Shown one piece after another: positions 1 through 64,000 of a DNA stretch of 64,000 nt. The translations under genes were made by a program, and so were the position numbers. The stretch lies in contig WGMH01000004.1 of assembly GCA_016125165.1 (NCBI GenBank), positions 1 to 64,000 on the forward strand, given 5' to 3'. Positions within the stretch are counted from its first letter, which is position 1. Each line of letters starts with the position of its first letter. The notes beneath the pieces were generated by a model, which saw only the letters and a program-made list of their open reading frames with translations, ran no database searches and had not been told where the DNA came from. Origin of the DNA: Alphaproteobacteria bacterium. Lineage in GTDB: Bacteria; Pseudomonadota; Alphaproteobacteria; Micropepsales; Micropepsaceae.

Positions 1-51
1 AGATGCGAAAGGTCGACGGATGGGAAACCCTCTCTCAACCCATCGAACCGA

Positions 52-351
52 TCACGCTTGACCTCGCAGCCTGATCAGGCCCAAATCCCCATGCTCGGAG
101 AACGCAGCCCGAGAATTTCCACCAAATCCGAGACACGACCCCCGGGTAAGCCCAGCCGCTTCCGCAAGATCGCTGGCTGCGATCGGACCACGCCTGGCGA
201 TCACCTCCGCGCAGCGAAGATCCGTACGATTGATGCCCATATAGGCACAGGCCGCATCATTGAAAGCGTCCGTTGCTTCGCGATAATTGTGAACGGCAGT
301 GCCAATGGCACGAACCAGAGTCTCACGCGCTTTGTTAGGCATTCTAATCAC
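52..351 (-). pseudogene. MarR-family regulator fragment, probably frameshifted
   Basis: The first 70 or so residues read like the N-terminal half of a MarR winged-helix regulator: an amphipathic helix, then INRTDLRC, a hydrophobic helix, and GPIAASDLAEAAGLTRG, which is the recognition-helix region. After TRG the frame gives an unrelated tail (SCLGFGGNSRAA) and stops at 99 residues, while the family is usually 140-160. Shifting one base near 140 gives RVSDLVEIL, which resembles the expected continuation, but that frame also stops within about 20 codons. The wing and C-terminal dimerisation helix are missing. I infer a decayed gene; an assembly error is possible. A second ATG nine bases downstream could be the original start. 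Confidence 0.55.
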
Positions 352-428
352 TCAACTTTCAAATCAACTATCATGATCACGCGCAAAATGGCAACGCTCA
401 CACGCAAGGCGTGTGCAATTTTCGCGGT

Positions 429-1559
429 TCAGGTTAATGCGCGCGCACCATCTTCGGGCGCGGGCGAGGCTTTGCGCGCCAGCTTCTTGCGGTTCTCGAG
501 CACCCGCGCTAGCGCAAGCGAACAGGCGATGCCGAATAGCGTGAAGGCGAATTGTAGCCAGCCGGATTGCCACTCCAGCCAAAGCACATGGCTCGCCACG
601 GCGAGGATCACGCCCTCACAAAAGACAGGAAGCGAATGCCGACCGCAATCGATCAGCGCATGCGCCCAGCGATTGCGCATCAGCGCATCGCCCGGCGGCA
701 GATAGTGACGCGCGAGCCATGCGAGCGCGAGGAAGTTGACCACGCGCAGAATGCCGAGCGTGCTTTTGTCGTTTGGAAGCGGTACAAAAAGCAGTGACGG
801 TATCGAAGGAATGATTTCATGCAGCGTGAGGCTGCCCATCACCAGTGCGCCGAAGCCGACAATACACCATGCGACAACAGGCAACCATCGCGCCCGCCCG
901 GCATCGGGCACTGTTAGCGCGCCAGAACCAAAGGCCGCGCCCAAAACGAAAATGAACTGCCACGCCAGCGGCCGGAAGAACCACGCCCCGCCATAGGGGA
1001 ATGTCGAAAGTTGCCAGGCACCGAGTTGCACGCCGAGATAAATCGCAACGGATAGCGCGAGGGCTATCCAGACGTTGCGTCTGAGCACGACGAGCACAAA
1101 TGGCAAGAGCAAAAAGAACAGGAAATAGACCGGCAGGATGTCCAGATACACCGGCTGAAAGCGCAAAAGCAGACCATGAAGGGCTGCGGACGCAGGCTGA
1201 CTGAAAGCGGCACCCGTGCGGAAGTGGCCGATATATTCCTCCGAGCCCGTAAGCCAGACGATGGCCGCGACCGCAGAAATGTAGAGCACGAGCAGAATGA
1301 TCTGCGCCGCATAAATGACCGAGCCGCGGCGATATATGCGCGCCATGGCGGCGGCAAAGCCCTGCTCCCGCAAGGTGCGCCCATAGACGAGGGCCGCGAC
1401 ATAGCCCGACGTGAAGAAGAACAATTCTGCCGCGTCGTTGAACGCGAAAGACTGCAAGGTGACGTAACTCAAAATGCTCGACGGCACATGATCGATAAAG
1501 ATCATGAGCAGCGCGATGCCTTTAACAAGGTCGAGGCGGTAATCGCGAGTCGGTGACAT
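429..1559 (-). CDS. OpgC-like integral membrane acyltransferase
   Basis: A 376-residue polytopic membrane protein with about ten hydrophobic segments. The N-terminus RDYRLDLVKGIALLMIFIDHVP, with its DH pair, and the following FFFTSGYVAALVYGR segment match the OpgC family (PF10129). OpgC proteins succinylate osmoregulated periplasmic glucans or modify other surface polymers at the inner membrane. The ATG at 1559 is preferred over the upstream one at 1613 because GGAG lies seven bases before it and the family signature begins directly after. No glucan synthase (opgG/opgH) is nearby, so the acyl acceptor is unknown. Family assignment is good; the substrate is inference. Confidence 0.8.
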   Translation of the reverse strand: MSPTRDYRLDLVKGIALLMIFIDHVPSSILSYVTLQSFAFNDAAELFFFTSGYVAALVYGRTLREQGFAAAMARIYRRGSVIYAAQIILLVLYISAVAAIVWLTGSEEYIGHFRTGAAFSQPASAALHGLLLRFQPVYLDILPVYFLFFLLLPFVLVVLRRNVWIALALSVAIYLGVQLGAWQLSTFPYGGAWFFRPLAWQFIFVLGAAFGSGALTVPDAGRARWLPVVAWCIVGFGALVMGSLTLHEIIPSIPSLLFVPLPNDKSTLGILRVVNFLALAWLARHYLPPGDALMRNRWAHALIDCGRHSLPVFCEGVILAVASHVLWLEWQSGWLQFAFTLFGIACSLALARVLENRKKLARKASPAPEDGARALT

Positions 1560-1768
1560 ACAAACTCCGGCCCCGCCGGACGGCGGGATGCGCTGGCTTT
1601 TAGCCCCTATCACGGGCGCTGCCGGTTGGCTTCCAATTTTTTGACGCGTCCATTGGTGGTCACCGCCGGATGCACGGGATACAAGGCTCGCTACCCGGTA
1701 GGCGCGCGGTCTAACGCGACCGGACCGCGGAAATGCATGTTGAGATGTTTCCTGCCGCGACTTCGCCT

Positions 1769-4111
1769 CTAGGCGTTCTCTTCCGCCTTGGGCTTCTTCG
1801 GGGGCGGAAGTGCCTTGGGCTTCCGGCGCGCAGCAGCCTCTTCGTTCGTGATGAACTCGAAGACGAGCTTGTCCGCGTCGCGATCCAGAAGCACGCGCAC
1901 GGTACCGCCGTGCTTCAATTTGCCGAACAGAATCTCGTCGGCGAGCGGCTTCTTGATGTGATCCTGGATCACGCGCGCCAGCGGTCGGGCACCGAAGGCA
2001 TCGTCGTACCCCTTCTCGCCGAGCCAGCGCGTGGCTTCGGGTGTGAGGTCGAAGGTCACGTCGCGATCGGTGAGCTGGGCTTCGAGTTCCAGCACAAACT
2101 TTTCAACGACGCGGTCGATCGTGGCGCGACCCAGCGGCGCAAATGCTATCGTGGCATCGAGGCGGTTGCGGAACTCCGGCGTGAAGAGCTTCTTGATTGC
2201 CTCTTCGTCCTCGCCTTCCCGCTTGCCCCGCCCGAAGCCGATGGCTTCTTTCGCAGCATCTGACGCTCCAGCATTCGTGGTCATGATCAGCACCACATTG
2301 CGGAAGTCGATCTTCTTACCGTTGTGATCTGTCAGTTTGCCATGATCCATCACCTGCAGAAGGATGTTGAACAGGTCGGGATGCGCCTTTTCAATTTCGT
2401 CCAGCAACAGCACACAATGCGGATGCTGATCCACACCATCTGTGAGCAGCCCGCCCTGATCGAAACCCACATAGCCCGGCGGCGCGCCGATGAGACGGCT
2501 GACAGTATGACGCTCCATGTATTCGCTCATGTCGAAGCGAAGGAGTTCGCAGCCGAGAATTGAGGCAAGCTGTTTGGCGACTTCGGTTTTGCCGACCCCC
2601 GTGGGACCGGAGAACAGATAGCAGCCGATGGGCTTTTCCGGTTGGCGTAGCCCGGCGCGTGCCAGCTTTATGGCCGACGATAGTGAGTGAATTGCTTCGT
2701 CCTGGCCGAAAACCACGCGCTTCAGATCGGTTTCCAGATTGCGCAGCAGTTCCGTGTCATTCTTCGACACGGATTTCGGCGGAATACGCGCCATCTTGGC
2801 CACGACATCTTCCACCTCCTTGACGCCTATAACCTTCTTGCGGCGCGATTCCGGAACGAGCATTTGCGAGGCGCCGACTTCGTCGATGACATCGATCGCC
2901 TTGTCGGGCAACTTGCGGTCGTTGATGTACTTCGCAGCCAGCTCGACGGCCGCCTTGATGGCGTCATTGGTATAGCGAAGCTTATGATACTCCTCATAGT
3001 AGGGCTTAATGCCCTTCAATATCTTGATCGTGTCGGGGATCGAGGGTTCCACCACGTCGATTTTCTGGAAGCGCCGAACGAGTGCGCGGTCCTTTTCGAA
3101 ATACTGGCGATATTCCTTATAGGTCGTTGACCCGACGCATCGCAGGGTGCCGGCAGCGAGCGCCGGTTTCAAAAGATTGGATGCATCCATCGCGCCGCCG
3201 GATGTAGCGCCTGCCCCGATCACCGTGTGAATTTCATCGATAAAAAGGATCGCGCCCGGTATCGCCTCCAGCTCCTTCACCACGGATTTCAGCCGCTCTT
3301 CGAAATCGCCGCGATAGCGGGTGCCGGCAATCAGCGCTCCCATATCCAAGGAATAGATGGTGGATGATCTCAGAACTTCGGGTACCTCGCCTTTCACGAT
3401 CTTGCGTGCAAGACCCTCGGCGATGGCGGTTTTACCAACGCCGGAATCGCCGACGAAGAGCGGATTATTTTTCTGGCGGCGGCACAGAATCTGGATCGTG
3501 CGCTCGACTTCAGCCTCGCGGCCGATGAGCGGATCGATGCGGCCCGACTTCGCCTTTTCATTCAGGTTCACGCAATAGGCTTCGAGAGCCTCGGTACCCT
3601 GCTTGTTCGGCTTCTCTGCGCCCTCTTCTTCCTCATCGGCGCCGCGCGCAGCCTTCTGCTGGCTCATTCCGGGGCGCTTGGCGATGCCATGGCTGATGTA
3701 GCTCACGGCATCCAGGCGCGACATGTTTTGCTCTTGCAGGAAATAGACGGCGTGACTTTCCCGCTCGGTGAAAAGCGCAACAAGCACATTGGCGCCAGTG
3801 ACCTCGTCACGGCCAGAATTCTGGACATGAAGGACGGCGCGCTGCACCACGCGCTGGAAACCTGTTGTTGGCTTGGCATCCTCGCCATCCTCTATAACGA
3901 GTGTGAGGAGTTCCTCATCGACATAGCGCATCACGCTTTTGCGCAGCGCATCGACATCGACATTGCAGGCTTTTAATACCTGCGCCGCGTCAGCGTCATC
4001 GATCAGGGCGGCGAGCAGATGCTCCAGCGTGGCATATTCGTGATGGCGATCGCTGGCGAGCTTGATGGCCCGGTGCAACGCCTGTTCAAGGCCGCGCGAG
4101 AGTGATGGCAT
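1769..4111 (-). CDS. clpA: ATP-dependent Clp protease ATP-binding subunit ClpA
   Basis: ClpA is the hexameric AAA+ unfoldase that feeds substrates to ClpP in the cytoplasm. The 780-residue protein has the double Clp-N repeat at about 1-145, then two AAA+ modules. The first has Walker A GDSGVGKT and Walker [10 protein letters not shown]; the second has GPTGVGKT and [11 protein letters not shown]. The IGL/IGF-type ClpP loop is visible as EAIGFGRG near the C-terminal third. The start [15 protein letters not shown] matches the family N-terminus, so the upstream 21 codons in the same frame are excluded. It lies seven bases after clpS, the standard alphaproteobacterial clpS-clpA pair. The C-terminus is a lysine/proline-rich tail. 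Confidence 0.97.
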
Positions 4112-4118
4112 CCGCCCG

Positions 4119-4478
4119 TTACTCCTTCTCCATCGTGCACTGCAGAGGATGCTGGTGGCGGCGGGAGAATTCAATCACCTGCGCCACCTTTGTTTCGGCA
4201 ACCTCATAGGTAAACACACCACAAACCCCTACGCCGTGACGGTGTACTGACAACATGATCTGCACGGCATCTTCGCGATTCTTGTTAAAGAACCGCTCAA
4301 GAACGAGAACGACGAACTCCATTGGCGTGTAATCGTCGTTCAGGAGCAGAACCTTGTAGAGGCTCGGCTTCTTCGTTTTCGGACGTGTTTTTGTGACGAT
4401 TCCGGTTCCCGCGCCGCCCCGGCCCGAGCCCTGATCGCCATCGCTTTCGTTATCGCCGCCCATGTTCCATTGAAGCAT
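4119..4478 (-). CDS. clpS: ATP-dependent Clp protease adaptor ClpS
   Basis: ClpS delivers N-degron substrates to ClpA. The core from about residue 45 onward contains [17 protein letters not shown], the conserved ND and TPMEFV signature that forms the binding pocket for N-terminal hydrophobic residues, followed by [19 protein letters not shown] with the conserved histidine. A flexible glycine-rich N-terminal extension precedes the core, as in other ClpS adaptors. The start is uncertain: ATG at 4478 gives 119 residues and ATG at 4463 gives 114; neither has a strong Shine-Dalgarno. It is immediately upstream of clpA and presumably cotranscribed. Confidence 0.95.
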
Positions 4479-4552
4479 GCTTCGTTCTGCCAGCAGTCTA
4501 GCGGAAAAAGCCGGCGGCTGTGCAATCGCCATGCGCGACTGGTTATCGCCCC

Positions 4553-4590
4553 AAAAGCGAAAAGACCCGGGGCTTGGCGCCTCGGGCCTT
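4553..4590 (-). terminator. Rho-independent terminator after the phasin gene
   Basis: On the minus strand a GC-rich stem (arms about 4579-4588 and 4564-4573, one mismatch) is followed by TTTTCGCTTTT. It lies about 70 bases beyond the phasin stop and upstream of clpS, which would separate the two units. Confidence 0.7.
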
Positions 4591-4657
4591 TCCTAACGCC
4601 GTTCCGCTGTTCGGGGGGAGGAGCCGCGGAACGATGCAATACTCTTGAGGACGAGAC

Positions 4658-5122
4658 TTAGGCCGCCTTCGCGCTCTGAACCACTTCCACCCAAGCCTGG
4701 TAACGGGCCTGCAGCGGCTCGATGGCTTCTTTGGCAGTGGACGCGACGATCTCGCCGACCTTGGTCATTTCGCCGACATAGGCGTCAAACGCCGTCTTGG
4801 CGAAGTCCGTCTGAAGTTCCAGCGCTTCGTGAACAGACTTGGTGCCCATCAGCGATTTCGCGATCGCCATGGAATCTTCGAGAGACTGCTTGGAGAATGC
4901 ATAAAGCTCGCTGTTGAGGGTCTCGACACCCTTGCCGGCGGCATTGGCAGCCTTGAAATACGCTTCAACCGAATCGCGGCCATAGCTGAAGAACTTGTCG
5001 TAATTCTTCGCGGCGCTTTCGAAGCTGTTCTTGAATGCTTCCGTGCCGTTCTTGAAGGCGGATTCAATGCCTTCGGCAGCGCCGATGGTCTTTTCCGCGG
5101 TCGTCTTTGCTTTCGTTGCCAT
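4658..5122 (-). CDS. Phasin family protein
   Basis: A 154-residue, alanine- and lysine-rich, almost entirely helical protein typical of the phasin_2 family, which coats polyhydroxyalkanoate granules. The middle shows the usual phasin pattern (NYDKFFSYGRDSVEAYFKAA, then the QTDFAKTAFDAYVGEMTKVGEI segment). It has no signal peptide and no cysteine. It is monocistronic, with its own promoter and a terminator about 70 bases after the stop. Paired TGC-N3-GCA motifs in its promoter fit repression by PhaR. No phaC, phaB or phaR is in the window; the thiolase at 19283 could supply acetoacetyl-CoA, but that link is inference. Confidence 0.92.
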   Translation of the reverse strand: MATKAKTTAEKTIGAAEGIESAFKNGTEAFKNSFESAAKNYDKFFSYGRDSVEAYFKAANAAGKGVETLNSELYAFSKQSLEDSMAIAKSLMGTKSVHEALELQTDFAKTAFDAYVGEMTKVGEIVASTAKEAIEPLQARYQAWVEVVQSAKAA

Positions 5123-5193
5123 TGGTGTGCCTCTTTCTTGTTGACGCTACGGGAGCGACGGGCCCAAAAGACCCATGCCGCGCCGCAACAATT

Positions 5194-5243
5194 CTTATAT
5201 GCAGTGCAGCATATTCAATGTCAAGGCCGAATGTTGCAGTGCA
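5194..5243 (-). promoter_or_regulatory. Phasin promoter with two PhaR-like operators
   Basis: Reading the minus strand, TTGACA (5219-5224) is followed 19 bases later by TATAAG (5194-5199), or 17 bases later by the overlapping CATATA. The sequence TGCAGTGCA occurs twice: at 5200-5208, inside the spacer, and at 5235-5243, just upstream of the -35 box. This is TGC-N3-GCA, the core of the CTGC-N3-GCAG sites known for PhaR in Rhodobacter and Paracoccus. Position within the core promoter fits repression released by granule formation. Confidence 0.65.
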
Positions 5244-5428
5244 CCATAATTGAAATTCCGGACTGACGCCCAAATCCGTTAACCAAAAGCAAACGCTTTC
5301 GGGGTTTATAAACCATTCGTAAATGCCGGAAACTTAAGGTGGATTCCCGGCCTGAGCCTTGCAGCGCTCGACACAATTTGGTCTAGTTTGCCCCTACGTG
5401 GGGCGTACTGCTTAGGGGTTGTAGCAGA
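5244..5428. other. Intergenic region between phasin and D,D-carboxypeptidase genes
   Basis: Noncoding sequence between two divergent genes. It must hold the promoter of the downstream carboxypeptidase; no convincing -35/-10 pair could be chosen. A small hairpin CCCCTACGTGGGG lies about 30 bases before the carboxypeptidase ATG, and AGGGG is 11 bases before that ATG. Confidence 0.5.
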
Positions 5429-6964
5429 ATGAGCCATCCGCCCGTCCGTTGGGGCGTTTCCGGACGATTCGGCGCTGCCATCCGCGCAGGGCTGGTGGTC
5501 GGACTCGCCGCTGTGTTTTCAGTCGCCCAAGCCGAAGCAAAGCCTCGGAAGGCCCACGCTGCGCGGTCCGCTCCGGTTGGCCTGACAGCACCCGGCAAGG
5601 ATGCCGCCCTGATCATTGACGGTGAAACGGGCAAGACCCTCTATGCCCGCAACGCCGGGCTTACGCGCCACCCTGCGTCTCTCACGAAGATGATGACGCT
5701 CTACATGCTCTTTGAGGCGATGCATAAAGGGCAAGTGTCGCTTTCGACTGAATTCCCCGTATCGGCGCACGCCTCCGCGCAATCACCAACCAAACTCTAT
5801 CTGAAGCCAGGTGACTCGATTTCGGTCGAAACTGCAATCAAGGCCATTATCGTTCGTTCGGCCAACGACGTCGCCGTGACCGTTGCGGAGGGACTTGGCG
5901 GCAGCGAGTCCCAGTTCGCTGCAATGATGACGGCAAAGGCCCGCGCGCTCGGAATGAGCGATACGGTCTACAAAAACGCATCCGGCCTTCCGGACAACCG
6001 CCAGATCACGACGGCCTATGACCTGGCAACGCTCGCGCGCCACCTCGCCTACGACTATCCGCAATATTTCCATTATTTCTCGACGCCTGGCTTCACGTAC
6101 AAGGGCCGCTATGTGCCGACACACAACAATCTGCTCGGCAACTATGAAGGCACCGATGGTATAAAGACCGGGTACACGCAGGCTTCCGGTTTCAACCTTG
6201 TGACGTCCGTAGTGCGCGATGGCGCCCATATCATTGGCGTTGTCATGGGTGGCCGCAGTTCCGCCAAGCGCGACCGGGAAATGGTTCGTCTTCTCGACAA
6301 CACGTTCGGCCAGATCGCCGAAAACCCGCGTCTTGTCGCCCGTGCTGTTCTGCCTTGGAAGTCGCCCAGCAGCGGCAACCAGACCGGCCCGGTATTGGCG
6401 GGGTTTGTTGTTCCTTCCACCGTTATCCCAACCAAGCGCCCATCGCCGACGACCATCGCCAAGGGACCAACTCTTCGTCAGGTCCCACAGGATGAAGACG
6501 CAGCAGAATCCGCTGGAGATATCGACGTTGACGAGGATGATGACAGCACGTCCGACAACGTAATCGCTGCGGTGCCTGCTCCAAGACCCATTCTTGCGGC
6601 CTATAAGCCGCGCGAACAGAATATGCCAATTCCGACATCGCGTGCTTCTGCGTTATCTGACAGCACCGATGTGTTGGGCGGTCTTGCCCGCTCCGCTGCC
6701 AAATCGCTCGGTATCAAGGATTGGACAATCCAGATCGGCGCATTTACGGACATGGGCATTGCGCGCGCACAATTGGCTTCCTACGCGGAAAAATCGATGG
6801 ATGTCCTCGGGCAGGCGCAACGTATCATCGTGCCGTTCCAGGCGGTCGATGGTCACACGCTGTACCGCGCCCGCTTCGGCCCATTCGCGGAACGTGAGGC
6901 CCGAGAAGTCTGCACGCGCCTGACAGAACGCGGGCAGACCTGTTTCGCTGCCACTGTCCGCTAA
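5429..6964 (+). CDS. D-alanyl-D-alanine carboxypeptidase (PBP5/6-type, S11) with SPOR domain
   Basis: A periplasmic low-molecular-weight penicillin-binding protein that trims the terminal D-Ala of peptidoglycan stem peptides. Of its 511 residues, about 1-37 form a signal peptide ending AQAEA. The serine triads are complete: S84-L-T-K87, S144-A-N146 and K246-T-G248. After the catalytic domain comes a long acidic, proline-rich linker (about 340-430, with a DIDVDEDDD stretch), then a C-terminal SPOR domain (about 435-511; WTIQIGAF start, RARFGPF), which binds denuded glycan at division sites. That combination suggests a role in septal wall maturation. Transcribed alone; it converges with the J-domain gene. 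Confidence 0.95.
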   Translation: MSHPPVRWGVSGRFGAAIRAGLVVGLAAVFSVAQAEAKPRKAHAARSAPVGLTAPGKDAALIIDGETGKTLYARNAGLTRHPASLTKMMTLYMLFEAMHKGQVSLSTEFPVSAHASAQSPTKLYLKPGDSISVETAIKAIIVRSANDVAVTVAEGLGGSESQFAAMMTAKARALGMSDTVYKNASGLPDNRQITTAYDLATLARHLAYDYPQYFHYFSTPGFTYKGRYVPTHNNLLGNYEGTDGIKTGYTQASGFNLVTSVVRDGAHIIGVVMGGRSSAKRDREMVRLLDNTFGQIAENPRLVARAVLPWKSPSSGNQTGPVLAGFVVPSTVIPTKRPSPTTIAKGPTLRQVPQDEDAAESAGDIDVDEDDDSTSDNVIAAVPAPRPILAAYKPREQNMPIPTSRASALSDSTDVLGGLARSAAKSLGIKDWTIQIGAFTDMGIARAQLASYAEKSMDVLGQAQRIIVPFQAVDGHTLYRARFGPFAEREAREVCTRLTERGQTCFAATVR

Positions 6965-7428
6965 CCCAGCAGCACGTCTTTTGCTTCGTTGATCTTGGCA
7001 GCGAGATAGTCCGATCCACCCTGATCGGGATGGTTCTGCATGATCAGCCGCCGATGGGCGGCACGGATTTCCTCAGCGCTCGCTCCCTCTTGCAGTCCAA
7101 GTACCCTTAGCGCCTCCGCCGGCGTCATGCGGCTTGAGTGCGAGGCCGGTTGCTTGCGACCCATGGTCTGATCGCCGCCCCTTCCCGGAAATCGCATTCC
7201 GCGGGGCCAAATGCTGCCACCAGTGAAGACACCCCATGCAGCGCTGCCCAAGAGAATTCCCAGACCAATGCGCTCTGTCAGCAGAGCCGCCACAGCGATG
7301 AGCGCCAACAATCCCGCACCCGTATAGCGGCTCGCCCGAAGGATCTGGGCCGGTTCGGCACCGATGAACAGTCGTACGCCGCCCAGAAGCAGTAGCAGCA
7401 CCAGCAACCCGATAGCCAGTGCAGCCAT
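6961..7428 (-). CDS. Membrane-anchored DnaJ-domain protein
   Basis: A 155-residue protein with two N-terminal hydrophobic segments (about 1-20 and 33-62), a short basic linker, and a C-terminal J domain from about residue 100 (MTPAEALRVLGLQEGASAEEIRAAHR) with the HPD motif required to stimulate DnaK ATPase. The layout resembles the mitochondrial Tim14/Pam18 type, which is common in alphaproteobacteria. Its last codons overlap the 3' end of the convergent carboxypeptidase gene by four bases. It follows mipZ after a 77-base gap and may be cotranscribed with it. Confidence 0.9.
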   Translation of the reverse strand: MAALAIGLLVLLLLLGGVRLFIGAEPAQILRASRYTGAGLLALIAVAALLTERIGLGILLGSAAWGVFTGGSIWPRGMRFPGRGGDQTMGRKQPASHSSRMTPAEALRVLGLQEGASAEEIRAAHRRLIMQNHPDQGGSDYLAAKINEAKDVLLG

Positions 7429-7505
7429 TATGCCTTGCTCTCATTCGTCATCGAATGGCCTCCGCCACTATCCAATGTCGGCATTGGCGGCGCATTTTCC
7501 AAGCT

Positions 7506-8342
7506 CTAAATGACGGCGCCGCGCGCATCGATGCCAGGCAATTTCAGGGAACCAACCAGTTCACGAACTTCTTGCCGCGCTGCGACATGTGACATGGAGA
7601 ACGATATCTCCAGCCCGGGCTGTGGCAGATCAAGCATGGTAAGCCCGAGCGGAAACAACTCCCGGAAGATAACGCGTTCGGCAAACCCGGGCGCGACACG
7701 AAAGCCGATACGTTTTGCAAGCAGGTCAAGCGCAGTTTCCACGCGCTGCTTATTGCGCGCGCGCGTCGAGGCCACACGGTTTCGCATTACAATCCACTCA
7801 AGTGCGGGTTTGCGAGCCAAAAGCCGCTTCTTACGGCAATCCCATACGAAATCGCTGTAAAGGCTCGGCCCCGCAATCTCGAATGATTCCGGGTCAATGC
7901 GCGCCAACAGATCGAAATCGACAAAGCTGTCATTCAGCGGTGTGAGAATCGTATCGGCATTGGCGTGGGCATGCCTCGAAACAGGCGTATCGGCGCCCGG
8001 CGTGTCTATGATGATAAAATCATGCGCCGGACGGGCAGCATTCAAAATCTCATCCAGATGAGCAATATTTTGAACCCCCGCTTCGTCTAAAGACGTCAGC
8101 GTCGAGCGCGTGAACTCCATGACGGCTGGCATCATCAGCGCCGCGCCTGTCCGCTTTGCGAAGGCCGCACGATTTTCGAGATACCGTGAATAGCTGCGCT
8201 GGCGAATGTCGAGATCGATTGCCGCAACAGATTTGCCGAGGCGTGTGAGTGCCACGGTCAGATGCATGGTAGCGGTAGTCTTGCCCGAACCGCCTTTTTC
8301 ATTGCCCACCACGATGACGTGGGCATCTCCAGCGCGCGCCAT
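7506..8342 (-). CDS. mipZ: Division plane positioning ATPase MipZ
   Basis: MipZ is a ParA-superfamily ATPase that forms a bipolar gradient through ParB and inhibits FtsZ away from midcell. The 278-residue protein starts AHVIVVGNEKGGSGKTT, a deviant Walker A with Lys at 16 and 21. It continues with AIDLDIRQRSYSRYLENRAAF, the MipZ-specific segment, and FIIIDTPGAD as Walker B. The length and the RQRSY signature separate it from chromosomal ParA or Soj. Its ATG overlaps the putA stop codon as ATGA, so it is translationally coupled to a proline catabolic gene, an odd pairing. panC lies on the far side of putA. Confidence 0.93.
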   Translation of the reverse strand: MARAGDAHVIVVGNEKGGSGKTTATMHLTVALTRLGKSVAAIDLDIRQRSYSRYLENRAAFAKRTGAALMMPAVMEFTRSTLTSLDEAGVQNIAHLDEILNAARPAHDFIIIDTPGADTPVSRHAHANADTILTPLNDSFVDFDLLARIDPESFEIAGPSLYSDFVWDCRKKRLLARKPALEWIVMRNRVASTRARNKQRVETALDLLAKRIGFRVAPGFAERVIFRELFPLGLTMLDLPQPGLEISFSMSHVAARQEVRELVGSLKLPGIDARGAVI

Positions 8343-11300
8343 CAGGCGTCGCTCGTGCCGCTCAGAAGTGCGGCATTGCCGCCTGCTGCTGTGGTATTTT
8401 CTGTATAGCTGCGTTCGTGCGCGAAGCGGTGGAGGTAGCGCGGCCCACCTGCCTTGGGCCCTGTGCCCGAAAGTCCTTCACCGCCAAACGGCTGCACGCC
8501 CACCACGGCCCCGACCTGATTTCGGTTCACATACATGTTTCCGACATGCACGCGTTTACGCACATATTTCATCGTTTCATCTATGCGCGTGTGGAGACCG
8601 AGAGTGAGACCATAACCTGTGGCGTTTATCGCCTCACAGACCTTGTCCAGCTTGTCTGCGGAATAGCGCACCACATGCAGGACGGGGCCAAACACTTCGC
8701 GCTTAAGCCGCGCAATGGAATCAATCTCGAATACATGAGGCGCAAAGAAGACACCGTTGGCATGTTCCGCACTCAACGGCAGCTTGCGCAGCAACTTGGC
8801 CTCGGTGGTCATGCGCATCGCATGATCTTCCAAAATGTCGCGTGCCCCTTCATCAATAACCGGGCCAATATCGGTGTCCAGCCGGAACGGGTCACCAATG
8901 CGGATCTCGTCCATCGCTCCCAGTATCAATTCGAGCATCTTGGGTGCGACATCATCTTGCAGGAACAGAACGCGCAGTGCCGAGCAACGCTGGCCAGCGC
9001 TGTCAAATGCGGACGACAAAACGTCACGCGTTACCTGCTCCGGCAGCGCGGTGGAATCGACGATCATCGCATTCTGTCCACCAGTCTCGGCAATCAGCGT
9101 GGCAAGCGGACCACTGCGCGCCGCGAGGGCGCGGTTGATCGCATATGCAGCCTCGGTCGACCCGGTAAACGCAACACCCGCAAGGCGCGGATCGGCGAAC
9201 AGCGTACTGCCGATACGCGGACCATCGCCAGGCAGCAGATGTAAAACTTCCACGGGCACGCCAGCTTTGTGCAGAATCCGCGTAGCGGCCGCTGCAATCA
9301 GCGGCGTTTGCTCGGCTGGCTTTGCCAGCACCGAATTGCCAGCCGCGAGGGCCCCGGCAACCTGACCGGTGAAGATGGCGAGTGGAAAATTCCACGGGCT
9401 GATGCAGGCAAAAACACCACGTCCATGAAGTGAAAGTTCATTGTCCTCACCGGTGGGGCCTGGCAATTTCATCGCGCCCTCGAAATCCGAGCTCGCCTGA
9501 ACTGCATAGTACCGCAGAAAATCCACCGCCTCTCGCACTTCACCGAGTGCGTTCGGCAAGGTTTTACCTGCCTCGCGCACGGCTAGCGCCATCAGTTCGG
9601 CATTGTGAATTTCAAACAGGTCTGCCGCCTTCGCGAGAATTTCTCCGCGCGCCCGGCCTCCAAGATCGTCCCAGTCGCGTTGCGCTTTCACAGCAAGCGC
9701 AAGTGCCTCTTGTGCATCCTTGGAGCTGACTTCGACAGTGTTTCCAACTACTCGTTCACGGTTTGAAGGATCGCGGACATCGACAGGTACACCAGGACGT
9801 GCAGTGCCCCCTATGAGGGGTGGAGCAACATGTTTCTGCTTCAACACCTCCTGCATGGTTTCAATTTGAGGCCCGGCGATAACGGGATCGCTCCAGAGGA
9901 AGCCACTGGAATTCTTACGGCCCGGCAGGATGTCGCGCGGCTTTGGAATATGTGTGCTTCGACGCGGGCTATGTTTCGCCAGTTCTTCCACGGGATCGGC
10001 GATGATGTCTTCGACAGGCGCCTCTTCGTCAGCCAGCCGGTTCACGAATGAGGTGTTTGCACCGTTTTCCAGCAGGCGGCGCACAAGATAGGCAAGCAAA
10101 TCCTCATGCGTTCCGACTGGGGCGTAGATACGCGTTCCCGCACCCAGCGATGGCTTTTTGACTTGACGGTAGAGTTCATAAAGCGCCGCGCCCATGCCGT
10201 GCAGCCGCTGATATTCAAAATCAGTGCGACCTTCCGCGAACACCTGAATAGCTGACAGCGTATGCGCATTGTGCGTCGCGAATTGCGGATAGATCCATTG
10301 CCCCTGAGCCAGAAGGGCGCGGGCGCAAGCGAGATAGGAGGTATCAGTGCCGCATTTGCGCGTGAAGACGGGATAGTCGGGCAGTCCCAATTCCTGCGCG
10401 CGCTTCACTTCGGTATCCCAATAGGCGCCCTTCACAAGGCGGACGGGAATGCGCCGGTTCTGTCGTTTGGCAAGGTCGCCCAGCCACCCAATGACGGGCA
10501 GACAGCGTTTTGAATAGGCCTGCACCGCAAGGCCCAATCCATCCCAACCTTTCAGCTCCGGTGCCTCGCCCATTGCCTCGAACACATCGAGCATGAGATC
10601 GAGACGCTCAGCCTCTTCCGCGTCCACCGTGAAGCCCACATTGGCGGCTCTTGATTCCGCAGCCAGCGCTACCAGCTTCGGCAGCAATTCGCCCATCACG
10701 CGTTGGCGCTTTACCCACTCATAGCGCGGATGCAGCGCGGACAGCTTCACGGAAATCGAATTTCGTTCGAATACCGGAATATCCTGGCCCGCGCCCGGAG
10801 TTGCGATGGCTGCCAGTGCCTTGCGATAGGATTCGTAGTAGCGCACGGCATCCTTGGCGGTATAGGCAGCTTCACCCAGCATATCGAAGGAAAAACGATA
10901 GCCTTCGGCCATATATGCCCGAGCATTTTTCAGCGCTTCCTCAATCGTGCGGCCCAAAACGAACTGTCCGCCGAGGATGCGCATGGCATAGGTGATAGCC
11001 TGACGGATGACCGGCTCACCCGTGCGCGCCACCAATTTCTTCCAGATTCCTTCAAAGTCCCATTTGGCTGCCGCATCCAGATTGACGACCCGGCCTGTGA
11101 GCATGAGCGCATAAGTCGAAGCGTTGACGAATGCGGATTCCGATTTGCCCTTGTGGCGAGCCCAGTCGCCGCTGCCAATCTTGTCGCGGATGAGCTTGTC
11201 TGCCGTTTCAGCATCGGGAACGCGCAGGAGGGACTCCGCGAGGCACATCAGGACCACTCCCTCTTCGCTGGAGAGGGCATACTCCTGGGTGAAGGCATCG

Positions 11301-11482
11301 ACGCCGCTACGCTCATCACGGGAGGCGCGTATCCGGGTCACAAGCTCCCGCGCTAGCGCCTCGGTCGCGGCGCGTTCGCCAGCACTGAGGCGGGCTTTGG
11401 CGATAAGCGATTCGAGGACGGCATCCTCGTCAGCCAGAAAGGCTTCAGAGATGGCTTGGCGGAGCGGATCGTGTGTGTGCAT
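8342..11482 (-). CDS. putA: Bifunctional proline dehydrogenase / L-glutamate gamma-semialdehyde dehydrogenase PutA
   Basis: PutA oxidises proline to glutamate in two steps (FAD-dependent proline dehydrogenase, then NAD-dependent aldehyde dehydrogenase) with channelling. The 1046-residue form has the proline dehydrogenase barrel (RLVKGAYWDTEVKRAQ, FATHNAHT, YQRLHGMG) in the first half and an aldehyde dehydrogenase domain (ISPWNFPLAIFTGQ, AETGGQNAMIVD, catalytic Cys in SAGQRCSALR) in the second. There is no ribbon-helix-helix DNA-binding domain at the N-terminus and no long C-terminal extension, so it is the short, non-autoregulating form. The start MHTHDPLRQAISEAF is chosen because homology begins there; the 57 upstream codons in frame overlap panC. 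Divergent from panC, coupled to mipZ. Confidence 0.96.
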   Translation of the reverse strand: MHTHDPLRQAISEAFLADEDAVLESLIAKARLSAGERAATEALARELVTRIRASRDERSGVDAFTQEYALSSEEGVVLMCLAESLLRVPDAETADKLIRDKIGSGDWARHKGKSESAFVNASTYALMLTGRVVNLDAAAKWDFEGIWKKLVARTGEPVIRQAITYAMRILGGQFVLGRTIEEALKNARAYMAEGYRFSFDMLGEAAYTAKDAVRYYESYRKALAAIATPGAGQDIPVFERNSISVKLSALHPRYEWVKRQRVMGELLPKLVALAAESRAANVGFTVDAEEAERLDLMLDVFEAMGEAPELKGWDGLGLAVQAYSKRCLPVIGWLGDLAKRQNRRIPVRLVKGAYWDTEVKRAQELGLPDYPVFTRKCGTDTSYLACARALLAQGQWIYPQFATHNAHTLSAIQVFAEGRTDFEYQRLHGMGAALYELYRQVKKPSLGAGTRIYAPVGTHEDLLAYLVRRLLENGANTSFVNRLADEEAPVEDIIADPVEELAKHSPRRSTHIPKPRDILPGRKNSSGFLWSDPVIAGPQIETMQEVLKQKHVAPPLIGGTARPGVPVDVRDPSNRERVVGNTVEVSSKDAQEALALAVKAQRDWDDLGGRARGEILAKAADLFEIHNAELMALAVREAGKTLPNALGEVREAVDFLRYYAVQASSDFEGAMKLPGPTGEDNELSLHGRGVFACISPWNFPLAIFTGQVAGALAAGNSVLAKPAEQTPLIAAAATRILHKAGVPVEVLHLLPGDGPRIGSTLFADPRLAGVAFTGSTEAAYAINRALAARSGPLATLIAETGGQNAMIVDSTALPEQVTRDVLSSAFDSAGQRCSALRVLFLQDDVAPKMLELILGAMDEIRIGDPFRLDTDIGPVIDEGARDILEDHAMRMTTEAKLLRKLPLSAEHANGVFFAPHVFEIDSIARLKREVFGPVLHVVRYSADKLDKVCEAINATGYGLTLGLHTRIDETMKYVRKRVHVGNMYVNRNQVGAVVGVQPFGGEGLSGTGPKAGGPRYLHRFAHERSYTENTTAAGGNAALLSGTSDA

Positions 11483-11556
11483 GGGGTTCGCGTTCGGGGG
11501 CGCCTCGCGGACGCTTCTAGCGCGTTCGGCATGGCCCGCGCTATATCTCCCATGCC

Positions 11557-12405
11557 ATGCCCCAGCTTCCGATTGCCTCAACCCTTGAAGACCTGCGCGC
11601 GCGCATTTCCGGCTGGCGCAAGGATGGTGCGCGCATTGGTCTGGTTCCGACAATGGGTGCGCTGCATGAAGGGCACCTCTCGCTTGTGCGCACGATCAAA
11701 TCCCACGCGGACAAGGCTGTGGTGAGTATATTCGTGAACCCTGCCCAGTTCGCGCCGCACGAAGATTTCGACCGTTATCCGCGCACCCTCGGCACCGATC
11801 TGGAAAAGCTGGCGGCGTCGAACGCGGCGGATCTGGTATTCGCCCCGTCCGTTCGAGAGATGTATCCCCAAGGTTTTGCGACCGGCATCTCTGTTGGCGG
11901 ACCGTCCCAAGGTCTCGAAACCGACTTCCGCCCACATTTCTTTAGCGGCGTCGCCATCGTGGTGTGCAAGCTGCTTCTGGCGGCCATGCCCGATGTGGCG
12001 ATCTTCGGCGAAAAGGATTACCAGCAGCTGCTCGTCATCCGTCGCATGGTGGCCGATCTCAACATGCCAATTGACATTCCGGGCGGCGAAATCGTGCGCG
12101 AAGCCGACGGTCTCGCCATGTCATCGCGCAACGCATATCTCAATCCGCAGGAGCGCGTAGTTGCGGGCATGATGAACCAGATACTCCGACTCATTGCCAA
12201 CCATGCACGGAATGGCCGCCCGATCGCCGACGCCGAAGCGGATGGGCGGCAGGCGCTTCTGGATGCCGGCTTCAGCAGCGTCGACTACATCGCAATCCGC
12301 GATGCGGATTCGCTTGCGCAGATCACTTCACTCGAGCGACCCGCACGCATCCTTGCCGCGGCAAAGGTCGGCACCACGCGCCTGATCGACAATATGCCCG
12401 TGTGA
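11557..12405 (+). CDS. panC: Pantoate--beta-alanine ligase
   Basis: Condenses pantoate and beta-alanine using ATP, the last step of pantothenate synthesis, in the cytoplasm. The 282-residue protein carries the PTMGALHEGH motif at 31-40 (the HIGH-type ATP-binding signature), FVNPAQF, IFGEKDYQQL and the MSSRN loop equivalent to KMSKS. Length matches the family. It is divergent from putA with 74 bases between starts, and its TGA abuts the convergent DUF1489 gene with no spacing. panB is not adjacent. Confidence 0.97.
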   Translation: MPQLPIASTLEDLRARISGWRKDGARIGLVPTMGALHEGHLSLVRTIKSHADKAVVSIFVNPAQFAPHEDFDRYPRTLGTDLEKLAASNAADLVFAPSVREMYPQGFATGISVGGPSQGLETDFRPHFFSGVAIVVCKLLLAAMPDVAIFGEKDYQQLLVIRRMVADLNMPIDIPGGEIVREADGLAMSSRNAYLNPQERVVAGMMNQILRLIANHARNGRPIADAEADGRQALLDAGFSSVDYIAIRDADSLAQITSLERPARILAAAKVGTTRLIDNMPV

Positions 12406-12837
12406 CTATAGTAATCCCAATTCCGCCAGTTCGGCTTCGAGCTGGGGCGTGAGGCCTTTGCCGCCTTTGAGGCCGCGCACATCAGGGGGGGCATCCTTCG
12501 CGGACAGATAGCGCCAGCCCTGAAACGGGCGATGCTGGCGGCGCAGTACCGGAACCACTTTCGGCTCAAACACCAAACCGCAATGCGGCGTGCCGTTCTT
12601 GGTGGTCGGACGGAGCGCCAGCAGCCTGGTGCGGCACACAATCTGGCCCTTGATCACCCAATAGAGCGATCCGCCATCGAGCAGTTCTTCGGCGCGCTTT
12701 GGCGTCATGCGCGTGACATGCACCATCTCGGCTTTGCGGCCGGCCTTCTTGAGTTCGGCGCTGCGCTTGCGCACCCAGTTTGTGAAGGTCTCCAGCGACT
12801 CCGACCCCACGCTGAGCTTGATGAGGTGAAGCGTCAT
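12406..12837 (-). CDS. DUF1489 family protein
   Basis: A 143-residue basic protein matching the alphaproteobacterial DUF1489 family (PF07370): it starts MTLHLIKLSVG, has the VTRMTPKRAEELLDGGSLYWVIKG centre and the FQGWRYLSAKDAPPD segment. Function is unknown. Tryptophans and basic residues without a signal peptide suggest a soluble cytoplasmic protein; the VIKGQIVCRTRLL stretch is reminiscent of a nucleic-acid-handling fold, but that is speculation. It overlaps the mccA stop as ATGA and so is translated with the carboxylase subunit. Confidence 0.88.
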   Translation of the reverse strand: MTLHLIKLSVGSESLETFTNWVRKRSAELKKAGRKAEMVHVTRMTPKRAEELLDGGSLYWVIKGQIVCRTRLLALRPTTKNGTPHCGLVFEPKVVPVLRRQHRPFQGWRYLSAKDAPPDVRGLKGGKGLTPQLEAELAELGLL

Positions 12838-14774
12838 GCGGCCTTTGCCTTTTCGAAGCGAACGATGATCGTGCCCTCACCCACCTGATCGCCAGCCGTG
12901 GCTTCCACGCTTTCGATTTTCGCATCGGCAGCGGCAGAGAGGGTGTGCTCCATCTTCATCGCTTCCAGAACCGCAAGCGGCTGGCCACGTGTAACGTGAT
13001 CGCCGGCCTTCACGAAAATCTGCACCACCTTGCCGGGCATGGGGGCAGACACACTGTCCGTTGCCGAGCCAGCGGCCTCGCTGGCGGTGAAGGGGTCGTA
13101 GAGGGATAGAACCATCGTTTCGCCGCCCTGCATCAGGGCAATGTCCGCGTTCGCGAGCCGAGCCACGGCGGCCGCGGACGGCGCGACAACCTCATCGCCC
13201 ACGACGAAACGTTCGCCGTCGCGCCCGTAAACAACCTGAACGGCAAGGCGCTTGCCCGCATGGCTGAATTCAACAGTTTCGCGCGCCTCCCCCTGCAAAC
13301 GAAACCCATCACGCGCACTCCACGGGTCGCCGCCACACACATCTTGCCTGCGGGATGACACGAGGAATTTTGCGGCGGCGGCCAGGTCGCGTGGCAAAGG
13401 TTCGCGCGACGGCGGCACCAGCGTGTCCAGCTTGCGGGGAATAAACCCCGTATCGATGCGTCCTGCCAGGAAATCAGCATCATGCAGGGCCCGCACGAGA
13501 AATGCGGCATTGGTGTTGAGCCCGGCGATTTCGGTGTGCGCCAGCGCATGCGCAAGTTTGGCGGCGGCCTCATCGCGCGTATTGCCGTGGGCAATCACCT
13601 TTGCGATCATCGGATCATAGAACGGGCTCACGGCATCGCCCGCGCGCACGCCGGTATCGACACGAACGCCTTCGCCGGCGAAGTTCAGATGCTCCAGCGT
13701 GCCGATGGCTGGCAGAAAGCCTTTCTGCGGATCCTCGGCATAGAGCCGCGCCTCGATGGCGTGTCCGTTTGGCGCCAGTTCGCCTTGCGTCTTCGGCAGC
13801 TTTTCACCTGCCGCCACGCGCAGCTGCCATTCGACAAGATCAAGCCCCGTGATGCCCTCGGTAACCGGATGCTCCACCTGCAGGCGCGTGTTCATCTCCA
13901 TGAACCAGAAACGATCGGCCCGCAGACCGTCGGAGGCATCGGCAATGAATTCCACCGTACCGGCGCCCGCATAGTTCACGGCCTTGGCGGCCTTCACGGC
14001 TGCCGCGCCCATCGCCGCGCGCATCTCGGCGCTCATGCCCGGCGCGGGCGCTTCCTCGATCACCTTCTGGTGGCGGCGTTGCAGCGAACAATCACGCTCG
14101 AACAGATGCACGGCATTGCCGTGTGTATCCGCGAACACCTGCACCTCGATGTGGCGCGGCTGGGTGACATATTTTTCGATCAGCACCTTGGCATCACCGA
14201 AAGCCGATTGTGCTTCGCGCCGCGCGCTTTCGAGTGCCGCCGCAAAGTCCCCGGCCGAATCGACCCGGCGCATGCCCTTGCCGCCGCCGCCCGCCACCGC
14301 CTTGATGAGGACGGGATAGCCGATCTTGCCGGCCTCGCGGGCCAGTGTTTCGGGTGACTGGTCATCGCCCAGATAGCCCGGCACCACAGCCACACCGGCC
14401 TGGGCCATGAGAGCCTTGGCGCGATCCTTGAGGCCCATGGCAGAGATGGCTGCAGGCGGCGGTCCAACGAACACGATGCCTGCCTGCGCGCAGGCTTCGG
14501 CGAAGACGGTGTTCTCTGAAAGGAAGCCATAGCCGGGGTGAATGGCCTGGGCCCCGCTTTCCGCAGCGGCGTCCAGAATTGCTTTGATTTTCAAATAACT
14601 TTCCTGCGCCGGAGCCGGTCCGATACGCAAGGCTCTGTCCGCCATTGCCACGTGCATCGCGCCGGCATCGGCGTCGGAATAGACGGCGACGGTTTCAATT
14701 CCCATCCGGCGCGCCGTTCTGATCACGCGGACAGCTATCTCGCCGCGGTTCGCAATCAGGAGCGTGGAAAACAT
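12834..14774 (-). CDS. mccA: Biotin carboxylase/carrier subunit, methylcrotonyl-CoA carboxylase type
   Basis: The ATP-dependent alpha subunit of an acyl-CoA carboxylase, 646 residues: biotin carboxylase N and ATP-grasp domains (LLIANRGEIAVRVIRTARRMG, KAVAGGGGKGMR, EMNTRLQVEHPVTE), a linker, then a C-terminal biotinyl domain with AMKMEHT, biotinylated Lys at about 607. The shorter, methylcrotonyl-type linker and the presence of mccB and ivd nearby favour leucine degradation; pccA at 28321 is the propionyl-CoA paralogue. ATG at 14774 is chosen over the codon 30 bases upstream because FSTLLIANRGE is the family N-terminus. Transcribed divergently from the BLUF gene. Confidence 0.9.
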   Translation of the reverse strand: MFSTLLIANRGEIAVRVIRTARRMGIETVAVYSDADAGAMHVAMADRALRIGPAPAQESYLKIKAILDAAAESGAQAIHPGYGFLSENTVFAEACAQAGIVFVGPPPAAISAMGLKDRAKALMAQAGVAVVPGYLGDDQSPETLAREAGKIGYPVLIKAVAGGGGKGMRRVDSAGDFAAALESARREAQSAFGDAKVLIEKYVTQPRHIEVQVFADTHGNAVHLFERDCSLQRRHQKVIEEAPAPGMSAEMRAAMGAAAVKAAKAVNYAGAGTVEFIADASDGLRADRFWFMEMNTRLQVEHPVTEGITGLDLVEWQLRVAAGEKLPKTQGELAPNGHAIEARLYAEDPQKGFLPAIGTLEHLNFAGEGVRVDTGVRAGDAVSPFYDPMIAKVIAHGNTRDEAAAKLAHALAHTEIAGLNTNAAFLVRALHDADFLAGRIDTGFIPRKLDTLVPPSREPLPRDLAAAAKFLVSSRRQDVCGGDPWSARDGFRLQGEARETVEFSHAGKRLAVQVVYGRDGERFVVGDEVVAPSAAAVARLANADIALMQGGETMVLSLYDPFTASEAAGSATDSVSAPMPGKVVQIFVKAGDHVTRGQPLAVLEAMKMEHTLSAAADAKIESVEATAGDQVGEGTIIVRFEKAKAA

Positions 14775-14865
14775 GGCCCGACCATCACCGGTTGTGAACT
14801 TCATGCATTCGTTTACGCCTGCTTAATTAGCTCCTGCAAGAGTCGCGCTCAGGAGAGGCTAGCCC

Positions 14866-15291
14866 ATGCATCAGCTTGTCTATGTCAGCAGCGCGGTCCG
14901 CAAACCCGGCCATGAAGACATCGCCGCAATCCTGAACGCTTCGCGCCGCAACAACAGGCGCCTTGGCGTTAGCGGCATGCTTCTTCACATCGGCGGAAAA
15001 TTTCTGCAAGTGCTGGAAGGCGAACGCAGCAACGTGCACGAAATCTTCGGTCAGGTTCTGCTCGATCCCCGACACGAACAGATAGACATCCTCGCGGACG
15101 AACGCAGCTTTGGCCGCAACTTCGGCCAATGGAGCATGGCCTTTCTCGAACCATCGCGCATGCTGGCGCCCGATGTTTACGACATCGCGCGGCAGGCGAT
15201 GGCCGGAAAGGTTCACCCCGCCAACGCGGCGAACCTTCCCATGCTCATCAAGACATTCTACCGCGCCAACACGGGCGAGATTGCCGCCTGA
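14866..15291 (+). CDS. BLUF-domain blue-light sensor
   Basis: A 141-residue stand-alone BLUF protein (sensor of blue light using FAD). All photocycle residues can be placed: Tyr6 in QLVYVS, Asn30 in SRRNN, Gln48 in FLQVLEG, and Trp89 and Met91 in GQWSMAF. The remaining 45 residues form the C-terminal helices of the short BLUF type. There is no fused output domain, so it should act through a partner protein, not identified here. It sits on the opposite strand between the leucine-degradation genes, divergent from mccA, and converges on a membrane-protein gene. Confidence 0.94.
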   Translation: MHQLVYVSSAVRKPGHEDIAAILNASRRNNRRLGVSGMLLHIGGKFLQVLEGERSNVHEIFGQVLLDPRHEQIDILADERSFGRNFGQWSMAFLEPSRMLAPDVYDIARQAMAGKVHPANAANLPMLIKTFYRANTGEIAA

Positions 15292-15297
15292 TCGCCT

Positions 15298-15642
15298 TCA
15301 ATGGTGGCCACTGCCACCCTTGAGGAACAGGCCCTTGATGAAGAACAGGATCGCAATCACGATCACATAGCCGATATAGAGAACCAGCGCGTGCCGCCAA
15401 TAGACCATCTCCATCAGATGCGGCGGCAGGCGGAACGCGGCCTTGTTCGCAATCACCGGCACCAGAATATCGACAATCAGATGCACCAGCGTGGCGCCGA
15501 GCGCGACCGCCCAGATGCGCTTCCACGCGGGCAGAAGCAGCGCCGCCACCAGCGCAATGATAAGGCCCTGCACCGCATTCACGCTGTGAAAACCTTCGCG
15601 CAAGAAGGCCAGCACGTCATTCACGATCTGCTGAAAATCCAT
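15298..15642 (-). CDS. Small integral membrane protein of unknown function
   Basis: A 114-residue protein with three predicted membrane segments (about 23-39, 42-64 and 86-107), a positively charged loop after the first (PAWKRIW), and a glycine/histidine tail. I do not recognise a family. The start is ATG with GGGGGA nine bases upstream. Its 3' end lies six bases from the convergent BLUF stop. It could be cotranscribed with the GNAT gene 163 bases upstream, but two small hairpins lie between. Confidence 0.6.
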   Translation of the reverse strand: MDFQQIVNDVLAFLREGFHSVNAVQGLIIALVAALLLPAWKRIWAVALGATLVHLIVDILVPVIANKAAFRLPPHLMEMVYWRHALVLYIGYVIVIAILFFIKGLFLKGGSGHH

Positions 15643-15671
15643 GATCTTCCCCCGATTAGGCAGACGTCCAA

Positions 15672-15715
15672 GGTTAGCAACGCGCTAACCAATCCCGAGT
15701 TCCGCAAGGCGGAAC
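15672..15715 (-). repeat. Two adjacent small hairpins upstream of a membrane-protein gene
   Basis: GGTTAGC (15672-15678) pairs with GCTAACC (15684-15690), and GTTCCGC (15699-15705) pairs with GCGGAAC (15709-15715). Both are perfect 7-bp stems with loops of 5 and 3 bases. No T-run follows on either strand. They lie between the GNAT stop and the membrane-protein ATG; role unknown. Confidence 0.5.
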
Positions 15716-15804
15716 TTCCGCCCCGCTTCTAACACCGGATTGAGACACTTCCCCGGGCGAAGCGCCACCGACCCGAGCGCGCAAAATACTTGATGACGCC
15801 CACG

Positions 15805-16308
15805 TCAGGATTGCACCAGCACTGCCTCGCGCAACGATACCGTCTTGCCGCCCGCGAGGGGTTGTTGGCCGATTTCCCGAAAACCGCGCGCATCGTGAAA
15901 CGCGAGGGAGACGGGATTGGGCGGAACGATATCGATCTCGGCCGTCACGCGATTGATGTGGTGCGCACGCGCGAAGGATTCAAGATCGTCATAGAACGCA
16001 TGCGCCAGCCCCTGCCCGCGCGCGGACGGCGCAATCACGATGCGGTCGATATAGACGAAATCGCCTGGCCTGGAATCGAACCAGCGGAAGTTGACGCTGT
16101 CGTAGTCCGCCCCCTTGCGGAAGGCGAGCAGGAACGCGGCAACTTTGCTTTCATGTTCCCAAACTTTGAAATAGCAACTGGCCTCAGCCAGCTTCGCCAG
16201 CCGCGCTTCATCCAGCGGACTGAGCACGGCAACGGATTCTTCGTTCAGCGCGAGAACGGCAGGCCAATCGCTCTGTGTTGCGTCGCGGAGCAAGATCGCT
16301 TCCCTCAA
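15805..16308 (-). CDS. GNAT family N-acetyltransferase
   Basis: A 167-residue acetyltransferase of the GNAT fold. The acetyl-CoA-binding segment is VYIDRIVIAPSARGQGLAHAFYDDL (R/Q-x-x-G-x-G/A type, here ARGQGLA), followed by NPVSLAFHDARGFREIG, the typical C-terminal strand-helix. The N-terminal LRDATQSDWPAVLALNEESV is also typical. The substrate cannot be inferred. It is separated from the ABM gene upstream by a 121-bp palindromic element. Confidence 0.88.
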   Translation of the reverse strand: MREAILLRDATQSDWPAVLALNEESVAVLSPLDEARLAKLAEASCYFKVWEHESKVAAFLLAFRKGADYDSVNFRWFDSRPGDFVYIDRIVIAPSARGQGLAHAFYDDLESFARAHHINRVTAEIDIVPPNPVSLAFHDARGFREIGQQPLAGGKTVSLREAVLVQS

Positions 16309-16347
16309 TCGTTATGGCCAGTGTTGTTCCCACCGCAATTTCCAATT

Positions 16348-16468
16348 CTCACCATGGCCGCCCTTGAGGCGGCCACCCAGTGCGCGAACGTCCGTGAGCG
16401 CAAAGGACTCTTTTCGGCGCGTGGACACACGCCTGCTGGGTGGCCGGGTCAAGCCCGGCCATGGTGAG
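16348..16468. repeat. 121-bp intergenic element with perfect 13-bp terminal inverted repeats
   Basis: CTCACCATGGCCG at 16348-16360 is exactly inverted at 16456-16468. Just inside, GCCACCCAG pairs with CTGGGTGGC, so the arms extend to about 30 bases with interruptions; each arm also folds alone (GCCGCCCTTGAGGCGGC and GGCCGGGTCAAGCCCGGCC). The GGGTCAAGCCCGGCCATG phrase is familiar from dispersed alphaproteobacterial intergenic repeats. No ORF lies inside. Confidence 0.7.
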
Positions 16469-16473
16469 TGTGG

Positions 16474-16782
16474 TCAGATTTCCGTGCGAGACGCCTCATA
16501 AATCTTCATCCCGCCCGGATCGGCAGCGAGTTCCTGAAGCCGCTTCCAGAACACGCGGCTCTCCTTCACGGCGAAATGCGTGCGCAGCGCTTCGGGACTT
16601 TCCCACCGCTCGAGGAAGATCAGCCGGAGCGGATTCTCCGCATCCACCGACACTTCATGGCTGATGCAGCCCGGCTCAAGCCGCGAGCGATGCACATGCT
16701 CCAGCGAGACGTGCATCATCTCATCGATGGTGTCAGCTTTCGCAGTGACGTGTCCGGTGACGATGAGCATGGCTAGCCGCAT
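16474..16782 (-). CDS. Antibiotic biosynthesis monooxygenase (ABM) family protein
   Basis: A 102-residue ferredoxin-like dimeric alpha-beta barrel protein (PF03992). The pattern LIVTGHVTAK, SLEHVHRSRLEPGCISHEVS, PLRLIFLERWESPEALRTHFA with HF near the end of the core is standard for the putative quinol monooxygenase YgiN-like branch. Catalysis is unproven for most members. The start at 16782 has AGGAC upstream; a second ATG lies four codons later. It follows the zinc-ribbon gene after 10 bases and is probably cotranscribed with it. Confidence 0.85.
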   Translation of the reverse strand: MRLAMLIVTGHVTAKADTIDEMMHVSLEHVHRSRLEPGCISHEVSVDAENPLRLIFLERWESPEALRTHFAVKESRVFWKRLQELAADPGGMKIYEASRTEI

Positions 16783-16792
16783 CTATTTCGTC

Positions 16793-17410
16793 CTAGTGAG
16801 GAATGATGTCTATGTCCAGAACAGTCGAAGAACCGAGATCGTATTCACAGCGCACTGTAACATTGACTAACGTACCGTATTCATTTTGAAACTTTGCGCT
16901 TTTTTCTATCACAATCACTCTTCCTGTTTTGGGAAAATCATCTCCGACTTGATACCAACCGAAGACCGTCCATGGCCACACGGGATATCCGTATTTGACT
17001 TTCGATTCCGCAGCAACTTTGCAAGCTATTTGAACCTCAGACCAACCAGAATAGTTATTTGCAAGATCTGAATTATTGGCGCATGCAGTCCAGTCTGACT
17101 TGCACGAATTTGCCGGTTCAACGATTTCGCTTTTTTTGTTTCTGCCGGCGAACGAAGCTAATAGACCAACAAGAACAATAACTGCAATGACCGTGATACA
17201 ACCAGGTGATATCGCGCTCGACCTGCGCAATTTAGGGAACACTGGATCAGTCGTTCGAGGTTTCTGATCCGACTTATGGGCAAACACGTAGCCACAATAT
17301 CGACATACCAAAGCAGCAGATTTAATGTCTTCAGCGCAACGCGGACACACCTTCATCTCTGCCGCACTATCTGGATTGCTGGTCAATTCTTTTCCGATAT
17401 GATCGTCCAT
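16793..17410 (-). CDS. Zinc-ribbon, single-pass membrane protein of unknown function
   Basis: A 205-residue protein with an N-terminal zinc ribbon (CPRCAEDIKSAALVCRYCG, two CxxC pairs, UPF0547-like), one membrane segment (about 70-88), and a C-terminal domain with four cysteines (SCKSDWTACANN, VQIACKV, VRCEYD) that may form disulfides outside the membrane. The ATG at 17410 has GAGGG five bases upstream and is preferred to a GTG at 17440 that would overlap the mccB stop. Its base composition is visibly more AT-rich than the flanking genes, suggesting acquisition. Function unknown. Confidence 0.7.
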   Translation of the reverse strand: MDDHIGKELTSNPDSAAEMKVCPRCAEDIKSAALVCRYCGYVFAHKSDQKPRTTDPVFPKLRRSSAISPGCITVIAVIVLVGLLASFAGRNKKSEIVEPANSCKSDWTACANNSDLANNYSGWSEVQIACKVAAESKVKYGYPVWPWTVFGWYQVGDDFPKTGRVIVIEKSAKFQNEYGTLVNVTVRCEYDLGSSTVLDIDIIPH

Positions 17411-17436
17411 ATATCCCTCAATAAGAGCCGCAACGC

Positions 17437-19029
17437 TCACATCCTAAACACACCAAACCGCGTTTCTGGCACCGGTGCGTTCAAACAAGCTGAAAGAGCC
17501 AAAGCCAACACACGCCGCGTATCGGCGGGGGCGATGATGCCGTCGTCCCAGAGGCGGGCGGTGGCGAAATAGGGGTTGCCCTCTTCCTCATATTTCGCGC
17601 GGATGGGTGCCTTGAAGGCTTCCATCTCTTCGGCGCTCCATTTGTCGGCGTCGCGGTTCACGGTGGCGAGCACAGAGGCCGCCTGTTCGCCGCCCATCAC
17701 GGAGATGCGGCTGTTCGGCCAGCTGAACAGAAAGCGGGGCGAATAGGCGCGGCCGCACATGCCGTAATTCCCTGCGCCATAGGAGCCGCCGATGATCAGC
17801 GTGATCTTCGGCACCTGCGCGCAGGCCACTGCCGTGACCAGTTTGGCGCCATCCTTGGCGATGCCGCCACTCTCATATTTCCGGCCCACCATGAAGCCGG
17901 CGATGTTCTGCAGGAACAGCAGCGGAATGCGGCGCTGGCAGCACAGCTCGATGAAGTGTGCGCCCTTCTGCGCACTTTCGCTGAAGAGAATCCCGTTGTT
18001 GGCAATGATGCCGACCGGCATGCCCTGAATGCGCGCAAAGCCGGTGACGAGCGTGGTGCCATAGGTCTTCTTGAACTCATCAAGCTCCGAACCATCCACC
18101 AGCCGGGCGATCACCTCGCGCACGTCATACTGCACAGCGAGCGATGTGGGCACGATGCCGTTCAGCTCTTCGGGATCGTAAAGCGGCGCACGCGGCTCGA
18201 TGATCGGGATATCCGGTTGCTTGGCATAGTTCAGGTTCGAGACGATGCGGCGCGCGATGGCGAGCGCATGGGTGTCGTCGTTCGCATAGTGATCGGCGAC
18301 GCCGGAGATTTTCGCATGCACATCCGCACCGCCCAGTTCTTCGGCGGTGACGATCTCGCCCGTGGCCGCCTTCACCAGCGGCGGGCCGCCGAGAAAGATC
18401 GTGCCCTGATTTTTCACGATGATGGTTTCATCGCTCATGGCCGGAACATACGCGCCGCCCGCCGTGCAGGAGCCCATCACGCTGGCGATCTGCGGAATGC
18501 CTGCCGCGCTCATGTTCGCCTGATTGAAGAAGATGCGGCCGAAATGTTCGCGGTCCGGGAATATCTCCGCCTGATTGGGCAGGTTCGCGCCGCCGCTATC
18601 GACCAGATAGATGCAGGGCAGCCGATTCTGCGCCGCAATCTCCTGCGCGCGCAAATGCTTCTTCACCGTCACGGGATAATAGGTGCCGCCCTTGATGGTG
18701 GCATCGTTGCACACGATCACGCATTCGCGGCCCGACACGCGGCCGATGCCGGTTATGATACCGGCGGCATGAATGTCATCGCCATACATGCCGAAAGCGG
18801 CAAGCGGCGAAAGCTCCAGAAACGGCGAGCCGGGATCGATCAGCCGCTCCACTCGCTCGCGGGGCAACAGCTTGCCGCGTTCGGTGTGGCGCTTGCGGCT
18901 TCTCTCATCGCCGCCGAGCGCGGCGGTGGCCATGCGCTCTTTCAGTTCCTGCACCAGCCCCGCCATGGCAACGGCGTTGGCCTTGAAGGCAGGGGATGTG
19001 GGGGCGATGGCGGAGGTGAGTTTGGTCAT
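17437..19029 (-). CDS. mccB: Methylcrotonoyl-CoA carboxylase beta (carboxyltransferase) subunit
   Basis: The carboxyltransferase subunit of methylcrotonyl-CoA carboxylase in leucine degradation; 530 residues with two crotonase-fold halves. Diagnostic stretches are [20 protein letters not shown]-like (here [17 protein letters not shown]), [42 protein letters not shown] and [14 protein letters not shown], which separate it from propionyl-CoA carboxylase beta. It is paired functionally with mccA about 2.7 kb downstream on the same strand and with ivd upstream. Other genes intervene, unlike the compact liu operons of pseudomonads. Confidence 0.96.
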
Positions 19030-19282
19030 GATGCCTTGGAAACAAGGGACCGCGGCAGTGTCGCCATTTGCCGGAAAGGTTCAACATAAATACTGAACGC
19101 CAAACATCACCTCCCACAATATCTTGATCGTTGAATTCGGTTCGCAGCGCCTGCACAGCCCCGGGGAGGGGTGTTCCCTGCCCGGCGCAGGCGGTGCGCC
19201 CGTCAAACGTGACAACGACAGATGGCCCCGCCGCGCGCAAATTCAAGCGCGCCGGGTTTTGCCGCGCCGGAGATGGCGGCGG

Positions 19283-20467
19283 TTAGAGAAGTTCCACCGC
19301 CACCGCCGTCGCTTCGCCGCCGCCGATGCACAGCGAAGCGATGCCGCGCCTGCCGCCGCGCGCCTTCAGCGCATGCAGGAGCGTAACGATGATGCGCGCG
19401 CCCGATGCGCCGATGGGATGTCCAAGCGCGCAGGCGCCGCCGTTCACATTCACCTTCTCATGCGGCAGATTGAGATCGCGCATGGCAATCATCGCCACAT
19501 TGGCGAAGGCCTCGTTGATCTCGAACAGATCGACATCATCTGCCTTCCAGCCCGCGCGCTGCAGCACCTTTTCGATGGCGCCCACGGGTGCGGTGGTGAA
19601 CCAGCGCGGTTCATGCGCATTGCTTGCCTGCGCAACGATGCGTGCGAGGGGCTTCAGTCCGCGCCTATCCGCAACCGCCGCGCTCGTGAGCACCAGCGCC
19701 GCCGCGCCATCGGAGATGGAGGACGAATTGGCGGCCGTAACCGTGCCATCCTTCGCGAAGGCGGGTTTGAGCGTGGGAATCTTCGCAGGATCCGCCTTCT
19801 TCGGCTGCTCGTCGGCCTTCACTTCCACTTCGCCGCCGCGCGTCGCGACCTTCACGGCTGCGATTTCCGCATCGAACGCGCCGGAGCTTTGCGCGCGCCT
19901 GGCGCGGTTCAGGGATTCGGTGGCATAGGCATCCTGCTGCTCGCGGGTGAACTGATAGTGCCGCGCGGCATCCTCGGCATAGGTGCCCATGAGGCGATGC
20001 TCATAGGCATCCTCAAGGCCATCGAGGAACATGTGATCCTTCACCTCGCCATGGCCGAGACGATAGCCGCCGCGCGCCTTGGGCAAGAGGTAGGGCGAGT
20101 TGGTCATGCTCTCCATGCCGCCCGCAACGATGAAACCTTCACCACGGCCAAGCGCCAGCTCATCGGCGGCAATCATCACCGCCTTCATGCCGGAGCCGCA
20201 GACCTTCGAAATCGTGGTGCAGGGAACCGTGTTGGGGATGCCCGCGCCGAGAGAGGCCTGACGCGCGGGCGCCTGACCAAGACCCGCGGACAGGACATTG
20301 CCCATCAGCGTTTCACTGACATCTCCGGCGGCGATCCCGGCGCGCGCCACGGCCGCCCGGATGGCCGCAGCCCCAAGCTCGGTGGCGGCAAGGCCGGACA
20401 ATTCACCTTGGAACCCGCCCATAGGGGTGCGCGCCGCGCCCAAAATCACCGTGTCTGTTGCTGCCAT
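19283..20467 (-). CDS. Acetyl-CoA C-acetyltransferase (thiolase)
   Basis: A 394-residue thiolase with the nucleophilic Cys90 in KVCGSGMKAV, His350 in GHPIGASGAR and Cys380 in CIGGGEATA. It either cleaves acetoacetyl-CoA, the last step of leucine breakdown and ketone-body use, or condenses two acetyl-CoA for polyhydroxybutyrate synthesis. Its position between ivd and mccB, all on the minus strand, supports a degradative role; the phasin gene elsewhere leaves the biosynthetic role open. ATG start, with 253 bases to mccB, which likely holds a separate promoter. Confidence 0.93.
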   Translation of the reverse strand: MAATDTVILGAARTPMGGFQGELSGLAATELGAAAIRAAVARAGIAAGDVSETLMGNVLSAGLGQAPARQASLGAGIPNTVPCTTISKVCGSGMKAVMIAADELALGRGEGFIVAGGMESMTNSPYLLPKARGGYRLGHGEVKDHMFLDGLEDAYEHRLMGTYAEDAARHYQFTREQQDAYATESLNRARRAQSSGAFDAEIAAVKVATRGGEVEVKADEQPKKADPAKIPTLKPAFAKDGTVTAANSSSISDGAAALVLTSAAVADRRGLKPLARIVAQASNAHEPRWFTTAPVGAIEKVLQRAGWKADDVDLFEINEAFANVAMIAMRDLNLPHEKVNVNGGACALGHPIGASGARIIVTLLHALKARGGRRGIASLCIGGGEATAVAVELL

Positions 20468-20590
20468 GGCTCAGATTCCTGTGTTCGCAGCCGCAACCCG
20501 CACTAGGACCGCGGACAGAATCTGGGTTACCATTTCCATGGGTCATCGGCCATGCCCTCGGTAAGGTGTGGCTGTCTGGTGGGTTGGGGA

Positions 20591-21403
20591 ATGAACAAGG
20601 TCACGAAATCCCTGTTGTCGGGGTTCGCCGCCTTCGTGCTGCTGGCGGGCGGGTATGCCGTCTTGCTGAACCAGAACGTTAGCGTGCCCGCAGATTTCGC
20701 GGTCATTGGCCTGATCGCTCTGGTCTTTGGAGCAACCGTTTCGCTTTTTGCACTGACTGTACAAAACCTTCCGGCAAAAAAGCTGAGTGGTGCAGCCTTC
20801 CACAAGACCAAGCTGTCTGCATTGCCGCCGCCGGAAAAGGATACGGACCGGCTTATTGTCACACCGATCCCGCACATGGAGCATGCCTGGAAGCTGGTGG
20901 TGCGGCCCGACACAACGGCGGAAAGCCTGCTGGAAGGCAGCGAAAAGCATCGCGAAGAAGAAGCCTTTGTCACGGTTCGCAAGACCTCGGAAAAGTCGTC
21001 ATTCAATCCACTCCAGCTGAGGGACATCTTCAGTCGACTCAAAGATAACGAAAATCCGATTTCGGTATTGCTGCGTGATGAACACAACGAATTCGCCGGC
21101 TATATCCCCGGCCCGTCGGTGCGCCGCTTCTTCGTGGACAACAGGAACAGCGAATCCGAAATCACGCACCGCATCATCAATGCGCTGAGCAACACCAAGG
21201 ACAGCAGCATCCTCCGACAGATTGACGGCGTAGCCGCCACGGATTGGATCAGCGACGACGCAACTGTTGAAGACGCGGCCAAGCGCATGACCCGCGATCA
21301 GTTGAAAGGGCTTGTGGTTTTGCAAGGCGGACGGCACCGCAACCCTGTCGCGCTTATTTATCTGGACGATCTCGCTGCGGCGATGATCAAGTTTTCGGAC
21401 TGA
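20591..21403 (+). CDS. Membrane-anchored protein with a C-terminal CBS-like segment, unknown function
   Basis: A 270-residue protein with two N-terminal membrane segments (about 6-24 and 32-55) followed by a soluble region. The segment NPLQLRDIFSRLKDNENPISVLLRDEHNEFAGYIPG and the final VEDAAKRMTRDQLKGLVVLQ...NPVALIYLDDLAAAMI resemble CBS-domain halves (regulatory nucleotide-binding modules), but I cannot confirm a full pair. The start MNKVTKSLL is preferred to the ATG 39 bases earlier because GGGGAATG lies directly before it. It converges on ivd, with adjacent stop codons. Confidence 0.6.
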   Translation: MNKVTKSLLSGFAAFVLLAGGYAVLLNQNVSVPADFAVIGLIALVFGATVSLFALTVQNLPAKKLSGAAFHKTKLSALPPPEKDTDRLIVTPIPHMEHAWKLVVRPDTTAESLLEGSEKHREEEAFVTVRKTSEKSSFNPLQLRDIFSRLKDNENPISVLLRDEHNEFAGYIPGPSVRRFFVDNRNSESEITHRIINALSNTKDSSILRQIDGVAATDWISDDATVEDAAKRMTRDQLKGLVVLQGGRHRNPVALIYLDDLAAAMIKFSD

Positions 21404-22579
21404 TCAACCCGTTTCGTGGAAGAGTTCGCGGCCGATGAGCCAGCGGCGGATTTCGCTTGTGCCCGCGCCGATCTCATAAAGCTTGGCATCGCGCAGCAAG
21501 CGGCCCGCGGGGAAATCGTTGATGTAACCATTGCCGCCAAGGCACTGGATCGCCTGCAGCGCCATCCACGTTCCTTTTTCGGCGGCATAGAGGATCGCGC
21601 CCGCGGCATCCTTGCGCGCGGTCTCGCCACGATCACAGGACTTCGCCACCGCATACACATAAGCGCGCGCGGCAGAGAGCGTGACATACATATCCGCCAG
21701 CTTGCCCTGCATGAGCTGGAACGAACCAATGGATTCACCGAACTGCTTGCGATCGTGCACATAAGGCAGAACAAGGTCCATGCACGCTTGCATGATACCG
21801 AGCGATCCCGCCGCCAGCACCGAGCGTTCATAATCCAGACCGCTCATGAGAATGGAGACGCCCGCCCCTTCCGCGCCGAGACGGTTTTCTTCCGGCACCT
21901 CGCAATCTTCGAAGATGAGTTCGCCGGTGTCCGAGCCGCGCATACCGAGCTTGTCCAGCTTCTGCGCCGTGCGGAATCCCTTGAACCCCTTCTCGATCAG
22001 GAAGGCGCTGATGCCGCGATGTCCCGCGCCGGTGTCTGTCTTGGCGTAGACCACGAGCGTATCGGCCAAGGGGCCGTTGGTGATCCACATCTTGGTGCCG
22101 TTCAGCACGTAACGATTGCCCCGCTTCTCGGCCTTCAGCCGCATCGAAACGACGTCCGAGCCCGCGCCGGTCTCACTCATGGCCAGTGCACCGACATGCT
22201 CACCGGAGATCAGCTTGGGCAGATAGCGGCGCTTCTGTTCGTCGCTGGCGTGGCGGCGAATCTGGTTCACACAAAGATTGGAATGCGCGCCATAGGAAAG
22301 GCCGACCGATGCGGAGCCGCGGCTGACTTCCTCCATCGCAACGCAATGTTCGAGATAGCCGAGCCCCGTACCGCCCCACTCTTCCTCGACTGTAATACCG
22401 AGCAACCCAAGCTCGCCCATCTGCGGCCACAGATCGCGTGGAAAGGTGTTGGTCCTGTCAATCTCGGCGGCGCGCGGCGCGATCTTGTCGGCGGCGAAAC
22501 TGCGCACAGTATCGCGCAGCATTTCGGCGGTGTCGCCCAGATCGAAATTCAGTGTGGGATAGGAATTGGGGATCATCAC
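21404..22579 (-). CDS. ivd: Isovaleryl-CoA dehydrogenase
   Basis: An FAD-dependent acyl-CoA dehydrogenase that oxidises isovaleryl-CoA to 3-methylcrotonyl-CoA, the substrate of MccAB. The 391-residue protein has the acyl-CoA dehydrogenase motifs [14 protein letters not shown] and MWITNG. Two features mark it as the isovaleryl type: the catalytic base Glu251 in [12 protein letters not shown], and Gly-Ala instead of the usual glutamate in [14 protein letters not shown]. It lies upstream of the thiolase and mccB on the same strand, completing the start of leucine catabolism. The first or second Met could be the start. Confidence 0.96.
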
Positions 22580-22588
22580 TGGTGCTCG

Positions 22589-22825
22589 CTAGAAGAACCG
22601 TTTCATGGCGACAGCCTTCCCTGAGCCAGATTTGAAGTAACGCTCCAGCTGAGGGGAAAGCTGCTCCGTTTCTACCGCCACATACGCTTTGAGCGCCACT
22701 GGCCGATACGCTTTTGTTGAGCGCACACCACCACTCTGGTGCACTGCAATGCGTTCCCTCAGATCACCCGTTGAGCCGACATAAATGTCGCCATTGCTCA
22801 ACCGCAAGAAATATACGTACCACAA
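22589..22825 (-). CDS. GIY-YIG domain protein
   Basis: A 78-residue single-domain protein of the UPF0213/YhbQ-like type. It shows the GIY-YIG signature in degenerate form (WYVYFLRLSNGDIYVGSTGDLRERIAVH), with the conserved Arg, His and the QLERYFKSGSGKA helix. The catalytic Glu expected late in the domain may be E61 in QLERY. These proteins are suspected DNA-repair or mobile-element nucleases, but most are uncharacterised. It follows ivd's upstream side by nine bases in the same orientation. Confidence 0.85.
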   Translation of the reverse strand: MWYVYFLRLSNGDIYVGSTGDLRERIAVHQSGGVRSTKAYRPVALKAYVAVETEQLSPQLERYFKSGSGKAVAMKRFF

Positions 22826-23006
22826 TCGGCGCCCCCGAAATCCAATTGGATCCCTTGGTCACCTCACGACGCATTTTTGTGAAGCAAAGCGACTCGTGCG
22901 AACGCCAATTCGCCTGTGGCATGCCACCCGAAGCTGCTGATGTCAGACAGTCACCCTGCGCGCTTTGCGCTTCGGGAGACACCCAACGCCGCTCCGCAGC
23001 GTAGGG

Positions 23007-23091
23007 TGGTGCGGTCGAGAAGACTCGAACTTCCACGGGTTGCCCCGCTACCACCTCAAGGTAGTGCGTCTACCAATTCCGCCACGACCGC
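23007..23091 (-). tRNA. tRNA-Leu (anticodon GAG)
   Basis: An 85-nt gene on the minus strand. The acceptor stem GCGGTCG pairs with CGACCGC, and CCA is encoded at the 3' end. The D-loop holds GGAATTGGTAGACGC, the anticodon arm is CTACC-TTGAGGT-GGTAG with GAG at the centre, the long variable arm is CGGGGCAACCCGTG, and the T-arm contains TTCGAGT. A long variable arm plus GAG identifies leucine (codons CUC/CUU). Confidence 0.96.
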
Positions 23092-23176
23092 ACGTGCACA
23101 GGAAATCACTGATAGGGGCGGGGGTGTAGCAACCCGGCATGCCAAGGGCAAGCGGCATTAAGGCCCGTTAGGAGGG

Positions 23177-23959
23177 CTAGATGCCCTCGCCGTCCACGCC
23201 CAGATGGATGCCGCATTCGTCGCGGTCCAGCCCTGACCAGCGCCCGTCCCGATAGCTCTCGCCAGACTGGATACGGCGGGTGCAGGGCATGCAGCCGATG
23301 GAGGGATAGCCGTCTTCCACCAGCGGATGGCGGGGGAGATCATGCGCTGTCAGATAGGCCTCCAGATCGGCCTGGCTCCATGTCACCAGCGGGTTGAACC
23401 GGAAACGGCCTTCGAAGTACTCGACCGCCTGCATGGCAGCGCGTGCCTGCGTCTGGAACCGCTTGCGACCCGTGATCTGTGCGGCGAAGGGTTCAAGCGC
23501 GCGGCGCAGCGGGATCACCTTGCGAAAGCCGCAGCACGCATCGGTATCACGCGACCACAGTGCGCCCTCAGGATCGAGGCGCTCCCGCTGGACAGGATCG
23601 GGCGCGAGCGCGCGCACATCGCCCAGGCCCAACACATCCTGCAAGCGGTCGCGATAGCGCAGCGTTTCGCCAAAGAGCTTGCCGGTGTTGAGAAACAGGA
23701 TCGGCGTTGCCGGATCGATCTGCGCCACCAAATGAAGAAGAACTGCCGATTCCGAACCGAAGGAGGATACGACGGCGGTTTCGCCAGCGAAGGATTCCTT
23801 GAGCGCAAGCCGCAGGATGCCAAGCGCATCGCGTCCTTCAGCTTCTGCGCGCAGCGCGGCCAGCCGGGCTTCGGTTTCCGGCGGCAATTCCGATGATACG
23901 CGCCGATCAAATATGCGCGGCGCAAGGCCTCTTTGCCGGTCGATCACAGTGGCGCTCAC
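23177..23959 (-). CDS. cysH: Assimilatory adenylyl-sulfate reductase (CysH family, 4Fe-4S type)
   Basis: Reduces activated sulfate to sulfite with thioredoxin. The 260-residue protein has the PP-loop-like SSFGSESAVLLHLVAQ and FLNTGKLFGETLRYRD segments. Four cysteines (C142, C143, C223, C226) match the CC...CxxC iron-sulfur ligands of the bacterial APS-reducing branch, so adenylyl sulfate rather than PAPS is the likely substrate. The catalytic Cys249 is in the C-terminal ECGIH motif. It overlaps the upstream siroheme gene as ATGA. cysI, which usually lies between these in alphaproteobacteria, is absent here. Confidence 0.94.
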   Translation of the reverse strand: MSATVIDRQRGLAPRIFDRRVSSELPPETEARLAALRAEAEGRDALGILRLALKESFAGETAVVSSFGSESAVLLHLVAQIDPATPILFLNTGKLFGETLRYRDRLQDVLGLGDVRALAPDPVQRERLDPEGALWSRDTDACCGFRKVIPLRRALEPFAAQITGRKRFQTQARAAMQAVEYFEGRFRFNPLVTWSQADLEAYLTAHDLPRHPLVEDGYPSIGCMPCTRRIQSGESYRDGRWSGLDRDECGIHLGVDGEGI

Positions 23960-24462
23960 GGCAGCAATCCGTGCTCACGCACATAAGCTCGCGTGCGTTC
24001 GGAAACCTGCGACAGCGAAAGGCCGCTGCGGCGCCACTTGCGGCGCTCATCGGCGATGGTCTCGATCTGCAATTCCCAATGTTCGCCAAGCTGCCGCTCG
24101 ATCCATTCGCGGAACAGTTTGGAAAAGCCAGGCGCTTTGCCGCCCGTGGAAACCGTGACCAGCAAATCACCGCGGCGCACACTGGCAGGCACATGAAAAT
24201 CGCAGAGTGCGGGCATGTCCTCGACGTTCACGAGCACGCCCGCCGCCCGTGCGATTTTGGCAAGTCGCGTGGACGCGGCAGCATCAAGACCCGCAACAAA
24301 CAGAACCTTCAAACCTTCCAGATCATTCGCCGCTGCATCGACCGGTACCGCTTCGGGAAGAACGCCAGACGCCCGAAGGGTGGCCTCGCGGCGCGCCAGA
24401 CCTTCGCCTGCCCCGGCCAGACCGGCACGAATTTCAGTAGGATCCAGAACGATCGGCAGCAC
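23956..24462 (-). CDS. Precorrin-2 dehydrogenase / sirohydrochlorin ferrochelatase-like protein
   Basis: A 168-residue protein resembling the CysG N-terminal (Met8p/SirC) module, which oxidises precorrin-2 and inserts iron to make siroheme for sulfite reductase. Recognisable parts are MLPIVLD at the start, LFVAGLDAAASTRLAKIARAAGVLVNVEDMPALCDFHVPA in the middle and GDLLVTVSTGGKAPGFSKLFREWIE, including the conserved aspartate region and the GGKAP signature. The N-terminal GxGxxA nucleotide motif is degenerate (GAGEGLARRE). There is no methyltransferase domain. It starts at GTG with AGGG eight bases upstream and is coupled to cysH by an ATGA overlap. Confidence 0.85.
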   Translation of the reverse strand: MLPIVLDPTEIRAGLAGAGEGLARREATLRASGVLPEAVPVDAAANDLEGLKVLFVAGLDAAASTRLAKIARAAGVLVNVEDMPALCDFHVPASVRRGDLLVTVSTGGKAPGFSKLFREWIERQLGEHWELQIETIADERRKWRRSGLSLSQVSERTRAYVREHGLLP

Positions 24463-24576
24463 GGTGGCACCCTGCGTTCACTGCCAATCCGGCAGTTCCA
24501 CACAGAAGTATGGCGCGACCCCAATAAATGCAAGAAGTCACTGGTAAATATATTTTTCTACACTCAAAATTCGGTG

Positions 24577-24813
24577 TTATTGATACGTGCGCAGGATTTC
24601 CGTGATCGAAACCCCGATGCGTTCACCGCTGAGCACGATTTCGCCCTTCGCCACCGGCCGATCATTGGCAAGCACCAGAACAGAATCGTCCTGCCGGGAA
24701 TCCAGTTCGATCACCGCGCCACGGCCCATGCGCAACAGCTGGTGCATGGGAATAACGGAACGGCCCAGCACGACCGAGATTTCGATGTTGACGCCTTCGA
24801 GATTGGAGGACAT
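24577..24813 (-). CDS. fliN: FliN-family flagellar motor switch protein (SpoA domain)
   Basis: A 78-residue protein that is essentially one SpoA/SPOA domain: [30 protein letters not shown], then [29 protein letters not shown], the characteristic FliN C-terminal pattern. FliN forms part of the flagellar C-ring. No other flagellar gene is in the window, so it is isolated or belongs to a dispersed flagellar set. The lack of an N-terminal extension is usual for short FliN forms. It is divergent from lipB with 62 bases between starts. Confidence 0.85.
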
Positions 24814-24875
24814 GGAGGCTGCCTGGCGAGGATTTCAGCCCCGATGCTGACCCGCCTATGCTTACGAGGCGGTTA

Positions 24876-25544
24876 ATGGACGCGCCTGCATCTTCACTGC
24901 AAATCGCCAACCGCCCGATCGAATGGTCGGTGCGCGACGGCTTATTGCCCTATCCCGACGCCGTGGCGTTCATGGAGGCGCGGGCCGCAGCCATTGCCGA
25001 AGGAACGGCATCCGAAATGGTGTGGCTGGTGGAACATCCGCCGATCTACACCGCCGGCACCAGCGCTCATGAAAAGGATTTGATAGACGCGCGTTTTCCT
25101 GTCTTTCAGACCGGTCGTGGCGGCCAGTTCACATATCACGGCCCCGGACAGCGCGTGGGCTACGTGATGCTGAATCTGCATCACAACGGCGGCGATGTAC
25201 GCGGCTTCGTGCACGACCTGGAAGAATGGCTGATCCGGTCGCTGGCCTCATTCAATGTGAAAGGGGAAAGGCGTGCGGGGCGCGTTGGCATCTGGGTGGT
25301 ACGCCCCGATGGCGGAGAAGACAAAATCGCGGCCATTGGCGTGCGTGTGCGCCGTTGGGTGACCTATCACGGGGTATCCCTGAACGTGGACCCTGACCTG
25401 TCGCATTTCGGCGGTATCGTGCCCTGCGGTATTCGCGAGCACGGCGTCACCAGCCTCGCGTCGCTTGGCTTGCCGGTGACCATGGCCGATGTGGATGTGG
25501 CGATGCGGACCGCGTTTGCAGAAGTCTTCGGCGCAACGGCGTAG
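24876..25544 (+). CDS. lipB: Lipoyl(octanoyl) transferase LipB
   Basis: Transfers octanoyl groups from acyl carrier protein to lipoyl domains, the first step of lipoate attachment. The 222-residue protein has [19 protein letters not shown], the catalytic Cys184 in GGIVPCGI and Lys150 in [14 protein letters not shown], with the THYHGVSLN-type strand ([11 protein letters not shown]). The start at 24876 has GAGG six bases upstream and is preferred to the ATG at 24858. lipA is not adjacent. The gene is divergent from fliN and is followed by a 141-base gap and the small peptide gene. Confidence 0.95.
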
Positions 25545-25618
25545 GCCGCACTTTCAGGGAACTCCGTAAGTATCTGAAACGGCTGAATGATCCTCATTCA
25601 AGTCAAATCAACTTTTAG

Positions 25619-25647
25619 TTGCATTACTGAAATATCACCACTATAGC
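25619..25647 (+). promoter_or_regulatory. Sigma-70-like promoter of the small peptide gene
   Basis: TTGCAT (25619-25624), a 17-base spacer, and TATAGC (25642-25647). The predicted transcript would start near 25654 with a leader of about 32 bases before the ATG at 25686. The surrounding DNA is AT-rich relative to the window. Confidence 0.55.
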
Positions 25648-25685
25648 ATGTATCGCGTATCGTATGAATCTGGGGATCAGACCTG

Positions 25686-25823
25686 ATGGAAAATCGCAGC
25701 GAGATGGCAACCCGCGAGCCCGCACCAAAGCGCGCATGGCAAAGGCCTGAACTGACGAAAATGCCCGGCGAGAGTGCGCAACTGGCCAATACCGGCAACA
25801 CAGACAACAACAGCTTGAGCTAG
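25686..25823 (+). CDS. 45-residue orphan peptide, RiPP-precursor-like
   Basis: A short ORF with ATG at 25686 (GGGGAT eight bases upstream) and TAG at 25821-25823. The N-terminal part is charged and contains KRAWQRPELTKM, a W-x-x-P-x-L motif like the Y/W-x-x-P-x-L recognition element of lasso-type and related leader peptides in alphaproteobacteria. The C-terminal part is uncharged except for one Asp and rich in Asn, Thr and Ser (ANTGNTDNNSLS). A Thr-Gly junction could mark a cleavage site. There is no Asp/Glu at the seventh to ninth residue after that Gly, so a classical lasso ring is unlikely. No maturation enzyme is in the window. I do not assign a function. Confidence 0.5.
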   Translation: MENRSEMATREPAPKRAWQRPELTKMPGESAQLANTGNTDNNSLS

Positions 25824-25832
25824 GGCCGCCGC

Positions 25833-26120
25833 TTATAGGGAAGGGCGCCGGTTGAAACCCTTCTCGGCCGGCGGATCGGCGCGATGCAATTCCACATTGC
25901 CGACGCGTGACCCAGCCGGGCCGCGCATGCATTGGGCCACAAGTCCCTCCACGGCCTTGGTCGTCCCCGAACAAAGCACCTCCACAGTGCCATCGCTACG
26001 GTTACGCACCCAACCATCCAGCCCGAGCTTCCGCGCCTCGGCGATCACAAAGTTGCGATATCCGACCGCCTGGACCTGTCCCTCGATGCGCAGCCGCAAG
26101 GTGGTGACTTCTTCGCTCAT
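25833..26120 (-). CDS. acyP: Acylphosphatase
   Basis: A 95-residue acylphosphatase that hydrolyses carboxyl-phosphate bonds. The substrate-binding Arg22 is in GQVQAVGYRNF (family GxVQGVGFR) and the catalytic Asn40 is in GWVRNRSDGTVEV. Length and fold match the family. The C-terminal tail (EKGFNRRPSL) is slightly different from the usual F-x-x-R/Y ending. It converges on the peptide gene, with nine bases between stops. Confidence 0.94.
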   Translation of the reverse strand: MSEEVTTLRLRIEGQVQAVGYRNFVIAEARKLGLDGWVRNRSDGTVEVLCSGTTKAVEGLVAQCMRGPAGSRVGNVELHRADPPAEKGFNRRPSL

Positions 26121-26286
26121 GGCTGCTTTTAGCCGTTGATGCGGTCATTCCAAAGCCTCAATTCCCCCGCACACGTGACATTCGCGTGTCGCCCGCCTGC
26201 AAGGCACGGCTGATCTGCGTTTTGCACGGGTTGAAGCAATAGGTGGTGAGACAACAGCTTGGTTCAATCACCAATTGGGGGCGTTC

Positions 26287-28302
26287 ATGCGTATTGCGTT
26301 GACGGCGATGACGGCGGCCGCGTTTTTGACATGGGCACTGCCGTCGCAGGCCGCAGAACAGCCCGGCGATGGTGTCCTGAGCTATCAGCCCAGCTTCTTC
26401 GCAGACGCCCGTCCAAATACGGCCTACGACATGGTTGGCCGATTGCCCGGCTTTTCTTTCAATGACGGCGATAGCGCGCGCGGCTTTGCTGGAACGGCTG
26501 GCAATGTGCTGATCGATGGACGTCGCCCCACCTCCAAGGACGATGATCTGCAATCCATCCTGACGCGCATCCCCGCCTCGGATGTGGACCACATCGAGGT
26601 CATCCGTGGCGGCGCGCCCGGTATCGACATGCAGGGGCATACGGTCATTGCCAATATCGTTCGAAAGAAGGCGGACTCCACGCACATCGTGTTGAAGGCC
26701 AACAACAATTTCTGGCCGGATGGCCACATGGTGGGCGGCGCCAGCGTGGAGATGACCCACCGCGATGGCGACAAGACATTCGAAGCCGCGCTTTCGATGT
26801 TTCCGAACTATGATGACAGCGTGGGCAAAGGCCATCGCTATTCGCGCGATGTCGGTACCGGCATCATCACGCACAGCACACTGAGCACACACGCCGCCGA
26901 TCAGGGCTACTCGGCGAAGGGCTCCGCCGCGCTGCCATTGCTGGGAGGGCAATTCCGCGCGAACCTCACGCTGCAGACGAGCCCGTTTCACTCCAGCGTG
27001 AAATACAACACGCTTGGCACGGTGCAGCTCTATACGGACGCCTCCACCGATCACAGTGGCGAGCTTGGGCTGCACTGGGATGGCAAATTCGGGGGCGTCG
27101 AAGTCGAAAGCCTGTTCCTGCAACGGCTTGGCAATACCACGGACAAGAACGTTGCGGTGGAGCCCGGTTCGCTGGAGATATTCACCTCCGACAGCGACAC
27201 GGGTGAATCCATTTTCCGCACCACGGCGCGCTATTCGCCGTTCAAGGGCCTGATGCTCGAAAGCGGCGCGGAAGGGGCATTCAACTATCTCGATGGCCAG
27301 ACGGCCTATGAGCAGAACGGGGTGCCGGTTCCCCTGCCCTCCGCCAACGCACGCGTCGAAGAACGGCGCGGCGAAGCCTTTCTGCAGGGCACATGGAACA
27401 TCAGCAGCGATTTCCTGCTCGAAGCTGGCGCGCGCTTCGAATATTCGAAGATCAGCGAGACAGGGGCCACGAGCCTGAGCCGCAACTTTTTCTATCCCAA
27501 GCCGCGCGCGGTTCTGACCTGGTCGCTCGACAAGGAAACGCAGCTGCGCGCCCGCTACGAAAAAGTTGTGGGGCAGCTCGATTTTGGCGACTTCATCGCC
27601 ACCAGCGATCTGTCATCAACCGGCGTGAGCGCGGGTAATCCCGATCTCAAGCCCGATCAGCGCACGCAATACGAACTGTCCTTCGAGCATCACTTCTGGG
27701 ACAAGGGCGCCATCGTGCTGACCCTCATGCACGAAGACATTACCGATGTGACCGACCTTGTACCCATCTACACCCTGTCGGGCGCATTCGATGCGCCGGG
27801 AAATATCGGCAACGGCAAGAATGACAAGGTCAATCTCGAGATGACTTTGCCGCTTGACCGGTTCGGCATCACGGGTGGCTTGCTGAAGGCGTCAACCACG
27901 CTACAGCGCAGCCGCGTACACGATCCGGTAACGGGGCTGTTGCGCGGCATATCCCGCGACCGGCCGCAGGATATCAGCGTGAACTTCACCCAGGATATCG
28001 AGAGCCTGAAATCGACCTGGGGCGTGTTCTGGTACAATGGCTGGGACGAGTATCGCTATCGCCTGTCGCTCGTGCAGCACTACCGTGTGCGACCGCCCTA
28101 CATGGAAGTGTTCTGGGAATACAAGCCGACGCCGGACTGGAGCCTGCGCTTCGAAGTGGACAACGCGGCGGCTTTTCAGTTCGACCGCGAGCAGGATTTC
28201 TATTCCGGTCCGCGCGACATTTCCCCGCTCGTGACGGTGGAACATCGCCAGATCCAGAGTCAGCCACGGCTCTACGTGTCGATCCGCAAGACGTTCAACT
28301 GA
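26287..28302 (+). CDS. TonB-dependent outer-membrane receptor
   Basis: A 671-residue outer-membrane receptor. A signal peptide (about 1-22, ending PSQAA) is followed by a plug domain (DMVGRLPGFSFNDGDSARGF, NVLIDGRRPTSKDDDL, IPASDVDHIEVIRGGAPGID) and a long beta-barrel region with alternating aromatic residues, ending in a phenylalanine-type beta-signal (SIRKTFN). The early plug wording resembles receptors for carbohydrates or small organics in Caulobacterales and relatives, but the ligand is unknown. There is no N-terminal STN signalling domain. The start MRIALTAM follows GGGGG. It converges with pccA, with 18 bases between stops. Confidence 0.92.
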   Translation: MRIALTAMTAAAFLTWALPSQAAEQPGDGVLSYQPSFFADARPNTAYDMVGRLPGFSFNDGDSARGFAGTAGNVLIDGRRPTSKDDDLQSILTRIPASDVDHIEVIRGGAPGIDMQGHTVIANIVRKKADSTHIVLKANNNFWPDGHMVGGASVEMTHRDGDKTFEAALSMFPNYDDSVGKGHRYSRDVGTGIITHSTLSTHAADQGYSAKGSAALPLLGGQFRANLTLQTSPFHSSVKYNTLGTVQLYTDASTDHSGELGLHWDGKFGGVEVESLFLQRLGNTTDKNVAVEPGSLEIFTSDSDTGESIFRTTARYSPFKGLMLESGAEGAFNYLDGQTAYEQNGVPVPLPSANARVEERRGEAFLQGTWNISSDFLLEAGARFEYSKISETGATSLSRNFFYPKPRAVLTWSLDKETQLRARYEKVVGQLDFGDFIATSDLSSTGVSAGNPDLKPDQRTQYELSFEHHFWDKGAIVLTLMHEDITDVTDLVPIYTLSGAFDAPGNIGNGKNDKVNLEMTLPLDRFGITGGLLKASTTLQRSRVHDPVTGLLRGISRDRPQDISVNFTQDIESLKSTWGVFWYNGWDEYRYRLSLVQHYRVRPPYMEVFWEYKPTPDWSLRFEVDNAAAFQFDREQDFYSGPRDISPLVTVEHRQIQSQPRLYVSIRKTFN

Positions 28303-28320
28303 CGAAACGCGGCGGCAGGC

Positions 28321-30318
28321 TTACGCGAATTCGAGGATCACCTCGTCGAGCGCAAGGCTGTCGCCCTTCTTGGCATTGACCTTCTTCACGGTGCCGTCGC
28401 GTTCGGCGGTGAGGACGTTTTCCATCTTCATCGCTTCAACAACAGCCAGCGTTTCGCCCACCTTCACATCCTGCCCTTCGACGACATTCACCGAAACGAT
28501 CAGGCCGGGCATGGGGCAAAGCAGGAATTTGGATGTATCGGCCGCGACCTTTTTTGGCATCAGCTTGGCGAAATTGGCGGCGGCAACCGAACGGGCAGAG
28601 GCCGTAACGCGCATGCCGCCCTGCACGAGCCGATAACCGCCCTGCACGCGCGATACCTGGATGGCAAATTCACCTGCCTTCTGGCGCAGAAACAGCGTCG
28701 GCAGACCCGGACGCCAATCTGTGACCGCCTCAAAGGGATGGCCATCGACACGCATGAACAGCTTGCCACCCGAGAGCGAGGCATCCGTTACGTCGTGACT
28801 TTCATCATCGAGTTTCACGACATAGTCACGGCCCGGCACATGAGCGCCGTTCATCGCCCCCGAGATCATGCCAGCACGTGTTGTGCGCACCAGCTTCATG
28901 GCAACGGCGGCGGCCACGAAGCGGCGCGCAGCGTCGACGTCCATCGGGCGGCCATGGAATCCATCGGGGAATTCCTCGGCGATGAAACCGGTGGTGAGCC
29001 GCCCCTCGCGGAAGCGGGTGTTGTGCATGATCGCCGTGAGGAAGGCGATGTTGTGATTGATGCCTTCGATGCGGAATTCATCGAGCGCCCTGGCCATGCC
29101 GTCGATGGCAGCTTCGCGTGTTGAACCATGCGTGCACAGTTTGGCGATCATGGGATCGTAGAACATGGAAATCTCGGCGCCTTCATAGACGCCGGTGTCA
29201 TTGCGAACGGTGATATCGCCCTGTTTGCCTTCGGCAGGCGGCTGATAACGCACAAGCCGGCCCGTGGACGGCAGGAAGCCGCGATAGGGATCTTCCGCGT
29301 AAATGCGCGCTTCCACCGCCCACCCCGTGAGCTTGATATCCGATTGACCAATGGGAAGCTTTTCGCCGGCAGCAGAACGGATCATCAGCTCCACCAGATC
29401 AAGACCGGTGATAAGTTCGGTGACCGGATGTTCCACCTGCAGGCGGGTGTTCATTTCGAGGAAGTAGAAATTGCGGTCCTTGTCGACAATGAATTCAACC
29501 GTACCCGCGCTGTCGTAGCCGACGGCCTTACCCAGCGCGACGGCCTGTTCGCCCATGGCCTTTCGAGTTGCCGCATCGAGGAATGGAGACGGCGCTTCCT
29601 CGATCACCTTCTGATGACGGCGCTGAATGGAGCACTCGCGCTCGCCCAGATAGACGACATTGCCGTGCTTGTCGCCGAGCACCTGAATTTCTATGTGGCG
29701 TGGCTCGGTGACGAACTTCTCGATGAAAAGCCGATCATCGCCAAAGCTGGCGCGCGCCTCATTTTGCGAGGACTGGATCGCCTGCACCAGTTCATCTTCC
29801 TTGTGAACGATGCGAAGCCCCTTGCCGCCACCGCCAGCGGATGCCTTCACCATCACGGGATAGCCGATGCTCGCCGCAATTTCGCGCGCATGCGCGGCAT
29901 CGCGAATTTCACCAATGAACCCGGGAACGGTGGAAACCTTTGCAGCCTGCGCCAGCTTCTTGGATTCAATCTTGTCGCCCATGGCCGCGATGGCGCGAAC
30001 ATTGGGGCCGATAAATGCCACGCCGATTTTCGCGAGCGCTTCGGCGAAGGCTTCGCGTTCGGACAGAAATCCGTAACCAGGGTGGACGGCTTCGGCGCCG
30101 GTGTCCTTGCAGGCCTGGACGATCTTGTCGATCAGAAGATAGGACTGAGCAGATGGTGGCGGCCCCAGATGCACGGCCTCGTCGGCCATCTCGACGTGCA
30201 GAGCGTCCTTGTCGGCATCGGAATAGACCGCCACGGTCTTGATGCCCATCTTGCGGGCGGTCTTGATGACGCGGCATGCGATTTCGCCGCGGTTCGCAAT
30301 CAGAATCTTCTTGAACAA
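28321..30318 (-). CDS. pccA: Propionyl-CoA carboxylase alpha (biotin-containing) subunit
   Basis: The ATP-dependent biotin carboxylase/carrier subunit that fixes bicarbonate for propionyl-CoA carboxylation; 665 residues. FKKILIANRGEIACRVIKTARKMGIKTVAVYSDAD opens the biotin carboxylase domain, with KASAGGGGKGLRIV and EMNTRLQVEHPVTE; the PccA-type BT linker (DVDAARRFVAAAVAMKLVRTTR) and a biotinyl domain with AMKMEN (Lys631) follow. The upstream in-frame sequence has no homology; the start is taken as TTG at 30318, preceded by GGGGGA at five bases. Its partner pccB lies 5.4 kb away on the same strand. Confidence 0.95.
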   Translation of the reverse strand: MFKKILIANRGEIACRVIKTARKMGIKTVAVYSDADKDALHVEMADEAVHLGPPPSAQSYLLIDKIVQACKDTGAEAVHPGYGFLSEREAFAEALAKIGVAFIGPNVRAIAAMGDKIESKKLAQAAKVSTVPGFIGEIRDAAHAREIAASIGYPVMVKASAGGGGKGLRIVHKEDELVQAIQSSQNEARASFGDDRLFIEKFVTEPRHIEIQVLGDKHGNVVYLGERECSIQRRHQKVIEEAPSPFLDAATRKAMGEQAVALGKAVGYDSAGTVEFIVDKDRNFYFLEMNTRLQVEHPVTELITGLDLVELMIRSAAGEKLPIGQSDIKLTGWAVEARIYAEDPYRGFLPSTGRLVRYQPPAEGKQGDITVRNDTGVYEGAEISMFYDPMIAKLCTHGSTREAAIDGMARALDEFRIEGINHNIAFLTAIMHNTRFREGRLTTGFIAEEFPDGFHGRPMDVDAARRFVAAAVAMKLVRTTRAGMISGAMNGAHVPGRDYVVKLDDESHDVTDASLSGGKLFMRVDGHPFEAVTDWRPGLPTLFLRQKAGEFAIQVSRVQGGYRLVQGGMRVTASARSVAAANFAKLMPKKVAADTSKFLLCPMPGLIVSVNVVEGQDVKVGETLAVVEAMKMENVLTAERDGTVKKVNAKKGDSLALDEVILEFA

Positions 30319-30391
30319 GCTCGTCCCCCAGGGGCGCCAAACGCCGTGCTGGTGCAAGGTTTTAGGCCCCCTTGCGCCCGCCGTAAACGGC

Positions 30392-30430
30392 CAAAAATGA
30401 CCGCGTGGCCGCCCCTGACGGAGCGGCCAC
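30392..30430 (-). terminator. Probable terminator after the M28 peptidase gene
   Basis: On the minus strand GTGGCCGC (30423-30430) pairs with GCGGCCAC (30405-30412) and is followed, after six bases, by ATTTTTGG. It lies just after the peptidase stop and ahead of pccA. Confidence 0.55.
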
Positions 30431-30439
30431 AGGCCTTTG

Positions 30440-32131
30440 CTACTTCCGGCCCGCCATCGACTTGTCGCGGATGGCGCGGAATTCGTTGCCATCGTACCAG
30501 TTGGGCCAGTTCTCGCTGTTCGCGAGCTCATCGCCCACTGTGTAGTAGGCATCGAGATCCTGAATTGGTCCTGACAAATCCCAGTTCGGATCGAACTCGT
30601 CAGAAGGCTGGTGATAGCGATGCGCGCGATAATCCTCGCCCGCAGCCTGCCCTGCCGCCGTGCCGCCCTCAATCAGATCGAAGCCACCAGCCGGATCGAG
30701 CATCGGCACGCCGACCTTCGAAAGGCTGATGTGGTCGGAGCGGTAGAATCCGCCGAATTCCGGGTGCGGATCAGGCGTGATGACGCGGTTCTGTGTCTTC
30801 AGAACTTTCGTCAGCAGATCCTCCAGTTCGGATGCACCGTTTCCAACCAGCACCAGATCGTGCGCACGGCCCTTCGGCAGGTTGGCATCGAGGTTTATGC
30901 CACCGACGATGTGATTGAGCGGCCAGACGGGATTGGTGGCGAAATATTCCGAACCGAGCAACCCCTGCTCTTCCAGCGTCCAGTTGATGAACGCGATGGA
31001 GCGTTCCGGGCGGCGCTTGTCCTTCGCGAAGGCTTCGGCGATTTCGAGGATGGCTGAAGAGCCCATGCCATTATCGACGGCGCCGTTGTAGATCTTGTCG
31101 TCACCGGCGACATCCGGCTTGATACCGAGGTGATCCCAATGCGCCGTGTACAGAACATATTCGTTCGGACGCTTTGAGCCGGGCAGCACGCCGACAACAT
31201 TGCGTGTTTTCAAAGTGTCGATCTTTGAGTTCAGCGTGGCCGACAGCGTTTCACCTTCCATCGCCACAGCCTTGAAGCCGCGCTGGTTGGCGGCGGCCTT
31301 CTGCGCGAGATAATCGAGCCCTGCGCGCTTGAAGAGATCCTTTGCGGTATCGAGCGAAATCCAGCCCTGCACCGGCACGCGATCCATCTGCTTGTTTTTC
31401 GCATCCAGCCACGACTTGGTACCCGAATTGGAATTGCGCACGACCTGCCAGCCATAGGCAGCGGGCGCATCTTCATGCACGATGATGGCGGCGGCGGCGC
31501 CCTGACGGGCCGCCTCTTCATATTTGTAAGTCCAGCGACCGTAATAGGTCATGGCCTTGCCCTTGAAGAATTTGGGATCGGGCGAGGCATCTTCATTGCC
31601 GGGATCGTTGACGAGGATGATGACGGTCTTGCCCTTCACATCCACGCCTGCGTAGTCGTTCCAATTGTATTCGGGTGCGACCACACCATAGCCGACGAAC
31701 ACGAGCGGTGAATCCTTCACGCTGACCTTCGTTCCCTTGAAGCGGGGCGTCCAGTACACGTCTTCATCGGGGAACTTCGGATTGATCTGGCCTTCCTTCG
31801 TATCGAACACGAGCGAAGAGTTGGCGGCATCCAGCGTGATGTTCACAGTGGGCACCATCTGGAAATAGCTGCCGTGATTGCCGGGCTTCAGGCCGATGCG
31901 CTTCATCTCGTCGGCGATCCACTGCGCGGCGGCTTCGCCGTTCTTCGTGCCGGGACCGCGGCCCTCAAAGGCATCATCAGCGAGTGCCTTGTCGCGCGCG
32001 GCGAGATCGGCGGCGGTGATTTCGGGAGAGGTGTCGGGGTGGCCGGGATAAATCCCGGCGGCGATCACAGGCGCGGCGAGAAGGGACAGACCCAACCCCA
32101 CCAGAGCGGCACGCGATACGGTGAAGGACAT
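30440..32131 (-). CDS. Secreted M28-family zinc aminopeptidase
   Basis: A 563-residue exported metallopeptidase. A signal peptide spans about 1-24 (ending PVIAAG). A protease-associated domain is inserted at about 130-290 (NDYAGVDVKGKTVIILVND). The M28 domain follows, with the zinc ligand motifs YTAHWDHLG, YNGAVDNGMGSSAILE, NWTLEEQGLLGSEYF, GINLDAN and YHQPSDEF. The family removes N-terminal residues from peptides using two zinc ions. The start at 32131 is chosen at the signal peptide; the long upstream in-frame reading overlaps the divergent gene. It is divergent from the RidA-like gene. Confidence 0.9.
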   Translation of the reverse strand: MSFTVSRAALVGLGLSLLAAPVIAAGIYPGHPDTSPEITAADLAARDKALADDAFEGRGPGTKNGEAAAQWIADEMKRIGLKPGNHGSYFQMVPTVNITLDAANSSLVFDTKEGQINPKFPDEDVYWTPRFKGTKVSVKDSPLVFVGYGVVAPEYNWNDYAGVDVKGKTVIILVNDPGNEDASPDPKFFKGKAMTYYGRWTYKYEEAARQGAAAAIIVHEDAPAAYGWQVVRNSNSGTKSWLDAKNKQMDRVPVQGWISLDTAKDLFKRAGLDYLAQKAAANQRGFKAVAMEGETLSATLNSKIDTLKTRNVVGVLPGSKRPNEYVLYTAHWDHLGIKPDVAGDDKIYNGAVDNGMGSSAILEIAEAFAKDKRRPERSIAFINWTLEEQGLLGSEYFATNPVWPLNHIVGGINLDANLPKGRAHDLVLVGNGASELEDLLTKVLKTQNRVITPDPHPEFGGFYRSDHISLSKVGVPMLDPAGGFDLIEGGTAAGQAAGEDYRAHRYHQPSDEFDPNWDLSGPIQDLDAYYTVGDELANSENWPNWYDGNEFRAIRDKSMAGRK

Positions 32132-32324
32132 CAGAACAATCTTCCCCTTGTTTTCTTTTGGCGGGGGCATCCTACAAATTGGGCCGGGAGGCGCAACGCG
32201 CCCATGCGCCACAAGATGTTGTGGAAGTTCCCGCCCCGCGCATTCGTTTTTCGTTTTTCGCGATTTTCGAGGGGGGAGAGGGGGTAATCTCCCGCCCGGA
32301 CAGACCACCGGGGGAACACCTGAT

Positions 32325-32807
32325 ATGGGCCGGATCGCCAGATTTGCAATGGGCGCGCTGCTTTGCCTGCCCCTCACGGATGCAGCCGCCGCAATGGAAA
32401 AGGGAACTTCAATGTCAGGACCGGAATATCTGAACTCTCCCGCGGCAAAGGCCGCTGGCCTGCCCTTCAGCCAGGCGGTGCGCGTGGGCGATGTGCTTTA
32501 TCTCTCCGGCGCGCTCGGCAACAAGCCAGGTTCGATGGAGATGGTGCCGGGCGGCATGGAAGCGCAGGCGAAGCAGACGATGGAAAACATCGGCGCGACG
32601 CTGAAGGAATACGGCTATTCCTTCGACGATGTTTTCAAATGCACCGTGATGCTGGCCGACATGAAGCAATGGGGCGATTTCAACAAGGTGTATGTGCAGT
32701 ACTTCAAGCCCGACCGCCTGCCCGCGCGCAGCGCCTTCGGCACAAGCGGCCTTGCACTGGGCGCCCTCGTCGAGCTGGAATGCTGGGCCTATGCGGGAAG
32801 GAAGTAA
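32325..32807 (+). CDS. RidA/YjgF family protein with a predicted signal peptide
   Basis: A 160-residue member of the Rid family, trimeric proteins that deaminate reactive enamine/imine intermediates or act in related chemistry. The core has PFSQAVRVGDVLYLSGALG, MENIGATLKEYGYSFDDVFKCTVMLADM, and PARSAFGTSGLALGALVELE, where RidA normally has the RxxxxVxxLPxGxxVEIE arrangement including a conserved Arg. From the ATG at 32325 the first 24 residues read as a signal peptide (RIARFAMGALLCLPLTDAAAA). A later ATG (MSGPEYL, 32412) with GGAA upstream would give a cytoplasmic form, so the location is unsettled. Divergent from the M28 peptidase. Confidence 0.85.
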   Translation: MGRIARFAMGALLCLPLTDAAAAMEKGTSMSGPEYLNSPAAKAAGLPFSQAVRVGDVLYLSGALGNKPGSMEMVPGGMEAQAKQTMENIGATLKEYGYSFDDVFKCTVMLADMKQWGDFNKVYVQYFKPDRLPARSAFGTSGLALGALVELECWAYAGRK

Positions 32808-32841
32808 CGTCCGCGCCAGCGCCGCATCACGCCATTGATCC

Positions 32842-33390
32842 TCAGGCGGTGAGGCCTGATTTAATCATGCGCGTGAACTGCGCATCGAGCTGTTGCCAAT
32901 CGGCATCCACGCCGCGCCTGATCCACCAGCGCACCAAGCCGATGAAGGCGCTGGCGGCAAATACGGCGGCGCGGCTGCGTTCTTCCGGCGACATGGCCGG
33001 ATATTTCCGCGCGAGGCGATGAAGCGCCACCGCGCGCAACTTTTCCTCGCCGGCCGCCATCGTGGCATCGAACGCGGCCGATTGCGCGAGGCTGACGGCG
33101 AATTCCCGATACTCCGCAACATGGTGCAGCAGCGGCGCCGTGGGCAGCAGCCCAACCGCATCCATGCCGAAATGCTGCACCTCACCCTGATCGGTGCGCG
33201 CGATCATGTCCACGAACGAGGACACGAGAAAGGCGTCCTTGCCTTCATAATGGCCATAGAAGGTGGAGCGGCCGACGCCCGCCTCCGCGAGGATTTCCGA
33301 AAGCTTCAGCGCATCGAAGCCGCGCAGCTTCACAAGCGCGACCATCGCATCCACGAGTGCGTTTCTGGTTTTGGCGGCCCGCCTGTCCAT
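32842..33390 (-). CDS. TetR/AcrR family transcriptional regulator
   Basis: A 182-residue TetR-type repressor. The helix-turn-helix is ALVDAMVALVKLRGFDALKLSEILAEAGVGRSTFYGHYEGKDAFLV, textbook for the family; the C-terminal ligand-binding half has no clear subfamily. The start MDRRAAKTRNALV is chosen because the HTH begins there and GGCAGGG precedes it; the upstream in-frame codons overlap the intergenic palindrome. It is divergent from a membrane-protein gene that it may control. Confidence 0.9.
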   Translation of the reverse strand: MDRRAAKTRNALVDAMVALVKLRGFDALKLSEILAEAGVGRSTFYGHYEGKDAFLVSSFVDMIARTDQGEVQHFGMDAVGLLPTAPLLHHVAEYREFAVSLAQSAAFDATMAAGEEKLRAVALHRLARKYPAMSPEERSRAAVFAASAFIGLVRWWIRRGVDADWQQLDAQFTRMIKSGLTA

Positions 33391-33420
33391 CCCTGCCCCG
33401 GCTTTTCCCGAACAAAATGC

Positions 33421-33434
33421 GCCGGATGTCCGGC
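33421..33434. promoter_or_regulatory. Palindrome between tetR-like gene and divergent membrane protein
   Basis: GCCGGA-TG-TCCGGC is a perfect 6-bp inverted repeat with a two-base centre. It is 30 bases upstream of the regulator ATG and 100 upstream of the divergent gene, a plausible operator for the TetR-type protein. No matching second copy was found nearby. Confidence 0.4.
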
Positions 33435-33533
33435 AACACGCGCCGATCACCCGAACGTCACTGCATCGCGTGCGACAAATCATTACCTGATGGCGGCGAG
33501 GCAGCACAGACGTGCGCGAGGGAGCACATTCAC

Positions 33534-34163
33534 ATGGCCGAGAGCAATATCTGGAGAATAGCGCTGATCCTGAGCGCGGTGTTTCTGACCGCGCTCATGC
33601 TGATGCACCCATCGGGCACGCAGGCGGCGGCGGATGCCCATCGCATTGTCCTGCCGGGGCGGTTCGTTCATGCGGGGGCGATTGCCGCCGAAATCCTGAT
33701 CATGTTCGGCGTGGTGGGGCTTTGCTTCCGCCTTGGCATCACGCGGACTTGGGTGGTGTTCGGGCTCGTGGCGTTTCTTTTCGCGGCAGTGGCGCTGATG
33801 GTGGCCGCATCGATCAATGGCTTCGTGGCGCCGAAGCTGATGAAGGCGCTGGAAACGCACAAACTGGAAGAGGCGCAGGTGATTGCCGTTTCGAGCTTCG
33901 GCTGGTGGCTGAACCAGACGCTGGCGAACATCGCTGCCTTCGCCACCAGTGCGGCCATTGTCGCCTGGAGCGCCGCATGGCCCGCCGCCGGGTGGCGTGC
34001 ATGGCTGGCGCGCGTGCTGGGGCTTGTGGCAGGCATCGTTCCGCCCGTGCTGCTGGCCGGGCCGTTCATCACGATGGACGTGCATGGCGCGGCGCTGGTG
34101 GCGCTGATGCAGAACCTCTGGCTGGTGCTGGCCGCGCTTCTGGCCCCGAAGGCGGAAGGGTAG
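33534..34163 (+). CDS. Integral membrane protein of unknown function
   Basis: A 209-residue protein with about six hydrophobic segments: an N-terminal IALILSAVFLTALMLM, then segments near 48-66, 72-92, 125-150, 155-175 and 185-203. Loops carry HPSGTQAA and FVAPKLMKALETHKLEE. I do not recognise a family. The start MAESNIWRI follows GGAG. Divergent from the TetR-type gene and followed immediately by a repeat module, it may be that regulator's target. Confidence 0.65.
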   Translation: MAESNIWRIALILSAVFLTALMLMHPSGTQAAADAHRIVLPGRFVHAGAIAAEILIMFGVVGLCFRLGITRTWVVFGLVAFLFAAVALMVAASINGFVAPKLMKALETHKLEEAQVIAVSSFGWWLNQTLANIAAFATSAAIVAWSAAWPAAGWRAWLARVLGLVAGIVPPVLLAGPFITMDVHGAALVALMQNLWLVLAALLAPKAEG

Positions 34164-34217
34164 CACGCGGAGACGCGGAGGGGTTCACGCGGAGGACGCA
34201 GAGGGCACGGAGGAAGA
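34164..34217 (+). repeat. GC-rich dispersed repeat module (left copy)
   Basis: Direct CGCGGAG-type words begin right after the membrane-protein stop: CACGCGGAGACGCGGAGG, then TTCACGCGGAGGACGCAGAG, then GGCACGGAGGAA. The same ordered modules occur inverted at 34545-34612. This CGCGGAGACGCGGAG pattern is known as a scattered intergenic repeat in many bacterial genomes. Confidence 0.75.
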
Positions 34218-34544
34218 TCGCGCGTGGATGGTGCGTTCGCTGAATGTTGATTGCGAAGCGGGATGTTGGCGCTTCGCGCCGGGGTTCTTCGCACCTGTCT
34301 GTTCAGGTGGCAGGATCGTTTGACGCGCTTTTTGCCGAGATCATTGCGATCGCCAGTTCAGGAATTGCAATTGTTATAGGCGATTCGCGCCAAATCCCTT
34401 CGAACACCGTTCAAACGCATCACAAACTGCGCGCAAATTTGACTTGCGCTACGTCAACGTGCGCCGCCTTGCACCACGACCTTCGGGCGAAGCCCAACAT
34501 TGCACTCTCGCAGCGCACAAACTTTCGAAACTGGGCGCACGGCA
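34218..34544. other. Noncoding spacer between inverted repeat modules
   Basis: About 327 bases without a credible ORF. It includes CACCTG-TCTGTT-CAGGTG (a small hairpin near 34295-34312) and an AT-richer stretch near 34360-34440. No terminator, tRNA or recognised RNA was seen. The region lies between two convergent genes. Confidence 0.5.
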
Positions 34545-34612
34545 TTTCCTCCGCGTCCTCAGTGTCCTCTGCGTGAACCACCACTCCGCGGCTCCGCGTC
34601 TCCGCGTGAACC
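34545..34612 (-). repeat. GC-rich dispersed repeat module (right, inverted copy)
   Basis: The reverse complement reads GGTTCACGCGGAGACGCGGAG, a short variable spacer, GGTTCACGCAGAGGACACTG, then AGGACGCGGAGGAA, matching the left copy in order. It abuts the stop of the next gene at 34613, so both convergent genes end directly in a copy. Confidence 0.75.
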
Positions 34613-35146
34613 CTACCGCCCGTCGTCGGACCAGTGCGGCGGATCGGAGATAAGCTTGATGACGCCGAAGGTTTTGCCCACCGCGATCAGTTCGGGGTTG
34701 GTGCCATCGCGCGGGGGCGATGCGATGGTGTGCAGCTTGCCGTCGAAATCGCGCAGCTGAAGCGTGCCCTGCCAGCCGATGGTCATGTCGATGGCGCGGC
34801 GTTCGGTGTGGCGGCTGGTGAGCGAGGGCCGGAATTTGAGCGCATAGGTCGAAGCCATTTGCGCGGCGGCGCTCTTCGCATCGGAATGATCCCACTGGAT
34901 ATCGACACCGGACATGCGCGGCACTTCGCGCGGGTCATAGCCCTCGCGTGCAATCATCCAGCACCAGTGCATCAGATAGGCCCGTTCCGGCGGGCGGAAG
35001 GTGGCGCTGACGGTGACGCTCGCGTGCCCGTTCTTCATCACCGAAATGAACGCCTGCGTCCGGTCGCGAAAATCCGGCAGCAGGTCTGCGGTCAACGCGC
35101 TCCCCGGAAAGCGCGAACACCATGCGGGGCCGGAAGGTTGGGACAT
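34613..35146 (-). CDS. M15-like (D-Ala-D-Ala peptidase fold) protein
   Basis: A 177-residue protein with VSATFRPPERAYLMHWCWMIAREGYDP, DIQWDHSD, PSLTSRHTERRAIDM and a C-terminal DPPHWSDDG. These resemble the zinc-binding SxHxxGxAxD and HxH/HW motifs of M15/VanY-type peptidases and phage-related endopeptidases. The usual glycine after HTE is Arg here. No signal peptide is evident, so the cell location and activity are uncertain. It converges with the membrane-protein gene across a repeat-bounded region. Residue-level homology to characterised enzymes is only moderate. Confidence 0.65.
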   Translation of the reverse strand: MSQPSGPAWCSRFPGSALTADLLPDFRDRTQAFISVMKNGHASVTVSATFRPPERAYLMHWCWMIAREGYDPREVPRMSGVDIQWDHSDAKSAAAQMASTYALKFRPSLTSRHTERRAIDMTIGWQGTLQLRDFDGKLHTIASPPRDGTNPELIAVGKTFGVIKLISDPPHWSDDGR

Positions 35147-35254
35147 GGAAATATCTTCAAATTCGAATCACAGCACAAGCTTAGCACCAACTCTTGCGTG
35201 GAGGTCCGTGCGGCATTGGCTCGCCGCGTCAGACAAATGCAAACTCTTCAACTC

Positions 35255-35707
35255 CTAAAAGAACAAAACCAGTATCGCGATAAATATTGCCGTTACCCCA
35301 AGCGCAATCGGAGCATTGACGAGCAACGCGCGCCTTAGCGATACCAACTTCAGAAGCTTCTCGGCCGTTAGTACGCCATCTCCAGACGACCTAAGTATAA
35401 ATTCACTGCGAACCGAAGGGATATTCCAACCAACGCCAATTCCGCAGACTTCAAAAGACAAACCGACTATCAAACCCGGTATCAGAAGAGATCGATCCTC
35501 AACCAGAAATCCGGCAACCATAAAGACAGAGAGTCCGGCCAGTACCAATCCTGCGCAAACCCATTGCAGCAATCGCATGCTGGCATCTATGTGAGCGTCA
35601 AATTCACCATCAAACTCAATTCGGCGATATCTCAACCAATGAACAAGCCCGACAAGAACGATACCCAGAACCAAGACATCGTTTATGTGCCGAAGAGTCA
35701 CGCCCAC
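35255..35707 (-). CDS. Small membrane protein of unknown function
   Basis: A 150-residue protein with four likely membrane segments (about 7-25, 45-66, 74-97 and 130-149) and a charged loop at 28-42 (RRIEFDGEFDAHIDA). I do not recognise a family. The reading begins at GTG 35707 or a second GTG at 35701 (AGGA seven bases before the latter). It lies three bases after the pccB stop on the same strand and is more AT-rich than its neighbours, suggesting recent acquisition downstream of pccB. Confidence 0.6.
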   Translation of the reverse strand: MGVTLRHINDVLVLGIVLVGLVHWLRYRRIEFDGEFDAHIDASMRLLQWVCAGLVLAGLSVFMVAGFLVEDRSLLIPGLIVGLSFEVCGIGVGWNIPSVRSEFILRSSGDGVLTAEKLLKLVSLRRALLVNAPIALGVTAIFIAILVLFF

Positions 35708-35710
35708 GTC

Positions 35711-37243
35711 CTACAACGGAATATTATCGTGCTTCTTCCAGATTTGCGGGACCTGCTTGTTCTGTAGCGCGCGCAATGCGCGGGCGATGCGCCAGCGGGT
35801 GGAATGGGGGCGGATGACGTCGTCGATATAGCCGCGTCCCGCCGCCACGAACGGGTTGAGGAAGCGGTCTTCATATTCCTTGGTGCGTTCGGCGATGGCG
35901 TCCGGGTCCTTCATGTCGCTGCGGAAGATGATTTCCACCGCGCCCTTCGCGCCCATCACCGCGATCTGCGCGGTGGGCCATGCGTAATTGAAATCCGCGC
36001 GCATGTGCTTGGAGGCCATCACGTCATACGCACCGCCATAGGCCTTGCGCGTGATGACGGTGACCTTCGGACATGTCGCTTCAGTGTAGGCGAAGAGCAG
36101 CTTGGCGCCGTGCTTGATGATGCCGTTGTGCTCTTGTGACAGGCCCGGCAGGAAGCCCGGCACGTCCACAAAGGTGACAATCGGGATGTTGAAGCAATCG
36201 CAGAAGCGCACGAAGCGCGCGGCCTTGCGCGAGGCATCGTTGTCGAGCACGCCCGCCAGCACCATCGGCTGGTTGGCGACGAAGCCGACCGAGCGCCCTT
36301 CGATGCGGCCAAAGCCGGTGATGATGTTCTTCGCGTAGGATTCCTGAATCTCGTAGAAATCGCCCTCGTCCGCGACCTTCAGGATCAGTTCCTTCATGTC
36401 ATAGGGCTTGTTCGGATTTTCCGGCACCAGCGTGTCGAGGCTCATTTCCACGCGATGCGGATCGTCTTCGGTGGGCCATGATGGCGGCTTCTCGCGGTTG
36501 TTGAGCGGCAGGAAATCATAGAGGCGGCGGATTTCTTCCAGCGCGATGACATCGTTCTCGAACGAACCATCGGCAACGGACGATTTGTGGGTATGCACCT
36601 TGGCGCCGCCGAGTTCTTCGGGCGTGACGTCTTCATGGGTGACGGTCTTCACCACATCGGGCCCGGTGATGAACATGTAGGAGGTATCGCGCACCATGAA
36701 GATGAAATCGGTCATGGCGGGGGAATAGACGTCGCCGCCCGCGCAGGGGCCCATGATGACGCTGATCTGTGGCACAACACCGGATGCGAGCACGTTGCGC
36801 TTGAACACTTCGCCATAGCCGGCAAGCGAGGCGACACCTTCCTGGATGCGCGCGCCGCCTGCATCGAAGAGGCCGATCACCGGCGCGCCGTTCTGCATGG
36901 CCATATCCTGCACCTTGCAGATCTTCTGCGCGTGCGTTTCGGAGAGCGAGCCGCCGAAGACGGTGAAGTCTTTCGCGAACACATAGACCATGCGGCCATT
37001 GATGGTGCCCCAGCCGGTGACGACGCCATCGCCGGGAATGCGGTTCTTGTCCGCGCCGAAATCGGTGTTGCGATGTTCCACGAACATGTCGAACTCCTCA
37101 AAGGAGTTCGCATCCAGAAGAAGCTCGATGCGCTCGCGCGCCGTGAGCTTGCCCTTGGCATGCTGGGCCTCGATGCGGGCGGGGCCGCCGCCAATGCGGG
37201 CGCGGGCGCGGCGGGCTTCGAGTTCTTGCAGGATGTGCTTCAT
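35711..37243 (-). CDS. pccB: Propionyl-CoA carboxylase beta (carboxyltransferase) subunit
   Basis: The carboxyltransferase half of propionyl-CoA carboxylase, which makes methylmalonyl-CoA from propionyl-CoA produced by valine, isoleucine and odd-chain catabolism. The 510-residue protein has the family landmarks [73 protein letters not shown] and [18 protein letters not shown]. The start MKHILQELE is chosen over the upstream in-frame Met by homology. It is the last gene of the degQ-to-pccB minus-strand run; its partner pccA is at 28321. Confidence 0.97.
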
Positions 37244-37308
37244 GGGAGGGCCTGTCGGAGGAATAGCAATGGGATCGGGCGGGAGACTGCGGGCGGATCG
37301 CCGAGGGG

Positions 37309-37995
37309 TCAAGCGGCCAGAAGGCGCAGGAATTTCGCAGCCGTTTCAAGCTCCTCGGCATGGGCCCGGGCGCGGGCTTCGGCTTCGGCATCCGTGCCCC
37401 ATTTCTCGGCCTGAAATTCCTCGTCGATGCGGGAGAGCGCAAAGGCTTGCGCAGCGTCAAGCCTGCCAGCCGCCACCGCCAGTGCCAAAACGAGAGAACC
37501 GGTGAGCGAGGTGATCGCATGCAGCGGCACAAGACCGAATTCGCTGTGCCCCGCGACGGCCGCGCGCAAGGCGGCAAGCACCGCCTCGTTCTGGGCGACA
37601 TGCATCACACCCGCGGTGACGGCAAGGCGCGCGCCATGGGTCTCATGCGCCCAGTCGAGCAACGGATCCCACGCCTTCGCCTGACGGATCACCAGAACAT
37701 CCGGACCCTCGGCGCGGTAGGACAGAAGATCGGTGCCGCCATAGGCTGCGATCTGATCGATCACCGCTTCGCGCGCCGCAGCGATACTGTCGATGGCGGT
37801 GTTGGCAATGCGGGTGAGCGGCATGGTGGCGGGAACAACCTGATCACCCTGCCCCACCCATTCCTGTGCAATCGCTTCGCCCAGCGCGCGCGTGGGCAGC
37901 GCCAGGGGATTTCCGCCCGGCGTCTTCACCGCGCGGCCATCGAGCAGGATGGCATTGGCATCGCTCACGCTCGCGGATTTGTAGAAGCGCTTCAT
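37309..37995 (-). CDS. ATP12-family F1-ATPase assembly chaperone
   Basis: A 228-residue protein of the ATP12 family, which in mitochondria binds the F1 alpha subunit during ATP synthase assembly; homologues are conserved in alphaproteobacteria. It starts [10 protein letters not shown], continues with [20 protein letters not shown] and [33 protein letters not shown], the strongest family block, then [27 protein letters not shown]. Its ATG overlaps the stop of the pseudouridine synthase gene as ATGA. No ATP synthase genes are in the window. Confidence 0.93.
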
Positions 37996-38993
37996 TTCTT
38001 TTTCTTCTGCGCGAAATGATTGGCGGTGTCATTCGGATTGAAACCGAGCAGCGACCAGCTCTTCAACATGTGCGGCGGCAGCGGCGCGGTCACCTGAAGG
38101 CGGCCGCCATCGGGATGGGCAATGTCGATGCTGCGCGCATGCAGATGCAGCTTGTCGGCGATCTCGCCCTTGCCGCGCACATCCGCGCCGCCATATTTGA
38201 AATCGCCGATGATGGGCGTGCCGAGTTCGGCCAGATGCACGCGGATCTGGTGCGTGCGGCCTGTGACGGGTTTCGCCGCAACCCATGCGAACTCCGTGCC
38301 CGCGTGGTCGATCACCGCGTAATCGGTGACGGCGTGCTTGGCGCCTTCGGCATCCTTGTCCGAAGCGGTCATGCGTTCATCGCGGCCGCGCGGGCCATGA
38401 CCGCCCTCCTTGGCCAGCGCGAGCTTGATGGTGCCCCGCGACTTGTCCGGCACACCTTTGGTGAGCGCCCAATAGACTTTCGACGCATCGCGTTTCTTCA
38501 GCGCTTCGCCAAGCGCGGTGGCGGCAGGCACGGTGCGCGCGATCAGGAGTACACCCGATGTATCGCGATCAAGCCGGTGCACAAGGCGCGGCCGCTGCTT
38601 CTTGCCGAAGCAGAGCTGATCGAGCAGGCCGTCAATATGCTGCACCTGCCCGGTGCCGCCCTGCGTCGCGAGGCCCGGCGGCTTGTTCAGCACGATCACC
38701 GCGTTGTCCATATGCAGGATGTAATCGTGAAGCTGGATGCCGCCTGTGGTTTTCGCTGCCGGCTTCGGCTTCTCGGTCTCGTCGGGAAGATGTTCGAGCT
38801 GCGGGGGTATGCGCACGCTCTGCCCCGCCTCCACGCGGTCGCTGGCCTTGGCGCGTTTGCCATCGAGCCGCACCTGCCCCGTGCGCAACAGCTTCTCCAG
38901 ACGCCCATGCGTGAGCGCTGGGTAATGCCGCTGGAACCAGCGATCCAGTCTTATGCCGCCTTCGTCCTGTGCGATCTCGGCAAGCGTGCTCAT
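37992..38993 (-). CDS. RluC/RluD-family 23S rRNA pseudouridine synthase
   Basis: Isomerises uridines in large-subunit rRNA. The 333-residue protein has an S4 RNA-binding domain (about 14-60, RLDRWFQRHYPALTHGRLEKLLRTGQVRLDG) and a catalytic domain with HRLDRDTSG, catalytic Asp142, plus VTGRTHQIRVHLAELGTPIIGD. The S4-plus-RluA architecture and position beside atp12 favour RluC, but the target site cannot be assigned. It has a longer than usual disordered linker after S4 (PDETEKPKPAAKT). Coupled by ATGA overlaps to crcB upstream and atp12 downstream. Confidence 0.93.
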   Translation of the reverse strand: MSTLAEIAQDEGGIRLDRWFQRHYPALTHGRLEKLLRTGQVRLDGKRAKASDRVEAGQSVRIPPQLEHLPDETEKPKPAAKTTGGIQLHDYILHMDNAVIVLNKPPGLATQGGTGQVQHIDGLLDQLCFGKKQRPRLVHRLDRDTSGVLLIARTVPAATALGEALKKRDASKVYWALTKGVPDKSRGTIKLALAKEGGHGPRGRDERMTASDKDAEGAKHAVTDYAVIDHAGTEFAWVAAKPVTGRTHQIRVHLAELGTPIIGDFKYGGADVRGKGEIADKLHLHARSIDIAHPDGGRLQVTAPLPPHMLKSWSLLGFNPNDTANHFAQKKKK

Positions 38994-39379
38994 GCGGCGA
39001 CAAGACCCCGCACAACCCAAAGGCCCAGAAACAGCGCCAGCACCGACAGCAGCGCCGAACCTGCGATGTAGAGTGCCGCGCTCATGTAATCGCCGCGCTC
39101 GATGAGCAGCGCGGAATCCAGCGAGAAGGTGGAGAAGGTGGTGTAGCCGCCGAGCACGCCCACGGTGAGGAACGCGCGCAATTCCGGCGTGACACTCCAT
39201 TTGAGCGCCATCAATTCGGTGAGCGCGCCCATGATGAAGCCGCCTGTAATGTTCACGACGAAGATGCCCCAAGGAAATCCCGGCCACGCCGCATCCTGAA
39301 TGAAGCCCGCCGTGGCATAGCGCGCGAGCGAACCGGCCGCGCCCCCCAGCGCAACCGCGAGAATGATGCCGAACTGCAT
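38990..39379 (-). CDS. crcB: Fluoride exporter CrcB/Fluc
   Basis: A 129-residue dual-topology fluoride channel with four membrane helices. Conserved parts are GGAAGSLARY, WGIFVVNITGGFIMG (the pore Asn), and VGVLGGYTTFSTFSLDS, which contributes the Phe box and central Na+ site. ATG at 39379 has AAGG upstream and is preferred to an in-frame TTG six bases earlier. Only 45 bases separate it from rarA, too little for a crcB fluoride riboswitch, so it is expressed from the operon. Confidence 0.95.
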   Translation of the reverse strand: MQFGIILAVALGGAAGSLARYATAGFIQDAAWPGFPWGIFVVNITGGFIMGALTELMALKWSVTPELRAFLTVGVLGGYTTFSTFSLDSALLIERGDYMSAALYIAGSALLSVLALFLGLWVVRGLVAA

Positions 39380-39424
39380 GGGCAAACCTTTCGATTGTCT
39401 GGGGCGAGCTATAGCAGATTCCGG

Positions 39425-40736
39425 CTAGGCGGGACCCGATCTTTTGGTCCGGAGTTTCGCCCAGTAATCGAGGCGCTTGGCGATCTCGCGCTCGAAGCCC
39501 GTCTCTTTCGGCACGTAGAAGCTCTGCCGTTCCATGGCTTCGGGGAAATAGTTCTGGCCGGAGAAACCTTCTTCGGTTTCGTGATCGTATTCGTAGCCTT
39601 TGCCATAGCCGAGATTTTTCATCAGCTTGGTGGGCGCGTTCAGGATGTGCGCGGGCGGCATCAGCGAACCGTGCTCGCTGGCCGCGCGTTTCGCCGCGCC
39701 ATGGGCCACATAGACCGCGTTCGATTTTGGCGCAGAGGCGAGATAAAGCACGCACTGCGCCAGCGCCAGTTCGCCTTCGGGGGAACCCAGAAAATCGAAC
39801 ACATCCTTTGCGGCGAGCGCCTGCACCACTGCCTGTGGATCGGCGAGACCGATATCCTCGATGCTGGCGCGTACAAGGCGGCGCGCGATGTAAAGCGGCT
39901 GTTCGCCGCCTGCCAGCATGCGCGCAAGCCAATAGAGCGCCGCATCCGGGTCGCTGCCGCGAATGGATTTGTGAAGCGCGGAAATGAGATTGTAATGCTC
40001 CTCGCGGCTCTTGTCGTAGAGCGGCGCACGGCGCTGTACGGCGGACACAAGCCCGGCAGGATCAAGAGGTTTGACGATCTTCAGAGACGAAAGCTCTTCG
40101 ACAAGGTTGAGCAGGTAGCGGCCATCGCCATCGGCCATGGCGCGCAAGGTGGCGCGCGCATCGTCGGTGAGGAGCAGCTTCTCTCCGAAATGCTTTTTCC
40201 GCGCGAAGCAAGAGCGCTTCGAGGGCCGCATCGTCGAGCCGGCGCAGCACCAGAACCTGCGCGCGGGACAAAAGTGCGCCGTTCAGTTCGAAGGACGGAT
40301 TTTCCGTTGTCGCGCCAACGAGGATCACCGTTCCATCTTCCACAACGGGCAGGAAACTGTCCTGCTGGCTTCTGTTGAAGCGGTGGATTTCATCAATGAA
40401 GAGAAGCGTGCCCTGCCCCGTTTTGCGGCGCATGCGCGCGGCCTCAAACGTCTTCTTCAGATCGGCAACACCGGTGAAGACCGCCGACAGCTGCACGAAA
40501 TGCAGATTGAAGGCATGGCTGAGAAGACTCGCGATGGTGGTTTTTCCGGTGCCTGGTGGGCCCCACAGAATGATCGAATGCGGGCGCTTCTGCGCCACCA
40601 TGCGCCCGATGGGACCTTCCGGCCCGATCAGGTGATCCTGCCCCACCACCTCGGACAGAGATTTTGGCCTAAGCCTGTCTGCCAGCGGACGTGGTGCCTC
40701 TGCCTCCAGACCACCAGCTTCGAACAAATCGCTCAT
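39425..40736 (-). pseudogene. rarA: Replication-associated recombination protein RarA (MgsA), frameshifted
   Basis: RarA is an AAA+ clamp-loader-like ATPase acting at stalled forks. The N-terminal frame (from ATG 40736) has RPLADRLRPKSLSEVVGQDHL, Walker A GPPGTGKT at 59-66, Walker B LLFIDEIHRF and the ATTENPSFELN sensor, up to ALLLRAEKAF. The C-terminal frame then continues the family (GEKLLLTDDARATL, ALHKSIRGSDPDAALYWLARML, DIGLADPQ, YEYDHETEEGFSGQNYFPEAM). They join if the run of five A (plus-strand T at 40194-40198) were four, giving AEKHFGEK and about 437 residues, the normal length. Either a genuine one-base insertion or a homopolymer sequencing error. Confidence 0.85.
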
Positions 40737-40905
40737 CGCCCGAATATAGGACGGAGAGGACCCGCCGCGCATGGCGCGCGTTCGCACAGCCGGGCGTTTG
40801 GGCTGGCATCCGCCGAAAATCAGTCAAAAGCCGCTCATCGACAGAATAAGGAACTCGGGAACTTGTACAGTTCAAGCATTAGAAGTGTCTGTACTTGCAC
40901 GTATT
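40737..40905. other. Intergenic region upstream of rarA
   Basis: Upstream region of rarA. No ORF, tRNA or terminator was recognised; it should hold the rarA promoter on the minus strand, but no clear box pair was identified. Confidence 0.4.
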
Positions 40906-41146
40906 TTGAAGTTTTCAAATAGAATGATAATATTCACAAACACAGAGCAGCAATATTGGATAGTGTGACTGTGTTCCACGTTTCGACCCCCGAACGCGAA
41001 GCTGCCGGACAAGGATCGCCCAACCACCCGGACCGGCGTGGCGTCGCGCATAACGCGCCTCAACCGCTCTTCCCCTGAATGGTGCGGCGCGTTTAACGCC
41101 GCCGTGGACCGACTTCGCCCAGACCGGTCCACGGCGGCACTTTTTT
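40906..41146 (+). ncRNA. Candidate small RNA with its own promoter and terminator
   Basis: On the plus strand TTGAAG (40906-40911), a 16-base spacer and TAATAT (40928-40933) form a promoter-like pair; a transcript would start near 40940. It would end at an intrinsic terminator at 41098-41146. No ORF in between looks coding, giving a transcript of about 207 nt antisense to nothing. The body contains small stems such as CGCG-CATAA-CGCG. I could not match it to 6S, SRP or other known RNA families by eye. It lies between degQ and rarA, both on the other strand. Confidence 0.45.
41098..41146 (+). terminator. Strong intrinsic terminator
   Basis: GCCGCCGTGGACCG (41098-41111) pairs perfectly with CGGTCCACGGCGGC (41125-41138) and is followed by ACTTTTTT. 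The T-run is only on the plus strand, so it terminates a plus-strand transcript, although no plus-strand gene precedes it. It may also slow minus-strand readthrough after degQ. Confidence 0.85.
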
Positions 41147-41154
41147 GAGGCGCG

Positions 41155-42546
41155 TCAGCCGCTCACCGACAGTCTGAGAATCTGTCCGTTGCGTTCCACC
41201 GCCAGATCCCAGCGGCCACGCGCGGCGGCAAGCGCCTGCTCCAGATCGCCTACGGAATCGATGCGCTGGCCGTTCACACCGCGGATCGCATCACCGGCCT
41301 GAAAACCATAGCGTGCCGCCAGCGTGTTCGGCGCAATTCCAACAATGACAACGCCGGACGCATCGGGATCAAGACCCAGATCCGTCGCGGTTGCCGGCGA
41401 AAGGTTCTCGACCCGCGCGCCGGTCAGCGGATTGCGCCCGCCGATGGTGCGCGCATCGCGCGGCGTTGTTTCCGGCGGCACTTCCAGTGTCACCGACACA
41501 TCGCGCACCTGCCCGTTCGAACGGACCTTCACGCTTGGCGCATCGCCCGCCTTGTGAACAGCAATGCGATAGTTCAGGGCCTGCATGTCATCGACGGGAT
41601 AACCGTCGACCGCGAGCACAATGTCTCCAACCTTGAGGCCTGCATCGGCGGCAGGACCATCCTTGTAGACATTCTTTAGCAGGACACCATTCGGCGGAAC
41701 CCCGAGGCTGCGCGCGATATCGCTGGTGACGGCCTGCCCATCGGCGCCGAACCATGTGAACTTCACGCCGCCGGAATTGGCGCCATCCACAAAACGGCGC
41801 ACCAGATTGGCGGGGATGGCAAAGCCGATACCGACCGAGCCGCCCGTGCGCGAATAGATCATGGTGTTGATGCCGGCGAGCTTCCCATCGGTGGTGACGA
41901 GCGCGCCACCAGAATTGCCGGGATTCACGGCAGCATCGGTCTGGATGAAGAACTGATAGTCGCTGGCCGACACCTGCGTGCGCGCCAGCGCAGAAACGAT
42001 GCCCATGGTCACCGTTTGACCAACACCGAACGGATCGCCCACCGCCAGCACCAGATCGCCGACCTGCAGCTTGTCGCTATCTCCAAACGATATGACGGGC
42101 AGCTTCTCGCCCTTCGTTTCAATCTTGAGAACCGCAAGATCGATGCGCTTGTCTGCCTGCACCACGCGCGCCTTGAACTCGCGCTTGTCGGACAGCGCGA
42201 CCACTATGTCCTGCGCGCCGTCGATAACGTGGTTGTTGGTGATGACCAGACCATCGGACCGCACAATCACGCCTGAGCCCAACGACTGCTGTACGCGATC
42301 ACGGAATTGCGGATTGACGCCGAAAAAGCGCTGAAAGAAGGGGTCGGCAAAGACCGGATTGACCTGCTGCTGCACGACCGTGCGGGTATAGACATTCACC
42401 ACGGCCGGAATGACCTTTTTCACCACCGGGGCGAAGGTCATCTGCACTTGTCCCATCGACTGGGGAACGGCGGTCTGCGCCGATGCACTCAGCGGCAGCG
42501 CGGCCAGAAGGCCCGCCGCCAGAACGGCACCCAGAATCGTTTTCAT
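41155..42546 (-). CDS. Periplasmic Do-like serine protease (DegP/DegQ family)
   Basis: A 463-residue trypsin-like protease/chaperone for periplasmic protein quality control. A signal peptide covers 1-23 (LPLSASA). The catalytic triad is His106 in TNNHVIDG, Asp136 in RIDLAVLKI and Ser212 in GNSGGAL. PDZ1 is at about 260-360 (GVLLKNVYKDGPAADAGLKVGDIVLAVDG) and PDZ2 at about 380-463 (GVVIVGIAPNTLAARYGFQAGDAIRGVNG). It lies downstream of the rplQ terminator and heads toward rarA and crcB. Confidence 0.95.
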   Translation of the reverse strand: MKTILGAVLAAGLLAALPLSASAQTAVPQSMGQVQMTFAPVVKKVIPAVVNVYTRTVVQQQVNPVFADPFFQRFFGVNPQFRDRVQQSLGSGVIVRSDGLVITNNHVIDGAQDIVVALSDKREFKARVVQADKRIDLAVLKIETKGEKLPVISFGDSDKLQVGDLVLAVGDPFGVGQTVTMGIVSALARTQVSASDYQFFIQTDAAVNPGNSGGALVTTDGKLAGINTMIYSRTGGSVGIGFAIPANLVRRFVDGANSGGVKFTWFGADGQAVTSDIARSLGVPPNGVLLKNVYKDGPAADAGLKVGDIVLAVDGYPVDDMQALNYRIAVHKAGDAPSVKVRSNGQVRDVSVTLEVPPETTPRDARTIGGRNPLTGARVENLSPATATDLGLDPDASGVVIVGIAPNTLAARYGFQAGDAIRGVNGQRIDSVGDLEQALAAARGRWDLAVERNGQILRLSVSG

Positions 42547-43055
42547 GCGAAAGCCTCCAACGCCAAGCGCGTACGCATCTACAGGCGCTCTATATATCAG
42601 CGCCCGTGACGTTGGGATTAAGGATTGGAAGGCCCGCGATCGCGCGGCCTTGCGGATCAGCTGAGGAGGTACCCGTCCAGGCCGGAATTTCTCGTGAAGG
42701 CGGCCAGATCAAGCCCGATACGCTGCACACCGGGGCGCTCCCAAATGGCGCGGGGCGCCTCCTGCATCTCGCGCTGCGGGTGTTCGCAAATATTATCCAA
42801 ACGCTCAATCATGACCCGCTCCGCAACACCCCAGTCAACTCTTGAACTTATGAATACCACACTTCACGAATACAACCAATAGCATGCAAATCGCCCTATC
42901 CGGCAAAGGTGGCGCAAGGAAAACACCGGTAATACAACACGGGAATATCCGGGAATTAACCGTCAGAATGGCGTTGCCACCGGAGGTCCGCCGCGAATTC
43001 GCAGGCGCATCCAATGCGGGCTGCCCACCGGGACGGCGTACCCATGCGGGGCGTC
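42547..43055. other. Intergenic region between degQ and rplQ
   Basis: About 510 bases. The part nearest degQ should hold its promoter. A possible small minus-strand ORF at 42657-42812 is listed separately. The rest, 42861-43055, has many stops in all frames and no structure that I recognise apart from the rplQ terminator at its end. Confidence 0.4.
42657..42812 (-). CDS. Possible small protein upstream of degQ
   Basis: Starting at the internal ATG at 42812 this minus-strand frame gives 51 residues (starting MIERLDNICEHP, ending NSGLDGYLLS) with protein-like composition and a plausible mix of helix-forming residues; the frame extends to an ATG at 42860. No family is recognised and no clear Shine-Dalgarno was found. 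It could equally be a chance ORF. Confidence 0.25.
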   Translation of the reverse strand: MIERLDNICEHPQREMQEAPRAIWERPGVQRIGLDLAAFTRNSGLDGYLLS

Positions 43056-43090
43056 AAAAAAAGAAGAGCGGCCGCAAGGGGCCGCTCTTC
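43056..43090 (-). terminator. Intrinsic terminator of the alpha operon
   Basis: On the minus strand GAAGAGCGGCC (from 43080-43090) pairs with GGCCGCTCTTC (43063-43073) around a six-base loop and is followed by seven T (43056-43062). It lies 22 bases after the rplQ stop and ends the ribosomal cluster. Confidence 0.92.
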
Positions 43091-43112
43091 CCGATTCCTG
43101 ATGGAGGCTGGC

Positions 43113-43529
43113 TCAGTCTTCGCTGTCGCCGTCCACGGTGACCGGACCGGAGTCCTGACCCTTGGCGTCTTCGTCACGATCGACGAATTCAATCACGGCC
43201 ATCGCGGCATTGTCGCCATGGCGGAAACCGGCCTTCAGCACCCGCGTGTAGCCACCCGGACGTTCCGCATAACGCGGCCCGAGCACATCGAACAGCTTCT
43301 TCACCTGCGCTTCGTCGCGCACGGTCGAGATGGCCTGACGGCGCGCATGCAGCGAATTGCGGCGCGAGAGCGTCACCAGCTTCTCGACGATGGGCCGAAG
43401 CTCCTTCGCCTTGGGCAGCGTGGTCTTGATCTGCTCGTGCTTGATGAGCGCAGCCGCCATGTTGGCGAACATCGCCGTACGGTGCGAACTGGTTTTGCCG
43501 AGCTTGCGGCCTTGATTGCGATGACGCAT
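43113..43529 (-). CDS. rplQ: 50S ribosomal protein L17
   Basis: A 138-residue L17, which binds 23S rRNA near the exit tunnel. It opens [46 protein letters not shown], the conserved core. An acidic C-terminal tail ([22 protein letters not shown]) extends beyond the usual 120 residues, a feature of several alphaproteobacterial L17 proteins. Last gene of the alpha operon. Confidence 0.98.
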
Positions 43530-43552
43530 GACGCCTTATTCCCCAAAACGGA

Positions 43553-44569
43553 TCAGTACTGATCCTCGTAACGCTTCGCGAGGTCTTCGATATTTTCCGG
43601 CGGCCAGCCCGGCACTTCCATGCCCAGGTGCAGCCCCATCTCGGCCAGAACGGCCTTGATTTCGTTCAGCGACTTGCGGCCAAAGTTCGGCGTGCGCAGC
43701 ATTTCGCCTTCGGTCTTCTGAATGAGATCGCCGATGTAGACGATGTTGTCGTTCTTCAGGCAGTTCGCCGAACGCACGGAGAGTTCGAGCTCGTCCACCT
43801 TCTTGAGAAGAACCGGATTGAAGGCGAGATCGGGCTTCGCCTCTTCGGCAACGCGCTCGCGCGGCTCTTCAAAGTTGATGAAGACCTGAAGCTGGTCCTG
43901 CAGGATGCGCGCGGCATAGGCCACGGCGTTATCCGGCGTGACGGCACCATTGGTTTCCACCTGCATGGTGAGCTTGTCGTAATCGAGGATCTGCCCTTCG
44001 CGGGTGTTCTCGACCTTGTAGGAAACCTTCTTCACCGGCGAGAACAGCGAATCCACCGGGATCAGGCCGATGGGCGCATCTTCCGGGCGGTTGCGATCGG
44101 CAGGCACATAACCCTTGCCAGTGGCGACCGTCAGTTCCATGCGGAAATCGACGCCCGAATCCAGCGTGCAGAGCACCAGATCCGGATTGAGGATTTCGAC
44201 ATCGGCGACCGCCGTGATCTGCCCTGCCGTGACTTCGCCGGGGCCCTGCGCGCGCAGCGTCAGGCGCTTGGGGCCTTCGGCGTGCATGCGAAGCGCAACC
44301 TGCTTCACGTTGAGCACGATATCGGTGACGTCTTCGCGCACGCCTGCGATGGAAGAGAATTCGTGCAGCACGCCTTCGATCTGGATCGCGGTGACAGCCG
44401 CGCCCTGGAGCGAGGACAGCAGCACGCGACGCAGCGCATTGCCGAGCGTAAGACCGAAGCCACGCTCCAGCGGCTCGGCGACGAGAGTCGCCTGCTTGCC
44501 CGCATCGTGCCCCGCTTCAATGCGCAGCTTCTGCGGCTTGATCAGTTCTTGCCAGTTCTTCTGAAACAT
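43553..44569 (-). CDS. rpoA: DNA-directed RNA polymerase subunit alpha
   Basis: A 338-residue RNA polymerase alpha subunit. The N-terminal assembly domain has [49 protein letters not shown]; the C-terminal domain (from about 255) has [36 protein letters not shown], which binds UP elements and activators. Between rpsK and rplQ, as in the standard alpha operon; rpsD is not inserted here, which is usual in alphaproteobacteria. Confidence 0.99.
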
Positions 44570-44659
44570 TTTGGCCTCATCGTATCCCGGACGCGTCGGA
44601 CCACGCCCTATACGTTCGATGGGTAGCTAGTTCCGAACTACAAACTTGTTTGGTCGCAC

Positions 44660-44700
44660 GGCCGGACGGAAAACCGGTTTCCACTTTTCCTGGCCGATGC
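44660..44700. repeat. Dispersed palindromic repeat between rpsK and rpoA
   Basis: In the 148-base gap after rpsK, the minus strand reads GGAAAAGTGGAAACCGGTTTTCC, flanked by GGCC arms. This phrase is familiar as a scattered intergenic repeat in alphaproteobacterial genomes. No ORF lies in the gap. Confidence 0.6.
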
Positions 44701-44717
44701 TCCCGGATTTCTTTCGC

Positions 44718-45116
44718 TTACACGCGGCGGCGCTTGGGCGGACGGCAACCATTGTGCGGAATGGGCGTGACATCGCGGATCGCGGTGACCTGCAGACCAA
44801 CAGCCTGCAGCGCGCGCAGCGCCGATTCACGGCCCGAACCGGGGCCGGACACTTCCACTTCCAGCGTACGCATTCCGTGTTCAACGGCCTTCTTGCCAGC
44901 GTCTTCCGCAGCAACCTGCGCCGCATACGGCGTCGATTTGCGCGAGCCCTTGAAGCCCATCATGCCTGCCGACGACCACGAGATCGCGTTGCCCGCGGTG
45001 TCGGTGATCGTGACGATGGTGTTGTTGAACGTGGCGGCCACATGCGCGACGCCGACGACAACGTTCTTCTTCTCTTTTTTGCGCGGACGGCCCGCGCCCT
45101 TCTTCTCGGCAGCCAT
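44718..45116 (-). CDS. rpsK: 30S ribosomal protein S11
   Basis: A 132-residue S11 of the small-subunit platform. [46 protein letters not shown] and the C-terminal [17 protein letters not shown] are diagnostic. A short basic N-terminal extension ([14 protein letters not shown]) precedes the core. Second gene of the alpha operon, four bases after rpsM. Confidence 0.98.
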
Positions 45117-45120
45117 GGGA

Positions 45121-45498
45121 TTACTTCGTCACTTTCTTCTTGCCGGCAATCGCCTTGGCGGGGCCTTTGCGCGTGCGCGCATTGGTGTGCGTGCGCTGAC
45201 CGCGGACCGGAAGGCCCCTGCGGTGACGAAGGCCGCGATAGCAGCCAAGGTCCATCAGACGCTTGATGTTCATCGCCACTTCGCGACGCAGATCGCCTTC
45301 CACGAGATAATCGCGGTCGATCGTTTCGCGAATCTGGATGACCTCAGCATCGGTCAGGTCGCTGACACGGCGGTCCGCCGCGATCCCAACCTTCTCGATG
45401 ATTTCCTTGGCCTTCTTCGGACCGATTCCATGGATGTAGCGCAGCGCGATTTCGACGCGCTTTTGGGTGGGAATATTGACGCCAGCGATACGCGCCAC
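45121..45498 (-). CDS. rpsM: 30S ribosomal protein S13
   Basis: A 125-residue S13 at the small-subunit head, contacting S19 and the P site. It opens [26 protein letters not shown] and ends [28 protein letters not shown], the normal tail. First gene of the alpha operon, downstream of a strong promoter rather than rpmJ. Confidence 0.98.
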
Positions 45499-45628
45499 GG
45501 TTCTCTCCTTTGCCCTTAAGGGGCTGAATTCCTTACGTTTTCACGCACAAGCGACATACCCGCATCCACGACGCGAACGAGGGCCAAAACCGCCATTTTT
45601 CGAGGGTTGGATAGCCGCAAGGGCGCGG

Positions 45629-45656
45629 ATTATATGAATTGCGCCCTTCGCGTCAA
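45629..45656 (-). promoter_or_regulatory. Promoter of the alpha operon
   Basis: On the minus strand TTGACG (45651-45656) is followed, after 16 bases, by TATAAT (45629-45634), a near-consensus sigma-70 promoter 131 bases before the rpsM ATG. It lies in the 221-base gap between adk and rpsM. Confidence 0.8.
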
Positions 45657-45719
45657 CTCCCGTTAACAGCTTATTTCCGAGGCCTTTTCCGACCCGGACC
45701 CGGGCCGAAACTGGCCTTC

Positions 45720-46307
45720 TCAACCATGCGATTCCATGGCCTTTGCGATGGCCGCCGTGACCGCCTCAATGGGGGCCATGCCGTCCACCGTCACCACCTT
45801 GCCCTGCCCGGTGTAGTAATCGATCAGGGGGGCGGTATTCTTGTAATAAACTTCCAAACGGGCCTTGAGGGTCTCCGGCGTATCGTCGGCACGCGGGGTT
45901 CCCCCGGCGGCAAGCGTTTCCTTCATCCGCTGCTCGGCCCGGCTGACCAGCACCTTGTCATCGACCTTGAGGACGATGACGAGGTCGATCTTCTTGCCCC
46001 TGCGCGCCATCAGGGCGTCCAGCGCTTCGGCCTGCGCGATGGTGCGCGGGAAGCCATCGAAGATGGCCCCCCCGGCGCAGTCCGCCTGATCCAGACGCTC
46101 GGCAATGATGCCGATGACCACATCGTCGGACACCAGATCGCCGCGGGCGAGAATGGCTTCGACCGTCTTGCCAAGCTCCGTGCCCGCCTTGATCGCGGCA
46201 CGCAGCATGTCCCCCGTCGAGAGCTGGGGCAGACCGCGCTTTTCCTGAAGGATCTTCGCCTGCGTACCCTTGCCCGCGCCCGGAGGCCCGAACATGACCA
46301 AATTCAC
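45720..46307 (-). CDS. adk: Adenylate kinase
   Basis: Interconverts ATP, ADP and AMP. The 195-residue short-lid form has Walker A GPPGAGKGT at 7-15, DGFPRTIAQAEALD and the AMP-binding STGDMLRAAI. It lacks the long zinc-type lid, as expected for proteobacterial short adenylate kinases. It overlaps secY as ATGA, the usual secY-adk pairing at the end of the spc operon. Confidence 0.98.
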   Translation of the reverse strand: MNLVMFGPPGAGKGTQAKILQEKRGLPQLSTGDMLRAAIKAGTELGKTVEAILARGDLVSDDVVIGIIAERLDQADCAGGAIFDGFPRTIAQAEALDALMARRGKKIDLVIVLKVDDKVLVSRAEQRMKETLAAGGTPRADDTPETLKARLEVYYKNTAPLIDYYTGQGKVVTVDGMAPIEAVTAAIAKAMESHG

Positions 46308-47638
46308 CGCCTGTTTGCTCCCCGCAGTTTGGCCTTCTTGATGAGGCCCTCATATTGCTGCGCGATCAGATGGCTCTGAATCTGCGCAACCGTATCCATG
46401 GTGACGCTGACAACGATCAGGATCGACGTGCCGCCGAGATAGAACGGCACCGAATACTGGAACACCAGCCATTCCGGCAGAAGGCAAACCACCACCAGGT
46501 AGAGCCCACCGATCACGGTGATGCGTGTCAGCACATAGTCGATGTATTCCGCAGTCTTCTTGCCCGGACGGATGCCCGGCAGGAAGCCGCCATACTTCTT
46601 CAGGTTCTCGGCCGTTTCTTCCGGGTTGAAGACGATCGAGGTGTAGAAGAAGGCGAAGAAGATGATCATCAGGCCATAGCACAGCAGATACAGCGGCGAG
46701 CCGTGCGTCAGATAGGTGACGATCGTCTGCAGCCACTCCGGCACGTTCTGCGAATTGAAGCTGGCGATGGTGGTGGGCAGAAGCAGGATCGACGACGCGA
46801 AGATCGGCGGGATCACGCCCGACACGTTCAGCTTCAGCGGCAGATGCGAGGATTCCCCGCCGAACATGCGGTTGCCAACCTGCCGCTTGGGATATTGCAC
46901 CAGGAGGCGGCGCTGCGCGCGTTCCATGAAGACGATGCCAAGGATGAGGCCGACGACAAATACTGCGCCGAACAGCAACACGGCGAAGGAAATCGATCCG
47001 GTGCGTCCAGCTTCGAACGCCTGCGCGATCATTTGCGGAAAACGCGCGACGATGCCCGCGAAGATGATGAGCGAGATGCCGTTGCCCACGCCGCGCGAGG
47101 TGATCTGCTCGCCGATCCACATTAGCAGCACGGTACCGCCGGTGAGCGTGATGACGGTGGAGATGCGGAAGAACATCCCCGGATCGATCACCACATTGCC
47201 CCAGTTCTCCAGACCGATGGCGATGCCATAGGCCTGAATCGCGGCAAGGAACACGGTGCCGTAGCGCGTGTACTGGTTGATGGTCTTGCGGCCCGCCTCG
47301 CCTTCCTTCTTCAGCGTTTCCAGTTCCGGGATGACCGTGGTCATCAGCTGAATGATGATGGAAGCGGAGATGTACGGCATGATGCCGAGGGCGAAGATCG
47401 CCATGCGCCCGATGGCGCCGCCGGCCAGCACGTTGAACACATCGAGCAAACCACCGCCCTGCTGCTGCAGCTGCTGGGCGAGCGTTGTGGGGTCAATGCC
47501 TGGAAGCGGGATATAGGTGCCCAGACGCGCGACAATGAGCGCGCCCAGCGTGAAGAAGATGCGCTGACGCAGCTCGGTCGCCTTGCCGAAGGCGCCAAAA
47601 TTGAAATTCGCGGCCAATTGTTCGGCGGCAGAAGCCAT
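46304..47638 (-). CDS. secY: Preprotein translocase subunit SecY
   Basis: A 444-residue channel subunit of the SecYEG translocon with ten membrane segments. RIFFTLGALIVARLGTYIPLPGIDP at the start, the plug region GGLLDVFNVLAGGAIGRMAIFALGIMPYISASIIIQLMT, and the cytoplasmic loops KRQVGNRMFGGESSHLPLKLN and IRPGKKTAEYIDYVLTRIT are diagnostic. Downstream of rplO with a 108-base gap containing a hairpin. Confidence 0.99.
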   Translation of the reverse strand: MASAAEQLAANFNFGAFGKATELRQRIFFTLGALIVARLGTYIPLPGIDPTTLAQQLQQQGGGLLDVFNVLAGGAIGRMAIFALGIMPYISASIIIQLMTTVIPELETLKKEGEAGRKTINQYTRYGTVFLAAIQAYGIAIGLENWGNVVIDPGMFFRISTVITLTGGTVLLMWIGEQITSRGVGNGISLIIFAGIVARFPQMIAQAFEAGRTGSISFAVLLFGAVFVVGLILGIVFMERAQRRLLVQYPKRQVGNRMFGGESSHLPLKLNVSGVIPPIFASSILLLPTTIASFNSQNVPEWLQTIVTYLTHGSPLYLLCYGLMIIFFAFFYTSIVFNPEETAENLKKYGGFLPGIRPGKKTAEYIDYVLTRITVIGGLYLVVVCLLPEWLVFQYSVPFYLGGTSILIVVSVTMDTVAQIQSHLIAQQYEGLIKKAKLRGANRR

Positions 47639-47705
47639 TGCTAACTCCCTGTACCGTCGAACCCTACACTGCCGCTGACGGCTGCGCGACGGTCGCTATG
47701 TCCCA

Positions 47706-47727
47706 CCTGCCCCGCATTCGGGGCAGG
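47706..47727 (-). other. GC-rich hairpin in the rplO-secY gap
   Basis: CCTGCCCC (47706-47713) pairs with GGGGCAGG (47720-47727) around a six-base loop; it is symmetrical on both strands. No T-run follows, so it is not a simple terminator; it may modulate secY expression or mRNA stability. Confidence 0.45.
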
Positions 47728-47746
47728 CAAAGGATTACGATCCTGC

Positions 47747-48295
47747 TCAGACCTGGGCGGCGCGCTTTTCGGCGGCTTTTGCACGGCGTTGCTGACGCTT
47801 GCCGGGCTGACCCTTCTTGTTCGCATAGACCTTCTTGGCGAAGGTGGTCTTGAGCGAGCCACCGGCCTTTTCGACCGCTTCAATCGCGCTCTTGGAGGCA
47901 CCGGCCACTTCGATCTCGACCTTCGCGGTCAGTTCGCCCTTGCCCAGAACGCGCACGCCATCGCGGCTGCGATGGGCAAGACCCGCCTTGCGTAGCGTTT
48001 CCTCGGTGATCTTGGACCCGGCGTCGAGCTTCTTGCTGTCGATCGCCTTCTGGATGCGGCCCAGATTCACTTCGGCGAAATCGTTCGCGAAGATGTTGTT
48101 GAAGCCCCGCTTGGGCATGCGCATGTGCAGCGGCATCTGGCCGCCTTCAAAACCATGCACCTGATTGCCCGTGCGCGCCTTGGCGCCCTTCACGCCGCGG
48201 CCCGACGTTTTGCCGAGGCCGGACGAGGAACCGCGACCGACCTTGGTCTTGCGTTTCGTCGAACCGGGATTGTTCGAGATATCGTTGAGTTTCAT
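47747..48295 (-). CDS. rplO: 50S ribosomal protein L15
   Basis: A 182-residue L15 with [41 protein letters not shown] and [18 protein letters not shown] lysine/alanine-rich C-terminal tail ([22 protein letters not shown]) extends it beyond the common 145-160. ATG at 48295 overlaps the rpmD TGA as TGATG; an upstream in-frame GTG is not used. Confidence 0.97.
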
Positions 48296-48489
48296 CACTT
48301 CTTCTCCTCGACGACCTCAACGAGGTGCTGCACGGCGCGGATCATGCCGCGCACGGCGGGGGTGTCTTCCAGCGTGCGCTCGCGGCGAATCTTGCCGAGG
48401 CCGAGACCTTTCAGGGTCTGTGTCTGCACATCCGGCTTGCGGTTCGCGCTGCGGATCTGGCGCACGGTGATCGTCTTCTTCGCGGTCAT
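48295..48489 (-). CDS. rpmD: 50S ribosomal protein L30
   Basis: A 64-residue L30: [54 protein letters not shown] is the full-length family. The start MTAKKTITV is chosen; an ATG five codons upstream would add only GLKT-type residues. Between rpsE and rplO. Confidence 0.96.
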
Positions 48490-48508
48490 CGTCTTCAATC
48501 CCAATCAA

Positions 48509-49072
48509 TCAGTTCGCGGAGGCTTCCGCGCCCTTTTGGCCTTCGCGGCGAGCGATGATCTCGCTCACGCTGCGGCCACGGCGCTGGGCCACCATGCGGG
48601 GGCTTTGCTGGTTCTTCAGCGCATCGAATGCGGCGCGCACCATGTTGTACGGGTTCGAGGTGCCGAGCGACTTGGAGACAACGTCGCCAACGCCCAACGC
48701 TTCGAACACCGCGCGCATCGGGCCACCGGCGATGATACCCGTACCAGCCGGAGCCGGACGCACCACAACCTTGCCCGCGCCATGATGGCCACGCGTTTCA
48801 TGATGGAGCGTGCGGCCATCCTTCAGCGGCACGCGGATCATGGCGCGCTTGGCGGCATCGGTCGCCTTGCGGATGGCTTCCGGCACTTCGCGCGCCTTGC
48901 CATGACCGAAGCCAACGCGGCCGCGCTGATCGCCAACCACGACAAGCGCCGCAAAACCGAAGCGGCGGCCGCCCTTCACAACCTTGGCAACGCGGTTGAT
49001 GTGCACGAGCTTATCGACAAATTCATTGTCGCGCTCTTCGCGATCACCGCGGTCTCTGCCTTCACGGGCCAT
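48509..49072 (-). CDS. rpsE: 30S ribosomal protein S5
   Basis: A 187-residue S5, near the decoding and fidelity centre. The double-stranded RNA-binding part has [39 protein letters not shown], followed by [41 protein letters not shown] at 49072 (MAREGRD) is used; the codon two upstream is TTG. Charged N- and C-terminal tails are normal in this class. Confidence 0.98.
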
Positions 49073-49085
49073 TCTCAAACCTTTC

Positions 49086-49442
49086 TCAGAATTCCAGGCC
49101 GCCTTCGCGGGCCGCGTCTGCGAGCGCCTTGACGCGCCCGTGATACATGTAACCGCCGCGATCGAACACGACTTCCTTCACACCCTTGGCGATGGCGCGT
49201 TCGGCGATCTTCTTGCCGACACCGGCCGCAGCCTCGACGTTGTAGGTCTTCGCGGCCTTGCCCTCTTTCTCGTTGGTGGAGGCGACGGCAAGCGTGACCG
49301 CCTGCGCATCGTCGATCACCTGGGCATAGATGTGCTTGCCCGAACGATAGATGGAAAGACGCGGACGGCCCGTGCTCGTCTGCGAGAGACGGTAGCGGTT
49401 GCGTTCCTTGCGGCGGTCGAACAGCGATTTGATCTTCGGCAT
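49086..49442 (-). CDS. rplR: 50S ribosomal protein L18
   Basis: A 118-residue L18, which binds 5S rRNA. Contains [39 protein letters not shown] and ends [26 protein letters not shown]. In the spc operon between rplF and rpsE. Confidence 0.98.
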
Positions 49443-49447
49443 GGCGA

Positions 49448-49981
49448 TTACTTCTTCTTGCCTTCTTTGCGCAGGATGTGTTCCTCCGCATATTTCACGC
49501 CCTTGCCCTTGTAAGGCTCCGGCGGACGGTACGAACGGATTTCCGCCGCAACCTGGCCCACGAGCTGCTTGTCGATGCCCGAGACGGTGAGCGCGGTCGG
49601 CTTTTCCGCCGTGATCGAGATGCCGGCCGGGATCGGGTAGTTCACGTCATGGCTGAAACCAAGCTGCAGGTTCAGGGTCTTGCCCTGCACCGCCGCGCGA
49701 TAGCCGACGCCGTTGATCTCCAGCTTCTGTTCAAAGCCCGTGGTGACGCCGGTGACGAGGTTGTTCACCAGCGTGCGGGACAAACCCCACATCTGGCGCG
49801 CACGCTCCATCTCTTCACGCGGCACAACATTGATGCCCTTTTCGTCGACCGATACTTCGACCTCATCGACGAGCTTCACGGACAGTTCGCCCTTGGGGCC
49901 CTTCACGGTCACGGTCCGATCCTTGACCGTGGCGGTGACGCCCTTCGGCAGGGGAACCGGCTTCTTGCCGATACGCGACAT
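49448..49981 (-). CDS. rplF: 50S ribosomal protein L6
   Basis: A 177-residue L6 with two homologous halves, near the GTPase-associated centre. Opens [33 protein letters not shown] and has the C-terminal [30 protein letters not shown]. In the spc operon after rpsH. Confidence 0.98.
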
Positions 49982-50001
49982 ATTCCTTCTCCCTTGCCCG
50001 A

Positions 50002-50397
50002 TCAGAATACGTGGCAGAGAACTTCTCCGCCCACATTCTTTTCGCGCGCAGTGGCATCCGTCATCACGCCCTGGGGCGTGGAAACGATCGAAACGCCAAG
50101 ACCCTGACGATGCGGCTTCAGCTCGGACACGCCCGCATAAACGCGGCGGCCGGGCGTGGAAACGCGCTTCAGCTCGCGGATCACGGGGCGGCCCTCGTGA
50201 TATTTCAGTTCGATCTCAAGTTCCTTGCGGCCCTTGGCTTCCACTTCCGCGTAGCCGCGGATGAAGCCTTCGGCCTGCAGCACATCGAGCACGCGAATAC
50301 GCAGATGCGAGTTGGGCGAAGAAATCTTCGACATGCCGCGCAGCTGACCGTTGCGGATGCGCGTGAGCAGATCGCCGATGGGATCCGTGATCGCCAT
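50002..50397 (-). CDS. rpsH: 30S ribosomal protein S8
   Basis: A 131-residue S8, a primary 16S rRNA binder and the translational repressor of the spc operon in E. coli. Opens [47 protein letters not shown] and has the C-terminal [33 protein letters not shown]. Whether it autoregulates here is not visible. Confidence 0.98.
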
Positions 50398-50418
50398 ATC
50401 CTTTGTCCTTTCTTCCGC

Positions 50419-50724
50419 TTACCAGCTGGCTTTGGTCATGCCCGGAACCTGGCCGAAATTGGCCAGATCGCGGAGCTTGATGCGCGACAGCTTGACTTTG
50501 CGGTAGTAACCCTTTGCGCGGCCGGTCAATTCGCAACGGTGATGAATGCGCGTCTTGGAGGAGTTGCGCGGCAGCTTGGCGAGCTTCAGATGCGCGGAGA
50601 AGCGCTCTTCCGGCGCCACCGACATATCCTCGGTCACCTTCTTCAGCGCGGCCCGCTTGGCGGCATACTGCGCCACCATCTTCTCGCGCTTCTTGTTGCG
50701 GTTGATCTGACTGGTTTTCGCCAT
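50419..50724 (-). CDS. rpsN: 30S ribosomal protein S14
   Basis: A 101-residue S14 of the zinc-independent long form: no CxxC pairs, with [43 protein letters not shown] at the end. Between rplE and rpsH. Confidence 0.98.
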
Positions 50725-50734
50725 CGGCCTTGCC

Positions 50735-51376
50735 TTAATTCACGAACGGGAACTGGAAGCCCTGAAGAAGCGCCTTTGCTTCGTCATCGGTCTTCGCAGT
50801 CGTGTTGATGATGATGTCCATGCCCCAGACGGTTTCCGTCTTGTCGTAATCGATTTCGACGAAGACGATGTGTTCCTTGATGCCCATGGCATAGTTGCCG
50901 CGGCCATCGAAGCTCTTGCCGTTGAGTCCGCGGAAGTCGCGCACGCGCGGCAGCGCCATGGTCACGAGACGATCAAGGAATTCGTACATCCGGTCCTTGC
51001 GCAGCGTGACCTTCGCGCCGATCTGCTGGCCTTCGCGGATCTTGAAGGTCGCGATGGCCTTCTTGGCGCGCGTCGGCACGGCCTTCTGGCCGGCAATCGC
51101 GGTGAGATCGTTCAGCGCCTGCTGGATCTTCTTGGAATCAGAAGCCGCCTCGCCCGCGCCGATGTTCAGCACGATCTTGTCGACGCGCGGAACCTGCATG
51201 GCGTTGGTGTAGCCGAACTTCTGCATCAGCTCGGTCTTGATGACGTCGTTGTAGCGCTTCTTGAAACGCGGGACATAGTTGGGGTCGCGCGCGGTTTCGC
51301 CAACCGACACCTGCGTGCCGGCATTGCGCTCTTTGCGCTGAGCCTTCTTGTCGATTTTCTTGCCTTGCTCAGACAT
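50735..51376 (-). CDS. rplE: 50S ribosomal protein L5
   Basis: A 213-residue L5, which binds 5S rRNA and contacts the P-site tRNA. The core [43 protein letters not shown] and [32 protein letters not shown] match the family. An N-terminal extension of about 30 charged residues ([19 protein letters not shown]) makes it longer than the usual 180-185. ATG at 51376 overlaps the rplX end; a start nearer the core was not found with better support. Confidence 0.96.
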
Positions 51377-51689
51377 CGATGACCTCGCCGGACTTCTTGG
51401 CTACGCGCACCTTGCGGCCATCTTCCAGGACCTTGAAGCCGATACGCGTGGGCGCACCCGACTTCGGATCGACATGCGCGATATTGGACAGATGGATCGG
51501 CGCTTCCTTGTTGACGATGCCGCCCTGCTGGCGCTGCGTCTGACGCTGGTGGCGCTTGACGACATTGACGCCGGACACGAGCGCGCGGTCTTCCTTCGGG
51601 AACACCTTGAGCACTTCGCCCTTTTTGCCCTTGTCGCGGCCCGTCGTAACGATCACGCGGTCGCCTTTTTTGATCTTGGCGCCCATCAC
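51369..51689 (-). CDS. rplX: 50S ribosomal protein L24
   Basis: A 106-residue L24, an assembly-initiating protein with a KOW motif ([48 protein letters not shown]). Start overlaps the rplN stop as ATGA; the end overlaps rplE. Confidence 0.98.
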
Positions 51690-52054
51690 AACACCTCCGG
51701 CGCGAGCGAAATGATCTTCATGTGGTTCTTCGAACGCAGCTCGCGGGTGACCGGTCCGAAAATACGCGTGCCGATCGGTTCATTCTGGTTGTTCACCAGG
51801 ACGGCGGCATTGTTGTCGAAGCGGATCAGGCTGCCATCGGGACGGCGCACGCCATGGGCGGTACGCACGATCACGGCCTTGAGCACTTCGCCCTTCTTCA
51901 CGCGGCCGCGCGGCATCGCTTCCTTCACCGACACAACGATGGTGTCGCCGACATCGGCATAGCGGCGCTTCGAACCGCCGAGCACCTTCACGCACATCAC
52001 GCGCTTGGCGCCGGAGTTGTCGGCCACGTCGAGTTCTGACTGCATCTGGATCAT
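51686..52054 (-). CDS. rplN: 50S ribosomal protein L14
   Basis: A 122-residue L14, contacting 16S rRNA at a subunit bridge. [46 protein letters not shown] and [28 protein letters not shown] are full family signatures. First of the spc genes, 10 bases after rpsQ. Confidence 0.99.
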
Positions 52055-52064
52055 GGGTTGCTCC

Positions 52065-52310
52065 TCAGACGCCCTGCTCGTTGCGGCCGATCACTTCCCA
52101 GCTTTTCAGCTTGGAAATGGGGCGGCACTCGCGGATACGCACCACGTCGCCGGTCTTGAATTCCTTGTTCTCGTCATGGGCGTGATAGCGCTTGGAGCGG
52201 CGCACGGTTTTCTTCAGCACCGGATGCGTGAAGCGGCGCTCAACCTTGACCACGACGGTCTTGGCGTTCTTGTCGCTGACCACGACGCCTTGCAGGATTC
52301 GTTTGGGCAT
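52065..52310 (-). CDS. rpsQ: 30S ribosomal protein S17
   Basis: An 81-residue S17, OB-fold, binding 16S r[50 protein letters not shown] and [20 protein letters not shown]. Last gene of the S10-type set. Confidence 0.98.
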
Positions 52311-52330
52311 TCTCTTCTACCTTCTGTCCC

Positions 52331-52543
52331 TTATCCGGCCTTGCGCTGGCGCTCGGTCAAAATCGTTTCGATCCGGGCGATATCGCGGCGCACGACGCGC
52401 ACGCGGCCGGTGTTTTCCAGCTGCCCGTTGGCGCGCTGGAAGCGGAGGTTGAACTGCTCCTTCTTCAGCTTGACGAGCTGATCGGAAAGCTCGTCCGCCG
52501 ATTTGGCGCGCAGATCGTCCGGTTTGGTCTTGTTCTTGGCCAT
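52331..52543 (-). CDS. rpmC: 50S ribosomal protein L29
   Basis: A 70-residue L29 at the exit tunnel, forming a docking point for SRP and trigger factor with L23. [54 protein letters not shown] is diagnostic. Between rplP and rpsQ. Confidence 0.98.
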
Positions 52544-52555
52544 GGCCTTCGTCCC

Positions 52556-52969
52556 TTACCCGTGCACGCGCGCGACGAAGCGCGTGGCAATGGAGAGTTT
52601 CGCAGCGCCCAGACGCATCGCTTCCTTCGCGGTTTCGGTATCGACACCGTCGATCTCGAACAGGATGCGGCCCGGCTTGATCTTGGCGACCCAGTATTCC
52701 GGCGCGCCCTTGCCCGAGCCCATGCGCACTTCGGCGGGCTTCTTGGACACCGGCACATCCGGGAACACGCGGATCCATACGCGGCCAGCACGCTTCATGT
52801 GACGCGTGATGGCGCGGCGCGCCGCTTCGATCTCGCGCGCGGTGATGCGCTCCGGCTCGGTGGCCTTCAGGCCATATTCGCCGAAATTCAGAATCGTGCC
52901 GCCCTTGGCCGCGCCATGAATGCGGCCCTTGAACTGCTTGCGGAATTTTGTGCGTTTCGGTGACAGCAT
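52556..52969 (-). CDS. rplP: 50S ribosomal protein L16
   Basis: A 137-residue L16, near the A site. Opens [36 protein letters not shown] and has [42 protein letters not shown]. Between rpsC and rpmC. Confidence 0.99.
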
Positions 52970-52980
52970 GGTTCTATCTC

Positions 52981-53748
52981 TTAGTCAGCGGCAGCCGGCT
53001 GCGGACGTTCACGGTCACGATCGCCACGGTGTTCGCGATCGCGCTCACGATCGCCACGCGGCGGACGGTTGCCCTGTTCGGCAGCTTCCGCCTGGCGCTT
53101 TTCGGCGGCCATCGGGTCGTGCTCCATGATCTCGCCCTTGAAGATCCAGACCTTCACGCCGCAAGTGCCGTAAGTCGTCTTCGCAGTGGCAACGCCATAG
53201 TCGATGTCAGCGCGAAGCGTGTGCAGCGGCACGCGGCCTTCGCGATACCACTCCACGCGCGCGATTTCCGCACCGCCGAGACGGCCGCCGCAGGTGATGC
53301 GGATGCCCTGGGCGCCAAGGCGCATGGCGGATTGCACGGCGCGCTTCATCACGCGGCGGAACGCAACGCGGCGTTCCAGCTGCTGCGCGATGTTTTCGGC
53401 GACCAGACGCGAATCGATTTCCGGCTTGCGGATTTCGACGATGTTCAGGTGCACCTCATCGTTCGTGTAGCGCTGCACTTCGTTCTTCAGCTTTTCGATA
53501 TCGGCGCCCTTCTTGCCGATCACCACACCCGGACGGGCCGAATGAATCGTGATGCGGCATTTCTTGTGCGGGCGCTCGATCACGACCCTGCTGACGCCGG
53601 CAGCCTTCAGGCGCTCGGTCAGGTGATCGCGGATCTTGATATCTTCCTGAAGGAGCTTGCCGTATTCCTTCTTGCCGGCATACCAGCGGGAATCCCACGT
53701 ACGGTTGATGCCAAGGCGCAAGCCCGTCGGATTGACCTTTTGACCCAT
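52981..53748 (-). CDS. rpsC: 30S ribosomal protein S3
   Basis: A 255-residue S3 at the mRNA entry tunnel. KH domain ([50 protein letters not shown]) and the C-terminal domain ([38 protein letters not shown]). A charged, Arg/Asp-rich tail ([19 protein letters not shown]) follows the fold and is of low complexity. Confidence 0.98.
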
Positions 53749-54227
53749 CAGGCCGTCTCCTCAGCCGCAGCCTTCGCCGCGGGTTTCTTTGCAGTTTGAT
53801 TCTTCGTCGCAGCCTTGCCCTTCTTCTTGGGCGCGGCTTTCTTCTGCGGCTCTTCCTCGCGCTTCTCTTCGACGACGATTGTCACCTGCGAGAAGGGCTT
53901 CTCCACGCCTGCGCCGCGACCGCGGGCACGCGCATGGAAGCGCTTGAGAACGAGATTCTTGCCGACGGAGGCTTCCGTCACCACCAGATCATCAACGTCG
54001 AGATCGTGGTTGTTTTCGGCATTCGCAATCGCGGACTGCAGAACCTTCTTCACAACCTTCGCCACGCGCTTGGGCGAGAAGGTCAGCTCAGCCAGTGCCG
54101 CTTCGGCCTTCTTGCCGCGAATGGACTGCGCCACGAGGTTCAGCTTGCGCGGACTCGTGCGGATCATGCGGCCAATGGCTTTGGCCTGATTGTCGGCGAG
54201 GACACGCTTGAGGGGTTGCTTACCCAT
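53748..54227 (-). CDS. rplV: 50S ribosomal protein L22
   Basis: A 159-residue L22 lining the exit tunnel. Core: [106 protein letters not shown]. It then has an unusual lysine/alanine tail of about 45 residues ([15 protein letters not shown]). ATG at 54227 (MGKQPLKRV) is chosen; the upstream codons in frame overlap rpsS. Confidence 0.97.
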
Positions 54228-54228
54228 A

Positions 54229-54507
54229 TCAGCCTCTCTTCGCCTTCTTGTCGGCCGAGTGGCCATGGAAGGTGCGCGTGGGCGAGAACTCGCCCAACTT
54301 GTGACCAACCATGTCTTCGGTGACGAGCACGGGGATGTGCTTGTGTCCGTTGTAGACGCCGAAGGTCAGACCGACGAACTGCGGCAGGATCGTGGAGCGG
54401 CGCGACCAGGTCTTGATCACATCCTTGCGGCCAGAGCTGCGCGCGGTCTCTGTCTTCTTGAGCAGATAACCGTCTACGAACGGGCCTTTCCAAACTGAGC
54501 GAGTCAT
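54229..54507 (-). CDS. rpsS: 30S ribosomal protein S19
   Basis: A 92-residue S19 at the small-subunit head: [80 protein letters not shown]. Between rplB and rplV. Confidence 0.99.
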
Positions 54508-54513
54508 TCCGTC

Positions 54514-55350
54514 TTACCCTTGCGTCTTGCCGTGGCGCGAACGCACGATGAACTTCGTGGTGCGCTTGTTCTTGCGAGTCTTGGCGCCCTTCGTCGGCTT
54601 GCCCCACGGGGTCACCGGGTGACGGCCACCCTTCGTGCGGCCTTCACCACCACCATGCGGGTGATCGACCGGATTCATCGCCGTGCCGCGCACGGAAGGA
54701 CGCTTGCCCTTCCACACATTGCGGCCCGCCTTCGCGATCACTTCGTTCATGTGATCGGGATTGGACACCGCGCCAACAGTGGCCATGCAGGCCAGCGACA
54801 CGCGACGCACTTCGGCGGAGTTCAGACGAAGAATGGCGTAACCGGCATCGCGGCCCAGATACTGGGCATAGGTGCCGGCCGAACGGGCGATCTGGCCGCC
54901 CTTGCCCGGCTTCATCTCGACATTGTGCACGATGGTACCCACCGGCATGGCGCCGAGCGGCATCGCGTTGCCGACCTTCACGTCGACTTTGTCACCGGAG
55001 ATGACGGTGTCGCCAACAGCCAGGCGCTGCGGCGCCAGGATGTAGGACAGCTCGCCGTCCTTGTACTTGATGAGTGCGATGAAGGAGGTGCGGTTCGGAT
55101 CGTATTCCAGACGCTCAACGACCGCGGGCATGTCGTGCTTGCGGCGCTTGAAATCGACGAGGCGATAGCGCTGCTTGTGGCCGCCACCCTGCCATCGCAC
55201 GACGATGCGGCCGGTGTTGTTGCGGCCACCCTTCTTGTTCTGACCTTCGGTCAACGCCTTGACCGGGCCGCCCTTGTGCAGACCCGAACGGTCGATCAGC
55301 ACCAGCTCGCGCTGGCCGTTCGTCATCGGGCGGTATTGCTTGAGCGCCAT
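54514..55350 (-). CDS. rplB: 50S ribosomal protein L2
   Basis: A 278-residue L2 near the peptidyl transferase centre. Includes RQVR-type N-part [36 protein letters not shown] and the C-terminal [47 protein letters not shown] with the critical histidine in the HGGGEGR loop. Six bases upstream of rpsS. Confidence 0.99.
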
Positions 55351-55354
55351 GACC

Positions 55355-55642
55355 TTACAGTCCCGTCGTGATGTCGATCTGGTGGCCCTCTTCGAGGGTC
55401 ACGACCGCTTTCTTGAAATCGCTGCGCTGATAGGCAGAGCCGCGCGCCATCTTCGTCTTGCCTTTGACGCGCACGGTGTTCACCGCCTTCACCTTGACCT
55501 TGAACAGGTCTTCGACGGCCTTCGCGATCTTCGGCTTGGTCGCATCCAGCGTGACGCGGAACACGACCTGATTGGCTTCCGACAGCTTCGTCGCCTTTTC
55601 GGTGATGACCGGCGAGAGGATGACGTCGTAATTGCTGCTCAT
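55355..55642 (-). CDS. rplW: 50S ribosomal protein L23
   Basis: A 95-residue L23 at the exit tunnel: [63 protein letters not shown]. Starts within the rplD stop codon (ATGA). Confidence 0.98.
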
Positions 55643-56256
55643 GCCAGACGCTCCTCGATGGCTTTCACCGCGCTCTTGGTCAGCACGAGCTGATCATTGC
55701 GCAGGATGTCGTAAACATTGAGGCCCGAGGCCGGCAGCAGCGACACAGCCGGAATGTTGCGGGCGCTGAGCGCGAAATTCGTATCGAATTCGCCATCAAC
55801 GACCAGCGCCTTGTTCAGACCGAGCTTGCCGAACTTCTGCGCGATGTCCTTCGTCTTCACAGCCGAAGACTTCGCATCATCCAGAACGATCAGCGCCCCG
55901 ACTTTCGCCTTCGACGACAGTGCATGCTTCAACGCCAGGGCGCGCACCTTCTTCGGCAGCGCGAATTCATGGCTGTGGTTCACCGGGCCCATGGCCTTGG
56001 CGCCACCCACGAACAGCGGCGCGGAACGGGCGCCGTGACGGGCCGTGCCGCCGCCCTTCTGACGGCCGAAACGCTTCTTCGTGCGATCGATCTCACCGCG
56101 CGTCAGAACCTTGTGCGTACCGGCGCGGCGCTTGGCGAGCTGCCACACGATCACGCGCTGGATCAGGTCAATGCGGGGTTCGAGGCCGAAGATATCGTCC
56201 CTCAGATCGATCTCACCGGCTTCGCTGGCATCCAGCTTGAGGACTTTGGTTTTCAT
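55639..56256 (-). CDS. rplD: 50S ribosomal protein L4
   Basis: A 205-residue L4 with an exit-tunnel loop; in E. coli L4 also regulates the S10 operon. [82 protein letters not shown] is typical. ATG at 56256 is used; the twelve upstream codons in frame overlap rplC. Confidence 0.98.
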
Positions 56257-56257
56257 C

Positions 56258-56965
56258 TCAGCCCTCCTGCGCCGGCTGTGCAGCCGCCGCACGCTTCTTC
56301 ACGCTCGCGGGCGAAGGCGCTTCCTTCGGAAGCGCGCGCTTGGCCGCATCGCGCACGAACACCCAGCCGCCCTTGGCGCCGGGAACAGCGCCGCGGATCA
56401 TGATGAGGCCGCGCTCGACATCGACCTTCGCGATCTCAAGATTCTGCGTGGTCACGCGGTCGGTGCCGTAGTGACCATGCATCTTCTTGTTCTTGAAGGT
56501 CTTGCCGGGATCCTGACGGCCGCCCGTGCCGCCCAGAGAGCGGTGCGAGATCGACACGCCGTGCGAAGCCTCAAGACCTCGGAAATTCCAGCGCTTCATG
56601 GCGCCGGTGAAACCGCGGCCGATGGTGATGCCCGTGACATCGACCTTCTGACCTTCGACGAAGTGATCGGCCTGGATGAAATCGCCCACCTCAAGCATGT
56701 TCGCTTCATCCACGCGGAATTCGGCGAGCTTCTTTTTGGGTTCGACTTCAGCCTTCGCGAAATTGCCGCGATCGGCCTTGGTGAGACGCTTGGTTTTCGC
56801 AAAGCCGGAACCGAGCTGGACGGCTGTGTAGCCATCCTTCTCGGCCGTGCGCGTCGCCACGACCTGACAGCCATCCAGCTTCAGAACCGTGACGGGCACA
56901 TGACGGCCGTCCTCCAGAAAGAGGCGGGTCATGCCGACCTTTTGCGTGATGACGCCTGTGCGCAC
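56258..56965 (-). CDS. rplC: 50S ribosomal protein L3
   Basis: A 235-residue L3 near the peptidyl transferase centre. Opens [54 protein letters not shown] and has [54 protein letters not shown]-terminal alanine-rich tail ([19 protein letters not shown]) is extra. Confidence 0.98.
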
Positions 56966-56977
56966 CGCGCTTACTCC

Positions 56978-57286
56978 TTAAAGCTTGATCTCGACATCGA
57001 CGCCCGCCGCAAGGTCGAGCTTCATCAGCGCGTCGACCGTTTGCGGGGTGGGATCGATAATGTCGAGAAGACGCTTATGCGTGCGGATTTCGAATTGCTC
57101 GCGGCTTTTCTTGTCCACATGCGGCGACCGGTTGACAGTGAAGCGCTCAATGCCCGTCGGCAGGGGAATGGGGCCCCTGACCTGCGCGCCGGTGCGCTTC
57201 GCCGTGTTCACGATCTCCCGCGTCGAGTTGTCGAGAATGCGGTGATCGAAGGCTTTGAGCCGTATACGGATATTTTGGCTCTGCAT
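56978..57286 (-). CDS. rpsJ: 30S ribosomal protein S10
   Basis: A 102-residue S10, also the NusE antitermination factor. [102 protein letters not shown] is full length. First gene of the S10 operon, 40 bases after tuf with no separate promoter recognised. Confidence 0.99.
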
Positions 57287-57326
57287 GTTCTTCTTCTCCA
57301 GATACGGCTCTTAGCCTTCAGGCCGA

Positions 57327-58517
<1,191 letters not shown>

Positions 58518-58568
58518 CTCGTTTCTCCGTCAGTCTGCTTCTCTGATGCCGGATCTCTCCGGCGGTTG

Positions 58569-60644
58569 TTACGCGTATTTCGCTTTGACTTCGTCCGCGA
58601 TTGCCTGCGGAACCTGCTCGTAGTGATCGAACTGCATGGTGTACTGCGCGCGACCCTGGCTCATCGAACGCAGAACGTTGATGTAGCCGAACATGTTGGC
58701 GAGCGGCACCATCGCGGTGACCACCTGCGCATTGCCGCGCGTATCCGTGCCCTGCACCTGGCCACGGCGGGAGTTGAGGTCGCCGATCACGCTGCCGAAG
58801 TAATCTTCCGGCGTGACGACCTCGACCTTCATGATCGGTTCCAGCAGCTTCACCGCGCCCTTCGACGCCAGTTCGCGGAACGCCGCGCGCGCCGCGATGT
58901 CGAAGGTGAGCGCGTTGGAGTCGACTTCGTGGTACTTGCCGTCAATCAGCTTTGCCTTGAAGTCGATCACCGGGAAGCCGGCCAGAAGACCGGAGTCTTT
59001 CTGTGCGCGAATGCCCTTTTCCACCGAGGGGATGAATTCCTTCGGAATCGAGCCGCCAACCACTTCGTTTTCGAACACAAAGCCTTCACCGGGCTGCAGG
59101 GGTTCGAATTCGATCTTCACTTCAGCGAACTGGCCCGAACCGCCGGTCTGCTTCTTGTGGGTGTACTGGATCGTCACCGGCTTGGAGAGCGTCTCGCGAT
59201 AGGCGACCTGCGGCGCGCCCACGGTCGCATCGACCTTGTAGGTGCGCTTGAGGATATCGACCTTAATTTCGAGATGCAGTTCGCCCATGCCCTTGAGGAT
59301 CGTCTGGCCGGATTCGCTGTCCGACGAGACGCGGAAGGAGGGATCTTCCTGCGCCAGGCGGTTGAGCGCGACGCCCATCTTTTCCTGGTCGGCCTTGGTC
59401 TTCGGCTCGATGGCAACCTCGATCACCGGATCGGGGAATTCCATGCGTTCCAGAATGATCGGCTTGTTCGGATCGCAGAGCGTTTCGCCCGTGGTTGTGA
59501 GCTTGAGGCCGGCGAAGGCGACGATATCGCCCGCATAGGCTTCCTTCACGTCTTCACGGCTGTTCGCATGCATCAGAAGCATGCGGCCGACGCGCTCGGT
59601 CTTGTCCTTCACGGAGTTCAGCGCGCCCGTTCCGGATGTGACCATGCCCGAATAGATGCGCACGAAGGTGATGGAGCCCACGAACGGGTCGTCCATGATC
59701 TTGAACGCGAGGCCGGCGAACGGCGCCTTGTCGTCGGCAGGACGCTCTTCTTCGGTGTCCTTGCCGGGAATCGTGCCGCGCACCGCCGGAATGTCGAGCG
59801 GCGACGGGAGGAAATCGACAACGGCGTCGAGCAGCGGCTGCACGCCCTTGTTCTTGAAGGCCGAACCACACATCACCGGCACGAAGGCAAACGCCGTCGT
59901 ACCCTTGCGGATGCACTTCTTCAGGTCTTCATAGGACGGCATCTTGCCATCGAGATAGGCTTCGAGGATCGCCTCGTCCTGCTCAACGGCGGCTTCGACG
60001 AGCGCGTGATGCAGTTCTTCGGCCTTGTCCTTCAGATCAGCCGGAATTTCGACTTCGTCGAACTTCGCGCCGAGCTGCTCTTCGTGCCAGATCAGCGCCT
60101 TCATCTTCACGATGTCGACGAGGCCTTTGAAATCGGCTTCCGCGCCGATGGGCCAGGTGGTGATCATCGGCTTGGTGCCGAGGCGATCGATCATCATGTC
60201 CACGCAGCGCTGAAAGTTCGCGCCCATGCGGTCCATCTTGTTGACGAAGCAGATGCGCGGAACCTTGTACTTGTCAGCCTGGCGCCACACCGTTTCGGAC
60301 TGCGGCTCGACACCGGCGACGGCATCGAACACGGCAACCGCGCCGTCGAGCACGCGCATGGAACGCTCGACTTCGATGGTGAAGTCCACGTGGCCGGGCG
60401 TGTCGATGATGTTGATGCGGTGATCGTTCCAGAAGCACGTCGTGGCGGCGGACGTGATGGTGATGCCGCGCTCCTGTTCCTGCTCCATGAAGTCCATCGT
60501 GGCGGCGCCGTCATGGACTTCGCCGATCTTGTGGCTCTTGCCGGTGTAATACAGGATACGCTCAGTCGTCGTCGTCTTGCCGGCGTCAATGTGCGCGGCA
60601 ATGCCAATGTTGCGATAGCGATCGAGCGGCGTTGTGCGGGGCAT
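58569..60644 (-). CDS. fusA: Elongation factor G
   Basis: A 691-residue EF-G that drives translocation. G1 [42 protein letters not shown], and [11 protein letters not shown] in the GTPase domain; domain IV GGQFAEV-type [20 protein letters not shown] and the C-terminal [30 protein letters not shown]. Between rpsG and tuf in the str operon. Confidence 0.99.
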
Positions 60645-60663
60645 GGTCGTGGTTCTCTACGCT

Positions 60664-61134
60664 TTACCAGCGGTAATGGGAGAAAGCGCGGTTCGCTTCC
60701 GCCATCTTGTGGGTGTCTTCACGCTTCTTCACGGCGGAACCGCGATTGTTCGCGGCATCGATCAGCTCGCCCGACAGGCGGCCCGTCATGTTGGCTTCGT
60801 TGCGGCCACGCGCGGCGTTGATGATCCAGCGGATCGCGAGCGCACGGGCACGGTCCTGACGCACTTCCACCGGCACCTGATAGGTGGCACCGCCGACGCG
60901 GCGCGACTTCACTTCGATGGCGGGCGACACGTTGCGCAGCGCTTCGTGGAACACGACCAGCGGATCCTGCTTGGTCTTCTGCTGGATCGTGTCGAACGCG
61001 CCATAGATGATGCCTTCGGCAGCGGACTTCTTGCCGTCATACATCAGGCTGTTCATGAATTTCGCGAGCACGAGATCGCCAAATTTGGCGTCCGGGTTGA
61101 TTTCGCGGCGTTCAGCGCGGCGGCGGCGGGACAT
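60664..61134 (-). CDS. rpsG: 30S ribosomal protein S7
   Basis: A 156-residue S7, which nucleates head assembly. [50 protein letters not shown] and the C-terminal [17 protein letters not shown] are diagnostic. Between rpsL and fusA. Confidence 0.99.
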
Positions 61135-61149
61135 CTGTCGTCTTCCTTC

Positions 61150-61527
61150 TTACTTCGGACGCTTGGCGCCATAGAGCGAGCGGCGCTTCTTGCGATCCTT
61201 CACGCCCTGCGTGTCGAGCACACCGCGAATGATGTGATAGCGAACGCCCGGAAGGTCCTTCACGCGGCCGCCGCGGATCAGCACCACGGAGTGTTCCTGA
61301 AGGTTGTGACCTTCACCGGGGATGTAACTCACGACTTCGTAGCCGCCCTTGCCGGTCAGACGAACCTTCGCAACCTTGCGGAGCGCCGAGTTCGGCTTCT
61401 TCGGCGTCGTCGTATAGACGCGCGTGCACACGCCACGCTTCTGCGGGCTGCCTTCAAGTGCCGGAACCTTGTTGCGCTTCGGCTTTTCGCCGCGCGGCTT
61501 GCGGATCAACTGGTTGATCGTAGGCAT
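61150..61527 (-). CDS. rpsL: 30S ribosomal protein S12
   Basis: A 125-residue S12 of the decoding centre. [98 protein letters not shown] contains the streptomycin-relevant KKPNS and GEGHN regions with wild-type Lys residues. First gene of the str operon. Confidence 0.99.
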
Positions 61528-61682
61528 CTACCGTCCTGTCGTTCGTCCAACGCCGCTTTCGCGGCAAAACAAATTGGGGCGCCGGCCAGAAGGCCTGCCC
61601 CGTCTTCGCGGAGGATTCGGAAGGCCTGGCCGTCCGAGTCGCGCGTTCAACGCTTCTAACTTGGCTTCCCAACAGCGTTTTT

Positions 61683-61696
61683 CGCGAATTCGCGAG
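61683..61696. other. Palindrome in the str operon leader
   Basis: TCGCGAATTCGCGA is a perfect 14-bp palindrome in the untranslated leader of rpsL, between the promoter and the start codon. It could fold in the mRNA or bind a symmetrical protein. Confidence 0.5.
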
Positions 61697-61721
61697 ACAG
61701 CCTGTCCAAAGAAGGTGGGGC

Positions 61722-61750
61722 CTTATAGTGACGCGGTTTCAGGGCGTCAA
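61722..61750 (-). promoter_or_regulatory. Promoter of the str operon
   Basis: On the minus strand TTGACG (61745-61750), a 17-base spacer, and TATAAG (61722-61727), about 195 bases before the rpsL ATG. Similar in form to the alpha-operon promoter. Confidence 0.8.
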
Positions 61751-61892
61751 TAGAGGATTTGGCAAGGAATTGGGCGAAGGGGACCACCCCGCCCCGGCGG
61801 TCCCGCGCCGGGACCGCCTGACACATAATTTCACGGGCTTATAACAGTGTTGCTGTAATAAAATTACAGAAAGTGAGGTTCCGGAGTTGCTT
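61751..61892. other. Gap between str promoter and MAPEG gene, with a GC-rich hairpin
   Basis: GGCGGTCCC pairs with GGGACCGCC (61796-61818) around a five-base loop. No T-run adjoins it. It lies 3' of the MAPEG-family gene and may serve as that gene's transcript end. Confidence 0.45.
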
Positions 61893-62303
61893 TCAAAGCA
61901 CCATCAGCTCGCGGACTGCCATGACCATCAGAACGATGGTCGAGGTCGCGAAGACAAGAAACCGCAGGTTCACGATGTTCGCGGTGCCCTGAACCAGCGT
62001 GTGCACCACCCGGAGCCCCACATAGGCCCAGGCCAGCCAGATGTGAGTCGGGTCGGAATGGCCGGCGAGGAAGATATAGAAGACCAGCGCATAGAAGATG
62101 GTGGGCTGTTCCATCAGGTGGTTGTAGTTGTCGGCCACCTGCCGGACCCCGTCGGGCAGCACATCCAGCGACCCCGGGAACCGGGCCTCCTGCGGATTGA
62201 GCTTGGCCCGCTGCATCGCCGGGATGCGGGTGGCGTACATCCATATCCAGACCAGAAGCGACAGGCAGACCAGCGCAAGCACCGGCGTAAGGATCGAACT
62301 CAT
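61893..62303 (-). CDS. MAPEG-family membrane protein
   Basis: A 136-residue protein with four membrane helices of the MAPEG superfamily (eicosanoid/glutathione-metabolism-related membrane proteins). The family-like core is ARFPGSLDVLPDGVRQVADNYNHLMEQPTIFYALVFYIFLAGHSD, with the conserved NYNHLMEQPT motif, and WLAWAYVGLRVVHTLVQGTANIVNLR. ATG at 62303 has GGGGGA six bases upstream and is preferred to one at 62309. Enzymatic role in bacteria is unproven. Confidence 0.85.
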   Translation of the reverse strand: MSSILTPVLALVCLSLLVWIWMYATRIPAMQRAKLNPQEARFPGSLDVLPDGVRQVADNYNHLMEQPTIFYALVFYIFLAGHSDPTHIWLAWAYVGLRVVHTLVQGTANIVNLRFLVFATSTIVLMVMAVRELMVL

Positions 62304-62351
62304 TGGCATTCCCCCTGAACAAATGACTTTGGAGGAGGATAGACCGAGTCG

Positions 62352-63044
62352 TCAGCGCAGCGAGAATTCGATGGGGACCGTGATGTCCAGCGTCTGCTGC
62401 GGCCAGCCGTCGGGGATCGTCGGCAGGGGCTGCGCACGGGCAATGAGGGACCGCGCTTCGCCATCGAGCAGCGGGCGGCCGGAACTACGGGCGATATCGA
62501 AGGCGAGCACCTGCCCTGTCCGGTTCATGATGAAGTGGAGCAGCACGACGCCCTCGATATGGGCGGCCCGGGCCTGCCGGGGGTAGCGCTTGTAACGGTT
62601 GAGATGGGCGAACAGGCGCTGCTGGAATGTGACGGCGGTTTCGCCCGGCGGCGAGGATGGCGCCTGTTGCACCGAAGGCTGCGTGGCGGCGGCAACAGCT
62701 ATCGTCTGCTGTTCGGCGGGCTGCGCGATGTTGACGGTGGGAACCGGCACTTCGGGCAATTGCGCGTTCATCAGCTGTGGCGGTGGGACAGGCCGGACCT
62801 CCCTTGGCCGGGACGCGTCACGCACGACTTCAGCCATCAGCACCTTCTCGACCGGCATGACATTGGCCACATGCATGGTGCCGAACAGAAGCCCCGCCAG
62901 AAGCAGCACATGCACCGCGATGGTGACGGCGCCCGCGACAAGGCGCGCGCGATCGGGCTCCACGATTTTTTTTCCACGCAAATCCGCGAAGACCGCCAAC
63001 GGTGTCGCCTGCTCGATCTGGCTCATGGGAAAAGGACCGTTCAT
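62352..63044 (-). CDS. TonB-family energy transducer
   Basis: A 230-residue protein: a short cytoplasmic N-terminus, one membrane helix (about 34-56), a proline-rich periplasmic spacer (VRPVPPPQLMNAQLPEVPVP), and a C-terminal TonB domain (YPRQARAAHIEGVVLLHFIMNRTGQVLAFDIARSSGRPLLDGEA). It couples the ExbBD proton motor to outer-membrane receptors such as the TonB-dependent receptor at 26287. Its start overlaps the PepSY gene as ATGA, so both are likely translated together, often seen for iron- or heme-uptake modules. Confidence 0.9.
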   Translation of the reverse strand: MNGPFPMSQIEQATPLAVFADLRGKKIVEPDRARLVAGAVTIAVHVLLLAGLLFGTMHVANVMPVEKVLMAEVVRDASRPREVRPVPPPQLMNAQLPEVPVPTVNIAQPAEQQTIAVAAATQPSVQQAPSSPPGETAVTFQQRLFAHLNRYKRYPRQARAAHIEGVVLLHFIMNRTGQVLAFDIARSSGRPLLDGEARSLIARAQPLPTIPDGWPQQTLDITVPIEFSLR

Positions 63045-64000
63045 GCGCCGGTGCCTCCCACTTTTTCGACAAGGCGCCTGTGGTTGGCGCGCTTGGTCAC
63101 CCACATCACGACGCCGGTGATGACAAAGAGCAGCGGCAGAAAGCCCGAGAGGAAAACCAGAAACCGCCAGAGCGGGCCGAACTGGCCTTCATGCAGCGGC
63201 CGCTGCCACGCCATGAATGTTTCGCTGCCCGATTTGGGATCGCGAACAGCAACCACCTTGCCTGCCCAGGGATCGACGAACACGGTTGAGGTGATCGGGT
63301 GGTTCATGCCCGCGCCGCGCAGCGAAACACGGATCGCCTGATCGAGGCGCGCGGGGATGGAGAGCGATGCCACCTCGCCATGCGGCACAGCCGCTTTTGC
63401 AATCTTCATGGCCTGATCGGCGCCGATGCGACGCGCGCCTTCGATGGCCGTGACCTTCGGCCCGTTGCGCAGATCGACCGTGGTCGCTGACGTTCCGCCC
63501 GACATCGCGCCGATGGTTTGCGGAAACACGATGGCAACGCCGGTGAAACTGACAACAACGAACACGATCCAGAACCAGATGCCTGTCGCGCCATGAAGTT
63601 CGCGGTGAAAGCGTAAACCCGTCGCATCGCGGCGCACGATGAAGGCATATTTCCATTTGCTGTTTCCGGGCCACCACAGAACGATTCCGGAAAAGCCGAG
63701 CAACAGCATCAGCACGCCCATCCAGCCCACGAGCTGACGCCCCTCGCGGCCAAGGAACAATTGGCCGTGCAGATCATGGGCGAAGCGCATGATGGGAGCC
63801 ATCGAGCCCTTGCGCGTTCCAAGCACCTGTCCGCTGACCGGATCAATGTAGACTTGGCCGATCATGCCCGCAGACGGCGGGCCATTGGTGCGGCCCTGCT
63901 GAAATCGGACAATCGCGGGATCGCCCTGTTCTTCCGGCAAGGTGACTGTGGCCGATGCACTGCGCGGCGCATCGGACGCCTTGCGCGCTGACGAGATGAG
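63041..64000 (-). CDS. PepSY-domain membrane protein (partial, runs off the window)
   Basis: The frame remains open to the window edge, so the N-terminus is missing; 319 codons are present. It shows PepSY-TM features: MRFAHDLHGQLFLGREGRQLVGWMGVLMLLLGFSGIVLWWPG, a second block RELHGATGIWFWIVFVVVSFTGVAIVFP, a periplasmic PepSY segment, and QRPLHEGQFGPLWRFLVFLSGFLPLLFVITGVVMWVTKR. Members next to TonB genes are associated with siderophore-iron reduction or release at the inner membrane. The orientation and ATGA overlap tie it to the TonB gene. Confidence 0.88.
   Translation of the reverse strand, partial: LISSARKASDAPRSASATVTLPEEQGDPAIVRFQQGRTNGPPSAGMIGQVYIDPVSGQVLGTRKGSMAPIMRFAHDLHGQLFLGREGRQLVGWMGVLMLLLGFSGIVLWWPGNSKWKYAFIVRRDATGLRFHRELHGATGIWFWIVFVVVSFTGVAIVFPQTIGAMSGGTSATTVDLRNGPKVTAIEGARRIGADQAMKIAKAAVPHGEVASLSIPARLDQAIRVSLRGAGMNHPITSTVFVDPWAGKVVAVRDPKSGSETFMAWQRPLHEGQFGPLWRFLVFLSGFLPLLFVITGVVMWVTKRANHRRLVEKVGGTGA

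Follow-up and report, generated by a model that had tools for sequence, protein, structure and literature searches.

The DNA analysed here (the window, 64,000 nucleotides) lies on contig C13 of a genome of 3.04 Mb in 14 contigs (G000). A 288-bp gap (25545-25832) between lipB (24858-25544, + strand) and an acylphosphatase gene (25833-26120, - strand) contains a short open reading frame, ORF 1. The acylphosphatase gene is convergent to ORF 1, and a TonB-dependent receptor comes next. A preliminary description of this DNA had proposed a compact ORF in the gap with a W-x-x-P-x-L motif in its product, and both were borne out, the former as an ATG-started frame of 45 amino acids and the latter as W18-Q-R-P21-E-L23. 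The locus has the following features:

25619-25647, + strand: promoter-like TTGCAT-N17-TATAGC, not above chance
25672-25677, + strand: GGGGAT, weak Shine-Dalgarno-like element, 8 nt 5' of the ATG
25686-25823, + strand, stop included: ORF 1, ATG start, 45 aa, MENRSEMATREPAPKRAWQRPELTKMPGESAQLANTGNTDNNSLS, lasso-type precursor candidate
25737-25754, + strand: W18-x-x-P21-x-L23 (WQRPEL), putative RRE-binding leader motif, read from the sequence
25782-25820, + strand: predicted core, Leu33-Ser45, LANTGNTDNNSLS, its start placed at Pro+12 from the family register and the W at -15 of PbaA
25803-25805, + strand: Asp40, putative macrolactam acceptor, Pro+19, core residue 8 in the predicted register
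25818-25820, + strand: C-terminal Ser45, possible target of an HprK-like lasso kinase; most family matches also end in Ser

The ORF had been credited with its own promoter. This claim failed: TTGCAT-N17-TATAGC agrees with the consensus at 7 of 12 bases, an equal site occurs in 99% of resampled upstream sequences and in 51% of the window's 140-bp tiles, and a stricter promoter scan gave no + strand site upstream of ORF 1. The Shine-Dalgarno-like GGGGAT is present where it had been described but is weak. Counting revealed no motif common to the upstream regions of the precursor genes of this genome (no 9-mer in at least 3 of 13 regions). When the gap was resampled with the same dinucleotide steps, ATG ORFs of at least 45 codons arose in 47% of the resampled gaps on either strand (27% on the + strand alone), and such ORFs bearing [WYF]xxPx[LIV] in 2.2%; therefore, the ORF and its motif alone are weak evidence. 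The codon score of ORF 1 (0.035 per codon) exceeds those of all 73 spurious ORFs, yet just 4.8% of those of 228 real gene pieces, which belonged to the training set of the score. Such low codon usage for a gene is a point against reading ORF 1 as a lasso precursor.

What lies between lipB and the acylphosphatase gene varies within the genus, as judged from 28 relatives in which both genes were found in the locus. In these relatives the slot is nearly empty or holds an approximately 128-codon gene (MPRVSAAFF...), a presumably LrgAB-like gene, a presumably aldo-keto reductase-like gene, or something else. BLASTN detected no real similarity between the ORF 1 gap and the corresponding gaps of the relatives, and the idea that ORF 1 is a decay remnant of a gene occupying the relatives' gap was rejected for this lack of DNA similarity.

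A search of the whole window against Rfam at gathering thresholds returned a single tRNA and nothing else. The ORF 1 peptide had no match in Pfam, NCBIfam or PHROGs; the NCBIfam search likewise misses cluster-resident lasso precursors. In PqqA, the precursor of pyrroloquinoline quinone, a conserved Glu and a conserved Tyr become cross-linked. This pair is absent from the ORF 1 peptide, which contains no Tyr.

The motif [Y/W]xxPx[L/V/I/A/F/Y] characterizes the leaders recognized by most discrete lasso RREs (PMC13381572, in part), and ORF 1 carries it as WQRPEL. Precursor-like ORFs with a [W/Y]xxPx[L/V/F/...] leader were also read at B2 loci. From W to the last residue, ORF 1 aligns without gaps with the precursor of a lasso cluster in genome G099 (WQRPALRKLDARDAELTGLNLTDNAVFS against WQRPELTKMPGESAQLANTGNTDNNSLS), with 12 of 28 residues identical, equal length and a common Asp at Pro+19. 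The G099 precursor adjoins AsnB, HprK, PqqD and B2 genes and was matched at an E-value of 0.019 in a single-peptide search of the family genomes. ORF 1 also matches (E 0.006) a precursor in a lasso cluster, recognized by tblastn, of G359, which belongs to another family of the class. Among 20 minus-strand loci re-read from the single-peptide searches, those of G099 and G359 are lasso precursors and the other 18 look like noise. No orthologue of ORF 1 was found in 60 relatives, 95 family genomes and 384 class genomes (overlapping sets), which is a point against the lasso-precursor reading.

In the paeninodin-like leader of PbaA a W lies at -15 (PMC13381572, in part), which places the core at Pro+12, as inferred for ORF 1. 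The predicted core then has 13 residues, and Asp40 is its residue 8. An Asp or Glu at core position 7-9 closes the lasso ring (PMC10368454, in part), and ORF 1 has one in this range if its core starts as in its cluster-resident relatives. The preliminary description had stated that the core lacks the Asp or Glu of a lasso ring, and it dismissed a lasso identity because it noticed no acidic core residue; this statement is wrong. Its reading of a RiPP leader stands, now in register with cluster-resident lasso precursors, and its term orphan fits the position of the gene; its verdict against a lasso peptide falls with Asp40 as a candidate acceptor. The predicted -2 residue (Pro+10) is Ala, not the usual Thr. 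Ala also occupies this position in the cluster-resident precursors of G099, G027 and G075, and Ile, Val or Ala in place of Thr at -2 has been described for some lasso peptides, Ala for predicted precursors only (PMC10368454, in part).

A position score was trained on 14 precursors read at lasso loci, with the ORF 1 peptide excluded. It placed ORF 1 above all 181 motif-bearing decoy ORFs, and it is imperfect, with 0 to 39 of the 181 decoys scoring above left-out cluster precursors. The top two decoys are themselves precursor-like, one being the second precursor of the G359 cluster and the other the window ORF at 42657-42812 (-), ORF 2. Random peptides bearing the motif were also scored, 100,000 for each of two GC contents, and none reached the score of ORF 1, whether the motif columns were counted or left out. 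In a six-frame search of the window (1333 segments), an HMM profile built without ORF 1 recovered it at an E-value of 1.4e-6, second after ORF 2, which was in the training set. A profile without any peptide of this genome (E 9.4e-6) and a profile of nine cluster-resident precursors (E 0.0021) both ranked ORF 1 first of the 1333 segments and ORF 2 second, with the caveat that some profile members, even apart from those of this genome, had been found using a profile containing ORF 1. With both window ORFs left out of the profile, ORF 2 was matched in the window at an E-value of 7e-4. A DNA pattern scan for WQ[RS]PE[LF]TK in GTDB genomes, which may omit the window's own genome, gave 15 stretches; all were set aside, ten with the frame shown being unlike precursors and five lying in frames of more than 250 residues.

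The profile of nine cluster precursors (A3) was also searched against the whole of G000 and gave 15 matches at E≤10. Two of these are cluster precursors. Another seven look like precursors and lie elsewhere than in the window (E 5e-4 to 0.7), four are unlike precursors on reading, and the remaining two are the window ORFs, matched weakly and partially (E 0.32 for ORF 1 and 0.77 for ORF 2). The scattered precursors of this genome are listed below:

C13:25686: ORF 1
C13:42657 (window 42657-42812, - strand): ORF 2, 51 aa, MIERLDNICEHPQREMQEAPRAIWERPGVQRIGLDLAAFTRNSGLDGYLLS, second stand-alone lasso-type precursor candidate, predicted core FTRNSGLDGYLLS, Asp at Pro+19
C8:795043 and 795390: two precursors just downstream of genes resembling rpsF, rpsR and rplI
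C8:659041: one precursor
C8:519412 and 519564: two precursors in tandem
C2:232130: one precursor

ORF 2 is flanked by genes that we take, from their sequences, to be rplQ-like on one side and degP/htrA-like on the other. In total, G000 contains at least eight scattered precursors, in addition to the clustered ones. Around the scattered members, tblastn found no lasso gene (9-10 kb read for each, and the whole window for those on C13). An ABC-transporter match near C8:659 looks generic, and the nearest AsnB match, at C8:699691, lies approximately 40 kb from C8:659041, shares 27% identity with the G099 cyclase and is not close to lasso cyclases.

It had also been claimed that no maturation enzyme lies nearby, and a check for PqqD-like maturation proteins elsewhere in the genome had been proposed. 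The claim holds for the window, where tblastn with 14 lasso-locus proteins (E≤1e-3) found none, and no match to PF13471, PF05402 or PF00733 in this genome falls on the window's contig. The check turned up PqqD-like proteins, and B2 and AsnB too. In the usual arrangement of lasso genes, which is no part of the chemistry itself, the RRE, B2 peptidase and AsnB cyclase genes stand beside the precursor; this is not so for ORF 1, and such genes lie on other contigs. PF13471 (B2) and PF05402 (PqqD/RRE) each occur three times over the cut-off in G000, and PF00733 gives five AsnB-type matches. According to NCBIfam, all three B2 proteins are lasso B2 (over cut-off) and the C8 PqqD is a lasso PqqD (82.5 against a cut-off of 80); the other two PqqD proteins have the lasso model as best match below cut-off, and three AsnB proteins (C2, C7) have the lasso cyclase as best model, below the curated cut-off. 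The lasso genes (RRE, B2, AsnB, HprK-like kinase) are spread over five loci:

C2:775-781.6 kb: AsnB, Y-type precursors, PqqD, B2, HprK-like, sulfotransferase
C7:98.7-104.5 kb: two precursors; two AsnB proteins with 50% and 53% identity to the cyclase of G099
C8:143.5-146 kb (L072:6509-9055): HprK-like, PqqD (RRE), SAM methyltransferase
C11:16.5-20 kb (L071): B2, ABC transporter, NTP_transf_5
C11:80.6-84.6 kb: PqqD, W-type precursor, B2, HprK-like; no AsnB found

The HprK-like genes at C2, C8 and C11 were identified by tblastn, the C11 protein being over the Pfam cut-off and the C8 protein below it. Both a C-terminal Ser (Ser45) and an HprK-like kinase gene in the lasso loci are thus present in this genome, and phosphorylation is predicted. 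Within the 16 kb read at the C8 RRE locus, no B2 or AsnB was detected by tblastn and no clear precursor was found; a short WRKPCL ORF near it (L072:4162-4266) was set aside by eye. This locus may belong to a separate RRE pathway or form a loose part of the lasso machinery.

Two further arrangements were observed. The satellite loci L071, L114, L118 and L119 have a lasso B2 and an ABC transporter, with an NTP_transf_5 match in L071, L114 and L118, and no AsnB or PqqD match in the stretches read. In four genomes (G099, G028, G083 and G000), the gene for a conserved protein with a signal sequence, as judged by eye, lies close to the AsnB cyclase gene, and it is conceivable that this protein is a partner or target. 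Its genes are located as follows:

L116:3163-4275: signal-sequence protein near AsnB
L249:9515-10480: signal-sequence protein near AsnB
L230:8684-9676: signal-sequence protein near AsnB
L255:11275-12267: signal-sequence protein near AsnB

The census of the precursor family used a profile (A5) of 26 rows and 28 columns, from Pro-6 to Pro+21, which includes ORF 1 and the sisters found with it. At E≤0.05 it produced 52 matches, spread over 14 of 96 family genomes. Two features outside the profile were read, the C-terminal end being read for all 52: a C-terminal Ser occurs in 46 of the 52 matches, 24-27 residues follow the Pro in 45, and both features are combined in 44. Of the 28 matches outside the training set, 21 have both. 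An acidic residue at Pro+19 or +20, a column that belongs to the profile, is found in 46 of the 52. In genomes with a B2 peptidase (E≤1e-8; just 13 of the 96), 43 of 47 matches have both end features, against one of five elsewhere, and this single exception (G083) adjoins AsnB. Matches at E≤1e-3 occur in nine genomes, eight of them with B2 (hypergeometric 8e-8), a count that takes in precursors beside B2.

Members away from recognized lasso genes were found in five genomes (G000, G099, G021, G028 and G082), all among the 13 with B2 (5 of 13 against 0 of 83; approximately 2e-5, calculated by hand). The other eight B2 genomes have no scattered member, which counts against the lasso-precursor reading. 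The enzyme searches near scattered members by tblastn covered approximately 1-1.5 kb on each side for most and more for some. Because the G099 genome is a single contig of 5.0 Mb, the scatter seen there is no artefact of assembly. A distance of 47 kb or more separates nine of its members from both of its B2 genes, and tblastn showed no lasso gene within approximately 1.5 kb of them. The thirteen scattered members of G021 are all off the contig of its B2, two of them within longer open frames, of 296 and 475 codons. A hand list of 30 dispersed members, all ending in Ser, excluded weak feature-less matches and four members with long or unclear upstream frames; one entry, G099:23969, was later found beside AsnB and PqqD, and the counts over the 52 matches are more reliable.

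The profile was also run on 385 class genomes, where at least 21 matches reached E≤0.005; they fall in 10 genomes, with nine in G000. Scoring covered the best 21 first-look candidates of each genome, so that class members may be missed. Some class matches stand beside lasso genes (G137, G359); the locus reading covered the class matches other than those of G150 and G398. Family members were also observed in a large-genome genus of another family (L246, L247 and L248, from G255, G127 and G352). Around the matches of G255, G127, G352 and G189, tblastn found no lasso enzyme within 6-10 kb beyond generic ABC matches, and on these sequences the genus of G255, G127 and G352 may have scattered precursors too.

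Signs of selection were found in the family. In the group ending in GPEILILLS, G099 and G027 differ by 17 synonymous codons and 1 non-synonymous codon over 29, and in pairs involving G021 or G000 replacement differences exceed synonymous ones. Two scattered members of G082 on different contigs (L231 and L232) have diverged leaders, an identical predicted core LRRHGSPDLTVNS, and the same 20-residue leader-core piece, in which 11 of 20 codons differ by a count on the printed DNA; since the residues are identical, all DNA differences there are synonymous. The preliminary description had asked for a check by synonymous-biased substitutions; the comparison was possible for these family relatives, and its outcome speaks for the family, ORF 1 having no orthologue among the genomes searched.

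Judged from sequence, ORF 1 is very probably a gene, and it belongs to a precursor family with at least eight such members in G000 and with enzyme genes on other contigs. We consider it likely that ORF 1 encodes a stand-alone lasso-type (paeninodin-like) RiPP precursor that is matured in trans; its translation, serving enzymes, cleavage site, ring and threading, phosphorylation and biological role are as we infer them. The leader would bind a discrete PqqD-type RRE through W18xxP21xL23, and the HprK-like kinase may phosphorylate Ser45. The B2 cysteine peptidase would cut after Gln32, the AsnB-type cyclase would join Leu33 to Asp40 to give an 8-residue ring with a five-residue tail, and an ABC transporter would export the product. 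Several further points count against this reading: the enzyme-free window, the Ala at -2, the sub-cut-off scores of the AsnB proteins and of two of the three PqqD proteins, and the weak whole-genome match of ORF 1 to the profile of nine cluster precursors. Stable threading of a lasso would normally call for a tail longer than five residues, or one with bulky residues, which this tail lacks. It is therefore doubtful, and a branched-cyclic or linear phosphopeptide is possible. The likeliest partners would be the C11 RRE, which has a W-type precursor as neighbour, or the C8 RRE, in combination with a C7 cyclase. Binding of non-cognate leaders was found for one actinobacterial RRE, while Bacillota RREs distinguish W from Y (PMC13381572, in part). 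The kinase PadeK phosphorylates the C-terminal Ser of its precursor (PMC9266682, in part).

A precursor read by the same RRE system may instead yield a non-lasso product, namely a linear peptide that is C-terminally phosphorylated or otherwise tailored. Linear polyphosphorylated peptides with a Y/WxxP leader motif and a kinase exist, and the LPPs resemble the ORF 1 family in their RRE-read YxxP leader and phosphorylation (PMC13381572, in part). The C8 locus, with RRE, HprK-like and SAM methyltransferase genes and no B2 or AsnB in its 16 kb, the C-terminal Ser of 46 of the 52 matches and the short plug-less tail after Asp40 also fit such a product. However, the ORF 1 peptide lacks the LPP leader consensus YxxPxVLxHQxIxFETxxS (PMC13381572, in part), the acidic residue at Pro+19/+20 recurs across the family (as a profile column), and the closest cluster-resident relatives, those of G099 and G359, are near an AsnB cyclase. 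We regard this alternative as unlikely. A little less likely still is that ORF 1 is a lasso-precursor copy, now decayed or silent, that once moved here and lost its expression or maturation. The low codon score, the weak promoter and ribosome site and the lack of an orthologue agree with it, but the ORF is intact, with the family features in register through the last residue, and the scattered G082 pair suggests selection on the peptide in at least some scattered copies. A chance ORF, whose motif turned up because one was sought, is very improbable: the 47% and 2.2% rates, the empty database searches and the instability of the slot are in its favour, but the position score, the random-peptide test, the held-out E-values, the C-terminal Ser and length in register and the presence of ORF 2 elsewhere in the window all disfavour it.

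As a lasso-type precursor, ORF 1 is most like the paeninodin-like peptides, which have a discrete B1/RRE, B2, C and an HPr-kinase-like kinase. It shares with them the WxxPxL leader, the W at -15 (PMC13381572, in part), the acidic core residue 8, the C-terminal Ser, and HprK-like kinases and NTP_transf_5 proteins in several related loci. It differs in its stand-alone precursor gene, enzymes spread over five loci, Ala at -2 and 13-residue core. The bsf cluster encodes a phosphorylated lasso peptide whose -2 residue is Ile. This peptide is similar in its YxxPxL leader, kinase, Asp8 ring and non-Thr -2 residue, whereas it has Pro at -14, is phosphorylated at Ser3 and has a clustered precursor, against a predicted Pro at -12 and a stand-alone gene for ORF 1 (PMC10368454, in part). 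The prochlorosins and synechococsins, class II lanthipeptides made by ProcM/SyncM, have many precursor genes, which can be scattered over the genome, clustered in some cases and alone in others, for one promiscuous enzyme (PMC10783134, in part); the ORF 1 family would be arranged in a like manner. Their chemistry and leader are unrelated and their phylum is different, and the modification of many substrates by one enzyme, reported for them (PMC10783134, in part), is predicted for the ORF 1 family.

Lone scattered precursors far from their finishing enzymes are not the normal arrangement of lasso genes. Among the open-access papers on lasso peptides that were listed, we found no report of dispersed lasso precursors, which does not prove that none exists, and none of six related terms occurs in a 2026 review. 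Lasso genome mining seeks precursors beside B and C genes, and scattered precursors would therefore be missed. On balance, we favour a dispersed lasso library, in which scattered single precursors (at least eight in G000, nine in G099 and thirteen in G021) with varied cores and one leader grammar are served in trans by RRE, kinase, peptidase and cyclase genes, themselves spread over five loci in G000. If true, this would be the lasso counterpart of the prochlorosins. Maturation in trans, if it occurs, would mean that a single enzyme set yields many distinct lasso-type peptides from scattered genes, providing a natural library for studying substrate tolerance and leader reading, and the role of such libraries would become testable outside cyanobacteria.
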